Notes: a model not told the origin generated them from the sequence alone. A DNA stretch of 50,922 nt from Flavobacteriales bacterium (GCA_020435995.1 JAGQYO010000021.1:1-50922), one strand, 5' to 3'. Shown: positions 1 through 50,922, numbered from the stretch's first letter. Program-made: numbers and translations.

Positions 1-2
1 CG

Positions 3-227
3 GAAGAAGTAGATGGTGAGTTTGTTAAACAATCCGATTTGGTATTTGATACTGAGAAATTATCTTGGAATTATGAAAAAGATGGTGAGTCTACAGAATT
101 GTGTACCATTAAGCCTCGTGCTAACGGAAATGATGTGATTGAATACAAAGATCGAAGCGGAAACTTAGCTTGGGTTACTCTTAATCAGTTAGAAGCGAAT
201 TATGAAGACTATTTGGCAACAAAATAG
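3..227 (+). CDS. 3' end of an unidentified protein (truncated by window edge)
   Basis: The reading frame is open from base 3 to the stop at 225-227, so the gene begins outside the window. A TTG at 39 could be read as a start, but nothing marks it as real because the frame continues upstream without a stop. The visible 74 residues are hydrophilic and acidic, with no signal peptide, membrane segment or cysteine motif, and end in a short Tyr/Glu/Asp-rich tail. A good intrinsic terminator follows, so this is the last gene of its transcript. I do not recognise the family. Confidence 0.6.
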   Translation, partial: EEVDGEFVKQSDLVFDTEKLSWNYEKDGESTELCTIKPRANGNDVIEYKDRSGNLAWVTLNQLEANYEDYLATK

Positions 228-249
228 TTGAATTGAATTATTTGAAGAA

Positions 250-279
250 ATCCACGACCTTTGGTCGTGGATTTTTTTT
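250..279 (+). terminator. Intrinsic terminator
   Basis: A perfect 10-bp stem (ATCCACGACC with GGTCGTGGAT) around a 3-base loop is followed directly by a run of T. It ends the transcript of the partial gene before it and separates that gene from the peroxiredoxin. Confidence 0.85.
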
Positions 280-330
280 ATGCCTACTTTTGAAGGTCGT
301 CGCGGTTTATATTAATTGATAAAGGATAAA

Positions 331-795
331 ATGACAACATTAAAAGCAGGAGATAAAGCACCAAATTTTAAAGGTATTAATGAGCAAGGAAATACATTAT
401 CCTTATCGGACTACAAAGGACAGAAGCTGGTGCTCTATTTTTACCCAAAAGATGACACCCCAGGCTGTACAGCAGAGGCATGTAACCTCCGCGACAACTA
501 CCAATTGCTATTAAAAAATGGCTATGCGGTGCTAGGAGTAAGCGCCGATTCCCCTGCCAAGCACTTAAAGTTTATTGCAAAATACGATTTGCCTTTTTCT
601 CTGTTGGCCGATCAAGACCATTCCGTGTTGAATGCTTATGGCGTGTGGGGTCCAAAAAAATTTATGGGGCGCGAGTATGATGGAATTCACCGCACCACTT
701 TTGTTATTGATGAAAATGGAATCATAGAAGAGGTTATTCTAAAAGTAAAAACCAAGGACCATGCAAGCCAAATCATAAGACTTAATGAGCAATAG
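331..795 (+). CDS. bcp: Thioredoxin-dependent peroxiredoxin, Bcp/PrxQ type
   Basis: This 154-residue protein matches the BCP/PrxQ family, which reduces hydrogen peroxide and organic hydroperoxides in the cytoplasm using thioredoxin. The active-site segment TPGCTAEAC carries the peroxidatic Cys46 and the resolving Cys51 five residues later, the atypical 2-Cys arrangement of this family. The upstream FYPKDDTPG and the downstream GVWGPKKFMGREYDGIHRTTF stretch are also typical. I chose the ATG at 331 because it sits behind an AAAGGA-like ribosome site at 321-326; a TTG at 316 would add five residues that the family lacks. The gene appears monocistronic. Confidence 0.93.
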   Translation: MTTLKAGDKAPNFKGINEQGNTLSLSDYKGQKLVLYFYPKDDTPGCTAEACNLRDNYQLLLKNGYAVLGVSADSPAKHLKFIAKYDLPFSLLADQDHSVLNAYGVWGPKKFMGREYDGIHRTTFVIDENGIIEEVILKVKTKDHASQIIRLNEQ

Positions 796-936
796 ACGAA
801 TTCTAGCTTAAATGTGTTTTATTTTCATTTTGCATCATTTCGATTGAATGTAAATATTTAGTTATCAGTAGATTAATCCTTAATTGGATTTGATGTTTAA
901 TTACAACGTACATTAGTGTAATTTTTTTTGCTCAAT

Positions 937-944
937 TAGCTTTG
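937..944 (+). promoter_or_regulatory. Candidate -7 element (TAGCTTTG) of the PAS kinase gene
   Basis: TAGCTTTG matches the Bacteroidota -7 consensus TAnnTTTG and lies 24 bases before the ATG at 969, a sensible distance. No clear -33 TTTG is seen at the usual 19-21 base spacing, so the call rests on one box. Confidence 0.4.
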
Positions 945-968
945 CACTAACGGTTATTACATAAGTGT

Positions 969-3941
969 ATGAATGAAAGAATGGTCCTAAACGTTTCAAC
1001 TTGTAGGCATCTTATAAAAGAGCTTAAGGGCATGTTTTTTCGCAGTACCTATAATGGGCATTGGTTTTTTTATGAGGTAAGCCAATACTGTGGAAAGTTA
1101 TTGGGTTATTCACAAAAGGAACTCATAGCGAAGCTTTCGATGGAGCTGTTGATCCATAAAGATGACCTCGTGTATTTCTTGTTTGAAAGAGAAAGAGCCT
1201 TGAAAAACAAGTCACCCATTAACATTGAATATCGGTTTTTTGACAAATCTGGAGAAGGGCACTATGTTCAGGAGATCAGCACACCCATTTATGACGAGAA
1301 GGGTGGTTTTTTATTTCTTGAGGGCTTTTTACAGGAAATATCAGTCAAGCGCAAGCTCGCTGTTGTAAACAATTGGCAAGTGTCGGTGCGCAGAGCCTTG
1401 GCCAGTTCATCCCTTGTTTCGGTTACGGATACCGATGGAGCAATATTAGAGGCGAACGAAATGTTTTGTGCTAAAGCACAGTATAGTGAAGCAGAACTAA
1501 TTGGAAACACTCACAAACTCATAAACTCAGGTTATCACCCCGATGAGTTTTTTGCGGACTTATGGAAAACCATAAGCGGTGGATTGGTTTGGCGAGGTGA
1601 AGTAAAAAACAAAGCAAAAGACGGGTCTTATTTTTGGGTAGATTCTACCATTTCAGCCATCTTATCGGATAAGGGTACCATCATTCAGTATTTAGCCATT
1701 CAGAATGAAATAACTGACAGAAAAATAGCCGAGAAAAAACTCTTGATCAATGAAGAGCGGCTCAAATCGATTTATGAGCACTTCCCTGGCATGTTCTTAA
1801 CCATTAACAAGAATTTTATCATCACTTTTACAAATAGAGTGGTAAAGGGACTCGAAAAGAGTGAGGTTATTGGAAGCAATGTACTCGACTATGTTCACCC
1901 TAAGCACCACGAGCAATACGTAAAAAATATAAATCTAGCTTTTGCTGGTGAAATAAGTGAGTTTGAGGTTGAGAGCATTGGCGAAAACGGCTCAAAAGCC
2001 GACTACTTGGTTCGAATGGCGGGCATTAAAAGAAAAAATGAAATTAAGCACGTTGTAATTATACCTACTGATATAACCGACTTAAAGAACAAACAAAATG
2101 AGATAAACCAATATAGAAAGCATTTTTCGCTATCGAGAGATATGATGTGTATCTCATATTTAAATGGTATGTTCAAGGAAGTAAACCCAAGATTTACTGA
2201 GTTGTTGGGTTATTCTAAAAAGAAGTTGCTTGAATCGCCTTACATTGAATTTGTACATCCGGATGATATCGAAAAAACCCTTGAAGTAAACGAGAACTTA
2301 GCGAAGGGAAAACCCGTTGTAGACTTTATCAATAGGTACCGTTGTAAGGATGGTACTTATAAATTTATCGAATGGTCTGCCGTTCCAGATTTAGAGTCCA
2401 AAACTGTATTTGCCACGGCTCGAGATATTAGCGAATGGGTCGAAAACTCGAGAGAGCGCGAATCGTTGTTGGAGATTATCAACCAAGCTTCAAGCGAGAT
2501 TTATGTTTTTCATGATAATACCCTCAAGTTTAAATATGTAAATGCGAGTGCACTAAACAACTTGGGGTATTCTCAAAGTGAAATTCGTGAGTTTACACCT
2601 GCTTTTTTAACCCCACAATCAACTAAACGAAGTGTCTATGATCAACTTGAACCATTAAGAGATGGATCAAAGAGGATTATTGTTATTGAATCAGTACATG
2701 AAAGAAAGAATGGAACACAATATCCAGTAGAAGTTAGGGTTCAGCGCACGTATTATGGAGAAGAACCTGTTTTTTTAGCTTTTGTTACGGATATTACTGT
2801 TAGGCAAGCCCAAGAAAAACGTTTGAAATCGGCCCTTCGATTAACCAAGGCAATTGTAGACTCTACAGATCAACTGTTTTATATTATTCAAGTGAAAAAG
2901 AAAGGAGAAAAAGGCTTTCGTATTTCATACATAAGCCCACATTCGAGAACCTACTATGGCTACGAACCCAACGAAGTAAAAAAAGATCCGAAAATTCTTG
3001 ACTTAAGTATTCATCCCGATGACCAGCAAACCACAAAAAAGAAGTACGATGCGTTAATGCGCTCCAAAAAACCGATTTCTAGAATTTACAGATTAAAAAA
3101 CGCGAAAACTGGGCGATATCGCTGGGTCCAAGATTATGGTTATCCGGTTTTTAACCGAGAGAATGAAATAGTAGAAATATATGGTTCTATTAAGGACATC
3201 GATGAGCTCAAACAAAATGAAACTACGTTAGATGGACTCATTAGCGAGCTTACCAATCGAAACAACGAACTCACCCAGTTTAATTTTGTAGTGTCGCATA
3301 ATTTGAGGTCGAATATCGCCAACATTCTTGGGGTTTCTGAATTGATAGAATTAAAAGACACTTCTATTGAAGAGAAGGAAGAATTACTTCCTTTTATTTC
3401 AAAATCGGTGAGGAAATTAGATGAGCTTGTGCGAGATCTTACCGTTATACTTAATATTAAGTCGGAAAAAACAAAACCAGAGCGAAAAATTATCATGAAA
3501 TCACTCATCGATGATGTGATTCAATCTTTCGAACTGGATGTAAAGGCGGCGCAGTCCACCATTTCTGTTGACATTTCTAAAAACTGTGAGCACATCACTT
3601 CAATTAAAAGTTATGTAGAAAGTATTTTTCACAATTTAATTGGCAACGCATTAAAGTACCGAAATCAAAACATAGATTCTAAAATACATATTTCAGTTTC
3701 AAAAGATGGAGGAATAGTCGAATTTATTATTTCTGATAATGGGCTGGGCATTGATTTGGAGTTACATAAAGGATCCATGTTTGGCATGTACAAACGATTT
3801 CACGAAGGTGTAGATGGAAAGGGAATAGGACTTTATATGACCAAACTTCAAGTTGACGCTCTTGGGGGACAAATTGAACTACAAAGCGAAAAGGGAAAAG
3901 GCACCACTTTTATTGTAAAAATCCCCGATTCAGAAGCTTAA
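969..3941 (+). CDS. Multi-PAS sensor histidine kinase (orphan)
   Basis: A 990-residue cytoplasmic sensor kinase; no transmembrane segment or signal peptide is visible. I read about six PAS domains in tandem (roughly residues 25-130, 140-255, 262-375, 385-490, 498-615 and 622-745). The second has the NSGYHP, GGLVWRGE and DGSYFWV features of redox-type PAS domains of the Aer/NifL kind. The kinase core follows: H box VSHNLRSNIANI with phosphoacceptor His777, N box around Asn893, G1 box DNGLGID at Asp923 and a G2 box near residue 950. The short H box with SHNLR is common in Bacteroidota kinases. No response regulator lies next to it, so its partner is elsewhere. The ligand or cofactor of each PAS domain cannot be told from sequence. 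Confidence 0.9.
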   Translation: MNERMVLNVSTCRHLIKELKGMFFRSTYNGHWFFYEVSQYCGKLLGYSQKELIAKLSMELLIHKDDLVYFLFERERALKNKSPINIEYRFFDKSGEGHYVQEISTPIYDEKGGFLFLEGFLQEISVKRKLAVVNNWQVSVRRALASSSLVSVTDTDGAILEANEMFCAKAQYSEAELIGNTHKLINSGYHPDEFFADLWKTISGGLVWRGEVKNKAKDGSYFWVDSTISAILSDKGTIIQYLAIQNEITDRKIAEKKLLINEERLKSIYEHFPGMFLTINKNFIITFTNRVVKGLEKSEVIGSNVLDYVHPKHHEQYVKNINLAFAGEISEFEVESIGENGSKADYLVRMAGIKRKNEIKHVVIIPTDITDLKNKQNEINQYRKHFSLSRDMMCISYLNGMFKEVNPRFTELLGYSKKKLLESPYIEFVHPDDIEKTLEVNENLAKGKPVVDFINRYRCKDGTYKFIEWSAVPDLESKTVFATARDISEWVENSRERESLLEIINQASSEIYVFHDNTLKFKYVNASALNNLGYSQSEIREFTPAFLTPQSTKRSVYDQLEPLRDGSKRIIVIESVHERKNGTQYPVEVRVQRTYYGEEPVFLAFVTDITVRQAQEKRLKSALRLTKAIVDSTDQLFYIIQVKKKGEKGFRISYISPHSRTYYGYEPNEVKKDPKILDLSIHPDDQQTTKKKYDALMRSKKPISRIYRLKNAKTGRYRWVQDYGYPVFNRENEIVEIYGSIKDIDELKQNETTLDGLISELTNRNNELTQFNFVVSHNLRSNIANILGVSELIELKDTSIEEKEELLPFISKSVRKLDELVRDLTVILNIKSEKTKPERKIIMKSLIDDVIQSFELDVKAAQSTISVDISKNCEHITSIKSYVESIFHNLIGNALKYRNQNIDSKIHISVSKDGGIVEFIISDNGLGIDLELHKGSMFGMYKRFHEGVDGKGIGLYMTKLQVDALGGQIELQSEKGKGTTFIVKIPDSEA

Positions 3942-3991
3942 CCACGCAGGGTGTAATACCCACAAATTGTTAAATCCGAGCGAACCCAAAT

Positions 3992-4594
3992 TTATTGAGC
4001 CATAATGGTTTTAAACCATGACGTAATACTCAGCCTCCTTTTGTTGGTTTTGAGTACCTCGTGTTCCAATTGGCTAGGAAAAAACACCGCGTGGCCGAGC
4101 TTGGGTTTAATGGTGTGCACTTTTCCGTCTTCGGTCCAAATTTTAAGCTCGCCACCATCGCCATCTTGCCAATTTTTGGTGAGATACAATACGAGCGTAT
4201 ATTGGCGGCTCATATCTAGTTTGAACTGATCGCGGTGTTTGAGATAATAACTCCCCTTTGGGTATGCAGCAAACATAGCCTCGTGACCCTTGAGTGCCGT
4301 AAAACAAGTGCGATTAAGGTAGTATTTGAAATCATCTAACATGGTCAAATAATCACTTTCCAATTGCACATCAGAAGCTCGGCTGAGCCATTTTGTATAA
4401 TCACTTCTTATTTCTGTCGTTTTTTCGTGCAAAAAGCTTTTTCCGATTCCGGCTTCCTCCAATTCGCCTTCTTCAAATAAGTAGTTTACGTGGTCACTTA
4501 AATCAGAAAGCAATGGTGGATCTAAAAACGTATTAGTCATGCCAAAACCAGTATTAATTACACCTTGAATGAGGCCTTCAAACTTTTGATCCAC
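3992..4594 (-). CDS. 2OG-Fe(II) oxygenase, prolyl 4-hydroxylase-like
   Basis: A 200-residue protein with the double-stranded beta-helix signature of 2-oxoglutarate/Fe(II) dioxygenases. The HxD pair is His120/Asp122 (YYLKHRDQF), the distal iron ligand is His178 (SQLEHEV), and the 2OG-binding arginine is Arg186 or Arg187 just before ITSWF. LVLYLTKNW and GGELKIW fit the P4Hc/SM-20-like branch, which hydroxylates protein side chains. No signal peptide is seen. The start appears to be GTG at 4594; no in-frame ATG lies near. It is transcribed divergently from the MobA-like gene and convergently with the PAS kinase. The substrate is unknown. Confidence 0.85.
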   Translation of the reverse strand: MDQKFEGLIQGVINTGFGMTNTFLDPPLLSDLSDHVNYLFEEGELEEAGIGKSFLHEKTTEIRSDYTKWLSRASDVQLESDYLTMLDDFKYYLNRTCFTALKGHEAMFAAYPKGSYYLKHRDQFKLDMSRQYTLVLYLTKNWQDGDGGELKIWTEDGKVHTIKPKLGHAVFFPSQLEHEVLKTNKRRLSITSWFKTIMAQ

Positions 4595-4751
4595 GCTATG
4601 TTATTTTGTCGCGAAGCTAGGGTAGGAATAGGTTCAAATCGCAACCGATATGTACACTTTTTACAAGTGAAAAAAGAAACATTTCATCCATTTTTTAGAC
4701 ATTTACCCAACTCTAATTTTTGTTTTGGGTATTAAATCTTAAATTTACTTG

Positions 4752-5306
4752 ATGCAAATTGGAGGAATAATACTAGCTGGAGGAAAAAGCAGTCGTATGA
4801 AAAAAGACAAGGGACTGCTTACTTACAACGAGAAACCCATGGCTAAACATGTGATAGACGTGGCCCAAAATTTTTGTGAAAAAATGTATTTAATGACGTC
4901 GAATCCCGAGTACGATCAATTTGGCTTGGAGCGACTAGAAGATACTTATAAGGATACGGGCCCCTTGGCTGGAATCCAAACAGGGCTTCGATCGAGTGAG
5001 TATGAGTACAATTTAGTTTTGAGCTGCGATATGCCTCACATCGATGAATTTATAATTAAAAAAATTCTAACGCCACCAATCGAAGATTTAGTGATTATCT
5101 CAAAGTGTGGGGAGAATGTTTACCCACTTGTAGGTTTGTATTCGAAATGGATATTGCCGTCGTTAGATGAATTTCTGGCGGCAGGAAATAAGTCAGTATT
5201 GAGTTTTTTACATCGCCTTGGGGTAAAAACCATTGTGTTTGATGATGATTTCGAGTACAATTTTATGAATGTAAACACCCCAGATGATTACGAAGCCTTG
5301 CTTTAG
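4752..5306 (+). CDS. MobA-like NTP transferase (molybdenum cofactor guanylyltransferase family)
   Basis: A 184-residue nucleotidyltransferase with the N-terminal signature GGIILAGGKSSRMKKDKG (LAGGxSxRMGxDK type), in which Lys20 would bind the nucleotide, and the metal-binding aspartate in LSCDMPH. Length and pattern fit MobA, which joins GMP to molybdopterin, but MobA-like transferases with other acceptors look similar. No moa, moe or molybdoenzyme gene is in the window, so the exact substrate is open. The ATG at 4752 is chosen over the TTG directly before it. A Crp/Fnr regulator follows 111 bases downstream in the same direction. Confidence 0.82.
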   Translation: MQIGGIILAGGKSSRMKKDKGLLTYNEKPMAKHVIDVAQNFCEKMYLMTSNPEYDQFGLERLEDTYKDTGPLAGIQTGLRSSEYEYNLVLSCDMPHIDEFIIKKILTPPIEDLVIISKCGENVYPLVGLYSKWILPSLDEFLAAGNKSVLSFLHRLGVKTIVFDDDFEYNFMNVNTPDDYEALL

Positions 5307-5417
5307 GGTAGGGAAACTAAAATTTAACCAACATCTGGTCAACCTTCTGTAAGGTTCGAACGTCAATTGTAAGTAAGAGTGGGTGTTCTTTTTTAATTTA
5401 GCCCTTCGATAATAATT

Positions 5418-6122
5418 ATGGCAGCTTCAGAAAGTAAACTTTGGTATTTAGAGCAAATCAATATTTTTAGGGATCTCACCGCTGAGGATTTGCTGCGCAT
5501 TGATACCATGACCAGCCTGCGGAATATTGGTAAAGGGAAATATATTTACTTCCCAGATGATCCTTCCAAAGTTGTGTTTCTTTTAAAGCAGGGAAAAGTA
5601 AAAATTGGAAGTTACTCCAACGATGGTAAGGAGATTATCAAAGCCATTTTAGAACCAGGAGAAATCTTTGGAGAATTGGCTATTATGGGAGAACAAAAAC
5701 GAAAGGATTTTGCCCAAGCTCTTACTTCCGATGTTCGTTTTTGCGCTATAGGTGTGGAAGAAATGAAGGAAATTCTTATGAGTAATCCGAAATTGAATTT
5801 TGAGGTAACCCGCACTATTGGCGACCGACTAATGAAGGTCGAAAGAAGATTAGAATCATTGGTCTTTAAAGATGCACGCCAGCGTATTTTAGATTTTATT
5901 TATAACAACGCCATCGAAAAAGGAATGAAGGTGGGGTTTGGGATGAAACTAAAGCACGACCTTACCCATCAAGACATCGCGAATTTAACCGCAACTAGCC
6001 GACAGACCGTTACCATAGTGTTAAATGAATTACGTGAGGCTGAATTAATCAATTTTGATCGCAAAAGCATATTGATTCACAGCATGGATGATTTTGAAGT
6101 AGAATTAGCCAAAGGAAATTGA
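5418..6122 (+). CDS. Crp/Fnr family transcriptional regulator
   Basis: A 234-residue regulator with an N-terminal cyclic-nucleotide-type sensor barrel (about residues 13-130, including GEIFGELAIMGEQ) and a C-terminal winged helix (about 150-228). The recognition helix region LTHQDIANLTATSRQTVTIV is typical of Crp/Fnr proteins. The four-cysteine Fe-S motif of Fnr is absent; only one Cys is seen. Direct oxygen sensing of the Fnr type is therefore unlikely. The next gene starts one base after its stop, so it shares a transcript with the small thioredoxin-fold protein and probably lnt. Confidence 0.9.
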   Translation: MAASESKLWYLEQINIFRDLTAEDLLRIDTMTSLRNIGKGKYIYFPDDPSKVVFLLKQGKVKIGSYSNDGKEIIKAILEPGEIFGELAIMGEQKRKDFAQALTSDVRFCAIGVEEMKEILMSNPKLNFEVTRTIGDRLMKVERRLESLVFKDARQRILDFIYNNAIEKGMKVGFGMKLKHDLTHQDIANLTATSRQTVTIVLNELREAELINFDRKSILIHSMDDFEVELAKGN

Positions 6123-6123
6123 T

Positions 6124-6387
6124 ATGAATTATGTGATTTATGTGGGTGAAAACTGCCACGATTGTTTCAAAGTATCCAAAACTGTGGTGGAGATGGGGTT
6201 AGACATACCCATGAAGAACATAGATAAGGGAGAGAATCCACCCATTGATTTATTCATTCTGCCGGCATTGTTCTCCGAAGATGGCGATTTAAAGGCTTAT
6301 GGGTTGGATATTGTGAATTTTTTGAAAGACCCTAAAAACGGAGCAAAAAAACGTTCTTTCCTTAAAAGAATATTCGGCGGTTTTTAA
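6124..6387 (+). CDS. Small thioredoxin/glutaredoxin-fold protein
   Basis: An 87-residue protein that starts one base after the stop of the Crp/Fnr gene. The N-terminal strand followed by GENCHDC (Cys10 and Cys13, CxxC) and a later ILPALF segment, where the cis-Pro loop would be, point to a glutaredoxin- or thioredoxin-like fold. The tail is basic (KKRSFLKRIFGGF). It has no signal peptide, so it is cytoplasmic. Tight linkage with the regulator suggests co-expression; a redox link between them is only inference. The redox partner is unknown. Confidence 0.65.
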   Translation: MNYVIYVGENCHDCFKVSKTVVEMGLDIPMKNIDKGENPPIDLFILPALFSEDGDLKAYGLDIVNFLKDPKNGAKKRSFLKRIFGGF

Positions 6388-6406
6388 TCGACAAATTATT
6401 TAAAAG

Positions 6407-7861
6407 TTGAATTCTAGAATAAAGTCTTTTGGCATATCAGCAATTTCTGGATTTTTACTTTTCGCAGGTTGGCCTCCAATTAATTGGGACGGGGTACTTC
6501 TAATTGCCTTTGTTCCTTTACTTTATAATTCCTACACTGCACCAAATACCAAACAGGCCGTCCTGAGGTTTGCCCAAGGCTTTTTTATATTTCTCTTATT
6601 GCTGCATTTCGATTTTTTAGTTAGAGGAAATTGGACACATAGGATATGGATTCTCTCTGGCTTATTGGTGATTCCCATACTGTGGTCAATACCCATTGCC
6701 ATTGGTTTTTTGATAAAAAAACGATATGGGGGTTATGCAATATTATTATTTCCATTTTTATATATCCTTCAAGAGCAAGTTCACTATTACTGGGACTTTC
6801 CGATTACTTGGTTTCACTTGGGTTATGGACTTGCACCAACATCTTGGCTTATAGGAGGATACCCTCATTATGGCCCTACAGGTGGTAGTTTTTTAACCAT
6901 TTTGATAAACACGGTGATTTGCTATGGAATAATAGACTATCAAACGAAAAAAAAGTGGAGGTTGGCATCAACCGTTTTTATCTTGTCGTTGTTGGTTTTA
7001 ATAGGACCTTATTTTCTGTTTTTCAAGGGAGAACAAGAGTGGCCAATTCGAGTGGCTATTTTTCAACCGAGCCTGAGTGAAATCGAGATTCGGAATGAAA
7101 ACCTTGATGCACAAATTGATTTTTTAGAGGACGAGTTAGAAGCCCAAAGTCAACCAAATGTCGACCTCATTGTTTGTCCAGAAGCTTATTTCTGTGAAGT
7201 AATAAATAACCCCATTTTTGTGAATTCTATCGAAAAACATCCTGCCATCAATAGACTAATTCAACTTTCTATGAAATATAATGCTCCGATTTTGAGTGGA
7301 GCTATCTTGGTAAAACTCTATCGTGCCAACAATTTTCCTACCCCGAGTTCTAAGCGTAAAGAAGAGGGAATCTACTATGACATTATCAATGGGAGTATTT
7401 TTATAGAGCCTACGGGAAGGGTGTCGTGGCAATCTAAAAAGGCTTTGGTACCTCTTGCAGAAGCAATACCGTTTCGCGCCTTATTTGATGGACTTCAAAG
7501 TGTGGGCCTAATGGAGAAAAGGATGGTAGATCAATATGGCATTGTTGATTCTAAAATGAAGTATGAATACCAAAATATAAATATTGCTGCTCCAGTTTGT
7601 TATGAAAGCTTGTTTCCCAATATCCTTGATAAGTACGTGTCGACTAATGAAAATTTAATGGTTATACTCAGCACATACTGGACAGATTCTGAAATATCAA
7701 GAGCCGGCCATGCTGAGTTTTCAATTCCAGATGCCGTAATGTACAAGTTGCCTGTGCTTTTTTGTACAACAAACTCTGAATCAAGGGCATTTAACAAGAG
7801 GGGAAAAGAAATCGATGTTGCACCTCACCGATTGGCTATTGTAGAAATTCGTTTACAGTAA
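6407..7861 (+). CDS. lnt: Apolipoprotein N-acyltransferase
   Basis: A 484-residue inner-membrane enzyme that N-acylates the N-terminal cysteine of lipoproteins. About seven hydrophobic helices fill residues 1-210, followed by a periplasmic nitrilase domain. The catalytic triad can be read as Glu259 (CPEAYF), Lys344 (SKKALVP, followed by the LVPLAEAIPF loop) and Cys398 (APVCYES). The start is TTG at 6407: an in-frame TAA lies at 6401-6403 and no ATG occurs before mid-protein, so a TTG start is effectively forced. It lies 19 bases after the thioredoxin-fold gene, in the same direction. Confidence 0.92.
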   Translation: MNSRIKSFGISAISGFLLFAGWPPINWDGVLLIAFVPLLYNSYTAPNTKQAVLRFAQGFFIFLLLLHFDFLVRGNWTHRIWILSGLLVIPILWSIPIAIGFLIKKRYGGYAILLFPFLYILQEQVHYYWDFPITWFHLGYGLAPTSWLIGGYPHYGPTGGSFLTILINTVICYGIIDYQTKKKWRLASTVFILSLLVLIGPYFLFFKGEQEWPIRVAIFQPSLSEIEIRNENLDAQIDFLEDELEAQSQPNVDLIVCPEAYFCEVINNPIFVNSIEKHPAINRLIQLSMKYNAPILSGAILVKLYRANNFPTPSSKRKEEGIYYDIINGSIFIEPTGRVSWQSKKALVPLAEAIPFRALFDGLQSVGLMEKRMVDQYGIVDSKMKYEYQNINIAAPVCYESLFPNILDKYVSTNENLMVILSTYWTDSEISRAGHAEFSIPDAVMYKLPVLFCTTNSESRAFNKRGKEIDVAPHRLAIVEIRLQ

Positions 7862-7954
7862 TTTCATCAACCAATTCGACACATTGGCCCTCAAGTAGGG
7901 CGGTATTTTCGAAAACACTTCTATTGAAAATCATTTTTGTTTACCTTCGCTAGC

Positions 7955-9886
7955 ATGGTTTTTTTCAAAAACTCCATATTGCTTTCATTATTCATTATCC
8001 TATTGAGTGTGAATGTGTATGCTACCAAAGAGTATCAGTGGGAAGGTGATGTGAGTTCGGCTTGGAATACCAATGGAAACTGGGACAACAACCCAGGGTC
8101 GGCGAGCACCGATATTTACAATGTTTCGGCTGTGGGTGCCAGCGACGACGACCCTATAATTAGTACAAGCTCATCTTTTACCATAGAATATCTCGACGTT
8201 CAGAGCAACGGTTTTTTGACAGTTTCTGGAGGAACTTCTACTGTAAGCAATGATATGGCGGTACGAGGAGGCGCAGATTTGGTAATTTCGGGAGGGACGC
8301 TTAATGTATCAGGAAATGCTTATTTATATGATGCAGGGAGTTCTATTTCTATTTCAAATGGAAACCTTAATGTTTCTGGGACATTGTATTTGGGCCGTCA
8401 ACATCCCAATCGGTCCGATGGTAGCAATGGGATTCCAACCATTGCGGTTTCTGGTGGAAAAATTACAGCTAGCTATGTGGTGTTTGATGATGCCGAGGGA
8501 GATAATCCTACAATGACCATATCTGGGGGTGAAGTAGAAGTAACTACAGACTTACGTAGTGATGGTGCACCTGTAAATATTACCATTTCTAATACGGGTT
8601 TGCTGGATATTAACGATGATTTGGAAATGGACGACGGTGCGGATGTACTCACCATGACGGGAGGTAGCATGACACTGGCTGGTGATTGGACCAACTTAGG
8701 AAGTGAAACGCTCAGTGGGGGAACAATCACTTTGGACGGCTCATCGAGCCAAACCATAAATGTTAATACCAGTGCCACATTTAATAACCTTTCGATATCG
8801 AATACCGGCGCCGGAATTTCTCTCAGTGATCCGATTTATCTTAACGGGGTAATGACATTTACCGATGGCATTGTGGCCTCAGGTTCGAATAGGGTTACCT
8901 TCAATTCTGGATCTTCTCACTCAGGCGCTTCCTCAGCCAGCTATGTAGATGGTCCGGTTTCAGAGATAGGAGCCACCACATTCACATTTCCCATTGGTGA
9001 TGGATCCAACTACCAACCCATGACAATTACGGCCACACCTGGTGGGGGTACAGAACAATTTACTGGGCAATATATTTTTACTAATCCAAGTGGAATTTTT
9101 GGATTTGGCTTAGGAATTTTAGGTGTTGGAGTTAACCATGTGAGTACACGAGAATATTTTGATCTGAATCGCCAAACAGGTACCAATTCATCAGCATCCG
9201 TTGTACTGGCATGGAACGCAAGCAGCGGGGTAGTAGATAATCTTTCCGATTTGGTTGTTTGCCATTGGAATAGTGTAAATTCTGAATGGGAGTCATTAGG
9301 CAATGCTGGAACTACTGGAAACACGAGTGCTGGTACAATTACTTCCAATCCAACCTCATCCTTCAGCCCCTTTGTTTTGGGATCTAGCACTAGCAATAAC
9401 CCGCTTGTTGTTGAGTTTTTAAGCATAGAAGCCTCCCAAGTGGAGAAAGGAATAAGGGTGGAATGGGCTACGGCTTCTGAATCTTCAAATGACTATTTTG
9501 AAGTTCAAAAAAGGACAGATGGAACGAGTGGTTTTAAAACAATTGGTACCATCGACTCGAAGGCAGAAAACGGAAACTCCAATAGCGTTTTGCAATATGC
9601 TTTTATGGATATAGAACCAATTTCGCACAATTATTACAGAATCAAACAAGTGGATTTTGATGGCACAGTAGCCTATTCAGAAATTGTTTACCAAGCAAGA
9701 GATAATTTTTTGGAGAAAGCCGAGCAATTGGAGGTCATGTTATACCCCAACCCTATATTGACAGGAAACCTCTATCTGAAACTGGATGCAGCAAACCAAG
9801 TTCAAAAGATTTCGATGCTAGACCTTTATGGAAAAGAGGTCGTTTCGTTTTCTGAATTGGAGTATTCTGATCACACGTTTACTTAA
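7955..9886 (+). CDS. Secreted beta-rich adhesin-like protein, T9SS substrate with frame-broken C-terminus
   Basis: An exported protein with a signal peptide ending near VNVYA, then a W-GD-SSAWNTNGNWDNN opening and a long series of short Ser/Gly/Thr-rich beta-strand repeats of the VSGGTL and ITISGG type (about residues 20-300) that look like a parallel beta-helix. A second part (about 470-560) resembles the EVQKRTDG/YRIKQVD module that often precedes T9SS sorting domains. The sorting domain begins with MLYPNPILTGNLYLKL, but the frame stops at 9884-9886 in its middle. The missing end lies in another frame (see next entry). I chose ATG 7955 because it gives a normal signal peptide. The molecular function is unknown; a surface or biofilm role is inference. 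Confidence 0.8.
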   Translation: MVFFKNSILLSLFIILLSVNVYATKEYQWEGDVSSAWNTNGNWDNNPGSASTDIYNVSAVGASDDDPIISTSSSFTIEYLDVQSNGFLTVSGGTSTVSNDMAVRGGADLVISGGTLNVSGNAYLYDAGSSISISNGNLNVSGTLYLGRQHPNRSDGSNGIPTIAVSGGKITASYVVFDDAEGDNPTMTISGGEVEVTTDLRSDGAPVNITISNTGLLDINDDLEMDDGADVLTMTGGSMTLAGDWTNLGSETLSGGTITLDGSSSQTINVNTSATFNNLSISNTGAGISLSDPIYLNGVMTFTDGIVASGSNRVTFNSGSSHSGASSASYVDGPVSEIGATTFTFPIGDGSNYQPMTITATPGGGTEQFTGQYIFTNPSGIFGFGLGILGVGVNHVSTREYFDLNRQTGTNSSASVVLAWNASSGVVDNLSDLVVCHWNSVNSEWESLGNAGTTGNTSAGTITSNPTSSFSPFVLGSSTSNNPLVVEFLSIEASQVEKGIRVEWATASESSNDYFEVQKRTDGTSGFKTIGTIDSKAENGNSNSVLQYAFMDIEPISHNYYRIKQVDFDGTVAYSEIVYQARDNFLEKAEQLEVMLYPNPILTGNLYLKLDAANQVQKISMLDLYGKEVVSFSELEYSDHTFT

Positions 9887-9981
9887 AAATACCACCACAT
9901 CTTGCACCCGGACAATATGCTGTTTTGGTGTACGACTTCGACCAAAACTTGATTAAAAATTCTAAGTTAGTAGTCAGATAG
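9883..9981 (+). pseudogene. Detached tail of the T9SS sorting domain (frameshifted)
   Basis: Directly after the premature stop, frame 1 reads LKIPPHLAPGQYAVLVYD and on to a KNSKLVVR-like end at the TAG at 9979-9981. This is exactly the final beta-strand pair of a type A sorting domain (L-P-GxYxV...L.K...KLVV). One extra base in the TTT run at 9878-9880 would join the two parts. It is either a true frameshift mutation or an assembly error. Confidence 0.75.
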
Positions 9982-10004
9982 CCTGAAGGGCTTTCTTTAT
10001 TCAA

Positions 10005-10012
10005 TACTTTTG
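10005..10012 (+). promoter_or_regulatory. Candidate -7 element (TACTTTTG) of tpiA
   Basis: TACTTTTG matches the TAnnTTTG consensus and lies 16 bases before the tpiA ATG. No convincing -33 box is visible at the right distance. Confidence 0.4.
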
Positions 10013-10028
10013 GCCAAAATCGAAATTA

Positions 10029-10787
10029 ATGGCCCAAAAACTAGTAGTTGGAAACTGGAAACTAAACAAAAACTTTTCGGAGACTGAATTGTTAATTAAG
10101 GAAATTGTAGATGCTGCGGCTACTTTGCCGCCATTTGTTAAGCTAGGAATCGCACCTGCTTTTCCTTTTTTACATCATGCCATAGGGTTGGTTCAAGAGC
10201 ATGCGCAGATAGACATTTGTGCTCAAAATGTATCGAACCATGATGCCGGAGCCTATACTGGTGAAGTAAGTGCAGAAATGCTGGCATCAATTGGTCTTAA
10301 ATATTGCATTGTAGGACATAGTGAACGTAGAGAGTATTTTGGAGAGACCAACTTGGTCATTCGAGAGAAGGTCGATTTGTTGTTGAAAAATGGTGTGACA
10401 CCAATTGTTTGTTTTGGTGAAAACCTAACCTTAAGAACCAATGGTAGTTATTTATCATACATTATTGAACAGCTTGAGGCCTGCCTTTTTCATTTAACCA
10501 AAGAGGAAGTATCTAAGGTAATTATAGCCTACGAGCCCATTTGGGCCATTGGTACAGGTGAGACAGCCTCGCCAGAACAGGCTCAAGAAGTGCATAAAAG
10601 CATCAGAAATCATTTATTTGGTAAGTACGGAGCAGACGTTTCGGAGCAAATTTCGCTTTTATATGGAGGAAGTTGCAAACCTAACAATGCGGTATCTTTA
10701 TTTTCACAGGCAGATATTGATGGAGGGCTTATTGGTGGAGCAGCTCTAAATGCCTCAGACTTTATTCAAATCGCAAATTCGTTTTAA
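10029..10787 (+). CDS. tpiA: Triosephosphate isomerase
   Basis: A 252-residue cytoplasmic glycolytic enzyme interconverting dihydroxyacetone phosphate and glyceraldehyde 3-phosphate. All catalytic residues are present: Asn9 and Lys11 (GNWKLNK), His97 (VGHSERR) and Glu169 in the AYEPIWAIGTG signature. The phosphate-binding YGGSCKPNN and GGLIGGAAL loops close the barrel. Length is normal for bacteria. prmA begins two bases after the stop, so the two are co-transcribed. Confidence 0.97.
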   Translation: MAQKLVVGNWKLNKNFSETELLIKEIVDAAATLPPFVKLGIAPAFPFLHHAIGLVQEHAQIDICAQNVSNHDAGAYTGEVSAEMLASIGLKYCIVGHSERREYFGETNLVIREKVDLLLKNGVTPIVCFGENLTLRTNGSYLSYIIEQLEACLFHLTKEEVSKVIIAYEPIWAIGTGETASPEQAQEVHKSIRNHLFGKYGADVSEQISLLYGGSCKPNNAVSLFSQADIDGGLIGGAALNASDFIQIANSF

Positions 10788-10788
10788 G

Positions 10789-11622
10789 GTGAATTATTTA
10801 CAAGTCACGTTTAATTATAACCCCGATAAGGTAAATGGAGAAATTCTGTTGGCTCACGTAGCAGAGGTTCCGTTTGAGAGTTTTGCAGAAGAAACAGGGG
10901 AATTACAAGCGTTTATTTTGAAGGACGAGTTTGATGAGAATGAACTTTTAAATATTGATTTTCTGAAGGAAAATAATATTGATTATACGGTAAGTGAGAT
11001 TGAACAAGTCAATTGGAATGAGGAGTGGGAAAAGAATTTCGAGCCCATTTTTGTGGAAGACAAATGCGTTGTTAGGGCTTCATTTCACAATATTGAAAAG
11101 AAGTATGATTACGATATTCTCATCGATCCCAAAATGAGTTTTGGTACTGGCCATCACGCTACCACCTACCTTATGCTGTCGTATATGCTCCATCTCGATT
11201 TTGAAGAAAAAGTGGTGCTGGATATGGGTACAGGTACTGGAGTTCTAGCCATTTTGGCCGCACTTAAGGGAGCGAAATCAGCTTTGGCAATTGACAACAA
11301 CCCGTGGGCCTTTGAAAACTCAATTGAAAATGTGGAGGCCAATAAGTGTTCTGATGTTGTAGAAGTGATTCAAACTGATGCTTCGGGAATTGGGGCTAAA
11401 ACGTTCGAAATTATTTTAGCGAATATTAATAAAAACGTGATAAAAGATGATTTCGAGTTATATACTAATTGTTTAGAACCCGGTGGTACTGTGCTTTTTA
11501 GTGGTATTCTTACCGAAGACATTGGCGACGTGGTAGCATTGGCCGAAAAGGCGAAACTCAACAAAATCCACTTCGGAACACGCGATAAATGGTCATTATT
11601 GGTCTTTTCTAAAAATAGTTGA
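10789..11622 (+). CDS. prmA: Ribosomal protein L11 methyltransferase
   Basis: A 277-residue SAM-dependent methyltransferase. The N-terminal substrate-recognition domain (about 1-95, including VNWNEEWEKNFEPIFV) is followed by the class I methyltransferase fold. MSFGTGHHATT is the family hallmark, VVLDMGTGTGVLAI is SAM motif I, and IILANINKNV is the catalytic N-loop region. The start is taken as GTG at 10789, two bases after the tpiA stop; it gives MNYLQVTF, the normal family N-terminus. A longer frame into tpiA has no support. Confidence 0.93.
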   Translation: MNYLQVTFNYNPDKVNGEILLAHVAEVPFESFAEETGELQAFILKDEFDENELLNIDFLKENNIDYTVSEIEQVNWNEEWEKNFEPIFVEDKCVVRASFHNIEKKYDYDILIDPKMSFGTGHHATTYLMLSYMLHLDFEEKVVLDMGTGTGVLAILAALKGAKSALAIDNNPWAFENSIENVEANKCSDVVEVIQTDASGIGAKTFEIILANINKNVIKDDFELYTNCLEPGGTVLFSGILTEDIGDVVALAEKAKLNKIHFGTRDKWSLLVFSKNS

Positions 11623-11650
11623 TAGCTTCGTTACGGGTAACCGTATAATT

Positions 11651-14600
11651 ATGGTCAAAAAACTGTTTTTTTTCCTTATCCCTTTTTTGTTTTTGTCGCA
11701 GTGGGTCATTGCGCAAGATAGATTGCCGTTTCCTAAAGATTCGTTGGGATTCTTCGAACGGGTGGAGAAAATGATGAAATCTGAGGACAACCGAAAAAAG
11801 GAAGCCAAAGAATTTCTCGAAAAATTTGAACCGGTTTGGTTTGGTGGCTACTTTGACGATGAAATTCGCCAAAAAATATACGAGACCTGCGATAAAATGA
11901 ATGAGAAAAGGATGCTTCCTTTTCCCGAATTTCATGCCTATCTAACCTCTGTAACTGCATTCGTCACGTCGGGTCACGACATACAACAGTTTAACAATTG
12001 GCACCAGGGAGTTGAATTTCTCATTGAAGGAAGGAGCAAGAGGAAGTTTGAAGAATTTCTAATATTTAGTGAGTATTTATTCTCGGAAAACATCCTGTAC
12101 AAAGTAACAGGTACTACATGGAAAACTAGCACAGAAGAGTTTCATCTTTACTGGGAAGGAGGGCAGGATGGCTATCCAGTCGTTGACGTGCCATCGCTAG
12201 ATCTTCAATGCTTTGCCAAGCAAGATAGCGCCATAATTTTTGATACCAAAGGCAAGTACTATCCTATGGAAAAAAAATGGGTAGGGTATGGTGGTGTAGT
12301 CAACTGGCATCGTGCGGGTTTTGAGGAAAACCAAGTAGTAGCGAAAATAAAAAACTACACGGTTCAAATGAACCGGTCGCAGTATAAGGCCGACTCTGCA
12401 GAATTTAAAAATGTGTACTACTTTGGAGATGCCGAACTAATGGGAGACTTGGAGGACAAGGTGCTGGCCAATGTAGATGAAGATCGCTCCCATTACCCGC
12501 GATTTGAGTCTTATAACAACAACCTCGTCATTCGAAATATTTTTCCAAATGTTGATTACCAAGGTGGATTTATCCAAAGAGGGAGTAGTTTTATTGGGAG
12601 TGGTACGGCTGATTATCCGGCAAAGCTTTACATCAAAAGAAATGGCAGGGTATTCCTTGAGGTGTCTGCTCAAACTTTTGTGATTCGAGCCTCAAAACTC
12701 TCGGCAACCCAAGCCGAGGTGTATATGTATCTGGGTGAAGATACGATTTATCACCCGGGAGTGTCATTTAAATTTGACAACGAAACTAGGATTATGACTT
12801 TGTTTCGCGAGCAAGTGGGGAGGTCAAAAGCGCCATTTTACAATACCTATCACAAACTCGATATGCATGTCGAAATTTTGGAGTGGAACATTGATGGTAA
12901 TATGATCCATCTAGCCCCTTTGCACGGAAACACCAACCGATCCTCGGTATTCGAATCAGCCGATTATTTTACCGCGTACCGCTTTGATGAATTGTACGGA
13001 CTATCTAAAAATCATCCGCTTGTGTTGCTATCCCGATGCGCCAAACAATATGACTCCCGAAACCTAACTATTAGGGAGGTTGCCAAATGTTGGCAATTGT
13101 CTGAAACTGAGGTACGGAGAGAATTAATGGTGTTGTCGAATGTGGGTTTTGTGAAATTTGATTACAACCACGATGAGGTGCATATTGAGGAAAAAACTTT
13201 TAACTACGTACAGGCCAAGGTTAAGAAAATTGATTACGATATTCTTCAGTTGGTTTCAAACCCCAAAACAGTCAACAATGCCGATTTAAATTTAGATTCG
13301 ATGTACATGCAAATACATGGCGTAGGGGGATTTAATATGTCCGATTCGCATAGGGTACTTATTTTTCCGACCAATGGAGAAGTGCTGATGAAAAAGAACA
13401 GAAGTTTTGATTTTTCTGGGGTAGTGGTGGCTGGTCGTTTGGAGTTTTTTGGTCGTGATTTCAGTTTCGAGTACGATTCATTTTTAATTAGAATGCCCGC
13501 CATTGACTCCATGAGGATAAATGTGGAAACGCAAGACGTAGATCAATTTGGACGCTCTCAGATGAAAAGAGTAAGAACGGTAATTGAGCACATCAACGGT
13601 AAATTAGAGATTGATAAATTCAATAACAAATCAGGGAAACGGGCAATTAAAAGATGGCCGGTTTTTACCAGTAACCAAGAGTCGTATGCCTACTACGATA
13701 AAAAGGAAGTACAGGGCGGAGTTTATAAAAGAGATGATTTTTACTTTAAACTAGAGCCATTTGTATTTGATAGCATCGATAACTTTCAGAACTCCAGTAT
13801 TGGTTTTAAAGGAACATTTTCTTCAGGAGGTATATTCGAAGATTTCGAGGAAACCTTGGTGTTAAATGAAGAAAACCTTTCGCTTGGCTTTGTGCACAAA
13901 ACACCTGATGAAGGAATGCCAGTTTATGGTGGCAAGGGGAATTTTACCAACGACATTCATTTGAGCCATGATGGACTTATTGGAGGTGGGTACGTCGACT
14001 ACATTACTTCCACGGCAGAATCTCAGCAATTTTTGTTTTTACCGAAAAAGACCACTGCAATTGCTCAAAATTTTGTGATCGAAGAGCAGTTTCCTGGCCC
14101 GCCTGAATATCCAGCAGTAAATGGTAAAGGCGTGATTTGGGAATGGCACCCTTACGAGGATACGCTCATGGTAAGTTCACCTAAACATATCGAACCATTT
14201 AGCATGTACGATGGAGGCTCACGTTTCACAGGTACCTTGTATTATGATCCTGACAGTTTGGTAGGGGGACCTTATGATGGAGAAAAAGGGCGTTTCGAAT
14301 TTGACAAGGCCATTACTCAATCCAACAACATTAGGTTCAAATTTTATGAATTCTTCTCCGATACAGCTGATTTTGCTTTGAAAACGGGATCATTAGGCGA
14401 ACTCGGTTTCGACACCAAAAACATGCGTGCTCATGTAAGTTTTAAGGATCGGATCGGTCATTTTTGGGCCAATGGCGATGCTTCTGAAATTGATTTTCCA
14501 AAGAATGAGTACAAGGCCAAAATGGATCAATTTACTTGGCACATGGATGATGATTTGATTGATTTGACCGCGAAAAAACAGGCCGTTGATGGCGGGGCTG

Positions 14601-16144
14601 GAGGTAGCATAGATATTGAAGGCGCCAAACTTACATGTACCCATAAATACAGCAAGTCTGAGCAGGATAGCTTATTTTTCTATTCAAGCAAATGTCAATT
14701 TGATTTGAGAAACGAAGTGATAACGGCAGATGAAGTGAAATATATTGACGTAGCTGATGCTGAAATAGTTCCAGATAGCGGAAGGGTAGTGATTTATGAG
14801 AAAGCCAAAATGAAGCCGTTTCAAGAGGCGGTAATTATTGCGAATAAAACCAATAGGTTTCACCGAATATATGATGCACAGATAGAAATTGCCAATAAAA
14901 TTGAATACAAAGGACGAGGCAAATACGATTATAAGGACATTAACGGAATGATACAGATTGTCGATTTTAAGGAAATTTCTGTGTCTACCCAAACCCAAAC
15001 CATTGCCAACGGTCCCATAGGAAGAGACCAAGATTTTACTTTAAGTCCGAAATTCAGGTTCAATGGAGCGGTTTCCCTAATAGCGAGCAAAGAACTACTC
15101 GAATTTGCGGGGAATACCCAAATTATGCACGATTGCCAGGGGCTTGAGCGACCTTGGATTGGGTTTACAGCGCCTATCGACCCCAAAGACGTTCAAATCC
15201 CGATAGATTCCACCACGAGATCTGAAAACGGAAAGGATTTATTTGTGGGACTTTTTATGGGGAGCCTTCCTTCAAAGGTATATAGCCTGTACGGGGGCGA
15301 AACCATGAAACCAGCTGACGATGTAGTAGCCAAAGTTAACGGGGTGATGACCTACAATTACAGCCTTAAAGAATACCGTACCGGTAGTGAGAAAAAAGTT
15401 AGTATTCCCAATCTTTTGGGAGATTACATGGTACTCGACGAGGCCAATTGCGTGGTGAAGTATGAAGGAAATCATGGCTTTGGAGCTGATTTGGGAAGGG
15501 TAGAACTCAAGCCAGTGAGTAACATTACCCATGATTTAAAAACAGATTCTGTATTGCTCGAAACCTCAATGAAAGTTGATTTCTTCTTTGAAGAGAAGGG
15601 GTTGAAGATCATGGCTAAAGACTTTCAGGACAACAAGGAGTTGGAATCCATGAATTTTGATAACCGTATTTATTCCTATGCACTTAAATCTTTAGTAGGT
15701 GAAAAAGAGGGAGAAAAGCTAAAATCAGAAATTACGCTTCAAGGAAAGATGAAAAGGGTGCCAGACGAATTGGCTTCTAATTTTTACCTAGCTCATTTCA
15801 AAATGTTTTGGAATCCTCAGAAGATGGCCTTCCAGTCAATAGGTGACATCAGCTTGGCCAACTCAATGAAGGAGCAGATTAACAAACAAGTAACTGGCCA
15901 TATTGAAATTAAAAAAAGAAGAAACGGTGATATGTTCTCAGTTTACATACGACCAACTGAACAATCGTTCTATTTTTTCACCTACTCATCCGAGACTATG
16001 GAAACGGTTTCAACCAATGATAAATACAACGAAGCAATTAAGGATGCCAAAAAGAACAAACAAGAAAGAAGCAAGGACCAGGCTCGATTTAAATTTATTC
16101 CTACACAAAAAACAAAAGCAGGGCTCTTCCTGCGTCAATTATAA
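11651..16144 (+). CDS. Very large exported protein of unknown function
   Basis: A 1497-residue protein with a clear signal peptide (MVKKLFFFLIPFLFLSQWVIA, cleaved before QDR). The rest is soluble and rich in charged residues and short beta-strands; there is no T9SS sorting domain, OmpA domain or lipobox. Residues about 472-513 (IREVAKCWQLSETEVRREL onward) look like a winged helix, odd for an exported protein. The second half has repeated beta-type segments, for example around GLIGGGYVDY and NEVITADEVKYIDVADAEIV, faintly like OstA/LptA-type jellyroll strands. The ends are set by an ATG at 11651 and a TAA at 16142-16144. I do not recognise a named family; an envelope role is inferred from export and from plsY next door. 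Confidence 0.8.
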   Translation: MVKKLFFFLIPFLFLSQWVIAQDRLPFPKDSLGFFERVEKMMKSEDNRKKEAKEFLEKFEPVWFGGYFDDEIRQKIYETCDKMNEKRMLPFPEFHAYLTSVTAFVTSGHDIQQFNNWHQGVEFLIEGRSKRKFEEFLIFSEYLFSENILYKVTGTTWKTSTEEFHLYWEGGQDGYPVVDVPSLDLQCFAKQDSAIIFDTKGKYYPMEKKWVGYGGVVNWHRAGFEENQVVAKIKNYTVQMNRSQYKADSAEFKNVYYFGDAELMGDLEDKVLANVDEDRSHYPRFESYNNNLVIRNIFPNVDYQGGFIQRGSSFIGSGTADYPAKLYIKRNGRVFLEVSAQTFVIRASKLSATQAEVYMYLGEDTIYHPGVSFKFDNETRIMTLFREQVGRSKAPFYNTYHKLDMHVEILEWNIDGNMIHLAPLHGNTNRSSVFESADYFTAYRFDELYGLSKNHPLVLLSRCAKQYDSRNLTIREVAKCWQLSETEVRRELMVLSNVGFVKFDYNHDEVHIEEKTFNYVQAKVKKIDYDILQLVSNPKTVNNADLNLDSMYMQIHGVGGFNMSDSHRVLIFPTNGEVLMKKNRSFDFSGVVVAGRLEFFGRDFSFEYDSFLIRMPAIDSMRINVETQDVDQFGRSQMKRVRTVIEHINGKLEIDKFNNKSGKRAIKRWPVFTSNQESYAYYDKKEVQGGVYKRDDFYFKLEPFVFDSIDNFQNSSIGFKGTFSSGGIFEDFEETLVLNEENLSLGFVHKTPDEGMPVYGGKGNFTNDIHLSHDGLIGGGYVDYITSTAESQQFLFLPKKTTAIAQNFVIEEQFPGPPEYPAVNGKGVIWEWHPYEDTLMVSSPKHIEPFSMYDGGSRFTGTLYYDPDSLVGGPYDGEKGRFEFDKAITQSNNIRFKFYEFFSDTADFALKTGSLGELGFDTKNMRAHVSFKDRIGHFWANGDASEIDFPKNEYKAKMDQFTWHMDDDLIDLTAKKQAVDGGAGGSIDIEGAKLTCTHKYSKSEQDSLFFYSSKCQFDLRNEVITADEVKYIDVADAEIVPDSGRVVIYEKAKMKPFQEAVIIANKTNRFHRIYDAQIEIANKIEYKGRGKYDYKDINGMIQIVDFKEISVSTQTQTIANGPIGRDQDFTLSPKFRFNGAVSLIASKELLEFAGNTQIMHDCQGLERPWIGFTAPIDPKDVQIPIDSTTRSENGKDLFVGLFMGSLPSKVYSLYGGETMKPADDVVAKVNGVMTYNYSLKEYRTGSEKKVSIPNLLGDYMVLDEANCVVKYEGNHGFGADLGRVELKPVSNITHDLKTDSVLLETSMKVDFFFEEKGLKIMAKDFQDNKELESMNFDNRIYSYALKSLVGEKEGEKLKSEITLQGKMKRVPDELASNFYLAHFKMFWNPQKMAFQSIGDISLANSMKEQINKQVTGHIEIKKRRNGDMFSVYIRPTEQSFYFFTYSSETMETVSTNDKYNEAIKDAKKNKQERSKDQARFKFIPTQKTKAGLFLRQL

Positions 16145-16183
16145 CGCTTAGTTTTTTTTCTTTGCGCCACAGCGATTATCGAA

Positions 16184-16879
16184 TTGTTCTCATTTTATCA
16201 TATTCTAGGAATTGTATTAGCTTATCTCATTGGATCAATTCCAACTGCGGTATGGGTGGGCAAAATATTCTATCAAAAAGACGTTAGGGATTTTGGTAGT
16301 GGTAATGCTGGGGCAACGAATACTTTCAGGGTACTAGGCAAAAAGGCGGGAATTCCTGTTTTGTTGTTCGATGTTACAAAAGGTTCTTTAGCCGTACTTC
16401 TGGCTTATCAATTCTCCACTGCCCAACCTCAAAGTGCTACCTTTGTTAATCTGCAATTGGTATTTGGAGTGGCGGCACTGTTGGGACATATCTTTCCGAT
16501 TTATGTTGGATTTAGAGGCGGTAAAGGAATTGCTACGCTTCTTGGTATAGTGATTGCCATTCAACCAGCCGCTGCAGCATGGTGTCTTGTGGTTTTTATC
16601 ATAGTGTTTTTATCAACAAAGTATGTTTCATTAGCTTCTATGCTGGCGAGTATTTGCTATCCTCTTATCGTTAATTTGGCATACCAAACAGAGATTACTT
16701 CATTGGCAGTTTTTTCTGTTTGTATCGCACTTATGGTGCTGGGCACACATACCAAAAACATAAGGAGATTAATACAAGGAAATGAAAACAGAGCAAATTT
16801 CAATTTTGGCAAAAGCAAGGGCCACATCCAAGCGGACTCCACGGAAATTTCTGAGAAACCTATCGAAAAGCAAGAGTAG
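16184..16879 (+). CDS. plsY: Glycerol-3-phosphate acyltransferase PlsY
   Basis: A 231-residue inner-membrane enzyme that acylates glycerol 3-phosphate from acyl-phosphate, the first step of phospholipid synthesis. Signature motifs are GSIPTAVWVGK (motif 1), DFGSGNAGATNTFRVLG, and GHIFPIYVGFRGGKG (the phosphate-binding glycine loop). Five to six hydrophobic helices are seen, and a hydrophilic tail of about 30 residues extends beyond the usual end. The start is TTG at 16184; the frame has an upstream stop at 16142-16144 and no ATG before the first helix. The next gene starts three bases after its stop. Confidence 0.93.
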   Translation: MFSFYHILGIVLAYLIGSIPTAVWVGKIFYQKDVRDFGSGNAGATNTFRVLGKKAGIPVLLFDVTKGSLAVLLAYQFSTAQPQSATFVNLQLVFGVAALLGHIFPIYVGFRGGKGIATLLGIVIAIQPAAAAWCLVVFIIVFLSTKYVSLASMLASICYPLIVNLAYQTEITSLAVFSVCIALMVLGTHTKNIRRLIQGNENRANFNFGKSKGHIQADSTEISEKPIEKQE

Positions 16880-16882
16880 ATA

Positions 16883-19800
16883 ATGAATAAATCAAAGTTT
16901 ACCTCTTACGTGTTGTTTTTTCTTGTTCTATTCACAAGTGTAAAAACCCATAGCCAGGATTTTAAAAACGAAAAACAATTAACCAAAGGGGCAGATGATG
17001 CCTTTAAAGATGGTCGCTACAACGATGCTCTTCCGCTTTATTCCACTCTCATAAGCAATTACCCTAAAGACCCTAACTATAACTACCGCTATGGAGCATG
17101 CCTTATGTTCACCGGAGGTGACAAAGAAAAACCCATCAAGTTTCTACAATATGCAGTAAGTAAGCCCGAGGTCGATCCAGTGGCCAATTATTACTATGGC
17201 CTTGCGCTTCATTTAAATTATGAATTTGCTCAAGCTATCAAATACTATAAAAAGTATAAAGCTGCCGGTAAATCATCGGAAGTGAAAACGGAAGACATCG
17301 ATAATGTCATCCGTCAATGTGAGAATGGCCAAACTTTATTAAAAACAATTACCGATCTAGTTGTTTTAGATAAAAAACAATTACAAGATGAGGATTTCTA
17401 CAAGGTTTATGACTTGAGTGAATATGGAGGGCAAATTCTTGTTAAGCCCGAGGATTTTAAATCGGATTATGATAAAAAAATAGGAGCAGAGAGCATTTTT
17501 TATTTTCCAAAGGACGCCAACAAAATATTTTTCTCTGGATACTCTTCAGAAAACAAAAACGGAAAAGATATTTACTATGCAGTGCGAAATGAAGACCGAA
17601 GTTGGTCGGCACCGCTGCCCATTGGTGAGCCCATCAACACGCCCTACGATGAAGATTACCCTTTTTTACATCCTTCAGGCAACATGCTGTACTTCGCTTC
17701 TAAAGGCCACAACAGCCTTGGAGGATATGATATTTTTGTAAGTCACTACGATTCAGTGCAACATCAATGGAGCGAACCGCAAAACATGGATTTTGCCATC
17801 AACACACCAGCGGACGATTATTTATTTATTACAGATGCATCAGGCAATTCGGCTTATTTTTCTTCCACACGAGAGAGCCCTCTAGGCGAAGTAAGTGTCT
17901 ACCAAATCAACATGGAACGTATTCCATTGGATTTTGCCTTTGTGTATGGAACCTTTTCGTCTGAAAGCACCAAAAACGCAAACATAAAGGTTCAAAATGC
18001 TGAAACATCTGCCATTATAGGGGAATACACCACTGACGATGCGGGGAAGTATAAAATTAAACTACCCAATGAAGGTAAGTTCAATTTCATTGTTGACTAT
18101 GAGAACAGTACCATTACACATTCTGGAACAGTAGAATTAAAAGGACAAAATGCTTTTAAGCCACTCAAACAAGAAATGTTGGTGATGGAGCAGGGTACGG
18201 ATAATGAAAAACTCATCATTAAAAACTTAGTGGACGAGGAAGTGGAGGAAGCAACATCTCCTATTACCGTGGCGCTTTTGAAAGAAAAGGCGAAGCTAGA
18301 AGTTAACAAGGACCGTTATAAGGACAGGAAGAAAAAAGAAGAAGTTCAGCCAGTTGCTGAGGTAGCAGTTGATACGAATAAAGCTTCTCTGGAAACAGCT
18401 ACGGCTGATGTGGGAAAAGCAGCTACTGATATATCTAATGAAAAAACAATTACGGCTCCCGTAAGCACTGAAGGCCCTTCTTTGGCGATAGAGGAAAATA
18501 TTCCAGCATCAGGTGCAGGAGCTGGGGTAGGTGCAGGGGTTGGGGTTAGTTCGGCTGTTGCTGGAGCAGCTACGGGCGGTACGGTTGATGAAAATGTGGC
18601 TCACAATCCTGATTTAGAAACATCAGAAAATCAATTGGATTCTAATCCCCTTGAAATTCCAAATGAAGGGAGCACCAACGAGACAAAATTGCTGGTTGCC
18701 AAGAACAATGCGGCAGCTTTAAAAAATGATGCGACTATTTACCAATTACAAGCCGAGAGTGCTTCACAATTGGCAATAAGCAAAAGTGCGCATGCCGATC
18801 GCATGAGAATGGAAGGCAATGAAATGATGTCGAAAATTGATCAATCCCAGGAAGCTGTTGAAATGCTAGCCGAATACCGAACGGCACAGCAAAAGTTTTA
18901 TGCCGCCGATCTCCTCGACCAAGAATCTAAATCGGCAGAGGAAATAAAAATGAAATTTGCAGTTGCATCCCAATCTACAAATCAAGCTGCATCGAAGGCT
19001 GAAGAAGTTATATCTAATTTAGAAGCTAATCCAAATGCCGATTATTCTGCCGGATTAGAGAATATATCATCAATGCGAACGGCTGCACAGGAACAAGCCC
19101 AAAGCAGCGTTGATGTTGTCCAAAGTAAAGAGGAAATTACCGAAAGGCTTGAAGCTAAGCGAGTTGAGGCGAAAAATGCTCGTGCTCAGGCCATTGCCAT
19201 GGAGGAAGAGATTAAAGAAATAAAAGATGACATTTATAAAAAAGAGAAAGAATTAGAGACAGCCCGAGGAAAACGTAAAAGTGAACTCAACGAGGAGATA
19301 CAAAAAGACAAACGAGACTTAGAACAAGAATCGGCCAATGTGGTACAGGCAGACAACAAGGCCAAACAAATTGAAAAAGAGCTGGCTTCGATTCAAAGTG
19401 AATTGAACATTCTCAACGAAATTCAATACAATGCTATTAATAGCAGGAAAATGGCTGCCATAGAAGGGCCAACTACGGTTAAGTTGCCAAGCGCATCTTC
19501 AGTGAAACCAACGGTTTCGGCGTTGCAATTAGCCGAAAAATCACAAGCAGAGAATCCCGCAGCAGCTTTGAGTAATGTTCCCGCTGCGTCAGAGTCATTG
19601 GCTCAGAACACAGCAAGTTCACAAGAAAGAGAAGAGATATCAAGTTCAAATTCAACAGAGAACTCTAGCAATTCAAAGGCGACTGAAAGTCCATCTCAGG
19701 AAGAACCAGGAGTAGGTGAAGAAGAATCGGCTTCAAATGCGAGTGGATCGTCAAGTACAAGCTCAGGCATTGCAACGCCTGGAGGTGTGCCTGTGGCTGG

Positions 19801-22800
19801 AAATGTTGCTTCTGGTTCTGGAGCAGGTTCGGCAACCAAAATAGGTGCGGCTGGGGCCATTGGTGCGGCTGGCGCTGGAGCAGCAGCTGCGGCAAACTCT
19901 AGTTTAACTAAAAGCAATTCAGAAATTAATCAAACAGCAGGTTCAGTAGATGCTGCGAATACAGCAGGGGTTGCTAATCCTGATGGAGAAAATACGGCAA
20001 ATCTTTCGGGCAATAATAATATGAGCTCTCAGAGCCCAATGGCGAATGTAAGCACTGAGGTACCTGAGGTAAATGCCATCGAAACCTTGGATTTTAGAAA
20101 AGACACGTCTGAAATGACGGAAACAGAAAAAGCCTTGCTACCCACAGAAGTTGCACCGGCTAGCGGTTTTCATTCAGTAGGTAGTCTAAATCATTTGGCG
20201 GATGGTAACCAAGATGTGGCTTCCATTCAAAAATATGGATATAGCCAAGAATACTTGGATGAGTTCTTCGAAATTGCAGAGGATGAAGATGAATATCGCA
20301 AAGCGGTAAAAACTTACGTACTCAATGAAAGCTGGGTTGTAGACGTACAAAAGGAAATCCTTTATTTGGAGTCGGTGAGTGAATCCATTCCAGAAAGTAA
20401 GCAAGCGGCCTTATATAATAGGTTGTCGAGTTTGGGACAATTGAAGGATATTAAGCTTCGCAACTTAGAGCAGTCGCGCGCTCATGTTTTGACGTTAGCT
20501 GATGAGACTGGAAAAAATCCATCAGAACTCGCTAATTCATATAGAGCTGATTTGAACAAACGATTGAATTTGAGTAAAGCTGAAGGAGGCTTGGCAGAGG
20601 ACCTCGAAAGTGAAAGTTATTCATTGTCTGAATCTACTTCTAGAGAAATGTCTGATGCGGAAGTCGAAAACGCAATTGCAACGGGTGAGGAGAAGAAGCT
20701 TGCATCTGAAAATGCACAGGAATCTGCCGCGGCAGCCCCAGCAACAACTCAAGAGTCGAACATTTCTGAGGCTAGCAATGAAAATTTAGCGGAGAATAAT
20801 TCTTCTTCAGAAGCAGGTGGTAGTAAAACGGCTACCAGCACTTCAATTAAAACTCCAAGTCCGTCAGCTGCTGGTGCAGTTTCTGGTGGCGGTGCAGGTA
20901 CAGCAGCTAAAATTGGCGCAGGTGCTGGAGTAGCTGCTGCTGGTGCGGCGACTACTTCGGGTGGTTCGGGTACAGCCAACGCTATTTCCGAAAATAACGA
21001 ATCGGCCAACTCTTCTAGTGAAAACGTAGAAAATGCTACTGTAGATAATATTTCAAATAACACCGTTGCGCAGCCCGTTTTGGGCGGTGAGGGTACGAAG
21101 AAGACCACCGGCGTTGCTGCTGCAGGTGTTGGTGTTGCCGCGGCAGGCGTGTTGGGAGGGTCTGGCGCATCTCCTGAGTCAGGTAGTACGACCACAACAG
21201 AAACCAATAGGTATTTGAGCAACGGATCGCAAGCTAATATTATAGATGTAGGTGCTGGCCCAGAAGAAGATATTTATAGCCGATATGAGGCACCTGAAAA
21301 AACAATGGAAGCCGTTGTGGAGGAACATTCTACCGATGCTGAAAAAGGCGTTGAATATACGCGGGCCCAAGTTGAAGATGTTCAAGGGGATTTAAATACT
21401 GCCGAATCGGAATTGGCCAATTCGAAGGGAAAACAGAAAAAAGCCAAACAAGCTGAGGTTGAGGACATAAAACGAGAATTGGAATTAAAACAAAAACAAG
21501 AAGAATTGGCCAAATACAGAAGTGAATCTTTAGCCAGAGCAGCCGACGTTATTCTGGTGACCGAACCTGGTGAAGAACGTGAATCAACCAAGGAAGAAAA
21601 ACGCGCACAAAGGCTTCAAATGGAAGCTGATGACATGAATTATGCAGCCGACGAAAAAGCGAATTTGGAAGTAAAAGGCAAGAAGAAAAACCGTATTAAA
21701 GATGTTGAAGTCAAGCAACTTAAAACAGAGGCCGACAAAATAGAGTTGGAGGCAAGTGCTTCAAAACTATTGGCGGCGGAAATGGCAACACTTGAAGAAG
21801 AAGTATTGTTTGCTTATAAGAATACACCAGAGAAGTTACCTCCTTCAGAAAAACAAATTACGCAAGCTGATGTACAAAACATCAAAGATTCGCCAGAATT
21901 TTTGGCATACGACAAATTGCGCAAGGAAAGCGTTAATGAATATCGCCAAGCTGAAGTATTGAATTCGGAGGCCGATGAGGTGTTAGCTGAAATGCTTATT
22001 GAAAATGACAAAGTGTTGGAAATGAAACATCAGGCCAGTATTCAAATCGATTTTGAAAAAGGCCAGCGTATGATGGATTCCGCTAATGTTTATTCAGATG
22101 AGGTAAAATTGAAAAAATTGGTAGCGGATTCCATAAAACTCGAGGCAAAAAAGCACAATTCCGAAGGGAATCATTTGCGAAACCAAGCCGTGAGAAAACT
22201 TAAATCGGCTTCTCCAGATAAGGTAGCGGGATTAATAGCCTACGCCAACATTTTAGAATCTAACGGAACTTATGCGGTTGGAGGCACCGGAACTACGGTA
22301 GGAGCGGGTAGCCAAGTCTATTTGGCAGCTGGCGGAAGTCAAGCAAATCCTAGTATTCCGAAGGAAGGTTATTCGCCAGATGAATTTTCTAGGGTAGTGC
22401 AAGGAATTGATGAGTATCCAGCCGAACTTTCCGACGCGATATTCCAAATGATCGAATTCAACAAGTCGTTGTATAACAGTTCAAACCCTGTACCTGTGGA
22501 CACCAAAATGCCAAATGGTGTAGTTTATAAAGTGCAAATTGGAGCGTTTAGAAACCCACCACCTCCAGATGTATTTAAGGGCTTTGCGCCAGTACGTGGA
22601 GAAACCACTCGACCAGGCTGGATGCGATACACTGCAGGACTTTTCACGGAAATAAATCAAGCTCAATTAAAAAGGAATGAGATCCGAGCCTTGGGTTACC
22701 AAGATGCATTTATAGTGGCTTACCGAAATGGAGAACGCATTACACTAGATGAAGCCGCCGCTGCCGGAGGCTCTAGTTTGGCATCAGCGGCCACAACAGG

Positions 22801-23512
22801 TAGAAACTCAAGTCAGGAAACCACAACGGGTGGAGGCAATGCTAATCTTAATCAGTCAGGAAGACCTAGCCAAGGTGGAGGCGGAGTCGCTGAAATAAAA
22901 CAATTAGAACAAATTCAAGGATTGATGTACACGGTTCAGGTAGGCGCTTACAATGCACCCATAAATGCAAGCCAAGTATTTGATATTAGTCCGTTGGTAG
23001 AATATCAGCAAAATGGAATGTATAAATATGGGTCAGGCGTTTACAATGACATTGAACAAGCCAAAACTTCGAGAGCTAGCATCGTAGCGCTTGGATATGC
23101 CGATGCATTTGTTACTGCATTTTATAATGGCAAACGAGTTTCAATGGAGGAGGCGAGTACCATAGCTCAGCAAGGCCCAAGTGTATTTGCCAAGCCGGCA
23201 CCGTCAAATGCCAACTCAGCTCCAAGTACGGGTAGCGCTAATGTTGTGTTTAGGGTTCAAGTAGGGGCTTATGGGCAAGAAGTACCCGTAGAAGATGCCA
23301 AAGTTATCTTGAGTTTATCTAACTTAGGCTTGGATGTAGGGTCTAATGGAGAGCTAACAACCTACACCGTTGGAAAATATGATAGCTACGAAACGGCAAA
23401 TGCATTCAAGGAAAAAGTAATTAACCAAGGCTTAAAAGGAGCCTTTGTAGTAGCGATGAATAACGGACAAAAGATAGATTTGCAGCGTGCGATTCAACTT
23501 TCTAAACAATAG
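16883..23512 (+). CDS. Giant envelope protein: TPR, PD40 propeller and CRD-like N-terminus with three C-terminal SPOR-like repeats
   Basis: A 2209-residue exported protein with a signal peptide ending near KTHS. Order of parts: TPR-like helices (about 33-150), PD40/WD40-like propeller blades (about 205-345; KIFFSGYSSENKNGKDIY, NMLYFASKGHNSLGGYDIF, SAYFSSTRESPLGEVSVY), a carboxypeptidase-regulatory-like domain (about 355-430), then about 1400 residues of low-complexity Ser/Asn/Glu/Ala sequence with coiled coils and four Ala/Gly-rich stretches (near 543-567, 970-1005, 1331-1363 and 1405-1430). The C-terminus has three SPOR-like repeats (about 1876-1960, 2014-2095 and 2122-2205), each opening with YKVQIGAF, YTVQVGAY or FRVQVGAY. 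The N-terminal order matches PorE of the T9SS, but PorE ends in an OmpA domain. SPOR domains bind denuded peptidoglycan, so wall anchoring is the likely role. clpS starts three bases after its stop. Confidence 0.85.
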   Translation: MNKSKFTSYVLFFLVLFTSVKTHSQDFKNEKQLTKGADDAFKDGRYNDALPLYSTLISNYPKDPNYNYRYGACLMFTGGDKEKPIKFLQYAVSKPEVDPVANYYYGLALHLNYEFAQAIKYYKKYKAAGKSSEVKTEDIDNVIRQCENGQTLLKTITDLVVLDKKQLQDEDFYKVYDLSEYGGQILVKPEDFKSDYDKKIGAESIFYFPKDANKIFFSGYSSENKNGKDIYYAVRNEDRSWSAPLPIGEPINTPYDEDYPFLHPSGNMLYFASKGHNSLGGYDIFVSHYDSVQHQWSEPQNMDFAINTPADDYLFITDASGNSAYFSSTRESPLGEVSVYQINMERIPLDFAFVYGTFSSESTKNANIKVQNAETSAIIGEYTTDDAGKYKIKLPNEGKFNFIVDYENSTITHSGTVELKGQNAFKPLKQEMLVMEQGTDNEKLIIKNLVDEEVEEATSPITVALLKEKAKLEVNKDRYKDRKKKEEVQPVAEVAVDTNKASLETATADVGKAATDISNEKTITAPVSTEGPSLAIEENIPASGAGAGVGAGVGVSSAVAGAATGGTVDENVAHNPDLETSENQLDSNPLEIPNEGSTNETKLLVAKNNAAALKNDATIYQLQAESASQLAISKSAHADRMRMEGNEMMSKIDQSQEAVEMLAEYRTAQQKFYAADLLDQESKSAEEIKMKFAVASQSTNQAASKAEEVISNLEANPNADYSAGLENISSMRTAAQEQAQSSVDVVQSKEEITERLEAKRVEAKNARAQAIAMEEEIKEIKDDIYKKEKELETARGKRKSELNEEIQKDKRDLEQESANVVQADNKAKQIEKELASIQSELNILNEIQYNAINSRKMAAIEGPTTVKLPSASSVKPTVSALQLAEKSQAENPAAALSNVPAASESLAQNTASSQEREEISSSNSTENSSNSKATESPSQEEPGVGEEESASNASGSSSTSSGIATPGGVPVAGNVASGSGAGSATKIGAAGAIGAAGAGAAAAANSSLTKSNSEINQTAGSVDAANTAGVANPDGENTANLSGNNNMSSQSPMANVSTEVPEVNAIETLDFRKDTSEMTETEKALLPTEVAPASGFHSVGSLNHLADGNQDVASIQKYGYSQEYLDEFFEIAEDEDEYRKAVKTYVLNESWVVDVQKEILYLESVSESIPESKQAALYNRLSSLGQLKDIKLRNLEQSRAHVLTLADETGKNPSELANSYRADLNKRLNLSKAEGGLAEDLESESYSLSESTSREMSDAEVENAIATGEEKKLASENAQESAAAAPATTQESNISEASNENLAENNSSSEAGGSKTATSTSIKTPSPSAAGAVSGGGAGTAAKIGAGAGVAAAGAATTSGGSGTANAISENNESANSSSENVENATVDNISNNTVAQPVLGGEGTKKTTGVAAAGVGVAAAGVLGGSGASPESGSTTTTETNRYLSNGSQANIIDVGAGPEEDIYSRYEAPEKTMEAVVEEHSTDAEKGVEYTRAQVEDVQGDLNTAESELANSKGKQKKAKQAEVEDIKRELELKQKQEELAKYRSESLARAADVILVTEPGEERESTKEEKRAQRLQMEADDMNYAADEKANLEVKGKKKNRIKDVEVKQLKTEADKIELEASASKLLAAEMATLEEEVLFAYKNTPEKLPPSEKQITQADVQNIKDSPEFLAYDKLRKESVNEYRQAEVLNSEADEVLAEMLIENDKVLEMKHQASIQIDFEKGQRMMDSANVYSDEVKLKKLVADSIKLEAKKHNSEGNHLRNQAVRKLKSASPDKVAGLIAYANILESNGTYAVGGTGTTVGAGSQVYLAAGGSQANPSIPKEGYSPDEFSRVVQGIDEYPAELSDAIFQMIEFNKSLYNSSNPVPVDTKMPNGVVYKVQIGAFRNPPPPDVFKGFAPVRGETTRPGWMRYTAGLFTEINQAQLKRNEIRALGYQDAFIVAYRNGERITLDEAAAAGGSSLASAATTGRNSSQETTTGGGNANLNQSGRPSQGGGGVAEIKQLEQIQGLMYTVQVGAYNAPINASQVFDISPLVEYQQNGMYKYGSGVYNDIEQAKTSRASIVALGYADAFVTAFYNGKRVSMEEASTIAQQGPSVFAKPAPSNANSAPSTGSANVVFRVQVGAYGQEVPVEDAKVILSLSNLGLDVGSNGELTTYTVGKYDSYETANAFKEKVINQGLKGAFVVAMNNGQKIDLQRAIQLSKQ

Positions 23513-23515
23513 GTT

Positions 23516-23797
23516 ATGACGAATTCGATTGATTGGCAGGAAGAGGTCCTCCTCGAAACCGAAGAATTAACGGATGCGGGGAGAACACTAATGCTTTACA
23601 ACGATGAGGTAAATTCATTTGATCACGTAATTGATTGCTTGATTGAGGTGTGCCAACACGATTTAATTCAAGCCGAGCAGATTACCCACATTGTACATTT
23701 TAATGGTAAGTGCGATGCCAAGCGGGGAAGCGAAGACAAGCTGTTACCCATGTGTAGCGAATTACTCCGGCGTGGTTTAACGGCGGAAGTTATCTAA
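23516..23797 (+). CDS. clpS: ATP-dependent Clp protease adaptor ClpS
   Basis: A 93-residue cytoplasmic adaptor that delivers N-degron substrates to ClpAP. The core LYNDEVNSFDHVIDCLIEVC corresponds to the conserved NDDxT/H and helix region, and HFNGKCDAKRGSEDKLLPMCSELLRRGLTAEV to the C-terminal half with the A-K-G/R segment. The N-terminal flexible arm is about 24 residues. It starts three bases after the giant SPOR protein stop and is the last gene before the tRNA promoter. Confidence 0.88.
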   Translation: MTNSIDWQEEVLLETEELTDAGRTLMLYNDEVNSFDHVIDCLIEVCQHDLIQAEQITHIVHFNGKCDAKRGSEDKLLPMCSELLRRGLTAEVI

Positions 23798-23806
23798 ATT
23801 GAAAGG

Positions 23807-23836
23807 TTGCGAAACAAAAAGAATAGGCTACTTTTG
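23807..23836 (+). promoter_or_regulatory. Promoter of tRNA-Arg (TTG - 19 bases - TACTTTTG)
   Basis: A TTG at 23807-23809 is followed after 19 bases by TACTTTTG at 23829-23836, which fits the Bacteroidota -33/-7 pair (TTTG, 19-21 bases, TAnnTTTG). The mature tRNA begins 30 bases after the -7 box. This is the best two-box promoter in the window. Confidence 0.7.
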
Positions 23837-23866
23837 CAGCCGAATTATTAATAGTTCAAAATAAAG

Positions 23867-23940
23867 GGCCTCGTAGCATAATTGAATAGTGCACTTGATT
23901 ACGGCTCAAGAGGTTGCAGGTTTGAATCCTGCCGAGGTCA
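23867..23940 (+). tRNA. tRNA-Arg (anticodon ACG)
   Basis: A full cloverleaf is seen: acceptor GGCCTCG (23867-23873) with CGAGGTC (23933-23939) including one G-U, discriminator A at 23940, D stem GCAT/GTGC, anticodon stem CTTGA/TCAAG with loop TTACGGC, and T arm GCAGG/CCTGC with loop TTTGAAT. The anticodon is ACG, which after A34-to-I editing reads CGU, CGC and CGA. CCA is not encoded. The D loop has G-A where G18-G19 is usual, and the T loop has T at position 56 instead of C (see findings). Confidence 0.95.
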
Positions 23941-23949
23941 CTTAGAAAT

Positions 23950-23984
23950 AAAAAAGCCTGCAACGAAAGTTGCAGGCTTTTTTA
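23950..23984 (+). terminator. Intrinsic terminator after tRNA-Arg
   Basis: A strong stem of GCCTGCAAC with GTTGCAGGC around a GAAA tetraloop is flanked by an A run before and a T run after, so it could work in both directions. It begins about 10 bases after the tRNA. Confidence 0.9.
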
Positions 23985-24122
23985 TTTCGGAATAAGGGAA
24001 AGTTAGGATGCGAAGACATCCTGCTTTAAACCAACGATTTATCGAAATTTGGAAGGCATCGCGTGACAAATGAATCGTCTTCATTGGTTTCCACCGATGA
24101 ATTATTCACCGTAATAAAACAT

Positions 24123-24971
24123 CTATTTAGAAATCAATTCCTCAACTCGGCCTACTTTGAACTTACTTCCATAAATGGTTTCATTCCAAATATTGCCCTT
24201 GTTATCAACGCCATAGAGGTTGTTTCCGTATTGGTAAATCCATAAATAGGCATTTACCTTCGAAGCTTGCTTTCGACCGATTTTTAGTGGGTTGCCCGCA
24301 TTATTGATCCAAATGATATTGTCTTGGGTGTCGATATAATATTCGTTTTCATCTCCGTAAAACGCACATCGATAAACCATTGTAGGCAAATTCATTGTGA
24401 TTTTTTCTTTGGTAATAGCATTGGTGTTTTGGAGTTTGGCGGCTTGTCTCCAACCTTCTCTTACAGATTCTATTCTGGATTGTACAGGTGGGTGATAGAT
24501 CGTATCGTGAATTCCATCTATTTGTTCCAACGAATTGAGTGCGCTTGCCGCTTCCTCTAATGTGGCTCCCATGTGTTGTAAAATAAAACCACTAAAATGG
24601 TCTGCCTCTAGCTCACGAGCAGGGTTGTTTCTAGAGTTGTCTTCTGTATGGCCCGCCAAATGATGGCCAATTTCATGAGCCAATACGCTGTAAGCCGACC
24701 AATCGGTTAAGGTTTCTATTCGCAGGCGCTGGATAAAGGCCGGGTTGTACCCAATATATCTTTTGTTTTGTCGGCTGTAGGCAATTACATTAGGAATGTC
24801 TTTTCTTACAATATAAAAGTCATTGGGTAATCCGCAATAATTTAAAATTTTTCCGGCAGCTTCTTTTACAATTTGTTCTGCTTCATAATCGGAATTCGGA
24901 CTCTTTTCTTTTTGAGCAAAAAGTCCAAATGTCAAGCATGTTAACCCTAAGAAAAGAATTCTTTTTTTCAT
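24123..24971 (-). CDS. Secreted HExxH zinc metalloprotease
   Basis: A 282-residue exported protein with signal peptide MKKRILFLGLTCLTFGLFA. The zinc site is His99-Glu100-x-x-His103 (LAHEIGHHLAGH) with Glu120 of the ELEAD motif as the likely third ligand, the layout of M48-like gluzincins. Residues about 195-275 carry short strands with YYIDTQDNIIWIN and NLYGVDNKGNIWN, which look like beta-propeller or binding repeats. No membrane helix is seen beyond the signal, so the site is periplasm or cell exterior. Its ATG overlaps the stop of the ABC exporter gene by 4 bases, so the two are translationally coupled. Confidence 0.82.
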   Translation of the reverse strand: MKKRILFLGLTCLTFGLFAQKEKSPNSDYEAEQIVKEAAGKILNYCGLPNDFYIVRKDIPNVIAYSRQNKRYIGYNPAFIQRLRIETLTDWSAYSVLAHEIGHHLAGHTEDNSRNNPARELEADHFSGFILQHMGATLEEAASALNSLEQIDGIHDTIYHPPVQSRIESVREGWRQAAKLQNTNAITKEKITMNLPTMVYRCAFYGDENEYYIDTQDNIIWINNAGNPLKIGRKQASKVNAYLWIYQYGNNLYGVDNKGNIWNETIYGSKFKVGRVEELISK

Positions 24972-26722
24972 TTTTCCTCCTTAAATTGTAGTTCAAAAAG
25001 CTTTTTGTAATGTCCGTTTTGAGAAAGGAGGTTTTCGTGGTTTCCGGTTTCTACAATTCGCCCTTTTTCCATTACAAAAATACGATCGGCTCGTTGTATG
25101 GTTGCTAACCTATGTGCAATAACAATCGATGTTCGGTTTTGAGTTAAAGTTTCGGTAGCTTTTTGAATAAGTTCTTCCGATTCAGTATCAATTGACGAGG
25201 TGGCTTCGTCCAAAATTAAAATTCCTGGGTTGTAGAGATATGCACGAATAAAGGCCAACAACTGGCGTTGACCAACGGAAAGCACACCGGCACGTTCGCC
25301 TGCATTAAAGTCATAGCCGTTGGGGAGCCGCATAATAAACTCATCTGCACCAACGGATTTGGCCGCTACGCGAACTTGTTCTAAGGTAATGTCAGGGTTG
25401 TTTAAGGTTATGTTGTTGAGAATGGTATCTGAAAATAGAAAAACTTCTTGTAAAACGACGCCCACTTGGCTCCGGATGTTGTTTAAATCGTATTCTCGGA
25501 TGTCGACTCCATCTACCAAAATTTCACCTTTTTGGTATTCATATAACCTGCTAAGTAAATTAACCACCGAGGTTTTGCCCGCGCCAGTGGCACCAATAAA
25601 AGCCACCATTTCTCCTTTTTTTACCTCAAACGAAACATCCTGTAACACCCATTCTGGCTCGTTGTAGGCGAAACAAACATTTTTGAATTCTACTAGGCCT
25701 TCAATCGAGCTAACACGGTGGGAACCATTGTCTTCAATGTGAGAATCAGTATCTAATATTTTAAAAACTCGCTCCGAACTCACCATACCCATTTGCAGTG
25801 TGTTGAACCTATCAGCCAGTTGTCTGATGGGTCTGAACAGCATGTGAATGTAGAGTATAAATGCGACTAGATTTCCAAAGGTAACAGTGTCGGCCAACAC
25901 TCCTTTGGTACCAAGCCACACAAGCAAGGCAAGCGAAATAGCACTTAAAAGTTCGACAACGGGAAAGAAAATTGCATTGGCCCAAACCGTGGAAATATGC
26001 GCTTTGCGGTGTTCTTTGTTGATTTCCTTAAACTGGGCATATTCTTGTTCTTCTCGGTTAAAAATCTGAACGATATTCATACCTGTGATATGCTCCTGTA
26101 CAAACGCGTTTAGTTTGGCCACTTGTGTTCTAACAGACTGAAAAGCTACCTTGATATGCTTGTTAAACATTTTGGTTGCAACTAACAAAAGCGGGAGTGT
26201 GGATATTGAAATCAATGAAAGTTTCCAATCGGTCCAGAACATAGCTATAAGCACCACCACCAATTTAAGAATATCGCCTATGATGATGAGCACCCCATTG
26301 GAGAACACATCGGCAATGGTTTCAATGTCGGATACTACACGTGTAACAAGGGTTCCTATGGCGTTTTTATCATAGTATTTTAATTTGAAATTAGAAATCT
26401 TCTGGTAGATTTCCATTCTCATGTCTTTTATAACGGTTTGCCCAATCCAATTGGCTAAATAAGTTTGGTAAAACTGAATGATGGTTTCTACAATCAGAAG
26501 ACCAATCATTAACAAAGTGAGTTGCAAGAGCAGTTCTGCATCAGGTTTTATGATGCTGTTATCCAAAGTATATTGAACCAATACTGGTCGTGCTGGGCCT
26601 AGCAAGGCTAGTAGCATGGTAAGTAAGGCAGTGTTGTAAAATGGAGCTTTGTATGGGCCCACATATTTAAGAATCCGCCTTAGTAGACCTACGTCGTACA
26701 CCTTTCCCGAAATGTCGCTCAT
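24968..26722 (-). CDS. ABC exporter, fused permease and ATPase (MsbA/LmrA-like)
   Basis: A 584-residue half-transporter. Six transmembrane helices lie in about residues 15-315, and the nucleotide-binding domain in about 340-575, with Walker A GATGAGKT (near 377-384), Q loop VLQEVFLFSDT, signature LSVGQRQL (near 480), Walker B ILILDEATSSID and switch His in IAHRLAT. It works as a homodimer in the inner membrane. Relatives move lipids or drugs; the cargo cannot be read from sequence. It overlaps truA and the zinc protease gene by 4 bases on either side. Confidence 0.92.
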   Translation of the reverse strand: MSDISGKVYDVGLLRRILKYVGPYKAPFYNTALLTMLLALLGPARPVLVQYTLDNSIIKPDAELLLQLTLLMIGLLIVETIIQFYQTYLANWIGQTVIKDMRMEIYQKISNFKLKYYDKNAIGTLVTRVVSDIETIADVFSNGVLIIIGDILKLVVVLIAMFWTDWKLSLISISTLPLLLVATKMFNKHIKVAFQSVRTQVAKLNAFVQEHITGMNIVQIFNREEQEYAQFKEINKEHRKAHISTVWANAIFFPVVELLSAISLALLVWLGTKGVLADTVTFGNLVAFILYIHMLFRPIRQLADRFNTLQMGMVSSERVFKILDTDSHIEDNGSHRVSSIEGLVEFKNVCFAYNEPEWVLQDVSFEVKKGEMVAFIGATGAGKTSVVNLLSRLYEYQKGEILVDGVDIREYDLNNIRSQVGVVLQEVFLFSDTILNNITLNNPDITLEQVRVAAKSVGADEFIMRLPNGYDFNAGERAGVLSVGQRQLLAFIRAYLYNPGILILDEATSSIDTESEELIQKATETLTQNRTSIVIAHRLATIQRADRIFVMEKGRIVETGNHENLLSQNGHYKKLFELQFKEEK

Positions 26723-27471
26723 TTCAAATAAATTTTATCGGGATAGTTGACTGACCATAAAAACAAGCCCTCTGCTGGAACTGAGGCACCTGCTTGGCTT
26801 CGGTCTTTAGAATTTAGAATATTCAAAAAGTCACTTGAAGTAATTTTACCTAAACCTGCGTCAACCATAGTTCCAGTGATGGCGCGAACCATATTTCTTA
26901 AAAAGCGGTTTGCTCGAATTTCGAAATAAATTCCACCCTGGGTGCTATACCATTCGGCATGAAAAACATCGCACATAGAGTGTGTGTTGTCGGCACCAGA
27001 TTTTTCGAACGCACCAAAATCTTTGTTGCCAATGAGTTGTTCGCAAAGTGAATTCATTATCCCTAAATCGGGCTGTACCCCGTACAAATACCAAGAAGTA
27101 TTCACTTTAAAAGGATTCTTTTCGAATTGAATGAAATACCGATAGGTACGCGCCACCGCATCAAATCTGGCGTGAGATTCCGCTTCCACTTCAAATATTT
27201 TTTTTATTCCGATGGCTTGTGGAAGAAAACTGTTGAGTTTGAATGTAAGATGCTTTTTGTCAAATGGTAGTTCTGTTTCAAAGTGGGCAAAATAATTTTC
27301 TGCATGAACACCAGTGTCTGTTCGGCCACAGCCCGTTATAGCAATATTTTTTTTTAAGATGGTTTTAAAAGCATTTTCAAGGGTTTCTTGTACTGAGGAG
27401 GCATTCGGTTGAATTTGCCAACCGTGAAAAGGTTTGCCATCATAACATAGATGAATAAAATAGCGATGCAA
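26719..27471 (-). CDS. truA: tRNA pseudouridine synthase A
   Basis: A cytoplasmic enzyme that makes pseudouridine at positions 38-40 of tRNA anticodon stems. The catalytic aspartate is Asp52 in GRTDTGVHA; YDGKPFHGWQ at the N-terminus and FLRNMVRAITGTMVDAGLG near the C-terminus are family signatures. I place the start at a TTG at 27471, which gives MHRYFIHLCYDG like other TruA proteins. The frame is also open to a TTG at 27504, which would add 11 residues. A -7-like box between the two starts favours the shorter form. The stop overlaps the ABC exporter start by 4 bases. Confidence 0.9.
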   Translation of the reverse strand: MHRYFIHLCYDGKPFHGWQIQPNASSVQETLENAFKTILKKNIAITGCGRTDTGVHAENYFAHFETELPFDKKHLTFKLNSFLPQAIGIKKIFEVEAESHARFDAVARTYRYFIQFEKNPFKVNTSWYLYGVQPDLGIMNSLCEQLIGNKDFGAFEKSGADNTHSMCDVFHAEWYSTQGGIYFEIRANRFLRNMVRAITGTMVDAGLGKITSSDFLNILNSKDRSQAGASVPAEGLFLWSVNYPDKIYLK

Positions 27472-27489
27472 GTGTAGAAAATTGGGGGG

Positions 27490-27497
27490 CAAATTTA
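27490..27497 (-). promoter_or_regulatory. Candidate -7 element (TAAATTTG on the minus strand) of truA
   Basis: On the minus strand the sequence reads TAAATTTG, a full match to TAnnTTTG. It lies 18 bases before the TTG at 27471 and inside the longer truA frame, so it supports the downstream start. No -33 box is clear. Confidence 0.35.
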
Positions 27498-27504
27498 ATT
27501 GCAA

Positions 27505-27810
27505 CTGACCTTTAAAACACGGAGGAATTTCAGGGAATAAGAAAGCTTGTTAAATTCAGTAAGTTGCGAGGAATAAATTACTTCGTTAACGCTGGTATTG
27601 CTGGGTTATTAGATTCCACGAACCTGGCAAGTACCCACACAACTTCAACTTCTTATAACTAACTCTATTCCTCAACCTTCGATTAAGCTCCAACTAAAGA
27701 TCCTCAGCCAACCTCAACCAAACCCAACCAACCCGAACCAACCCAAACCATGGTCATGATGAGGATGTTTAATCGTTACTTTTGCCAGCATTTGTAAATA
27801 AGGAAATATT
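27505..27810. other. Intergenic region with an A/C-only AACC-rich tract
   Basis: This 306-base gap lies between the divergent truA and BNR-protein genes. No gene is seen. The stretch 27708-27750 is made almost only of C and A in irregular AACC, CAACC and AACCC units. The only promoter-like site on the plus strand is near 27777. Confidence 0.6.
27777..27784 (+). promoter_or_regulatory. Candidate -7 element (TACTTTTG) of the BNR-repeat gene
   Basis: TACTTTTG matches TAnnTTTG and ends 26 bases before the ATG at 27811. The same 8-mer serves the tRNA and tpiA genes. No -33 TTTG is seen at the usual distance. Confidence 0.45.
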
Positions 27811-30800
27811 ATGTGGGGAAGATTTGTGTTATTAGGGCTGATGCTCAGCTATTCATTTGCTGGCCTTACCCAATCAAGCGATTGGCAAACATTAATAAAA
27901 TCGCCTAACCCCAATTATTTTGACATAGTAAACGCATATAACCAAACCTATGCGGGCAAAGAATTGAAGCCGCATAACGGCCACAAACAATTTGAGAGAT
28001 GGTTGTGGAATGTAGGACCAAGGGTTCAAGCAGATGGTTCTATTCAATCAAATGCACAGATTGAAAGTGCGTCAAAATCCTATTATTCTAAAATAGCGTC
28101 ACGGTCAATGGCTGGAAATTGGACAGAAGTGGGTCCTTGGACTGAGGAAAACTATTCGAGAGGAGTAGGACGGCTCACTGGAATGGCCTTCGATCCTGTA
28201 AATGCCAAGAAATTTTATGTTGGCACCCCAGCCGGGGGTGTGTGGTATACGGAAGACGATGGGCGCACTTGGATGAAACCTGACGACAACATTGCGAATT
28301 ACGGTATTTCGTCTATTGTAGTAGATCCCACAAATGCCAGTATTGTGTATGTTGGTACTGGTGATGCGGATGCAAGCGAATCGGATGGATTAGGTGTTTG
28401 GAAAAGCTCCGATGGGGGAAAAACTTGGGTACAGAAAAACAACGGAATGGGGAACCTAACGGTGGGTAAGTTAGTGATAAACCCAAGCAACACCCAAGTA
28501 ATTCATGCGGCAACCGAAAAAGGATTGTATAAAACCGTGGATGGGGGTGAAAACTGGGTACACAAATATCCAGGATACGACATGCGAGATTTGGAGATGA
28601 AGCCAGATGATCCCAGTGTGTTATATGCAAGTAACTACACTTCAGGAATAGGGTCATTGATTTTTGTTTCGAAGGATGGAGGAGAAACATGGGTTCGCAA
28701 ATTTGTATCAGATGGTCTTTACCCCGATTGGAGATATGAATTATCGGTATGCAAAAAAAATCCCAACCTACTTATCGGAGTGGGTGGAGTGAGGATCGTA
28801 AAGTCCGAAAACTTAGGAGATACCTTTACGGTAGTTACAACCTCTGGAAATCAGTTGTTGGACAGGAATACCCGCCAAGGATGGTATAATGCCGCCTTCG
28901 AAATAGACCCGAATAACCCCAATAATATGTTTGTTGGAAATGTTCAGCTATATCACAGTACCGATGGAGGTGTCTCTTTTCTTCAAACCAGACATACCCA
29001 TGCCGATAATCATTTTCTTGCTTTTTCTCCACACACCAATCACCTGTATGCCTTGGATGATGGCGGTATTCATCGAAGTAAGGATGGTGGCGAAACATTT
29101 GAAGATTTGACCAATTTTGGCAACAGCGCAATTTATTCAGTAGCACAAAGCCCATTTAATCCCGAGCACACGCTTACCGGTTATCAAGATTGTGGTTCCA
29201 AATACTACGATGGTTACAAGTGGACCAGTACCTACGGAGCCGATGGAATGCAGCCACTTTTTGATCATTCTGACTCATCTAATTTTTATACAGCTTATCA
29301 ATACGGTCGCATAGTGCGATATTTAAAGCACATTGGTTCTGCCCAAGTTTTGCCCGAGCCTGATCAACCTTTAGATGCTGGCCAAGGAGATTATAGGGGA
29401 CCGTGGGTTACACCTTATGTATTGGATCCAAATGACAACAAAACCATCTATATGGGTTGGGATAGGGTTTGGAAGTGTAGCAACTTGCACACGGGTAAAA
29501 CCAAGAATATTGTCTGGGAAGAGGCAAGTTCAGGAGATGGCAAACAAATAGGAGGTCAGTTTATTCGTCTCAAATTTTCACAAACACATTCCAAGAGGTT
29601 GATGGCTCTTGTTCAAAATAGCAGCCGAAATAGGGTTGAGCTTGTAAAAACAGATGACATAACCGCAAGCAGTCCGATTTGGACCAAGGTTTCGGGAAGT
29701 TCACCAGTTGGAAATTCGAACGGTGATTTCGAAACTGATCCACACGATTCGCTAGCGATCTATTTGGTGGCGAGCAACCAAGTGTATGAAACCAAAGATG
29801 GTGGCTCCAACTGGACTACTATAACGGGTACTTTACCCTCGGTTCCTATCCATTGTATTGAAATAGATACGGTAACCTCTGATTTATACATTGGTACACA
29901 TGCGGGAATTTTTTATCGAGGAGCCAATGACACTGATTGGACACCTTTTAGTGGAGGTCTTTCCAAAAATGCAAGGGTACGAGATTTAGATATCTACTAC
30001 GCTAAGGATCATAAAAACAGCCTGCTGAAGGCCGCAACGTATGGAAGAGGGCTATGGGAAAGCGATTTGTATGGCAGCCATACCAGCAGCGCCATTCAAA
30101 CGAATGCTTATATCACAAGTAAAAAAGGACCATTTACGTATGAGGATGAATTTGAAGTAGAAGTTACTTTTAGGAGACACATCAACCACAGGCAAATTGA
30201 TAGCCTTAGCGCCTCAGACTTTAATATCAATAACGGAACTATTGGACATATAATAACGAAAGGCAATGTATACGTAGTGGCTGTAAAAGCTGATACTTTG
30301 GGTAAGGTAAGGATTGATTTGCCACAAGGTGCCGCAACGGATGTTGCAACCAATATGCCCACAGGAGCATCTGAGCAATGGAGTATAAATTACATTTCGA
30401 AGCCGGTTCAATTCGGCCCTTACGGCCCAGGGGGCGTGGGAGATTCAAGCACTTTGAAATTGTGGTTAAAAGCCGATCACATCATGAAAAATGACCTTGG
30501 CGATACCATAAAAAACGATGAGGCGAAAGTGACCGAGTGGCTCGATTTTTCAGGAAATGAATTTGTGGCTTCGCAAAGCACCGATTCGAGTAAACCCTAT
30601 TTTAGAACAGCTGAAAACGGCATCAACGGTTGGCCAGCAGTTGAATACAGACCACCTAACCGATATTTTATGGTTAGAGATTTTACACCAGTAGGTGAAA
30701 ATATGTCTGTTTTTGCAGTGGCCCAATCCAACACCGACACTTGGACCGGGCATTCTTGGATTGCAAATAGCCGAGAAGAAAACGGATTTTTAATTCACAA

Positions 30801-31896
30801 CAATAACAATGGAAGTACCGCAAGCGGAAATGTACTGGACGATGCAAAACGGTATTTAGGCACCCCAAGCGTAGAGGTGTTTAATGTAAAGGAGCCGCAT
30901 GTATTTTCCTTGCAGTTTAATGGAAAAATGTGGAAGAATAGCTTTTATACCGATAACCAAGTGTCGCAAGATTACCTAACACGGGATTATACTAGGGTAG
31001 GAGATGATACCATTGACATTCGATTGGGAAAAGATTTTGATGAACGCTATGGCGACGGTAAACTGGGGGAGATAATTTACTTTACCGAAGATGCCATGGA
31101 TGCCAAAAGACTAATTGTTTCTAATTATTTAGCGAGTAAATATGGCACGCCGATGCTGGAAGACGATCTCTTTGAGTACGACAACGAATTTGCCATGGAA
31201 GTGGCCGGTATAGGAAAATACAGTCAATATGATTTTCACACTAAAGCAAAAGGAACAGGCGTACTTATGTTGGAAGGAGATGAAAATCAAATGACCAACG
31301 GATCCTTTTTGCTATGGGGGCACGATAACAAAGCCATAAGTTGGGCAGCTGCTGAAACTGTTCAATCAGGATTGAAAAAATTGGAAAGAACTTGGCGTTT
31401 GGATGTTTCTGGTGGAAACATAGGGTCGATAACGCTTACCGTTAATGTGACTGACTTACCCCCTGTAACTGAAAAACTTGCAGTAATGATCGATAATTCG
31501 AAGAGTTTTGAGTTAGCAACTACCTATGATTTGACTTTGTCGAATGGCGTATATTCGGCGATCATTCCAGGAGTGGCTAAGGGAGATTATCTTACAATAG
31601 GTCAGGCAGATAAGTTTTATATTGGAGGTAGTGAAACGACGGCGGGTAGTACTTTTCGTCTTATTCCAAATCCTGCTCGTGAAGGAAAAAGCACCTTGAG
31701 TTTTTGGAGCGAAAACCCAGATCAGTTGCACATAAGTGTAGTGGACAAATTGGGTAAGGAACTTATTTCGTTAGATCGTGTTGTAGCAGGCGGAGCAAAC
31801 GCTATTGACATTGATTTAAGTGAATTTCCACATGGGCTTTATTTAATAAGGGCCTCTGGCGAGCACTCCGAAACTTGTTTAAAGTTGATTCGATAA
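27811..31896 (+). CDS. Secreted BNR/sortilin-like repeat protein with LamG-like domain and T9SS sorting domain
   Basis: A 1361-residue surface or secreted protein. A signal peptide (about 1-19) leads into a propeller region with many Asp-box/BNR motifs (TEDDGRTW, SSDGGKTW, TVDGGENW, SKDGGETW, STDGGVSF, SKDGGETF, TKDGGSNW) over about residues 100-750, as in sortilin-like and sialidase-like propellers. A segment at about 885-1100 (LKLWLKADHI, WLDFSGN, VFAVAQS) resembles a concanavalin/LamG-like domain. The C-terminal 80 residues (IPNPAREGKSTLSFW ... HGLYLIRASGEHSETCLKLIR) form a type A T9SS sorting domain. No sialidase active site was confirmed, so enzyme activity should not be assumed. A bidirectional terminator follows. 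Confidence 0.88.
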   Translation: MWGRFVLLGLMLSYSFAGLTQSSDWQTLIKSPNPNYFDIVNAYNQTYAGKELKPHNGHKQFERWLWNVGPRVQADGSIQSNAQIESASKSYYSKIASRSMAGNWTEVGPWTEENYSRGVGRLTGMAFDPVNAKKFYVGTPAGGVWYTEDDGRTWMKPDDNIANYGISSIVVDPTNASIVYVGTGDADASESDGLGVWKSSDGGKTWVQKNNGMGNLTVGKLVINPSNTQVIHAATEKGLYKTVDGGENWVHKYPGYDMRDLEMKPDDPSVLYASNYTSGIGSLIFVSKDGGETWVRKFVSDGLYPDWRYELSVCKKNPNLLIGVGGVRIVKSENLGDTFTVVTTSGNQLLDRNTRQGWYNAAFEIDPNNPNNMFVGNVQLYHSTDGGVSFLQTRHTHADNHFLAFSPHTNHLYALDDGGIHRSKDGGETFEDLTNFGNSAIYSVAQSPFNPEHTLTGYQDCGSKYYDGYKWTSTYGADGMQPLFDHSDSSNFYTAYQYGRIVRYLKHIGSAQVLPEPDQPLDAGQGDYRGPWVTPYVLDPNDNKTIYMGWDRVWKCSNLHTGKTKNIVWEEASSGDGKQIGGQFIRLKFSQTHSKRLMALVQNSSRNRVELVKTDDITASSPIWTKVSGSSPVGNSNGDFETDPHDSLAIYLVASNQVYETKDGGSNWTTITGTLPSVPIHCIEIDTVTSDLYIGTHAGIFYRGANDTDWTPFSGGLSKNARVRDLDIYYAKDHKNSLLKAATYGRGLWESDLYGSHTSSAIQTNAYITSKKGPFTYEDEFEVEVTFRRHINHRQIDSLSASDFNINNGTIGHIITKGNVYVVAVKADTLGKVRIDLPQGAATDVATNMPTGASEQWSINYISKPVQFGPYGPGGVGDSSTLKLWLKADHIMKNDLGDTIKNDEAKVTEWLDFSGNEFVASQSTDSSKPYFRTAENGINGWPAVEYRPPNRYFMVRDFTPVGENMSVFAVAQSNTDTWTGHSWIANSREENGFLIHNNNNGSTASGNVLDDAKRYLGTPSVEVFNVKEPHVFSLQFNGKMWKNSFYTDNQVSQDYLTRDYTRVGDDTIDIRLGKDFDERYGDGKLGEIIYFTEDAMDAKRLIVSNYLASKYGTPMLEDDLFEYDNEFAMEVAGIGKYSQYDFHTKAKGTGVLMLEGDENQMTNGSFLLWGHDNKAISWAAAETVQSGLKKLERTWRLDVSGGNIGSITLTVNVTDLPPVTEKLAVMIDNSKSFELATTYDLTLSNGVYSAIIPGVAKGDYLTIGQADKFYIGGSETTAGSTFRLIPNPAREGKSTLSFWSENPDQLHISVVDKLGKELISLDRVVAGGANAIDIDLSEFPHGLYLIRASGEHSETCLKLIR

Positions 31897-31899
31897 ATA

Positions 31900-31929
31900 A
31901 AAAAAAGGCCCACGAAGGGCCTTTTTTTT
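31900..31929. terminator. Bidirectional intrinsic terminator
   Basis: GGCCC and GGGCC pair around a short ACGAA loop, with an A run before and a T run after, so the hairpin can end both the BNR gene (plus) and the YceI gene (minus). Confidence 0.85.
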
Positions 31930-31959
31930 GATTTCCAATTCCAAAAAAGTTGGTCTTAT

Positions 31960-32565
31960 CTAGCCCTTCTTTGCAGCCAAGAAATCAAATGAAATGGTGA
32001 AGTTGTCGTCAATCATTTTATCACCTAAGTCATCGAAAAAACTACCCGACCCGTATTTGATTCCGTGTTTTGTACGATCGATTGTAATGGTTCCGTTAGT
32101 GGAAACCTTATCATTGATGCTTGTAATTGTTACAGGAAACTCTACAGGTGTAGTAACACCCTTAATGGTCATATCTGCCTTTACATTCATTTTGTTACCT
32201 GATATTTCTTCAACGTTTTTAATAACCATTACCGCAGCTGGGTATTTGGCTACGCCAAAGAAATCATCACTCTTAAGGTGTCCTTCTAATTTGCCTTTGT
32301 ACTCACCTTCCATGTCGTTGCAAACGATAGAGTTCATGTCAATGGTAAAGGTTCCTCCTGTGAGTCGTCCTTTATCCATTGTAAATTCACCTGACTTGAT
32401 ACTGATTACACCGTAATGTTCACCAGTAACTTTTTTGCCAAGCCATTTTACGGTAGTTCCTTTTGCTACTGCATATTTTTCACCTGCAACTGCGTGTAGT
32501 GAAATACTTGCTGCCAATCCTAATGCAGCCAATCCTGTAAAAAATTTAATTCCCTTCATGTTCAT
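31960..32565 (-). CDS. YceI-like polyisoprenoid-binding periplasmic protein
   Basis: A 201-residue exported protein with a signal peptide ending near LHAVAG. The YceI lipocalin-like barrel is shown by VKWLGKKVTGEHYGVISIKSG, FTIDMNSI, HLKSDDFFGVAKYP and DFTISFD-type strands. Some family members bind isoprenoid chains such as octaprenyl pyrophosphate or polyisoprenoid quinones. It lies 26 bases downstream of a MarR regulator in the same direction, so it is likely under its control. A lycopene cyclase gene nearby makes an isoprenoid link attractive, but that is inference. Confidence 0.9.
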   Translation of the reverse strand: MNMKGIKFFTGLAALGLAASISLHAVAGEKYAVAKGTTVKWLGKKVTGEHYGVISIKSGEFTMDKGRLTGGTFTIDMNSIVCNDMEGEYKGKLEGHLKSDDFFGVAKYPAAVMVIKNVEEISGNKMNVKADMTIKGVTTPVEFPVTITSINDKVSTNGTITIDRTKHGIKYGSGSFFDDLGDKMIDDNFTISFDFLAAKKG

Positions 32566-32591
32566 TTTGTTTTAATTGTTATTCTAATTTT

Positions 32592-33041
32592 TTAAATCTT
32601 TCTGAGTTTATCCAATAGGTCGCTCAGCAACTCAGATTCTTTTGCTGAAATTCCTAGTTTTTCTAATTGTTTGGCTCCCGATTCTGATGCCTTCTGTATT
32701 AAATCCAATCCTTTTTGATTGATAACTACGTCTACTTGGCGGCGATCATTTGGGCAACTGGTTCGGTCTACCAATCCTTTGGCGAGTAATTTATCAACCA
32801 AGCGCGAAGCATTGCTGCTTTTGTCTAACATTCGTTCAATAATCAATTTGACGGAAGCTGGATTGGGGTATTGCCCCCGCAATATGCGCAAGACGTTAAA
32901 TTGTTGATTTGATAAATCATATTCTTTTAAGAAAACCGAGCGTCTGTCTTTTAGCCAATTGTAAGTGTACATCAGGTTTACCACAGCCTTTTCTTGTGGA
33001 CTACCAAATTGCTTTTGTTTTATTTCTTCTTCGATTTTCAT
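32592..33041 (-). CDS. MarR family transcriptional regulator
   Basis: A 149-residue winged-helix regulator. The DNA-binding core is NVLRILRGQYPNPASVKLIIERMLDKSSNASRLVDKL followed by the wing with RTSCPNDRRQVDV, where the D-x-R-x motif of MarR proteins is intact. It precedes the YceI gene and carries an inverted repeat at its own promoter, which fits autoregulation. One Cys (SCPNDRR) sits just before the wing, so thiol-based sensing is possible but unproven. Confidence 0.9.
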   Translation of the reverse strand: MKIEEEIKQKQFGSPQEKAVVNLMYTYNWLKDRRSVFLKEYDLSNQQFNVLRILRGQYPNPASVKLIIERMLDKSSNASRLVDKLLAKGLVDRTSCPNDRRQVDVVINQKGLDLIQKASESGAKQLEKLGISAKESELLSDLLDKLRKI

Positions 33042-33051
33042 AATAACGCAG

Positions 33052-33088
33052 CAAATGTATGTATAGATATTAAATGTACATACATGTA
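33052..33088 (-). promoter_or_regulatory. MarR operator/promoter region with inverted repeat
   Basis: ATGTATGTA (33055-33063) and TACATACAT (33077-33085) form a perfect 9-bp inverted repeat with a 13-base spacer; an 8-bp palindrome ATGTACAT (33074-33081) overlaps the right arm. A -7-like box, TACATTTG on the minus strand (33052-33059), overlaps the left arm. This would let a MarR dimer block its own promoter. Confidence 0.6.
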
Positions 33089-33136
33089 ATATTGTTAAAA
33101 ATTGATTACAAGTAATTAATCATTTGAAAATGAGGG

Positions 33137-33868
33137 TTATCCGTGGGTTTTGTAGCTCTGTTTGTAGTGGTCAACTTGTTTTGCAGGCTTCCATTTTTTA
33201 AACTCCTCGAACAAAAAGCAATTCCAAAAAATGAGAAGCATACCATAAAATAAATCTTCAATAGGTATGGTAAATATCCGGAAACCAATGATGTGATCAG
33301 CGTGATACCACACCACTTCCTTCTCAATTAGACTTCCTGTAAGAATACCGTTGATCAACAAAAAAGGAATAATGAGAAGTATCCATGCCAAGGCAAAGTG
33401 GCCTAGCCATCGCGGGTTTTTCCAAAAGGCAAAAAGGAGAGAAGGGAAGAGGAGTCCACCGGTGAGTGTAGGGTACATTCTTCCTTTTCCAAAGAGAAGC
33501 CCCACGAATATCACCAATCCTACAACAACAATAAATGGTCGACCAATTTTCTCTATTTTTTCATTCGGAAAATAATCTTGCACCACTTGAAAAACAAACA
33601 AGGACGCGTAAGGAACGGTCAAGAAAAAAAGAATTTCTTCGAGGGGGAGGTTATAGATAGATAAACCGCCCAAATAGCTGGTGTTGAAACCCCAGTATTT
33701 GGCAGCGGTAAACCACACATCCCAAACCAGAAAAGGAATGGCCACCGCCCCAATTGCGGCAAATGCAGCCCTTCGCTTTTTCCAAAAACCTACCTTTTGA
33801 TCGAAACTAAGGAGGAAAACTGGTAAAAACACAACCAGGTTAATCAACAAATAAGTAAACTGCTTCAA
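33137..33868 (-). CDS. Lycopene cyclase domain protein (CrtYcd-like, fused)
   Basis: A 243-residue membrane protein with about seven helices. It carries two copies of the lycopene cyclase domain, each with the PLEE/PIED motif on a helix (NLPLEEILFFLTVP near residue 74 and TIPIEDLFYGMLLIFWN near 206), as in fused CrtYc-CrtYd cyclases that convert lycopene to beta-carotene. The start appears to be TTG at 33868, giving MKQFTYLLINLVV; no in-frame ATG is near. No other carotenoid gene (crtB, crtI, crtZ) is in the window. The MarR gene lies downstream in the same direction. Confidence 0.85.
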   Translation of the reverse strand: MKQFTYLLINLVVFLPVFLLSFDQKVGFWKKRRAAFAAIGAVAIPFLVWDVWFTAAKYWGFNTSYLGGLSIYNLPLEEILFFLTVPYASLFVFQVVQDYFPNEKIEKIGRPFIVVVGLVIFVGLLFGKGRMYPTLTGGLLFPSLLFAFWKNPRWLGHFALAWILLIIPFLLINGILTGSLIEKEVVWYHADHIIGFRIFTIPIEDLFYGMLLIFWNCFLFEEFKKWKPAKQVDHYKQSYKTHG

Positions 33869-33996
33869 ATTGTATGGGTTTAATTATGCCAAGAGAAGAA
33901 CGAAAATATTGATTTCGCTATCTTCTCTTCCGGTACTTTCTACAAGTTAATAACCGAATGGTTTTGAAAGAATGTAATTTTTCAGAAATTTTGCTT

Positions 33997-35268
33997 CTAT
34001 TCTAGCAGCGCTTGGTCGTCATCTTCGATGTTTCCGCCCAACTCCAAAGCATCTATATTAGCTATGGCGCTCCCGGCAATTCCTTTAATCGAACCGTACA
34101 TATTTACTGTGTTCAACAACACTTTTTCCAATTGTTTTTCTCGGCTTTTCCAAATTCTAGCCATGGACCTTTTTTCGGTATCCAAGTCGTTTTTCATAAC
34201 GCTAAATCCTTCCACTATGCCCTCTATTTGAAGTTTAAATTCGTTGCTTGTGAGAAAATCGTAGAGCATGCCCATTTTATCGCCCTTGTTCTCTTGAATT
34301 ACGAGGGCGCTGCTCACTCGAATTATTGATTCCCTTAGCACCAAAGCAAGGCTCTTAAATTCTTCAAAGGTGCAAATCCAAATTCCATCAATGTTTGTTA
34401 ACCTGTCTACATCTTTAGGAAGGGTTTCGGTTACAAGCACACCGATATCGGCGTTTTTTTCTCGCATATCAGCTTTGAATTTTTCTATCCAAGTGGGCTG
34501 AAAATCCTTTGTGCGCTTGCTTTCGTAGTAGATTTTTCCGCAATTTGTTTTGGTTCTGGTATTCACTATTTGCATGCAGTCGGCTCCGCGCGCGCCTTTT
34601 TTTATCTCGTCGATTGTGTCTAATGGAAATTGCTGTTGAAGAAATTCTTCAATGGCCAATTCTAGAACTTCACCCTGCATTTGCATTGAGCCTTGTTCTT
34701 GTTTGCGCTTCATTTCTTCGGTGAGTTTCTTTTGGTCCTCAAGTTGTTTTATTAATTCTTTTATTCGCAACTCGTTTCCGTCCTCAACCGCTTTTTTAAT
34801 TTTTTCCTTTTCAGTGATAAGCAGATCATTCATTCTTTTTTGGGCATCGGCTTCTGCTTTTTCTTGAAGCTCATTTTTTTCCCTTTTTAGGCGTTCAATG
34901 TCCGCCTTGGTTCGGTTCAATTCTTTTACCTGCTCCGATTTTTCGTTGAGTTCTTTTTGAAGCAAATTGAACTGATCGCGTTGTTCTTCGGCCATTTTGA
35001 TCTTAATCTTGTCTTCCATCAGCCGCCTATCTTCCCTTAATTGTTTTTCCAATCGCTCTTGAAAAAGCTCATTTTCTTGCTTCTTTCTTTTTTCAAATTC
35101 GTCTTTTGCAAGACTCAGTTCTTTGAATTGTAATTCGAAATTCTTTTTTTCCTTGGCCAGCTCCGATTGATATTTTTGTTTTATGTCGCTCTCTAGTTGA
35201 TGTGAGAGAATATCTTGAACATCGATACTGGTTCCACAATTGGGGCAATTTATTTTGGACTCACTCAT
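33997..35268 (-). CDS. DUF2130 protein with zinc ribbon and coiled coil
   Basis: A 423-residue cytoplasmic protein. It starts with a small zinc-ribbon-like CPNCG (near residue 9; only one CxxC is seen), followed by a long charged coiled coil (about 25-205) and the conserved globular DUF2130 domain (about 205-400, with GARGADCMQIVNTRT, CGKIYYESKRTKDF and ADIGVLVTETLP). The DxE-K pattern in this domain recalls the restriction-endonuclease-like fold. The role of the family is unknown. The gene stands alone. Confidence 0.85.
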   Translation of the reverse strand: MSESKINCPNCGTSIDVQDILSHQLESDIKQKYQSELAKEKKNFELQFKELSLAKDEFEKRKKQENELFQERLEKQLREDRRLMEDKIKIKMAEEQRDQFNLLQKELNEKSEQVKELNRTKADIERLKREKNELQEKAEADAQKRMNDLLITEKEKIKKAVEDGNELRIKELIKQLEDQKKLTEEMKRKQEQGSMQMQGEVLELAIEEFLQQQFPLDTIDEIKKGARGADCMQIVNTRTKTNCGKIYYESKRTKDFQPTWIEKFKADMREKNADIGVLVTETLPKDVDRLTNIDGIWICTFEEFKSLALVLRESIIRVSSALVIQENKGDKMGMLYDFLTSNEFKLQIEGIVEGFSVMKNDLDTEKRSMARIWKSREKQLEKVLLNTVNMYGSIKGIAGSAIANIDALELGGNIEDDDQALLE

Positions 35269-35377
35269 AATTTTGATTTGAACTTCGAAAGTAAAAGGTT
35301 GACCTTAATCAATCCGCGAACTAACCTACCTTTTTATTTTTTCTTTTAACTTTCCGTAAAATTGAAGAATTGTAATT

Positions 35378-37267
35378 ATGGGAAAGCATACTGTAAAAGT
35401 TACATCTAACCTTCAAGAGCGAAAAACCTTTTTAAAGCACTTGTTGAATGACGTTGCTGCTTTAGATATAATGATAGAAAAAGGTCTGATCGAAAAAGGG
35501 ATTGCCAGAATTGGCGCCGAACAAGAGTTTTGTATCATTGACCAACACTGCCGACCTTCTGTAAAGGGCCCTGATATTCTGAGCAAGCTGAGCGAACCTC
35601 ATTTTACTACAGAATTGGCGCGGTATAATCTCGAAATCAACCTAGATCCACAGGAATTAAAAGGACGATGTTTTCACAACATGGAAACCCAACTGCGCAG
35701 GCTCTTGAATATGGCTGATGATGCAGCTTCAAACTTTAATAACAATGTGGTTTTAACGGGCATTTTACCCTCTATAACGAAGGAGCAAGTAGGCTTAGAT
35801 TATATGACGCCAAACCCACGTTATTATATGCTCGGTGAAATTATCAAAGCTATTAGAGGGGCCGATTTTGAACTCAATATCATTGGAGTTGACGAACTTA
35901 TATTATCGCATTCCAACATACTTTTTGAAGCTTGTAATACGAGTTTCCAACTCCATTTGCAAGTAGAGCCAGAAGAGTTTGTGGACATGTACAACTGGGC
36001 GCAAATGATTACAGGTCCGGTGTTATCGGTTTGTACCAACTCCCCCTTACTTTTTGGTAGGCAACTCTGGTCCGAAACTAGAATTGCCCTTTTTCAGCAG
36101 AGCATCGACATGCGCAGTAAGGGAAAAAACCTAAGAGAAAAACAACAACGGGTTTCCTTTGGCAGCAAGTGGATTTCTGATATTACAGAGATTTATAAAG
36201 ACGATATTTCTAGGTACACCTTGCTTTTGACCACGGATATTGAAAAAGACTCACTTGAAATATTGGCCGATGGGGGAATACCAAAACTTGAAGCTCTGAG
36301 TGTACATAACGGTACTATTTGGAAGTGGAACCGACCCTGCTATGGCGTCGGAAATGGCAAGGCACATCTCAGAATCGAAAACCGATATATTCCGTCGGGG
36401 CCTACTGTGGTTGACGAAATGGCCAATATGGCTTTTTGGATAGGCTTGATGAAGGGTATGCCTGAACATTTTAGAGGAAATTGGCATTTGCATCAGTTTG
36501 AAATTGCAAAGGAAAACTTTTATAAAGCCGCCACCATGGGAATTCAAGCAGGTATGTCATGGGGCGACAAAATATATCCGTCTAAGGAACTTATTATAAA
36601 AAAACTCATTCCTATTGCCATTCAAGGGCTCCGATCGTGCAAAGTAGCTGAAGCGGATATTGAAAAATACATGATCATTATTAAGAATAGAGCCAAGATG
36701 AATGCTACGGGAAGTCGATGGATGGTGAAAAGTTATCGGAATTTAAGAAAGGAATTGAAAAGAGATGAAGCCATTCTCACCCTTACCCATTGTATGGATA
36801 AAAGACGTAAAACCTTAAAACCAGTGCATGAATGGCCCATTGCGGAAGTAGAAGAGAGTAAGGGATTTAAAATTCATTATGCCACCATCGAAAACATCAT
36901 GACTACGGATTTGTTTACTGTGAGAAAGGACGACTTGCTCGATTTGGTGAGCAGCATGATGAAGTGGCGAAACATAAGGCATGTGCCTGTTGAGGATGAC
37001 CACGGCAAACTTTTGGGCCTCATCAATAAAACAACAATCGATAAATACCTCAGTTCAGATAAGGTGGATCCGCTGGCTACCGCAGGAGATTTAATGAATA
37101 CAAATCTTGTGGTAGTGAGTCCTGAAACGGATATAAAACATGCCATGCTCAAAATGATTCATAAAAAAGTGAGCAGTTTGCCCGTGGTTGACAATGGTGA
37201 ATTGGTGGGAATTGTGACCGATGTAGATATGACATTGGTGTGGGAGAAAATAGAGGCGAATGATTAA
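35378..37267 (+). CDS. GCS2-type carboxylate-amine ligase fused to two CBS domains
   Basis: A 629-residue cytoplasmic protein. Residues about 30-480 form a glutamate-cysteine-ligase-2/YbdK-type ligase domain (RIGAEQEFCIID, ARYNLEINLDPQEL, SNILFEACNTSFQLHLQV, HNGTIWKWNRPCYG, HLRIENRYIPSGPT). Residues about 504-625 are a pair of CBS repeats (IMTTDLFTV and LMNTNLVVV), which usually bind adenosine nucleotides and control an attached enzyme. Whether it makes gamma-glutamylcysteine or another amide is not clear. The next gene overlaps its end by 8 bases, so the two are coupled. A TAACTTTC box near 35347 might be the promoter. Confidence 0.87.
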   Translation: MGKHTVKVTSNLQERKTFLKHLLNDVAALDIMIEKGLIEKGIARIGAEQEFCIIDQHCRPSVKGPDILSKLSEPHFTTELARYNLEINLDPQELKGRCFHNMETQLRRLLNMADDAASNFNNNVVLTGILPSITKEQVGLDYMTPNPRYYMLGEIIKAIRGADFELNIIGVDELILSHSNILFEACNTSFQLHLQVEPEEFVDMYNWAQMITGPVLSVCTNSPLLFGRQLWSETRIALFQQSIDMRSKGKNLREKQQRVSFGSKWISDITEIYKDDISRYTLLLTTDIEKDSLEILADGGIPKLEALSVHNGTIWKWNRPCYGVGNGKAHLRIENRYIPSGPTVVDEMANMAFWIGLMKGMPEHFRGNWHLHQFEIAKENFYKAATMGIQAGMSWGDKIYPSKELIIKKLIPIAIQGLRSCKVAEADIEKYMIIIKNRAKMNATGSRWMVKSYRNLRKELKRDEAILTLTHCMDKRRKTLKPVHEWPIAEVEESKGFKIHYATIENIMTTDLFTVRKDDLLDLVSSMMKWRNIRHVPVEDDHGKLLGLINKTTIDKYLSSDKVDPLATAGDLMNTNLVVVSPETDIKHAMLKMIHKKVSSLPVVDNGELVGIVTDVDMTLVWEKIEAND

Positions 37268-38432
37268 AATTCAGAGCAAGGCCACCCAATCAGAGATAGA
37301 AGTAGGTCGGTATATTGGCAAATTTGAAGCTGACCCCAAGCTTCCTTCTGTGGTGGTTTTTGGGGGGATTCACGGCAATGAACCATCAGGCGTGTTTGCC
37401 CTTCAAGTTGTTTGCGATCACATTATAAAAAATGAGATAAAAATCAACGGGAGTTTTTACGCAATATCGGGTAACATGTGTGCCCTGCCCAAGGGAAAAA
37501 GGTATTGCGAAACCGATTTGAATAGGATTTGGACCCATCAGCATTTAGATGTTCTCAAAGTGGACCCAATTGGGGAGGATGAATTGCCAAGTGAGTACCT
37601 TCAAATGAAGGAAATTATGAATGAAATTGAATACATAATTGCCAGAAACAAAGGCCCAATCTACTTCATCGATCTCCACACCACTTCATCCCAATCGTGT
37701 CCATTTATTCCCATTAACGATACCCTTGCCAACCGAGCCTTTGCCATGAAATTTCCGGTACCTATAGTACTCGGCATAGAAGAATTTATAGAGGGCCCGT
37801 TGCTGAGCTACATCAACGAAATTGACCACGTGTGTCTGGGATTTGAAGGCGGACAGCACGATGATAAAAAATCAATTCAACATCAAATTGCTTTTGTAAG
37901 CCTTAGCCTGTTGTACGCCAATTTGATTACCAAAATTGAATTTCCCGACTACCTAGAATATTTGAATGCCCTGCAACAGGCCTGCAAGGAAGAAAAAGGT
38001 GTTTACGAAATTCTATACAAGTATGAACTAAAACAAGACGATCATTTTTGTATGCTTCCCGGATTCAAAAGTTTTGATCGTATTGCCAAAAACCAACGTT
38101 TAGCGGAGCACAATGGGAAAATGGTGTGCTCGAAGGAGGAAGGAAAAATTTTTATGCCACTTTACCAATCACAAGGTGAAGATGGATTTTTTATTATTCG
38201 ATCGGTATCTCAGTTTTGGCTCCTGCTAAGCGCCAAACTTCGGCAATTTCGAATGGAGAAATTTCTAATCTGTTTGCCCGGTGTTTCGCGAGATATTAAA
38301 AATCCCAAAGCACTCAGAATTGACAAAAACACAGCCCGGTTTTTAGCCAAAGAAATCTTCCATTTGCTGGGTTTTCGAATGAAGAAAAAAGAGAATAATG
38401 TGCTGATTTTCACTAGGAGAGAGCGTATTTGA
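37260..38432 (+). CDS. Succinylglutamate desuccinylase/aspartoacylase-family zinc hydrolase
   Basis: A 390-residue M14-like hydrolase. Zinc ligands are His38 and Glu41 (GGIHGNEPSG) and His140 (FIDLHTTSS); the substrate carboxylate-binding DLNR motif (Arg89) and the catalytic-region EGGQ are also present. Such enzymes cleave N-acyl amino acids or gamma-glutamyl-type amides. The ATG at 37260 lies inside the GCS2-CBS gene, whose stop is at 37265-37267. GCS2-like ligases and aspartoacylase-like hydrolases are known to co-occur in amidoligase gene sets; a RimK ATP-grasp gene that often joins them is absent here. Confidence 0.85.
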   Translation: MIKIQSKATQSEIEVGRYIGKFEADPKLPSVVVFGGIHGNEPSGVFALQVVCDHIIKNEIKINGSFYAISGNMCALPKGKRYCETDLNRIWTHQHLDVLKVDPIGEDELPSEYLQMKEIMNEIEYIIARNKGPIYFIDLHTTSSQSCPFIPINDTLANRAFAMKFPVPIVLGIEEFIEGPLLSYINEIDHVCLGFEGGQHDDKKSIQHQIAFVSLSLLYANLITKIEFPDYLEYLNALQQACKEEKGVYEILYKYELKQDDHFCMLPGFKSFDRIAKNQRLAEHNGKMVCSKEEGKIFMPLYQSQGEDGFFIIRSVSQFWLLLSAKLRQFRMEKFLICLPGVSRDIKNPKALRIDKNTARFLAKEIFHLLGFRMKKKENNVLIFTRRERI

Positions 38433-38515
38433 GTGTTTTTCCAAAGCATTATTTTTTTACGCTTACAAAGCAAAAAACCTTACTTTTATTGAATAATATT
38501 TAAATCCTCATCATC

Positions 38516-40240
38516 ATGAAAAAAATCTATTCAATACTCATGTGCGTTTCAATGTGGGGCGTTATGCAAGCTCAATCGGGTTTGGTTATTACAGAAATTA
38601 TGTACAGCCCACCAGGTGCGGGGGGTACAGGTGGCATTGAATACTTGGAAATCTACAACAATGGGTCTACCAATATCGATCTCACGGGATATACCATTAA
38701 TGGGTCATTTAATTATTCATTTCCTTCTGTATCACTGGTTTCGGGAGACTATTTTTTGCTTTCGAATGATTCGGCGGCGTTTTTTAGCACCTATGGTAAA
38801 ATGGCCTATGACTATACAGGGTTTATTTTAAATTCAGGTTCAGTTATTCGGATATGGGACAACGTAAACCAAATTGTGGATTCGGTAGAATACGAAAATT
38901 CAGCACCTTGGCCCACCATAGCAAATGGAAAAGGGCCTTCGTTACAGTTGTGTGATTACAATGGAAACAACAACGATCCAGCATCATGGGCGAGAAGTAC
39001 AAATGACTTGTCTATAGTATTGGGAAATAGAAGGGTATATGGAACACCGGGAGCAGCTAATTCTTGTCCCACTACACCAGTAGTTCAACTTGAGTATACA
39101 GCAATATCGGTGAATGAGAATGCGGGTACAGTTGATCTTGAATTGTATTTAGATAACGCTACCGGATTGGCCACTTCAGTTGATGTAAGTGCAATTTCGG
39201 GTACAGCTTCTGCCACTTCTGATATCACATTCACCTCGCCAACCACAGTTACATTCCCCGCTGGTTTTATCGGCACTCAAACGGTTTCGGTTGTCATAGT
39301 GGATGACACTTTAGATGAAGCAGACGAAACACTTGATTTTACTTTGAGTAACGTAACCAACGGTGCTACACTACTTAATAGCGCTACAAGTATGACAATC
39401 AAAAAAGACATTAATGACAACCCTGTAGATCGCAAAATGAAATTGATAGGAATAGCTGATGATGCTTCGGCAGGAGCGGCGAGGCTTATTGAGGTTGAGT
39501 TATTGGCCGACGTAACTGATATGAGTAAATACGGATTAGGATGCGCTAACAATGGCGGCGGTACTGATGGGGTAGAATTTAATTTTCCTGCAATTCCTGG
39601 TAAAAAGGGGGATCATTATTTTGTTACAAATGATTCGGCGGCATTTCATGATTTTTACGGAATTGCACCTTCATTTATTAGCCCTGGCTTTAATGGCGCA
39701 GCCTCTTACAACGGCGATGATGCGATGGAGCTTTTCGAAAATGGAAGGGTAATCGATAGATATGGTTTGCCTGATGTGGATGGAACTGGTGAGGTTTGGG
39801 AATATGTGGATGGTTGGGCACATAGACGAAACAACTCTGGGCCCGATGGCGATAATTTTGTTCCCTTAAATTGGGAATTTAGCATGAATGCCTTAGGGGG
39901 AGCCACTACCAATGGCGAGGCGACCAAACCATACCCACTTCCAAAAGCTCCAGATCCAGTGGATACAACGGATTCTACTGTTAGTGTTCACCAAATAGAG
40001 CGACCCAAGGATTTGCTCATTTACCCAAACCCGGCGAAAGAGTGGACATTGGTTAAATCAACAGGGTCGAGGTTAGACCACATTAAACTCTACAATTCAA
40101 TAGGTGTATTGGTATTGGATACGGAGGTTTTTGCGAAGGAATATAAATTGAATCTTGGAAACTTAGAAACAGGAATTTACATGATCCAATTAAGAACAGA
40201 TGACGGCCATGAACAAGTGCGGCGCATCATAAAAGAGTAG
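38516..40240 (+). CDS. Secreted lamin-tail/Calx-beta protein with T9SS sorting domain
   Basis: A 574-residue exported protein. A signal peptide ends near MQAQ. A lamin-tail domain follows (about 22-125, GLVITEIMYSPPGAGGTGG, YLEIYNNGSTNIDLTGYTI), then a Calx-beta-like domain (about 190-290, VQLEYTAISVNENAGT ... DDTLDEADETLDFTL), a second lamin-tail-like stretch (about 310-440) and a type A T9SS sorting domain (about 500-574, LIYPNPAKEW ... LETGIYMIQLRTDDG). Calx-beta repeats usually bind calcium. The function is likely surface adhesion or an extracellular scaffold. A strong terminator follows. Confidence 0.87.
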   Translation: MKKIYSILMCVSMWGVMQAQSGLVITEIMYSPPGAGGTGGIEYLEIYNNGSTNIDLTGYTINGSFNYSFPSVSLVSGDYFLLSNDSAAFFSTYGKMAYDYTGFILNSGSVIRIWDNVNQIVDSVEYENSAPWPTIANGKGPSLQLCDYNGNNNDPASWARSTNDLSIVLGNRRVYGTPGAANSCPTTPVVQLEYTAISVNENAGTVDLELYLDNATGLATSVDVSAISGTASATSDITFTSPTTVTFPAGFIGTQTVSVVIVDDTLDEADETLDFTLSNVTNGATLLNSATSMTIKKDINDNPVDRKMKLIGIADDASAGAARLIEVELLADVTDMSKYGLGCANNGGGTDGVEFNFPAIPGKKGDHYFVTNDSAAFHDFYGIAPSFISPGFNGAASYNGDDAMELFENGRVIDRYGLPDVDGTGEVWEYVDGWAHRRNNSGPDGDNFVPLNWEFSMNALGGATTNGEATKPYPLPKAPDPVDTTDSTVSVHQIERPKDLLIYPNPAKEWTLVKSTGSRLDHIKLYNSIGVLVLDTEVFAKEYKLNLGNLETGIYMIQLRTDDGHEQVRRIIKE

Positions 40241-40244
40241 CATT

Positions 40245-40275
40245 AAAAAGAGCCTTTTACAAGGCTCTTTTTTTT
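40245..40275. terminator. Bidirectional intrinsic terminator
   Basis: AAAAAGAGCCTT and AAGGCTCTTTTT form a 12-bp stem with a TTAC loop. The A and T runs allow it to end both the lamin-tail gene (plus) and the M48 gene (minus). Confidence 0.88.
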
Positions 40276-40313
40276 GATATCGAGAGATAAGTCTAATCGG
40301 CATTTAATCCCGA

Positions 40314-41744
40314 TTAGGGTGCTGTATAAGGCTGTTCCTTAATAATTTTTATCCATTCGGTTGGATCTACCCTATCCGTCATTTTCATTTCGTTGATGGC
40401 TTCTACTACATACATTCGAAGCACATTTTTGGAAGAATTAGCCAAATCTTCCAAAGTTTGGTTGCTGCTAGACTGCACAGATTTTAACTCTTGAATTGTG
40501 ATGCTTTTTTTCTCTTCCGGACTTAGGGTTTTCATTTGATCTACGATTGATTTTAACGTGGGTAGATGATCTTGTGTACTCATACCTACAATTTTGAGCA
40601 ATTTACCATCATGTGGCAACCACAATATATGAGCCCAAACTACAACATCCTTGGTGGTCTCTTTCATAGATATGAGCACACCTTGGCCATTGGGATGGGT
40701 GTAAACCCTTCTTTTGTAGCTGTTTTTTTGTTTTTCGGGAACTTCCTGAACAAAAGCATTGGCTGCATCTGTGGCCGTAGCATGCTCGGTTTCAGTGCCA
40801 ATAGCAATGGCCGCTTCTTGGTTTTCAATAATTCCGCACATCCTACCAGATTCCAAAAACAAATTCCATTTTTCTGGAAATGAAACAGATAAGTTTAAAG
40901 TGGGATTTAAGATGGATTGTTTGTGAATTACACCGAATTTGGGATTTTGCCCAAACAAAAGCCCATCAAAATTGCTTAAAAAGGTAGGACTTATTGGGCC
41001 GCTGATGTTCAGCTTTGCTTCTTTCAATTCTTTGTCTAGGCGAGTCACTCTGTCAGGGGTAAAGGGATGGTCGCTGAAATAACTTTTTTCTTCCGATTGC
41101 CCAGTTAGGAGTTCGATGGTGGTGGTCATTCGGTTTAATGCTGCCTTCAATGCATTTGGATCATAGCCAGATTTTAAAGCCAATTGAACACCTTGAACGT
41201 CAGCTTCGGTTTCATATTTCCTGCTGTACTTGGCCACAAGTAGATGACTAGGTGCGACAAAGATTTCGCCGAGTTTGTCGTTTACAATGCCCAATATTTC
41301 ACCCGGAAGGGCAAGCAAACCTGGAATAATTCCTTTTCGCATTTGCTTCACGCTGTGTCGGTTGTTGGAGTGGATAATTTCATGAGCCAATATACAAGCC
41401 ATTTCATCCTCAGTTTTGAGAATAGATATTAATCCCGTTGTTACATAGATATACCCGCCAGGAAGGGCAAACGCATTGGGCGATGGGTCGGGCACGAGAT
41501 GGAATTTGTATTCAAAAAGTGGCTTTTCGAGGTTATTTACCAATCGCTGACCAATTGATCCAACATAGGCGGTCATGGATGGGTTGTTATAGATCCCCAT
41601 TTGTTTTTTAACTGACTCAGCATTGCTTGCGCCAAGCTTTTTGTCAAAATCGATGCTTTGAGCGATAACAACCTCTACGGTTAGAACCAACGAAATGGCA
41701 GCTAATCCACTCACAAATGGCTTTTTAATATTAAAAGAATTCAT
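40314..41744 (-). CDS. M48-family metalloprotease, BepA-like
   Basis: A 476-residue exported protease with a signal peptide ending near VVIAQ. The zinc site is His121-Glu122-x-x-His125 (LAHEIIHSNNRHS) with Glu178 in YETEAD as the third ligand. The core lies in about residues 50-225; the second half (about 230-440) is an unnamed alpha/beta region with a NEMKMTDRVDP tail. Related BepA/LoiP proteins work in outer-membrane protein quality control in the periplasm. It has no TPR repeats, which BepA has. Its start is the ATG at 41744; the NmrA-like gene ends 63 bases upstream of it in the same direction. Confidence 0.88.
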   Translation of the reverse strand: MNSFNIKKPFVSGLAAISLVLTVEVVIAQSIDFDKKLGASNAESVKKQMGIYNNPSMTAYVGSIGQRLVNNLEKPLFEYKFHLVPDPSPNAFALPGGYIYVTTGLISILKTEDEMACILAHEIIHSNNRHSVKQMRKGIIPGLLALPGEILGIVNDKLGEIFVAPSHLLVAKYSRKYETEADVQGVQLALKSGYDPNALKAALNRMTTTIELLTGQSEEKSYFSDHPFTPDRVTRLDKELKEAKLNISGPISPTFLSNFDGLLFGQNPKFGVIHKQSILNPTLNLSVSFPEKWNLFLESGRMCGIIENQEAAIAIGTETEHATATDAANAFVQEVPEKQKNSYKRRVYTHPNGQGVLISMKETTKDVVVWAHILWLPHDGKLLKIVGMSTQDHLPTLKSIVDQMKTLSPEEKKSITIQELKSVQSSSNQTLEDLANSSKNVLRMYVVEAINEMKMTDRVDPTEWIKIIKEQPYTAP

Positions 41745-41806
41745 TTTGCGAATTTAGGTCAAAGTAGGGTTTAGATATTCAGAAAAGCCGCGATTTCAGA
41801 CGAAAA

Positions 41807-42679
41807 TCATGAAGTTATTTTTGCTTTTTCTCGAATGATAAATTCTTCCAAGGTTGTTGGCTTTTTACCTGTGATTATATTAAAATTATTCGAAATTTCA
41901 GGTTCTTTTTGAAGCCTTGGAAGGAAGTGAAGCATGGCCATCACTACGGCAAATCCACTTTTAACACCTTCTTTTCTTTTTTTAAAATAGAAGCGAACGG
42001 GGTTAACACTTATGTAGGTGAATTGAGTTCCGACCATCCTGCTCATCACCTCCGTTACTTCTAAAAAGTTTTTGTTTTCTGATCCCGTAATTTCAATGGC
42101 TTGGTTTTGAAATTTATCGAAATCCCTCATTAAAATAGCAAGCACTTCACCTATGTTTTTTATATCTATCCAATTAAATTTTGCTTGGCCCGCGGGAAGT
42201 GTAATACTTTGATGTTTAATTAATTCTGGAAGTAGGGTAGTGGTTAAGTTTTGCATGAAATAGCTTGGCCGAACAAAAATAAATTTGAAGCCGAACGACT
42301 TAATGAGGCTTTCTATTTTGTTGTGTGGAATTACTTTGCTTTGTTCTGCTCCTTGAACGGAGAGAAAAACAATTTTTTCGATTCCTTTTTTTTTGGCAGA
42401 GTTCAAAAGAGGCTGAAAATATTTGTCAACTTTTGAGATATGGGGTGGGCGCAGCAGAAAAAGTATGTCAATGTCGTCAAAAGCCTCATCAAAAGAATTT
42501 GGGTTTTCAAAGTCAAACCAAGCGTAAGTTAGATGGGAAAGACCATGAAATGTTTTTTTTGCGCGCTCTATGTTACGGACCGCAACGATGGTTTCAAATT
42601 CATCGTTCGGTTTGTTCAAGTAGTTTACCAATTCTACCCCAATGTTGCCTGTTGCTCCTGTAACAAGTATGCGTGTCAT
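41807..42679 (-). CDS. NmrA/SDR-like NAD(P)-binding protein
   Basis: A 290-residue atypical short-chain dehydrogenase. The Rossmann dinucleotide site is TGATGNIG at the N-terminus, as in NmrA- and QOR2/azoreductase-like proteins. FVRPSYFMQNL is a usual family segment. It lacks the usual YxxxK catalytic pair at the expected site, so it may be a redox sensor instead of a dehydrogenase. A TAnnTTTG box sits 24 bases upstream, so it has its own promoter. Confidence 0.85.
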   Translation of the reverse strand: MTRILVTGATGNIGVELVNYLNKPNDEFETIVAVRNIERAKKTFHGLSHLTYAWFDFENPNSFDEAFDDIDILFLLRPPHISKVDKYFQPLLNSAKKKGIEKIVFLSVQGAEQSKVIPHNKIESLIKSFGFKFIFVRPSYFMQNLTTTLLPELIKHQSITLPAGQAKFNWIDIKNIGEVLAILMRDFDKFQNQAIEITGSENKNFLEVTEVMSRMVGTQFTYISVNPVRFYFKKRKEGVKSGFAVVMAMLHFLPRLQKEPEISNNFNIITGKKPTTLEEFIIREKAKITS

Positions 42680-42702
42680 ATCAAGTAATTGTAATTATTG
42701 AA

Positions 42703-42710
42703 CAAAGTTA
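42703..42710 (-). promoter_or_regulatory. Candidate -7 element (TAACTTTG on the minus strand) of the NmrA-like gene
   Basis: On the minus strand TAACTTTG matches TAnnTTTG and lies 23 bases before the ATG at 42679. No -33 box is obvious. Confidence 0.4.
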
Positions 42711-42935
42711 GCTGCGTATTTCTTTAAACATTACGCGTCCGATAGTAACTACCCGGGTGATAGGTACAACATGTGAGAATACAAAAATCGGCATTCGTGT
42801 TAAATCGGGCACTAATAAGTTTTATTAGGAACTCCCTCAGCAAGTGTCTTTTTGATGGTCGATTCAGCTCTCCGTTTTGTTATCAGCTGGTGGCTACAAT
42901 TTTTCTTTGAAAAGGCAACCTTTTATAACCGCTTT

Positions 42936-43340
42936 TTACTGACTAAAATTGGTGAGAAGGTAATAGGCGGCCCATCCTATAAAAGTAACCAAGAGGATGA
43001 GCATCCAGCTCGGTACACTTTGTGGCGTTTCGCTGCCACCAATAATAAATTGCTTTTGGTTCCCCTTGTCGTATGCATTGAGCATGAGGGGTATTACGCC
43101 ATCTACAATACCATTTTCTTTGATGCCTTCCACCGATACCGATGGCCCATTGCGTACAATAAATTTGATGGTTTTAATGCCTTCACGACCTGTAGGAGAT
43201 TTGCTCACCAATTTTAAAGTATGCTCTCCATCAGTAAGCTTTCGCGTATCTAGATCAAATTGTACCGGAACAGTGAGCTTCGCAATGGGTTGCGGCTCAT
43301 CGTCAATAAACAAGGTTATTCTGCTCTTATCTTCTTGCAT
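42936..43340 (-). CDS. Tail-anchored beta-rich protein of the cbb3 operon
   Basis: A 134-residue protein, last of four genes in the oxidase operon, starting 4 bases after the stop of the gene before it. Residues about 5-95 are beta-strand-rich and Ig-like (VQFDLDTRKLTDGEHTLKL ... IKFIVRNGPSVSV), and one hydrophobic helix (about 112-131) ends the protein. No signal peptide and no CxxCH heme site are present, so naming it a cytochrome would be wrong. Position suggests an assembly factor or accessory subunit of the oxidase. Confidence 0.7.
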   Translation of the reverse strand: MQEDKSRITLFIDDEPQPIAKLTVPVQFDLDTRKLTDGEHTLKLVSKSPTGREGIKTIKFIVRNGPSVSVEGIKENGIVDGVIPLMLNAYDKGNQKQFIIGGSETPQSVPSWMLILLVTFIGWAAYYLLTNFSQ

Positions 43341-43344
43341 TTTC

Positions 43345-43605
43345 TTAATTGCCTAAAATTGAATTTTTAATATGGTTTTCCTCTTTTTCTCCGGGCCTCA
43401 CCAAGTATTTTATGGAATAAAACAGCGTCAACAGGGTGATGCACGTAATTATTGAAATTATTAACCAGTCCCAATTGCTTGCAGGGCCTGCGCCATGGGT
43501 GAGTCCTTGTGTTATTTTGGGTTGCTGCTTTTCACAAACCGGACAGGCCCAAACGGAGGTGCTTAAGAAGATGAGGAAAAATAAAAATGGATACGATGTT
43601 TTCAT
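43345..43605 (-). CDS. Small exported CxxC membrane protein of the cbb3 operon
   Basis: An 86-residue protein with a signal peptide (MKTSYPFLFFLIFLSTSVWA) that would leave a mature N-terminus starting with CPVC, so Cys21 and Cys24 face the periplasm. One transmembrane helix follows (about 47-68), then a charged cytoplasmic tail. It starts 4 bases after the stop of the CcoO-like gene. The CxxC could bind copper or pass electrons during CuB or heme c maturation; this is inference. It is not a recognisable CcoQ. Confidence 0.65.
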   Translation of the reverse strand: MKTSYPFLFFLIFLSTSVWACPVCEKQQPKITQGLTHGAGPASNWDWLIISIITCITLLTLFYSIKYLVRPGEKEENHIKNSILGN

Positions 43606-43609
43606 GAGA

Positions 43610-44617
43610 TCATTTTTTAGCTGTTATTTCTAAAAGGTTCAAGATATTTTTTACTTCTTCTAGCGATACTTCTTTGGCGTTATTTCCCCAACTGCTTCGC
43701 TCGTGATTGATAATGGCCGTAACTTCTTCTGGACTCAAATTGTTATCTACGCCAACACCATTCATGGTGGCGAATTCTGGTCTTGCATCATATCCTAGCA
43801 TAATAATGCTTACAAATAATTCTATATCATCTCCTAGCACAATAGGACTGCCTTTAAGCGCCGGAAACGCTCCTTTTAACCCTTCGCCATTGGCTTGGTG
43901 ACAACTTTGACAATTTTGTGCATATAAAGATTCGCCATCGAGCTCAAGTAGTTGCCCTTTTTCTTTTGGGTTTTCAGATGATGTTTTTTTGTATAAAAAT
44001 TCTGGAGCCGGTTTTCCTGTTGGCAGCTCAACTTGTTTTAAACTCTGAAGGTAAGCCACTAATTGTAGGGCCTCTTTTGTTGCCACTATTTTGCCCGAAA
44101 CATTCTTTCTAAACTCATCGGGAACTATGATTTCCACATCACCCTCTTGTAATTCCTTTTTTGTTTCAAAAAGCCAAGGATATGCGGGCATGACAGATTT
44201 TCCAACCACGGCTCTGGGTTGATATAAATGGAGCAGGTTCCATTCTTTCGATGGCTGCCTTATCCCAATATTAGTAAGATCTGGCCCTGTGCGTTCTGTA
44301 CCCATTAAGGTGGCCGTATTTCTCCATAAATCTGTGCGTTCCATGTTGGCATAGTCAGCAGCTATGCCCGGGCGGCTGCCCCAAACTTTGTCCATGTCAA
44401 CATTGCGTACTTGTTGCGTGTGGCACGCTACACATCCTTGAGATATGTAAACGTTTTTTCCGGCTACTTCATCCTCATTCAAGGGTTTGGCATTCGGTAA
44501 AGGAGCGTTATTCTCTTGGTTATTTAGTGCGGGTAAGATGGCAACAAACACGGTGAGCACAATAAACAGCTGCAAAGCTGAACCAAAAAGTTTTTTATGA
44601 TTATCAAAAAATTCCAT
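43610..44617 (-). CDS. ccoO: cbb3-type oxidase subunit II fused to a second cytochrome c domain (CcoO-CcoP-like)
   Basis: A 335-residue membrane-anchored diheme c protein. One N-terminal helix (about 10-30) holds it in the membrane. The CcoO domain has heme site Cys62-Val-Ala-Cys65-His66 (GCVACHTQQVR) and axial Met143 (VMPAYPW); LYQPRAVVGKSVMPAYPW is diagnostic for CcoO. A second cytochrome domain follows, with Cys236-x-x-Cys239-His240 (NCQSCHQANGEG). Classical cbb3 oxidases have a separate diheme CcoP; here a single heme domain joined to CcoO takes that place, so the enzyme carries two c hemes in one chain. Six bases separate it from ccoN. Confidence 0.9.
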   Translation of the reverse strand: MEFFDNHKKLFGSALQLFIVLTVFVAILPALNNQENNAPLPNAKPLNEDEVAGKNVYISQGCVACHTQQVRNVDMDKVWGSRPGIAADYANMERTDLWRNTATLMGTERTGPDLTNIGIRQPSKEWNLLHLYQPRAVVGKSVMPAYPWLFETKKELQEGDVEIIVPDEFRKNVSGKIVATKEALQLVAYLQSLKQVELPTGKPAPEFLYKKTSSENPKEKGQLLELDGESLYAQNCQSCHQANGEGLKGAFPALKGSPIVLGDDIELFVSIIMLGYDARPEFATMNGVGVDNNLSPEEVTAIINHERSSWGNNAKEVSLEEVKNILNLLEITAKK

Positions 44618-44623
44618 GATGAT

Positions 44624-46369
44624 TTAAATATTAGCAGTGAGAGAAGACTTTTTGTTCATCGCGATGATGTCCTTTGGTTCGAGAAGGAGGGACTCGCTTT
44701 TGTTTTTACTTACCATGATATAAAAGTTGTAAGCAAAAAGTAGATGTGAAAACCACATTAATGAACCCCCAATCGCTCGCCAAAGCCAGTAAGGCTCCAT
44801 GAGTTCTACGCTATCGATAAATGGCTTGCCATCCATCCACATCAAACCCCGTAGGGTAGATCCGTACATTAGGGGAACTGTATAAAACAACAACCCAATT
44901 AATGCCAGCCAAAAGTGGGCGCCCACTGTAATTTGAGGAGGTTCTTTGCCAGTAAGCCGTGGAACCAAGGTGTATATAAAACCCCATAACATAAAAGTGA
45001 TGATACCATACATGGTGAGGTGGGAATGGGCTACGGTAAAGTCTGTAAAATGCCATACCAAGTTGGTAAAACGGAAAGCTTCGGCAGTTCCTTGAAGCGA
45101 ACCCGTGAAATAAAATATAATACCGATTAAATAAAAGGGTAGTGTGTACGACCCTGATATCTTGTGCCATGAACCATTAAAGGTCATTAAAAAGTTGGTT
45201 GTTCCAGCTACAACAGGAATAACCATACCCATACTACCAACAATAGCAACAGTTTGAAGCCACCAAGGAATGGCACTAAAAATAAAGTGGTGGGTTCCAA
45301 TTAGGGTGTAAAATAATATCTGTGCCCAAAACGCCAGTATTCCTAGGCTATAAGAATAGATTGGTTTGTTGAGTTGTTGGGGAAGAAAATAATACATCAA
45401 ACCCAAAGAAAATAACATGAACCACATTCCAACCCCTTGGTGCATGTAATAGCCTTGAATGATGGTCTCGCCTAGGCCATTTTGCCAAGTAGGCCAGTAG
45501 GCAACAATCGCGATAACTAGCAGAAACATGATGGCCGAGATAATATACCAATTAGAGACATAGATTTCTCGGGTTTTCCGTTTGGCAATCGTTTTAAGGA
45601 AATTGATTAACGAAATGAATACACCAGCCCCAAAAAGTGCCATAATGGGCCATATATATTCGCGGTATTCTCCGCCGCCATTATTAATTCCGGCCATGAG
45701 TGAGATACTACCTAAAATTACAGCGGCATTAATTAGAATTAGGGAGTGATAGCCCGTTTTTAAATTAAATATAGGCACGTTGCTTACGCGTGGTATCACG
45801 TAATAGCTCAGTCCTAACATACCTAATGAACCCCATCCCCAAAAGACGGAATTGGTGTGAACTGGGCGCAACCTTCCAAAACTCAGCCAGCTTAAATGGT
45901 CAATGTCGGGTGCTGCAAATTTAATTCCGAGGTACTCCCCAACTGTGGTTCCGAATACGAGCCAAAATGTGGCGCATCCCAAGTACCAGAGGATGAGTTT
46001 AGTCAATCCAGGTTCGATATTGGGTCGTGGTTGACTTTTTTTCTTTTTCTCTACAAAGCGTAATTCATTTACGTCTTTAATATTGTGTAAGAGCCCTTTT
46101 TTATCTACCGCTTCGGCATTCCCTTCCAACTCTTGGTGGGTCAACTCAAAGTCTATTTCAGCTTGTCGTTTTTCTAATTCCTCAAGCTCTTTTGCCGACA
46201 AGCTACTTATGTATTCATTATAGTCTTTTTTGGATTTTTCATACTTCTGTTTTCGTATGATAGAATAAGATTTTAATACCAATAAAATTGATGCGACTAT
46301 GATGGGAATCGCAATTAGTGTTATGGTAATGAGGATTCCTGATTCGGTGAAAATGTTTGTAGTTTCCAT
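44624..46369 (-). CDS. ccoN: cbb3-type cytochrome c oxidase subunit I
   Basis: A 581-residue heme-copper oxidase subunit with about 12 core helices. Likely heme and copper ligands: His171 (RPVHTNS) and His450 for low-spin heme b, His448 for heme b3 (VAHSH), and His310 (YMHQGVG), His360 and His361 (GTHH) for CuB. Tyr354, six residues before His360, sits where the cross-linked Tyr of C-family oxidases is found, so it should reduce oxygen and is not a NorB. The first 115 residues are extra: one helix (about 10-36) then a charged, coiled-coil-like linker. First gene of a four-gene operon, with a palindrome 41 bases upstream of the ATG. Confidence 0.92.
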   Translation of the reverse strand: METTNIFTESGILITITLIAIPIIVASILLVLKSYSIIRKQKYEKSKKDYNEYISSLSAKELEELEKRQAEIDFELTHQELEGNAEAVDKKGLLHNIKDVNELRFVEKKKKSQPRPNIEPGLTKLILWYLGCATFWLVFGTTVGEYLGIKFAAPDIDHLSWLSFGRLRPVHTNSVFWGWGSLGMLGLSYYVIPRVSNVPIFNLKTGYHSLILINAAVILGSISLMAGINNGGGEYREYIWPIMALFGAGVFISLINFLKTIAKRKTREIYVSNWYIISAIMFLLVIAIVAYWPTWQNGLGETIIQGYYMHQGVGMWFMLFSLGLMYYFLPQQLNKPIYSYSLGILAFWAQILFYTLIGTHHFIFSAIPWWLQTVAIVGSMGMVIPVVAGTTNFLMTFNGSWHKISGSYTLPFYLIGIIFYFTGSLQGTAEAFRFTNLVWHFTDFTVAHSHLTMYGIITFMLWGFIYTLVPRLTGKEPPQITVGAHFWLALIGLLFYTVPLMYGSTLRGLMWMDGKPFIDSVELMEPYWLWRAIGGSLMWFSHLLFAYNFYIMVSKNKSESLLLEPKDIIAMNKKSSLTANI

Positions 46370-46405
46370 TGTTTTCGGTGAAGATGTTTGTAGTTTTCAT
46401 TGTTA
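46344..46405 (-). repeat. 31-bp tandem duplication over the ccoN start
   Basis: The blocks 46344-46374 and 46375-46405 are direct tandem copies, 28 of 31 bases identical. One holds the ccoN ATG (46369), the other an ATG at 46400. Because 31 is not a multiple of three, the upstream ATG opens a different frame of about 50 codons that runs into ccoN. Confidence 0.85.
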
Positions 46406-46409
46406 TAAT

Positions 46410-46425
46410 TGGACATTAATGTCCA
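46410..46425. promoter_or_regulatory. Perfect 16-bp palindrome, likely Rrf2 operator at ccoN
   Basis: TGGACATTAATGTCCA is its own reverse complement. It lies 41 bases upstream of the ccoN ATG and between ccoN and the Rrf2 gene. A similar site precedes the Rrf2 gene itself, which supports operator function. Confidence 0.7.
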
Positions 46426-46443
46426 GTTTATTCGTAAATTTTT

Positions 46444-46878
46444 TTATCGTTTCAAAAATGACAAGCCGTTTTTTACATCAAGTGATAAAGTTTTAATTAA
46501 AGTGTTTTCAATCATAAATCTGAGATCTTCGCGAATTACCTTAAATTGGTTGTGTAATGAACATGGTTTTTGTTCATTACAATTTTCTAATCCAAGCCCA
46601 CAGCCCTTATAAATTGCCTCACCATCTATAACCATTACAATTGCACTAAGCTTTGTAACTTCTAATTTTGGTTTTTCTATCAAGTAGCCACCAGCCCTTC
46701 CTTTAATGGAGGTAATAATTTGATTTCTAGTTAACTCTTGCAATATTTTAGAAGTGTAAGCTTCTGGGGAACCAATAGCTTCCGAAACTTCCTTTAGGCT
46801 AGCTGCCCTTCCGCTCATTGAAGACTGTGCAATAAAAATTGCCGATTTTATCCCGTATTCACATGCCTTAGAAAACAT
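46444..46878 (-). CDS. Rrf2-family regulator with Fe-S cysteines
   Basis: A 144-residue winged-helix regulator. The N-terminal helix-turn-helix (YGIKSAIFIAQ, SLKEVSEAIGSPEAYTSKILQELT) and the wing IKGRAGGYLI are typical. Three cysteines, Cys93, Cys100 and Cys106 (C-x6-C-x5-C), match the cluster-binding segment of IscR and NsrR, so a [2Fe-2S] or [4Fe-4S] cluster sensing NO or redox state is likely. It lies just upstream of ccoN in the same direction, with matching palindromes before both genes. NsrR-like and IscR-like functions cannot be told apart by eye. Confidence 0.9.
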   Translation of the reverse strand: MFSKACEYGIKSAIFIAQSSMSGRAASLKEVSEAIGSPEAYTSKILQELTRNQIITSIKGRAGGYLIEKPKLEVTKLSAIVMVIDGEAIYKGCGLGLENCNEQKPCSLHNQFKVIREDLRFMIENTLIKTLSLDVKNGLSFLKR

Positions 46879-46924
46879 CCCTAACTAATTACTAAAGTGC
46901 GAATTTAAGTTAAGATTTTAAAAT

Positions 46925-46938
46925 GGATAATATTGTCC
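46925..46938. promoter_or_regulatory. Imperfect 14-bp palindrome, likely Rrf2 auto-operator
   Basis: GGATAATATTGTCC is a palindrome with one mismatched pair. It shares GGA-N8-TCC with an AT-rich centre with the ccoN site and lies 47 bases upstream of the Rrf2 ATG. Confidence 0.55.
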
Positions 46939-47111
46939 GATATTATTTTTTAATTGTTCTAGCGTACTGCATCTTTTAGTTTGGGGCGCATTATATTACA
47001 GTTGTTCAGATAATTGTCTATGGCCAAGGATGCTTTTTTCTGGTTTCCGCTCGCCCACTTTTCAGTTTTAAGGCTCTCAGCAAAAGGAATCTAATTTCAA
47101 AGTCAATTGCA

Positions 47112-47951
47112 TCAGCTTTTAATTTGAGCGAATTGCTTGGCTTTTAGAATGACCCAAGTGACCAACACAAATGGCGCGGTGAGCGTAATAATTCCCATCA
47201 TTGCCATTCCCTTATTTAGTATTGAGGAAAGTACGATTGCCAAGGAGATCCAAAGGAAATCGCGCCAATTTTTTCCTGTGAGTGCAATGGCGCAAAGTAT
47301 GGCGTTGTAGCCCATAAACCCTCCATTAATTTCGGCAATAGGAAAGTTAAAATACCAACCAGTTAAAGCGCCTAGCACCGTGGCGTAAACGGTATATAGG
47401 GCCATTAATCTATCGTTTATGAGTACGGCCAAAAGAAAAAACAGTCCAGTAATTACATTTTTTTGAAACATGACCTGCCCGATACCATTGCTCGACGCTG
47501 TGAGTAAATCGAGAGTGCTTTCTGGTGAAGAAGTTGAGATAATAAGCGGATAATCTAAAAGGTGCAGTAGTGAATAGATCACTATTGAGGCAGAAAGCAC
47601 AAAAGGTGCGGTAAATGGCGAAATAACCTTTTTTAAAAAATACATGGCGACGGTGGACAAAACCGACCCTGCGATTAACGCGAGCACCGCAGTAATACTC
47701 ACCCCAAAGAAAAATATTATGGCTATTCCAGTTAAGGTCCCATTAAAACCATAGATCCCGTCTTCAAGCTCTTCTTTTGGATATTTTAAAACATGAGCGG
47801 TGGCTGTGCTTAGCACAGTTCCTGCAAGTGCCGCCAATCCCAGTTGGTAGGAGTTGTAGAAAATTCCCGCGAGAAATAATAGCCCAGAATACACATTGTT
47901 TTGAAACATCACTTGGCCAATGCCCCGCAAAATCGTTTTTATAAAAGCCAT
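47112..47951 (-). CDS. Urea transporter (UT family)
   Basis: A 279-residue inner-membrane channel with the internal duplication of UT proteins: GIGQVMFQNNVYSGLLFL and GIGQVMFQKNVITGLFFL, then GFNGTLTGIAI and GYNAILCAIAL, and TAPFVLS and TAPFVLV. The two halves form the pore lined by phenylalanines and oxygen ladders. It is a trimeric passive channel for urea. No urease or urea amidolyase gene is in the window, so what the urea feeds is not shown here. It stands alone. Confidence 0.9.
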   Translation of the reverse strand: MAFIKTILRGIGQVMFQNNVYSGLLFLAGIFYNSYQLGLAALAGTVLSTATAHVLKYPKEELEDGIYGFNGTLTGIAIIFFFGVSITAVLALIAGSVLSTVAMYFLKKVISPFTAPFVLSASIVIYSLLHLLDYPLIISTSSPESTLDLLTASSNGIGQVMFQKNVITGLFFLLAVLINDRLMALYTVYATVLGALTGWYFNFPIAEINGGFMGYNAILCAIALTGKNWRDFLWISLAIVLSSILNKGMAMMGIITLTAPFVLVTWVILKAKQFAQIKS

Positions 47952-48171
47952 GAACTATTGAGGTGAAATTTAAAATGGAAACATACCAAATTAAAACAAC
48001 TGTAAATACTTTTTTGGTCCCTGACTGGAGATGACTGGATCTTTCGACTTTTTGATGGAGTATTTAACCCTAAATTCATTTTTTTTAAAATAACCACCAT
48101 TTTTTAAATACCTTGCTCGGTATAAACAAGGAAAAGAACCTTTAATCTTTTCAAAAGCACAAACTAAACAC

Positions 48172-50187
48172 ATGAAGAGTAGCATGAAAAAGTTCATTCT
48201 AAGTGCCATCGTTGTATTTGGATTTTCTATAACCTCACTTCAAGGGCAAACCAGAGGACGGGATTACACTCCGGCTGTTGTCCAATCAAAATATTACAAA
48301 TGGGGAGGTCAAAAAAAAGAGTGGAGTGGAATTATTCCACCACCAGTTGAGCGCCGCTGGTACAGCAAATATACGAGCGCAATGCCTGGATACGTGGTAC
48401 TCAAGTCGGGTGAAAAAATCAAGGGTAGCATTGTAATTCGAAAACGGTGGAATGAAGCCTCCAAAATAAAAGTGGTTGACGAAAAAGGAACGAAAAGGCC
48501 ACATCCCGATGGTGTAAGTGTAATAGAGGATGTACAGGTTAACTCCAATGGGTCGAGTAAAACCTATCGGACCTTGGACTTGCGTATGTGGGGCTGCGAT
48601 TTCAAAAAATCGGAGTGGTCACCAAAGAAAAAATCTAAAATACCTGCACAAACCTTCAACAGAGGAAAAATTACGCTCACTAGCGGCGATGAGTTTGAAG
48701 GGTTTATCTGCCTTACACCCATTCCAAAATCCGATTTACCACAGTATGATGTTATCTATTTTGCCAAAAACGAAAGCGAGCCAGTAGACATTTATTTGGC
48801 ATGGCAGCTCGATGAGTTGTATCAGAATTTTAAACCCAAGAAATCGCCTGAAATTATGGTCAATTATGTTCCCTACATTTCGGGAAGAAAGTATATGATT
48901 CAAGAAACCGAATGGATTGAACAACTACTGAGTGCCCCGAAGAAGATAGATTATAGAGAAAGCGGCACTGGCGAAATGACACTAAAAAGTAAGGAAGTAC
49001 TTAAGGGGATGTTTTTTTTCGCCAAAGACAGGTACGTTAGGGAGTTTTTCTATCTATCAGATGAAAACCGGTTGGTGCATTTTTCTTCCATTGCCTCTGT
49101 GGCTAAAATTGTAAGTACCTTGGATGGAAAAACCGAACATTATTTTGAAATTGACAATATTCTCGAAAACAGCAAAGATTTTTTGGCCAAATTGGAGAAG
49201 AAAGACAACTTGCTTGAGGGAACTATTTTTATGCTCGATGGGTCAAAACTTGAAGGCAGGATAGGTTTGAGAAGAAATGAAAATTTGGTTAAGTCGTATA
49301 GAACCATTTTTGGTTATTACTATTTTACAGATGGTGATGAGCCCGAGATGACCGAATTTACCGCCGATGATCCCATAGACTACGTGTTTGCCATGGTAGA
49401 TGGTGTAGTAATGAAGTACGTGTCGGACGGAGGTATTTATGTAAAATTTAGTGAGTTGCTCGAAAACATTACAAGCAAAGAATCGAAGGATCCTACCAAG
49501 GTGCTTCAACCGGGTTTTATTCGGTTTAAAGATGAAGTCAAAAAATCAGGATTTATACTTCAGGCCAATAAGAGTTTTTACTACTGGGTGTCATTGGACA
49601 AAAAAGAGATTGAGCGGTATCGAACAAACGATCCTAGTGTAAATTATATCGTGCAGCAAGTAGGGGAGGAGAGAAGAAAGTTTACTGAAAAAGATGGTAA
49701 GTGGATCGAGATTTTTCAACCCTATGAAACGTATTGTTATTATAGGAATCCTAGCCCTACACACAAAAAAGCAATAGCTTCAGCCTTGACCAATGTAGCC
49801 CTCAAACAAATAACCAAAGCGGCACAGGCCCAATTGGCCGATGAAGGCGCACAAGCCGTGGCCCAAGCCAATTACAACAGCAGTGGAAATGCCGTTAAAA
49901 GTGCGCAAGCAGGGGCCCAATTTAGCAATGATACCAAGGAAGCAGCCGACCAAATCATACAACAATTGGATGATAATCCGCTGGAGCTTTACTACCTCGA
50001 ATGGGTGATAGTTAACCGGAAAACTGGTAAGGAGTTTATCGTTTTTCAAAAAAATGATGTGGAGATATTAAGTGTGATGTTACAGACCTGCTCGACCTAT
50101 ATGAGCATGGACGACAAGGAACAAAAAAAGCTCTTAAGTTATAAAAATATTGACGAGGCGGTTAGGGTGTTGAATAGCTGTGATTAA
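48172..50187 (+). CDS. Exported protein with about five internal beta repeats, unknown function
   Basis: A 671-residue protein with a signal peptide (MKKFILSAIVVFGFSITSLQG). It starts at ATG 48172, or at ATG 48184 four codons later, which gives a more usual signal. Five segments share a G-x-I-x-L-x-x-G-x-x-x-x-G-x-I pattern: GYVVLKSGEKIKGSIVI, GKITLTSGDEFEGFICL, GEMTLKSKEVLKGMFFF, GTIFMLDGSKLEGRIGL and GFIRFKDEVKKSGFILQ, near residues 72, 164, 264, 349 and 446, that is about every 85-100 residues. A helical Ala/Gln-rich stretch (about 540-600) follows. No T9SS domain or lipobox is seen. I do not recognise the family; small-barrel folds are a guess. Confidence 0.75.
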   Translation: MKSSMKKFILSAIVVFGFSITSLQGQTRGRDYTPAVVQSKYYKWGGQKKEWSGIIPPPVERRWYSKYTSAMPGYVVLKSGEKIKGSIVIRKRWNEASKIKVVDEKGTKRPHPDGVSVIEDVQVNSNGSSKTYRTLDLRMWGCDFKKSEWSPKKKSKIPAQTFNRGKITLTSGDEFEGFICLTPIPKSDLPQYDVIYFAKNESEPVDIYLAWQLDELYQNFKPKKSPEIMVNYVPYISGRKYMIQETEWIEQLLSAPKKIDYRESGTGEMTLKSKEVLKGMFFFAKDRYVREFFYLSDENRLVHFSSIASVAKIVSTLDGKTEHYFEIDNILENSKDFLAKLEKKDNLLEGTIFMLDGSKLEGRIGLRRNENLVKSYRTIFGYYYFTDGDEPEMTEFTADDPIDYVFAMVDGVVMKYVSDGGIYVKFSELLENITSKESKDPTKVLQPGFIRFKDEVKKSGFILQANKSFYYWVSLDKKEIERYRTNDPSVNYIVQQVGEERRKFTEKDGKWIEIFQPYETYCYYRNPSPTHKKAIASALTNVALKQITKAAQAQLADEGAQAVAQANYNSSGNAVKSAQAGAQFSNDTKEAADQIIQQLDDNPLELYYLEWVIVNRKTGKEFIVFQKNDVEILSVMLQTCSTYMSMDDKEQKKLLSYKNIDEAVRVLNSCD

Positions 50188-50209
50188 TTTATTAAGAAGC
50201 CCTAGGAAA

Positions 50210-50527
50210 TTAGCTTGATGTTGCGTCGCAGATAGGCTGGCAAGGACTTGTGTTCTCTAGTTTATGTAGTAACTGAATTCCTAATGGCCACTCGCCGAAA
50301 CCGCTTTTAGGCTCGATATGACCCGCATTATCAAGAACAATAAGTTCGCTTCCCCAGTCAGAAGCAAATTTTTTCGATCGATCAATACTTGTTACATGGT
50401 CGTTTGTACTTGCAACTACAATAGATGGAAACGGCAATGCTGTATAATATGCATGAATTTTTTGGGAAAGTACAGATGTTAAAAGAGAAGAGGTTTTGAA
50501 AGTTTTACTGTCTATGTGATTTTTTGG
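50210..50527 (-). pseudogene. Truncated RBBP9/YdeN-like alpha/beta hydrolase
   Basis: The minus-strand frame from 50527 to the stop at 50210-50212 encodes the C-terminal half of a YdeN/RBBP9-type hydrolase: LPFPSIVVASTNDHVT, then a DWGSELIVLDNAGHIEPKSGFGEWP segment holding the catalytic Asp and His region. The N-terminal half with the nucleophile GHSLG motif is missing; upstream lies a TAA and then a different gene. So it is a remnant, unless a start inside (for example TTG at 50437) makes a short product. Confidence 0.7.
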
Positions 50528-50922
50528 TTAGACATACCTGAATTTAAGGTTTTTCAATAACTGATCTAGCTGTACATTGGAGGTTTTATAGCGACAATAG
50601 TTTGGGTACTTTAATTTAAGATGGTTTTATTTTTTTTTATTGCAGTTTCTCTTGTCACTCGTGTGATGTCTTGCGTAAAAGGAGAAACAATTAACAAGCG
50701 TCCTTTAGCTATCTCGTTCAGCCACGTTTTATCCCAACGCTTTTTTAGTCCTCTTGGTAGAATCAACACTAATGGTTGGTCTCCTTTCAATAGAATTTCA
50801 AATACATCTCTTTCAATTTGTGAATGATTTCCTCAAACGATCACTCTAGCCAGAGCTCTTTGTTTTTTTGCCCATTCGTAGCTTTTAAGGACTACTTCTG
50901 CAGGACATTTTTGAGAACATAA
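50528..50922 (-). pseudogene. Decayed DprA-like (SLOG-type) protein gene, partial
   Basis: From the window end the minus-strand frame reads LCSQKCPAEVVLKSYEWAKKQ, ARVIV, a TGA, then GNHSQIERDVFEILLKG, LPRGLKKRWDKTW, GRLLIVSPFTQDITRVTRETA and a stop at 50611-50613. These are signatures of a small DprA-like Rossmann-type protein; a Ser is expected where the TGA stands. A further tail, LDQLLKNLKFRYV, sits in another frame and ends at 50528. The in-frame stop plus a frameshift mark a pseudogene. The 5' end lies beyond the window. Confidence 0.55.

Follow-up and report, generated by a model that had tools for sequence, protein, structure and literature searches.

The gene, its product and its neighbours

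The analysed stretch of DNA, referred to as the window, comprises 50,922 nucleotides from a Flavobacteriales bacterium (GCA_020435995.1 JAGQYO010000021.1). A single open reading frame on its plus strand (positions 16883–23512) starts with ATG and encodes, without internal stop codons, a protein of 2,209 amino acids that is called the giant protein below; the boundaries assigned to this gene in an earlier note on the sequence were correct. From the N- to the C-terminus, the protein consists of a signal peptide, TPR, PD40, and CRD-like domains, a middle region of approximately 1,360 residues, and three SPOR-like repeats. Comparison of the whole protein with solved structures by sequence gave no match. 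The features of the gene and of its two upstream neighbours are as follows:

11651..16144, plus strand: 1,497-aa protein with a signal peptide, a conserved neighbour (sequence; synteny)
16184..16879, plus strand: plsY, directly upstream of the giant gene (TIGR00023 over cut-off; synteny)
16883..16954, plus strand: signal peptide, residues 1–24 (sequence of the giant protein; N-termini of relatives)
16970..17338, plus strand: TPR domain, residues ~30–152 (TPR_16, 29.7 bits; model helices 7–129; Foldseek matches to TPR structures)
17363..17959, plus strand: PD40-type region, a putative beta-propeller, residues ~161–359 (Pfam PD40; model strands 138–336)
17978..18226, plus strand: CRD-like beta domain, residues ~366–448 (weak CarboxypepD_reg_2; model strands 343–425; CnaB-type Foldseek matches)
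18323..22402, plus strand: middle region, residues 481–1840 (conservation and composition)
22520..22768, plus strand: SPOR-like repeat 1, residues 1880–1962 (proline-rich loop instead of helix 1; glycan-site Q, A, F, and R invariant)
22922..23167, plus strand: SPOR-like repeat 2, residues 2014–2095 (same variant lacking helix 1; Q and R/K kept)
23243..23500, plus strand: SPOR repeat 3, residues 2121–2206 (Pfam SPOR; VIA-align; canonical element order; binding positions mostly lost in relatives)

Cleavage of the signal peptide by signal peptidase I is probable before Gln25. The signal region contains no cysteine and hence no lipobox, none was seen by eye among 35 relatives from the same order, in most of which the N-terminus closes with a site of the A/G-Q type, and a lipobox-like motif occurs in only one of 68 relatives from the class. 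Since the signal peptide is not accompanied by a lipobox, the giant protein is predicted to be periplasmic and soluble, without a lipid anchor, unlike PorE.

The gene order in the window is TIM, PrmA, the 1,497-aa protein, PlsY, and the giant, with three bases separating the plsY stop codon from the ATG of the giant gene. Promoter and terminator scans yielded promoters not above the level of shuffled sequence. The 1,497-aa protein was matched by neither Pfam nor NCBIfam, is more widespread than the giant protein (244 of 295 genomes drawn evenly over the families of the class), and has its gene upstream of the giant gene throughout most of the order, in general with plsY between them. Downstream of the giant gene, most relatives with sufficiently long contigs carry genes that we take, from their sequences and from the known features of these families, to encode an M48 lipoprotein and a FloA-type flotillin; the M48 adjacency extends to distant members of the class. 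The M48-type gene of the window itself (identified by Pfam) lies on the opposite strand and looks different. No division gene was found among the neighbours of the giant gene, and PlsY, the M48 protease, FloA, and the 1,497-aa protein are envelope-related.

Distribution of the protein and its relation to PorE-type proteins

The architecture is not peculiar to the source genome. A protein search of 42 genomes sampled in the order gave matches in all 42, and long orthologues were retrieved from 35 order relatives, 34 of which carry the front module (TPR, PD40, and CRD-like domain) and the SPOR end in one open reading frame (1,482–2,405 residues), the 35th being interrupted by a contig end. At E <= 1e-40, the front-module profile matched in 193 of the 295 class genomes (shorter paralogues being included in some) and the SPOR-end profile in 118, so that the giant protein is present in about two fifths of the sample; both ends were located on the same contig in 102 of these 118 genomes according to tables paired by hand, and the other 16 are mostly fragmented assemblies. 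The survey called for by the earlier note thus found this build across the order and in many families of the class. SprA_N was detected in 284 of the same 295 genomes; being near-universal in the class, SprA has little discriminating value. Of 80 named Bacteroidota loci, mostly from Flavobacteriales and unclassified Bacteroidetes assembled from metagenomes, 68 combine both ends in a single open reading frame with a median of 2,106 residues, and the number of SPOR repeats in these is three in 66 and four in two. A search of contigs with the single giant sequence as query returned no relative, whereas the SPOR-end alignment did find relatives. Many Bacteroidia families live without the giant protein, and in a phylum-wide draw of 198 high-completeness genomes just two contained it, so that it appears to be carried by lineages from which few members have been cultured.

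Pfam, a structural model, and Foldseek bear out the order of TPR, PD40, and CRD domains that the earlier note had read from the sequence, with TPR and CRD remaining below the Pfam cut-offs. PD40 was matched over its cut-off (residues 248–286, E = 2e-9), TPR_16 reached 29.7 bits at residues 37–91 against a cut-off of 32.7, and CarboxypepD_reg_2 matched weakly at residues 362–422 (E = 0.095). An AlphaFold2 model of the front module calculated from the family alignment (mean pLDDT 89) shows TPR helices followed by PD40-type strands and a CRD-like beta domain, and a Foldseek search with this model returned TPR, WD-type, and CnaB-type structures.

The earlier note took TPR, PD40, and CRD in this order as the hallmark of PorE (PG1058), the protein of the Porphyromonas gingivalis T9SS in which TPR, a PD40 propeller, and CRD precede a peptidoglycan-binding end (PMC5053529). 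The front module indeed is of this type, but as an exclusive hallmark the combination is too narrow, because the TPR-PD40-OmpA layout is also found in CHU_0125 of Cytophaga hutchinsonii, a Pal-like protein of 656 aa with TPR and PD40 followed by an OmpA_C end (PMC5891637). Among the NCBIfam models, that of CHU_0125 matched the front end best (NF053607; residues 164–423, E = 5e-25), and the PorE model (NF052230) matched residues 211–358 with E = 4e-20. A relationship of the N-terminus to PorE/CHU_0125-type proteins, without which the earlier reading would have fallen, thus is supported. Both scores nevertheless remain far below the respective cut-offs (88.1 versus 620 bits for CHU_0125, and 71.6 versus 600 bits for PorE), and no OmpA domain was found in the giant protein by Pfam at E <= 1, its C-terminus being SPOR.

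The proposal that the OmpA domain of PorE has been replaced by SPOR repeats is not supported. A separate full-length PorE-like protein is encoded on another contig of the same genome (517.8 bits over model positions 5–648, below the cut-off of 600), and in a FastTree phylogeny 51 giant proteins split from seven PorE-type paralogues with an SH support of 0.984 and a long branch of 0.61. The PD40 region of the giant protein also is shorter than in the PorE-type paralogues of the same genome, where the profile region matches two to three successive places. A PorE with a swapped domain was rejected on the grounds of the separate protein and the tree, and identity with PorE itself on the grounds of the absent lipobox and OmpA domain, the low PorE score, and again the separate PorE-like protein.

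Middle region and SPOR end

The note had described a low-complexity spacer of 1,400 residues. A long middle region of about 1,360 residues does exist, but it is not uniformly of low complexity: a simple entropy cut assigned approximately 546 of the 1,360 residues (40%) to this category, and the remainder includes charged, helix-prone stretches (around residues 610–841, 1512–1647, and 1684–1725) that alternate with low-complexity stretches rich in Ala, Gly, and Ser. Ala, Glu, and Ser are the most common residues of the region, which contains one Trp and no Cys. Its charged helix-prone stretches can be aligned between relatives, and its length ranges from 897 to 1,629 residues across the 68 relatives. 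This variability suits a tether or scaffold and speaks against a single fixed span; if extended, the middle would be far longer than the periplasm and must therefore fold or pack somehow. The block identity of relatives to the giant protein amounts to 0.36–0.6 in the front module and reaches 0.63 in the SPOR repeats, compared to 0.05–0.27 in the middle. Such conserved ends joined by a drifting middle are the pattern expected of a tether.

At the C-terminus, the three predicted V-Q-x-G-A-(F/Y) openings are present (residues 1884–1889, 2018–2023, and 2125–2130), and sequence and structure agree on the SPOR identity of the repeats. With the whole protein as query, Pfam SPOR matched repeat 3 (residues 2122–2189) exactly at the cut-off, and with the C-terminal part alone the same repeat scored 42.4 bits against a gathering score of 21 (E = 9e-11). 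Repeats 1 and 2 had no Pfam SPOR match in this protein, and a family profile search matched repeat 1 to the SPOR domain of CwlC (E = 2e-4). An AlphaFold2 model of the C-terminus based on the family alignment (pLDDT 82) contains three ferredoxin/RNP-like units. Repeat 3 shows the full beta-alpha-beta-beta-alpha-beta order of the SPOR fold, whereas in the model repeats 1 and 2 are a variant in which helix 1 is absent and a loop, proline-rich in repeat 1, takes its place. Of the three units, repeat 3 agreed best with SPOR structures, reaching in VIA-align Z-scores of 7.7 with CwlC (1x60), 6.6 with RlpA bound to denuded glycan (6i09), 5.0 with FtsN, and 4.5 with DedD; all of these are below 8 and modest on their own, and were weighed jointly with the sequence matches. 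Foldseek with the three-repeat model returned nothing at E <= 0.001, the top matches being unrelated ferredoxin-like folds, and SPOR structures stood out among the matches only on the second structural comparison. Based on the Pfam match in all 35 family members, the CwlC profile match, and the fold, the assignment of the repeats as SPOR is secure, and a variant lacking helix 1 is thereby added to the SPOR domains known so far.

In the RlpA SPOR domain, Q270, the backbone of A273, and F274, together with a basic patch (R285 in FtsN), contact the denuded glycan (Alcorlo et al., PMC6895207). The equivalents of all four residues are invariant in repeat 1 of the order alignment (35/35), and repeat 2 keeps Q, Y/F, and R or K in all 35 sequences. 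In repeat 3, Q is retained in 13 of 35, the R position mostly holds S, T, L, or Y, and there is no conserved basic residue. A cruder pattern applied to the class-wide set of 68 giant proteins gave Q in 68 and R in 67 of 69 matches for repeat 1, and Q in 57 and R in 61 of 71 for repeat 2; repeat 3 keeps Q in 42, again without a conserved basic residue. As the binding positions are kept in repeats 1 and 2 and mostly lost in repeat 3, the first two repeats are the likely binders of denuded glycan. Their mode of binding could differ from that of solved SPOR domains, given the absence of helix 1 from the model. In some class relatives (e.g., G113 and G177) the match extends no further than repeat 2 and ends close to an in-frame stop, so that repeat 3 may be dispensable.

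Proposed role and comparison with known systems

Front modules of this type are joined to a peptidoglycan-binding domain in both PorE and CHU_0125, and the wall reader of the giant protein is SPOR rather than OmpA. The simplest reading hence is a scaffold or tether acting at peptide-free glycan, chiefly at the septum: with a probability of about 50%, we infer that the giant protein acts in soluble form in the periplasm, as a scaffold connecting a partner in the envelope with peptide-free, mainly septal peptidoglycan. Once exported to the periplasm by its signal peptide, it would bind through repeats 1 and 2 to glycan strands from which amidases have removed the peptides, mainly at the division septum, and would thereby collect at this site. 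The SPOR proteins known so far are all stated to function in division or morphogenesis (PMC6895207). Repeat 3 seems to have a structural role, the long middle with its helical and flexible stretches would provide reach and possibly self-association, and the TPR-PD40-CRD front end would hold a partner protein; as has been proposed for CHU_0125 and PorE, this partner most likely lies on the outer-membrane side. Points that weigh against this reading are the absence of helix 1 from repeats 1 and 2 in the model, neighbours that include no division gene, a middle far longer than the periplasm if extended, and the many Bacteroidia families that lack the protein. In a bolder version, which we regard as speculative, a single giant protein widespread in the Bacteroidota would do the work of Tol-Pal and FtsN-type proteins by connecting the denuded wall of the septum with the outer-membrane side while the cell constricts, and the two variant SPOR repeats would be the working binders.

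A possible though doubtful alternative is a general tether between the outer membrane and the peptidoglycan, that is, a Pal-like stabiliser of the envelope that is not specific for the septum. Loss of CHU_0125, which has a front module of the same type, damages the outer envelope, causing hypersensitivity to harmful compounds and an approximately sixfold increase in vesicle output (PMC5891637), and the neighbours PlsY, M48, and FloA concern membrane lipids and envelope upkeep. However, the wall-binding domain is of the SPOR type with its denuded-glycan positions kept, which favours septal over bulk wall. A role in the T9SS, implied by the earlier note, fares worse. The source genome does encode T9SS cargo with Por_Secre_tail domains as well as SprA, and the match to the PorE model would be consistent with a PorE variant that anchors the secretion or gliding machinery to the wall; yet the occurrence of SprA_N in 284 of 295 class genomes versus 118 for the SPOR end indicates that the giant protein is dispensable for the T9SS in most genomes, a separate PorE-like protein is available in the same genome, and no T9SS machinery genes were found among the scanned neighbours. 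Membership in the T9SS was rejected on this phylogenetic profile and the neighbours, and an accessory role, possible but unforced, is unlikely. Recruitment of a peptidoglycan synthase or hydrolase, or of the neighbouring M48 protease, to the septum by the front end is quite improbable, as the giant protein has neither a catalytic domain nor a direct link to an enzyme and the M48-type gene of the window is the different-looking one on the other strand, despite the M48 lipoprotein gene downstream in many relatives and the precedent of the Escherichia coli SPOR proteins DamX and DedD stimulating the class A PBPs PBP1A/1B (PMC7642682).

The septal scaffold reading makes the giant protein a testable candidate for how the septal wall and the remaining envelope are coupled in these bacteria. 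In agreement with the earlier note, no described protein of this build was found in the literature covered, which consisted mostly of papers available without subscription. An exported protein of about 2,000 residues that occurs in roughly two fifths of the sampled class genomes has apparently escaped description, for which the mostly uncultured state of its carriers may be the reason.

Compared to known systems, the giant protein is a new variant combining known parts and not a new category, with a function deduced from its domains. With PorE it shares TPR, PD40, and CRD in the same order followed by an end of the peptidoglycan-binding type, but PorE is an outer-membrane lipoprotein of approximately 670 aa ending in OmpA_C, whereas the giant protein has no lipobox, ends in three SPOR repeats, and differs further by its shorter PD40 region and the additional middle of 1,360 residues. 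CHU_0125 likewise combines TPR and PD40 with a peptidoglycan-binding domain, which is OmpA_C instead of SPOR. The SPOR fold and the denuded-glycan positions are common to the giant protein and FtsN, DamX, DedD, RlpA, and CwlC; in the latter, however, SPOR is carried by a small protein or an enzyme, in contrast to three repeats, two of them without helix 1, behind a TPR-PD40-CRD front. The theme of TPR and PD40 with a peptidoglycan-binding end is already known from PorE and CHU_0125.

The exported protein upstream of the giant

The plsY gene and the gene of the giant SPOR-repeat protein often adjoin a gene coding for the following protein:

11651-16144, + strand: 1497-aa protein with a signal peptide

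Neither Pfam nor NCBIfam gave a match for this protein, whose family is present in 244 of the 295 sampled genomes of the class. It apparently represents a very widespread family that has so far gone without description.

Genes downstream of the giant

24123-24971, - strand: protein with an M48-like HExxH stretch at the N-terminus
27811-31896 and 38516-40240: a pair of large T9SS-type cargo proteins, each ending in a Por_Secre_tail domain

The first gene lies downstream of the giant on the opposite strand, and its product matches Peptidase_M48 (E = 3e-8) over residues 30-109, the C-terminal half not being covered. The cargo proteins are of the sortilin/BNR and lamin-tail types. In relatives (locus L058, 12010-14276, and others) the giant is followed by co-directional genes which, to judge from their sequences, encode a lipoprotein of the M48 metalloprotease family and a flotillin of the FloA type; this pair is absent from the corresponding place in the window.

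Further SPOR proteins of the genome

G000:C196:64031-64642 and C163:56407-57048 (same genome, beyond the window): SPOR-repeat proteins (747-aa and 475-aa frames)

Since the repeats in these frames resemble those of the giant, the genome has several SPOR proteins.
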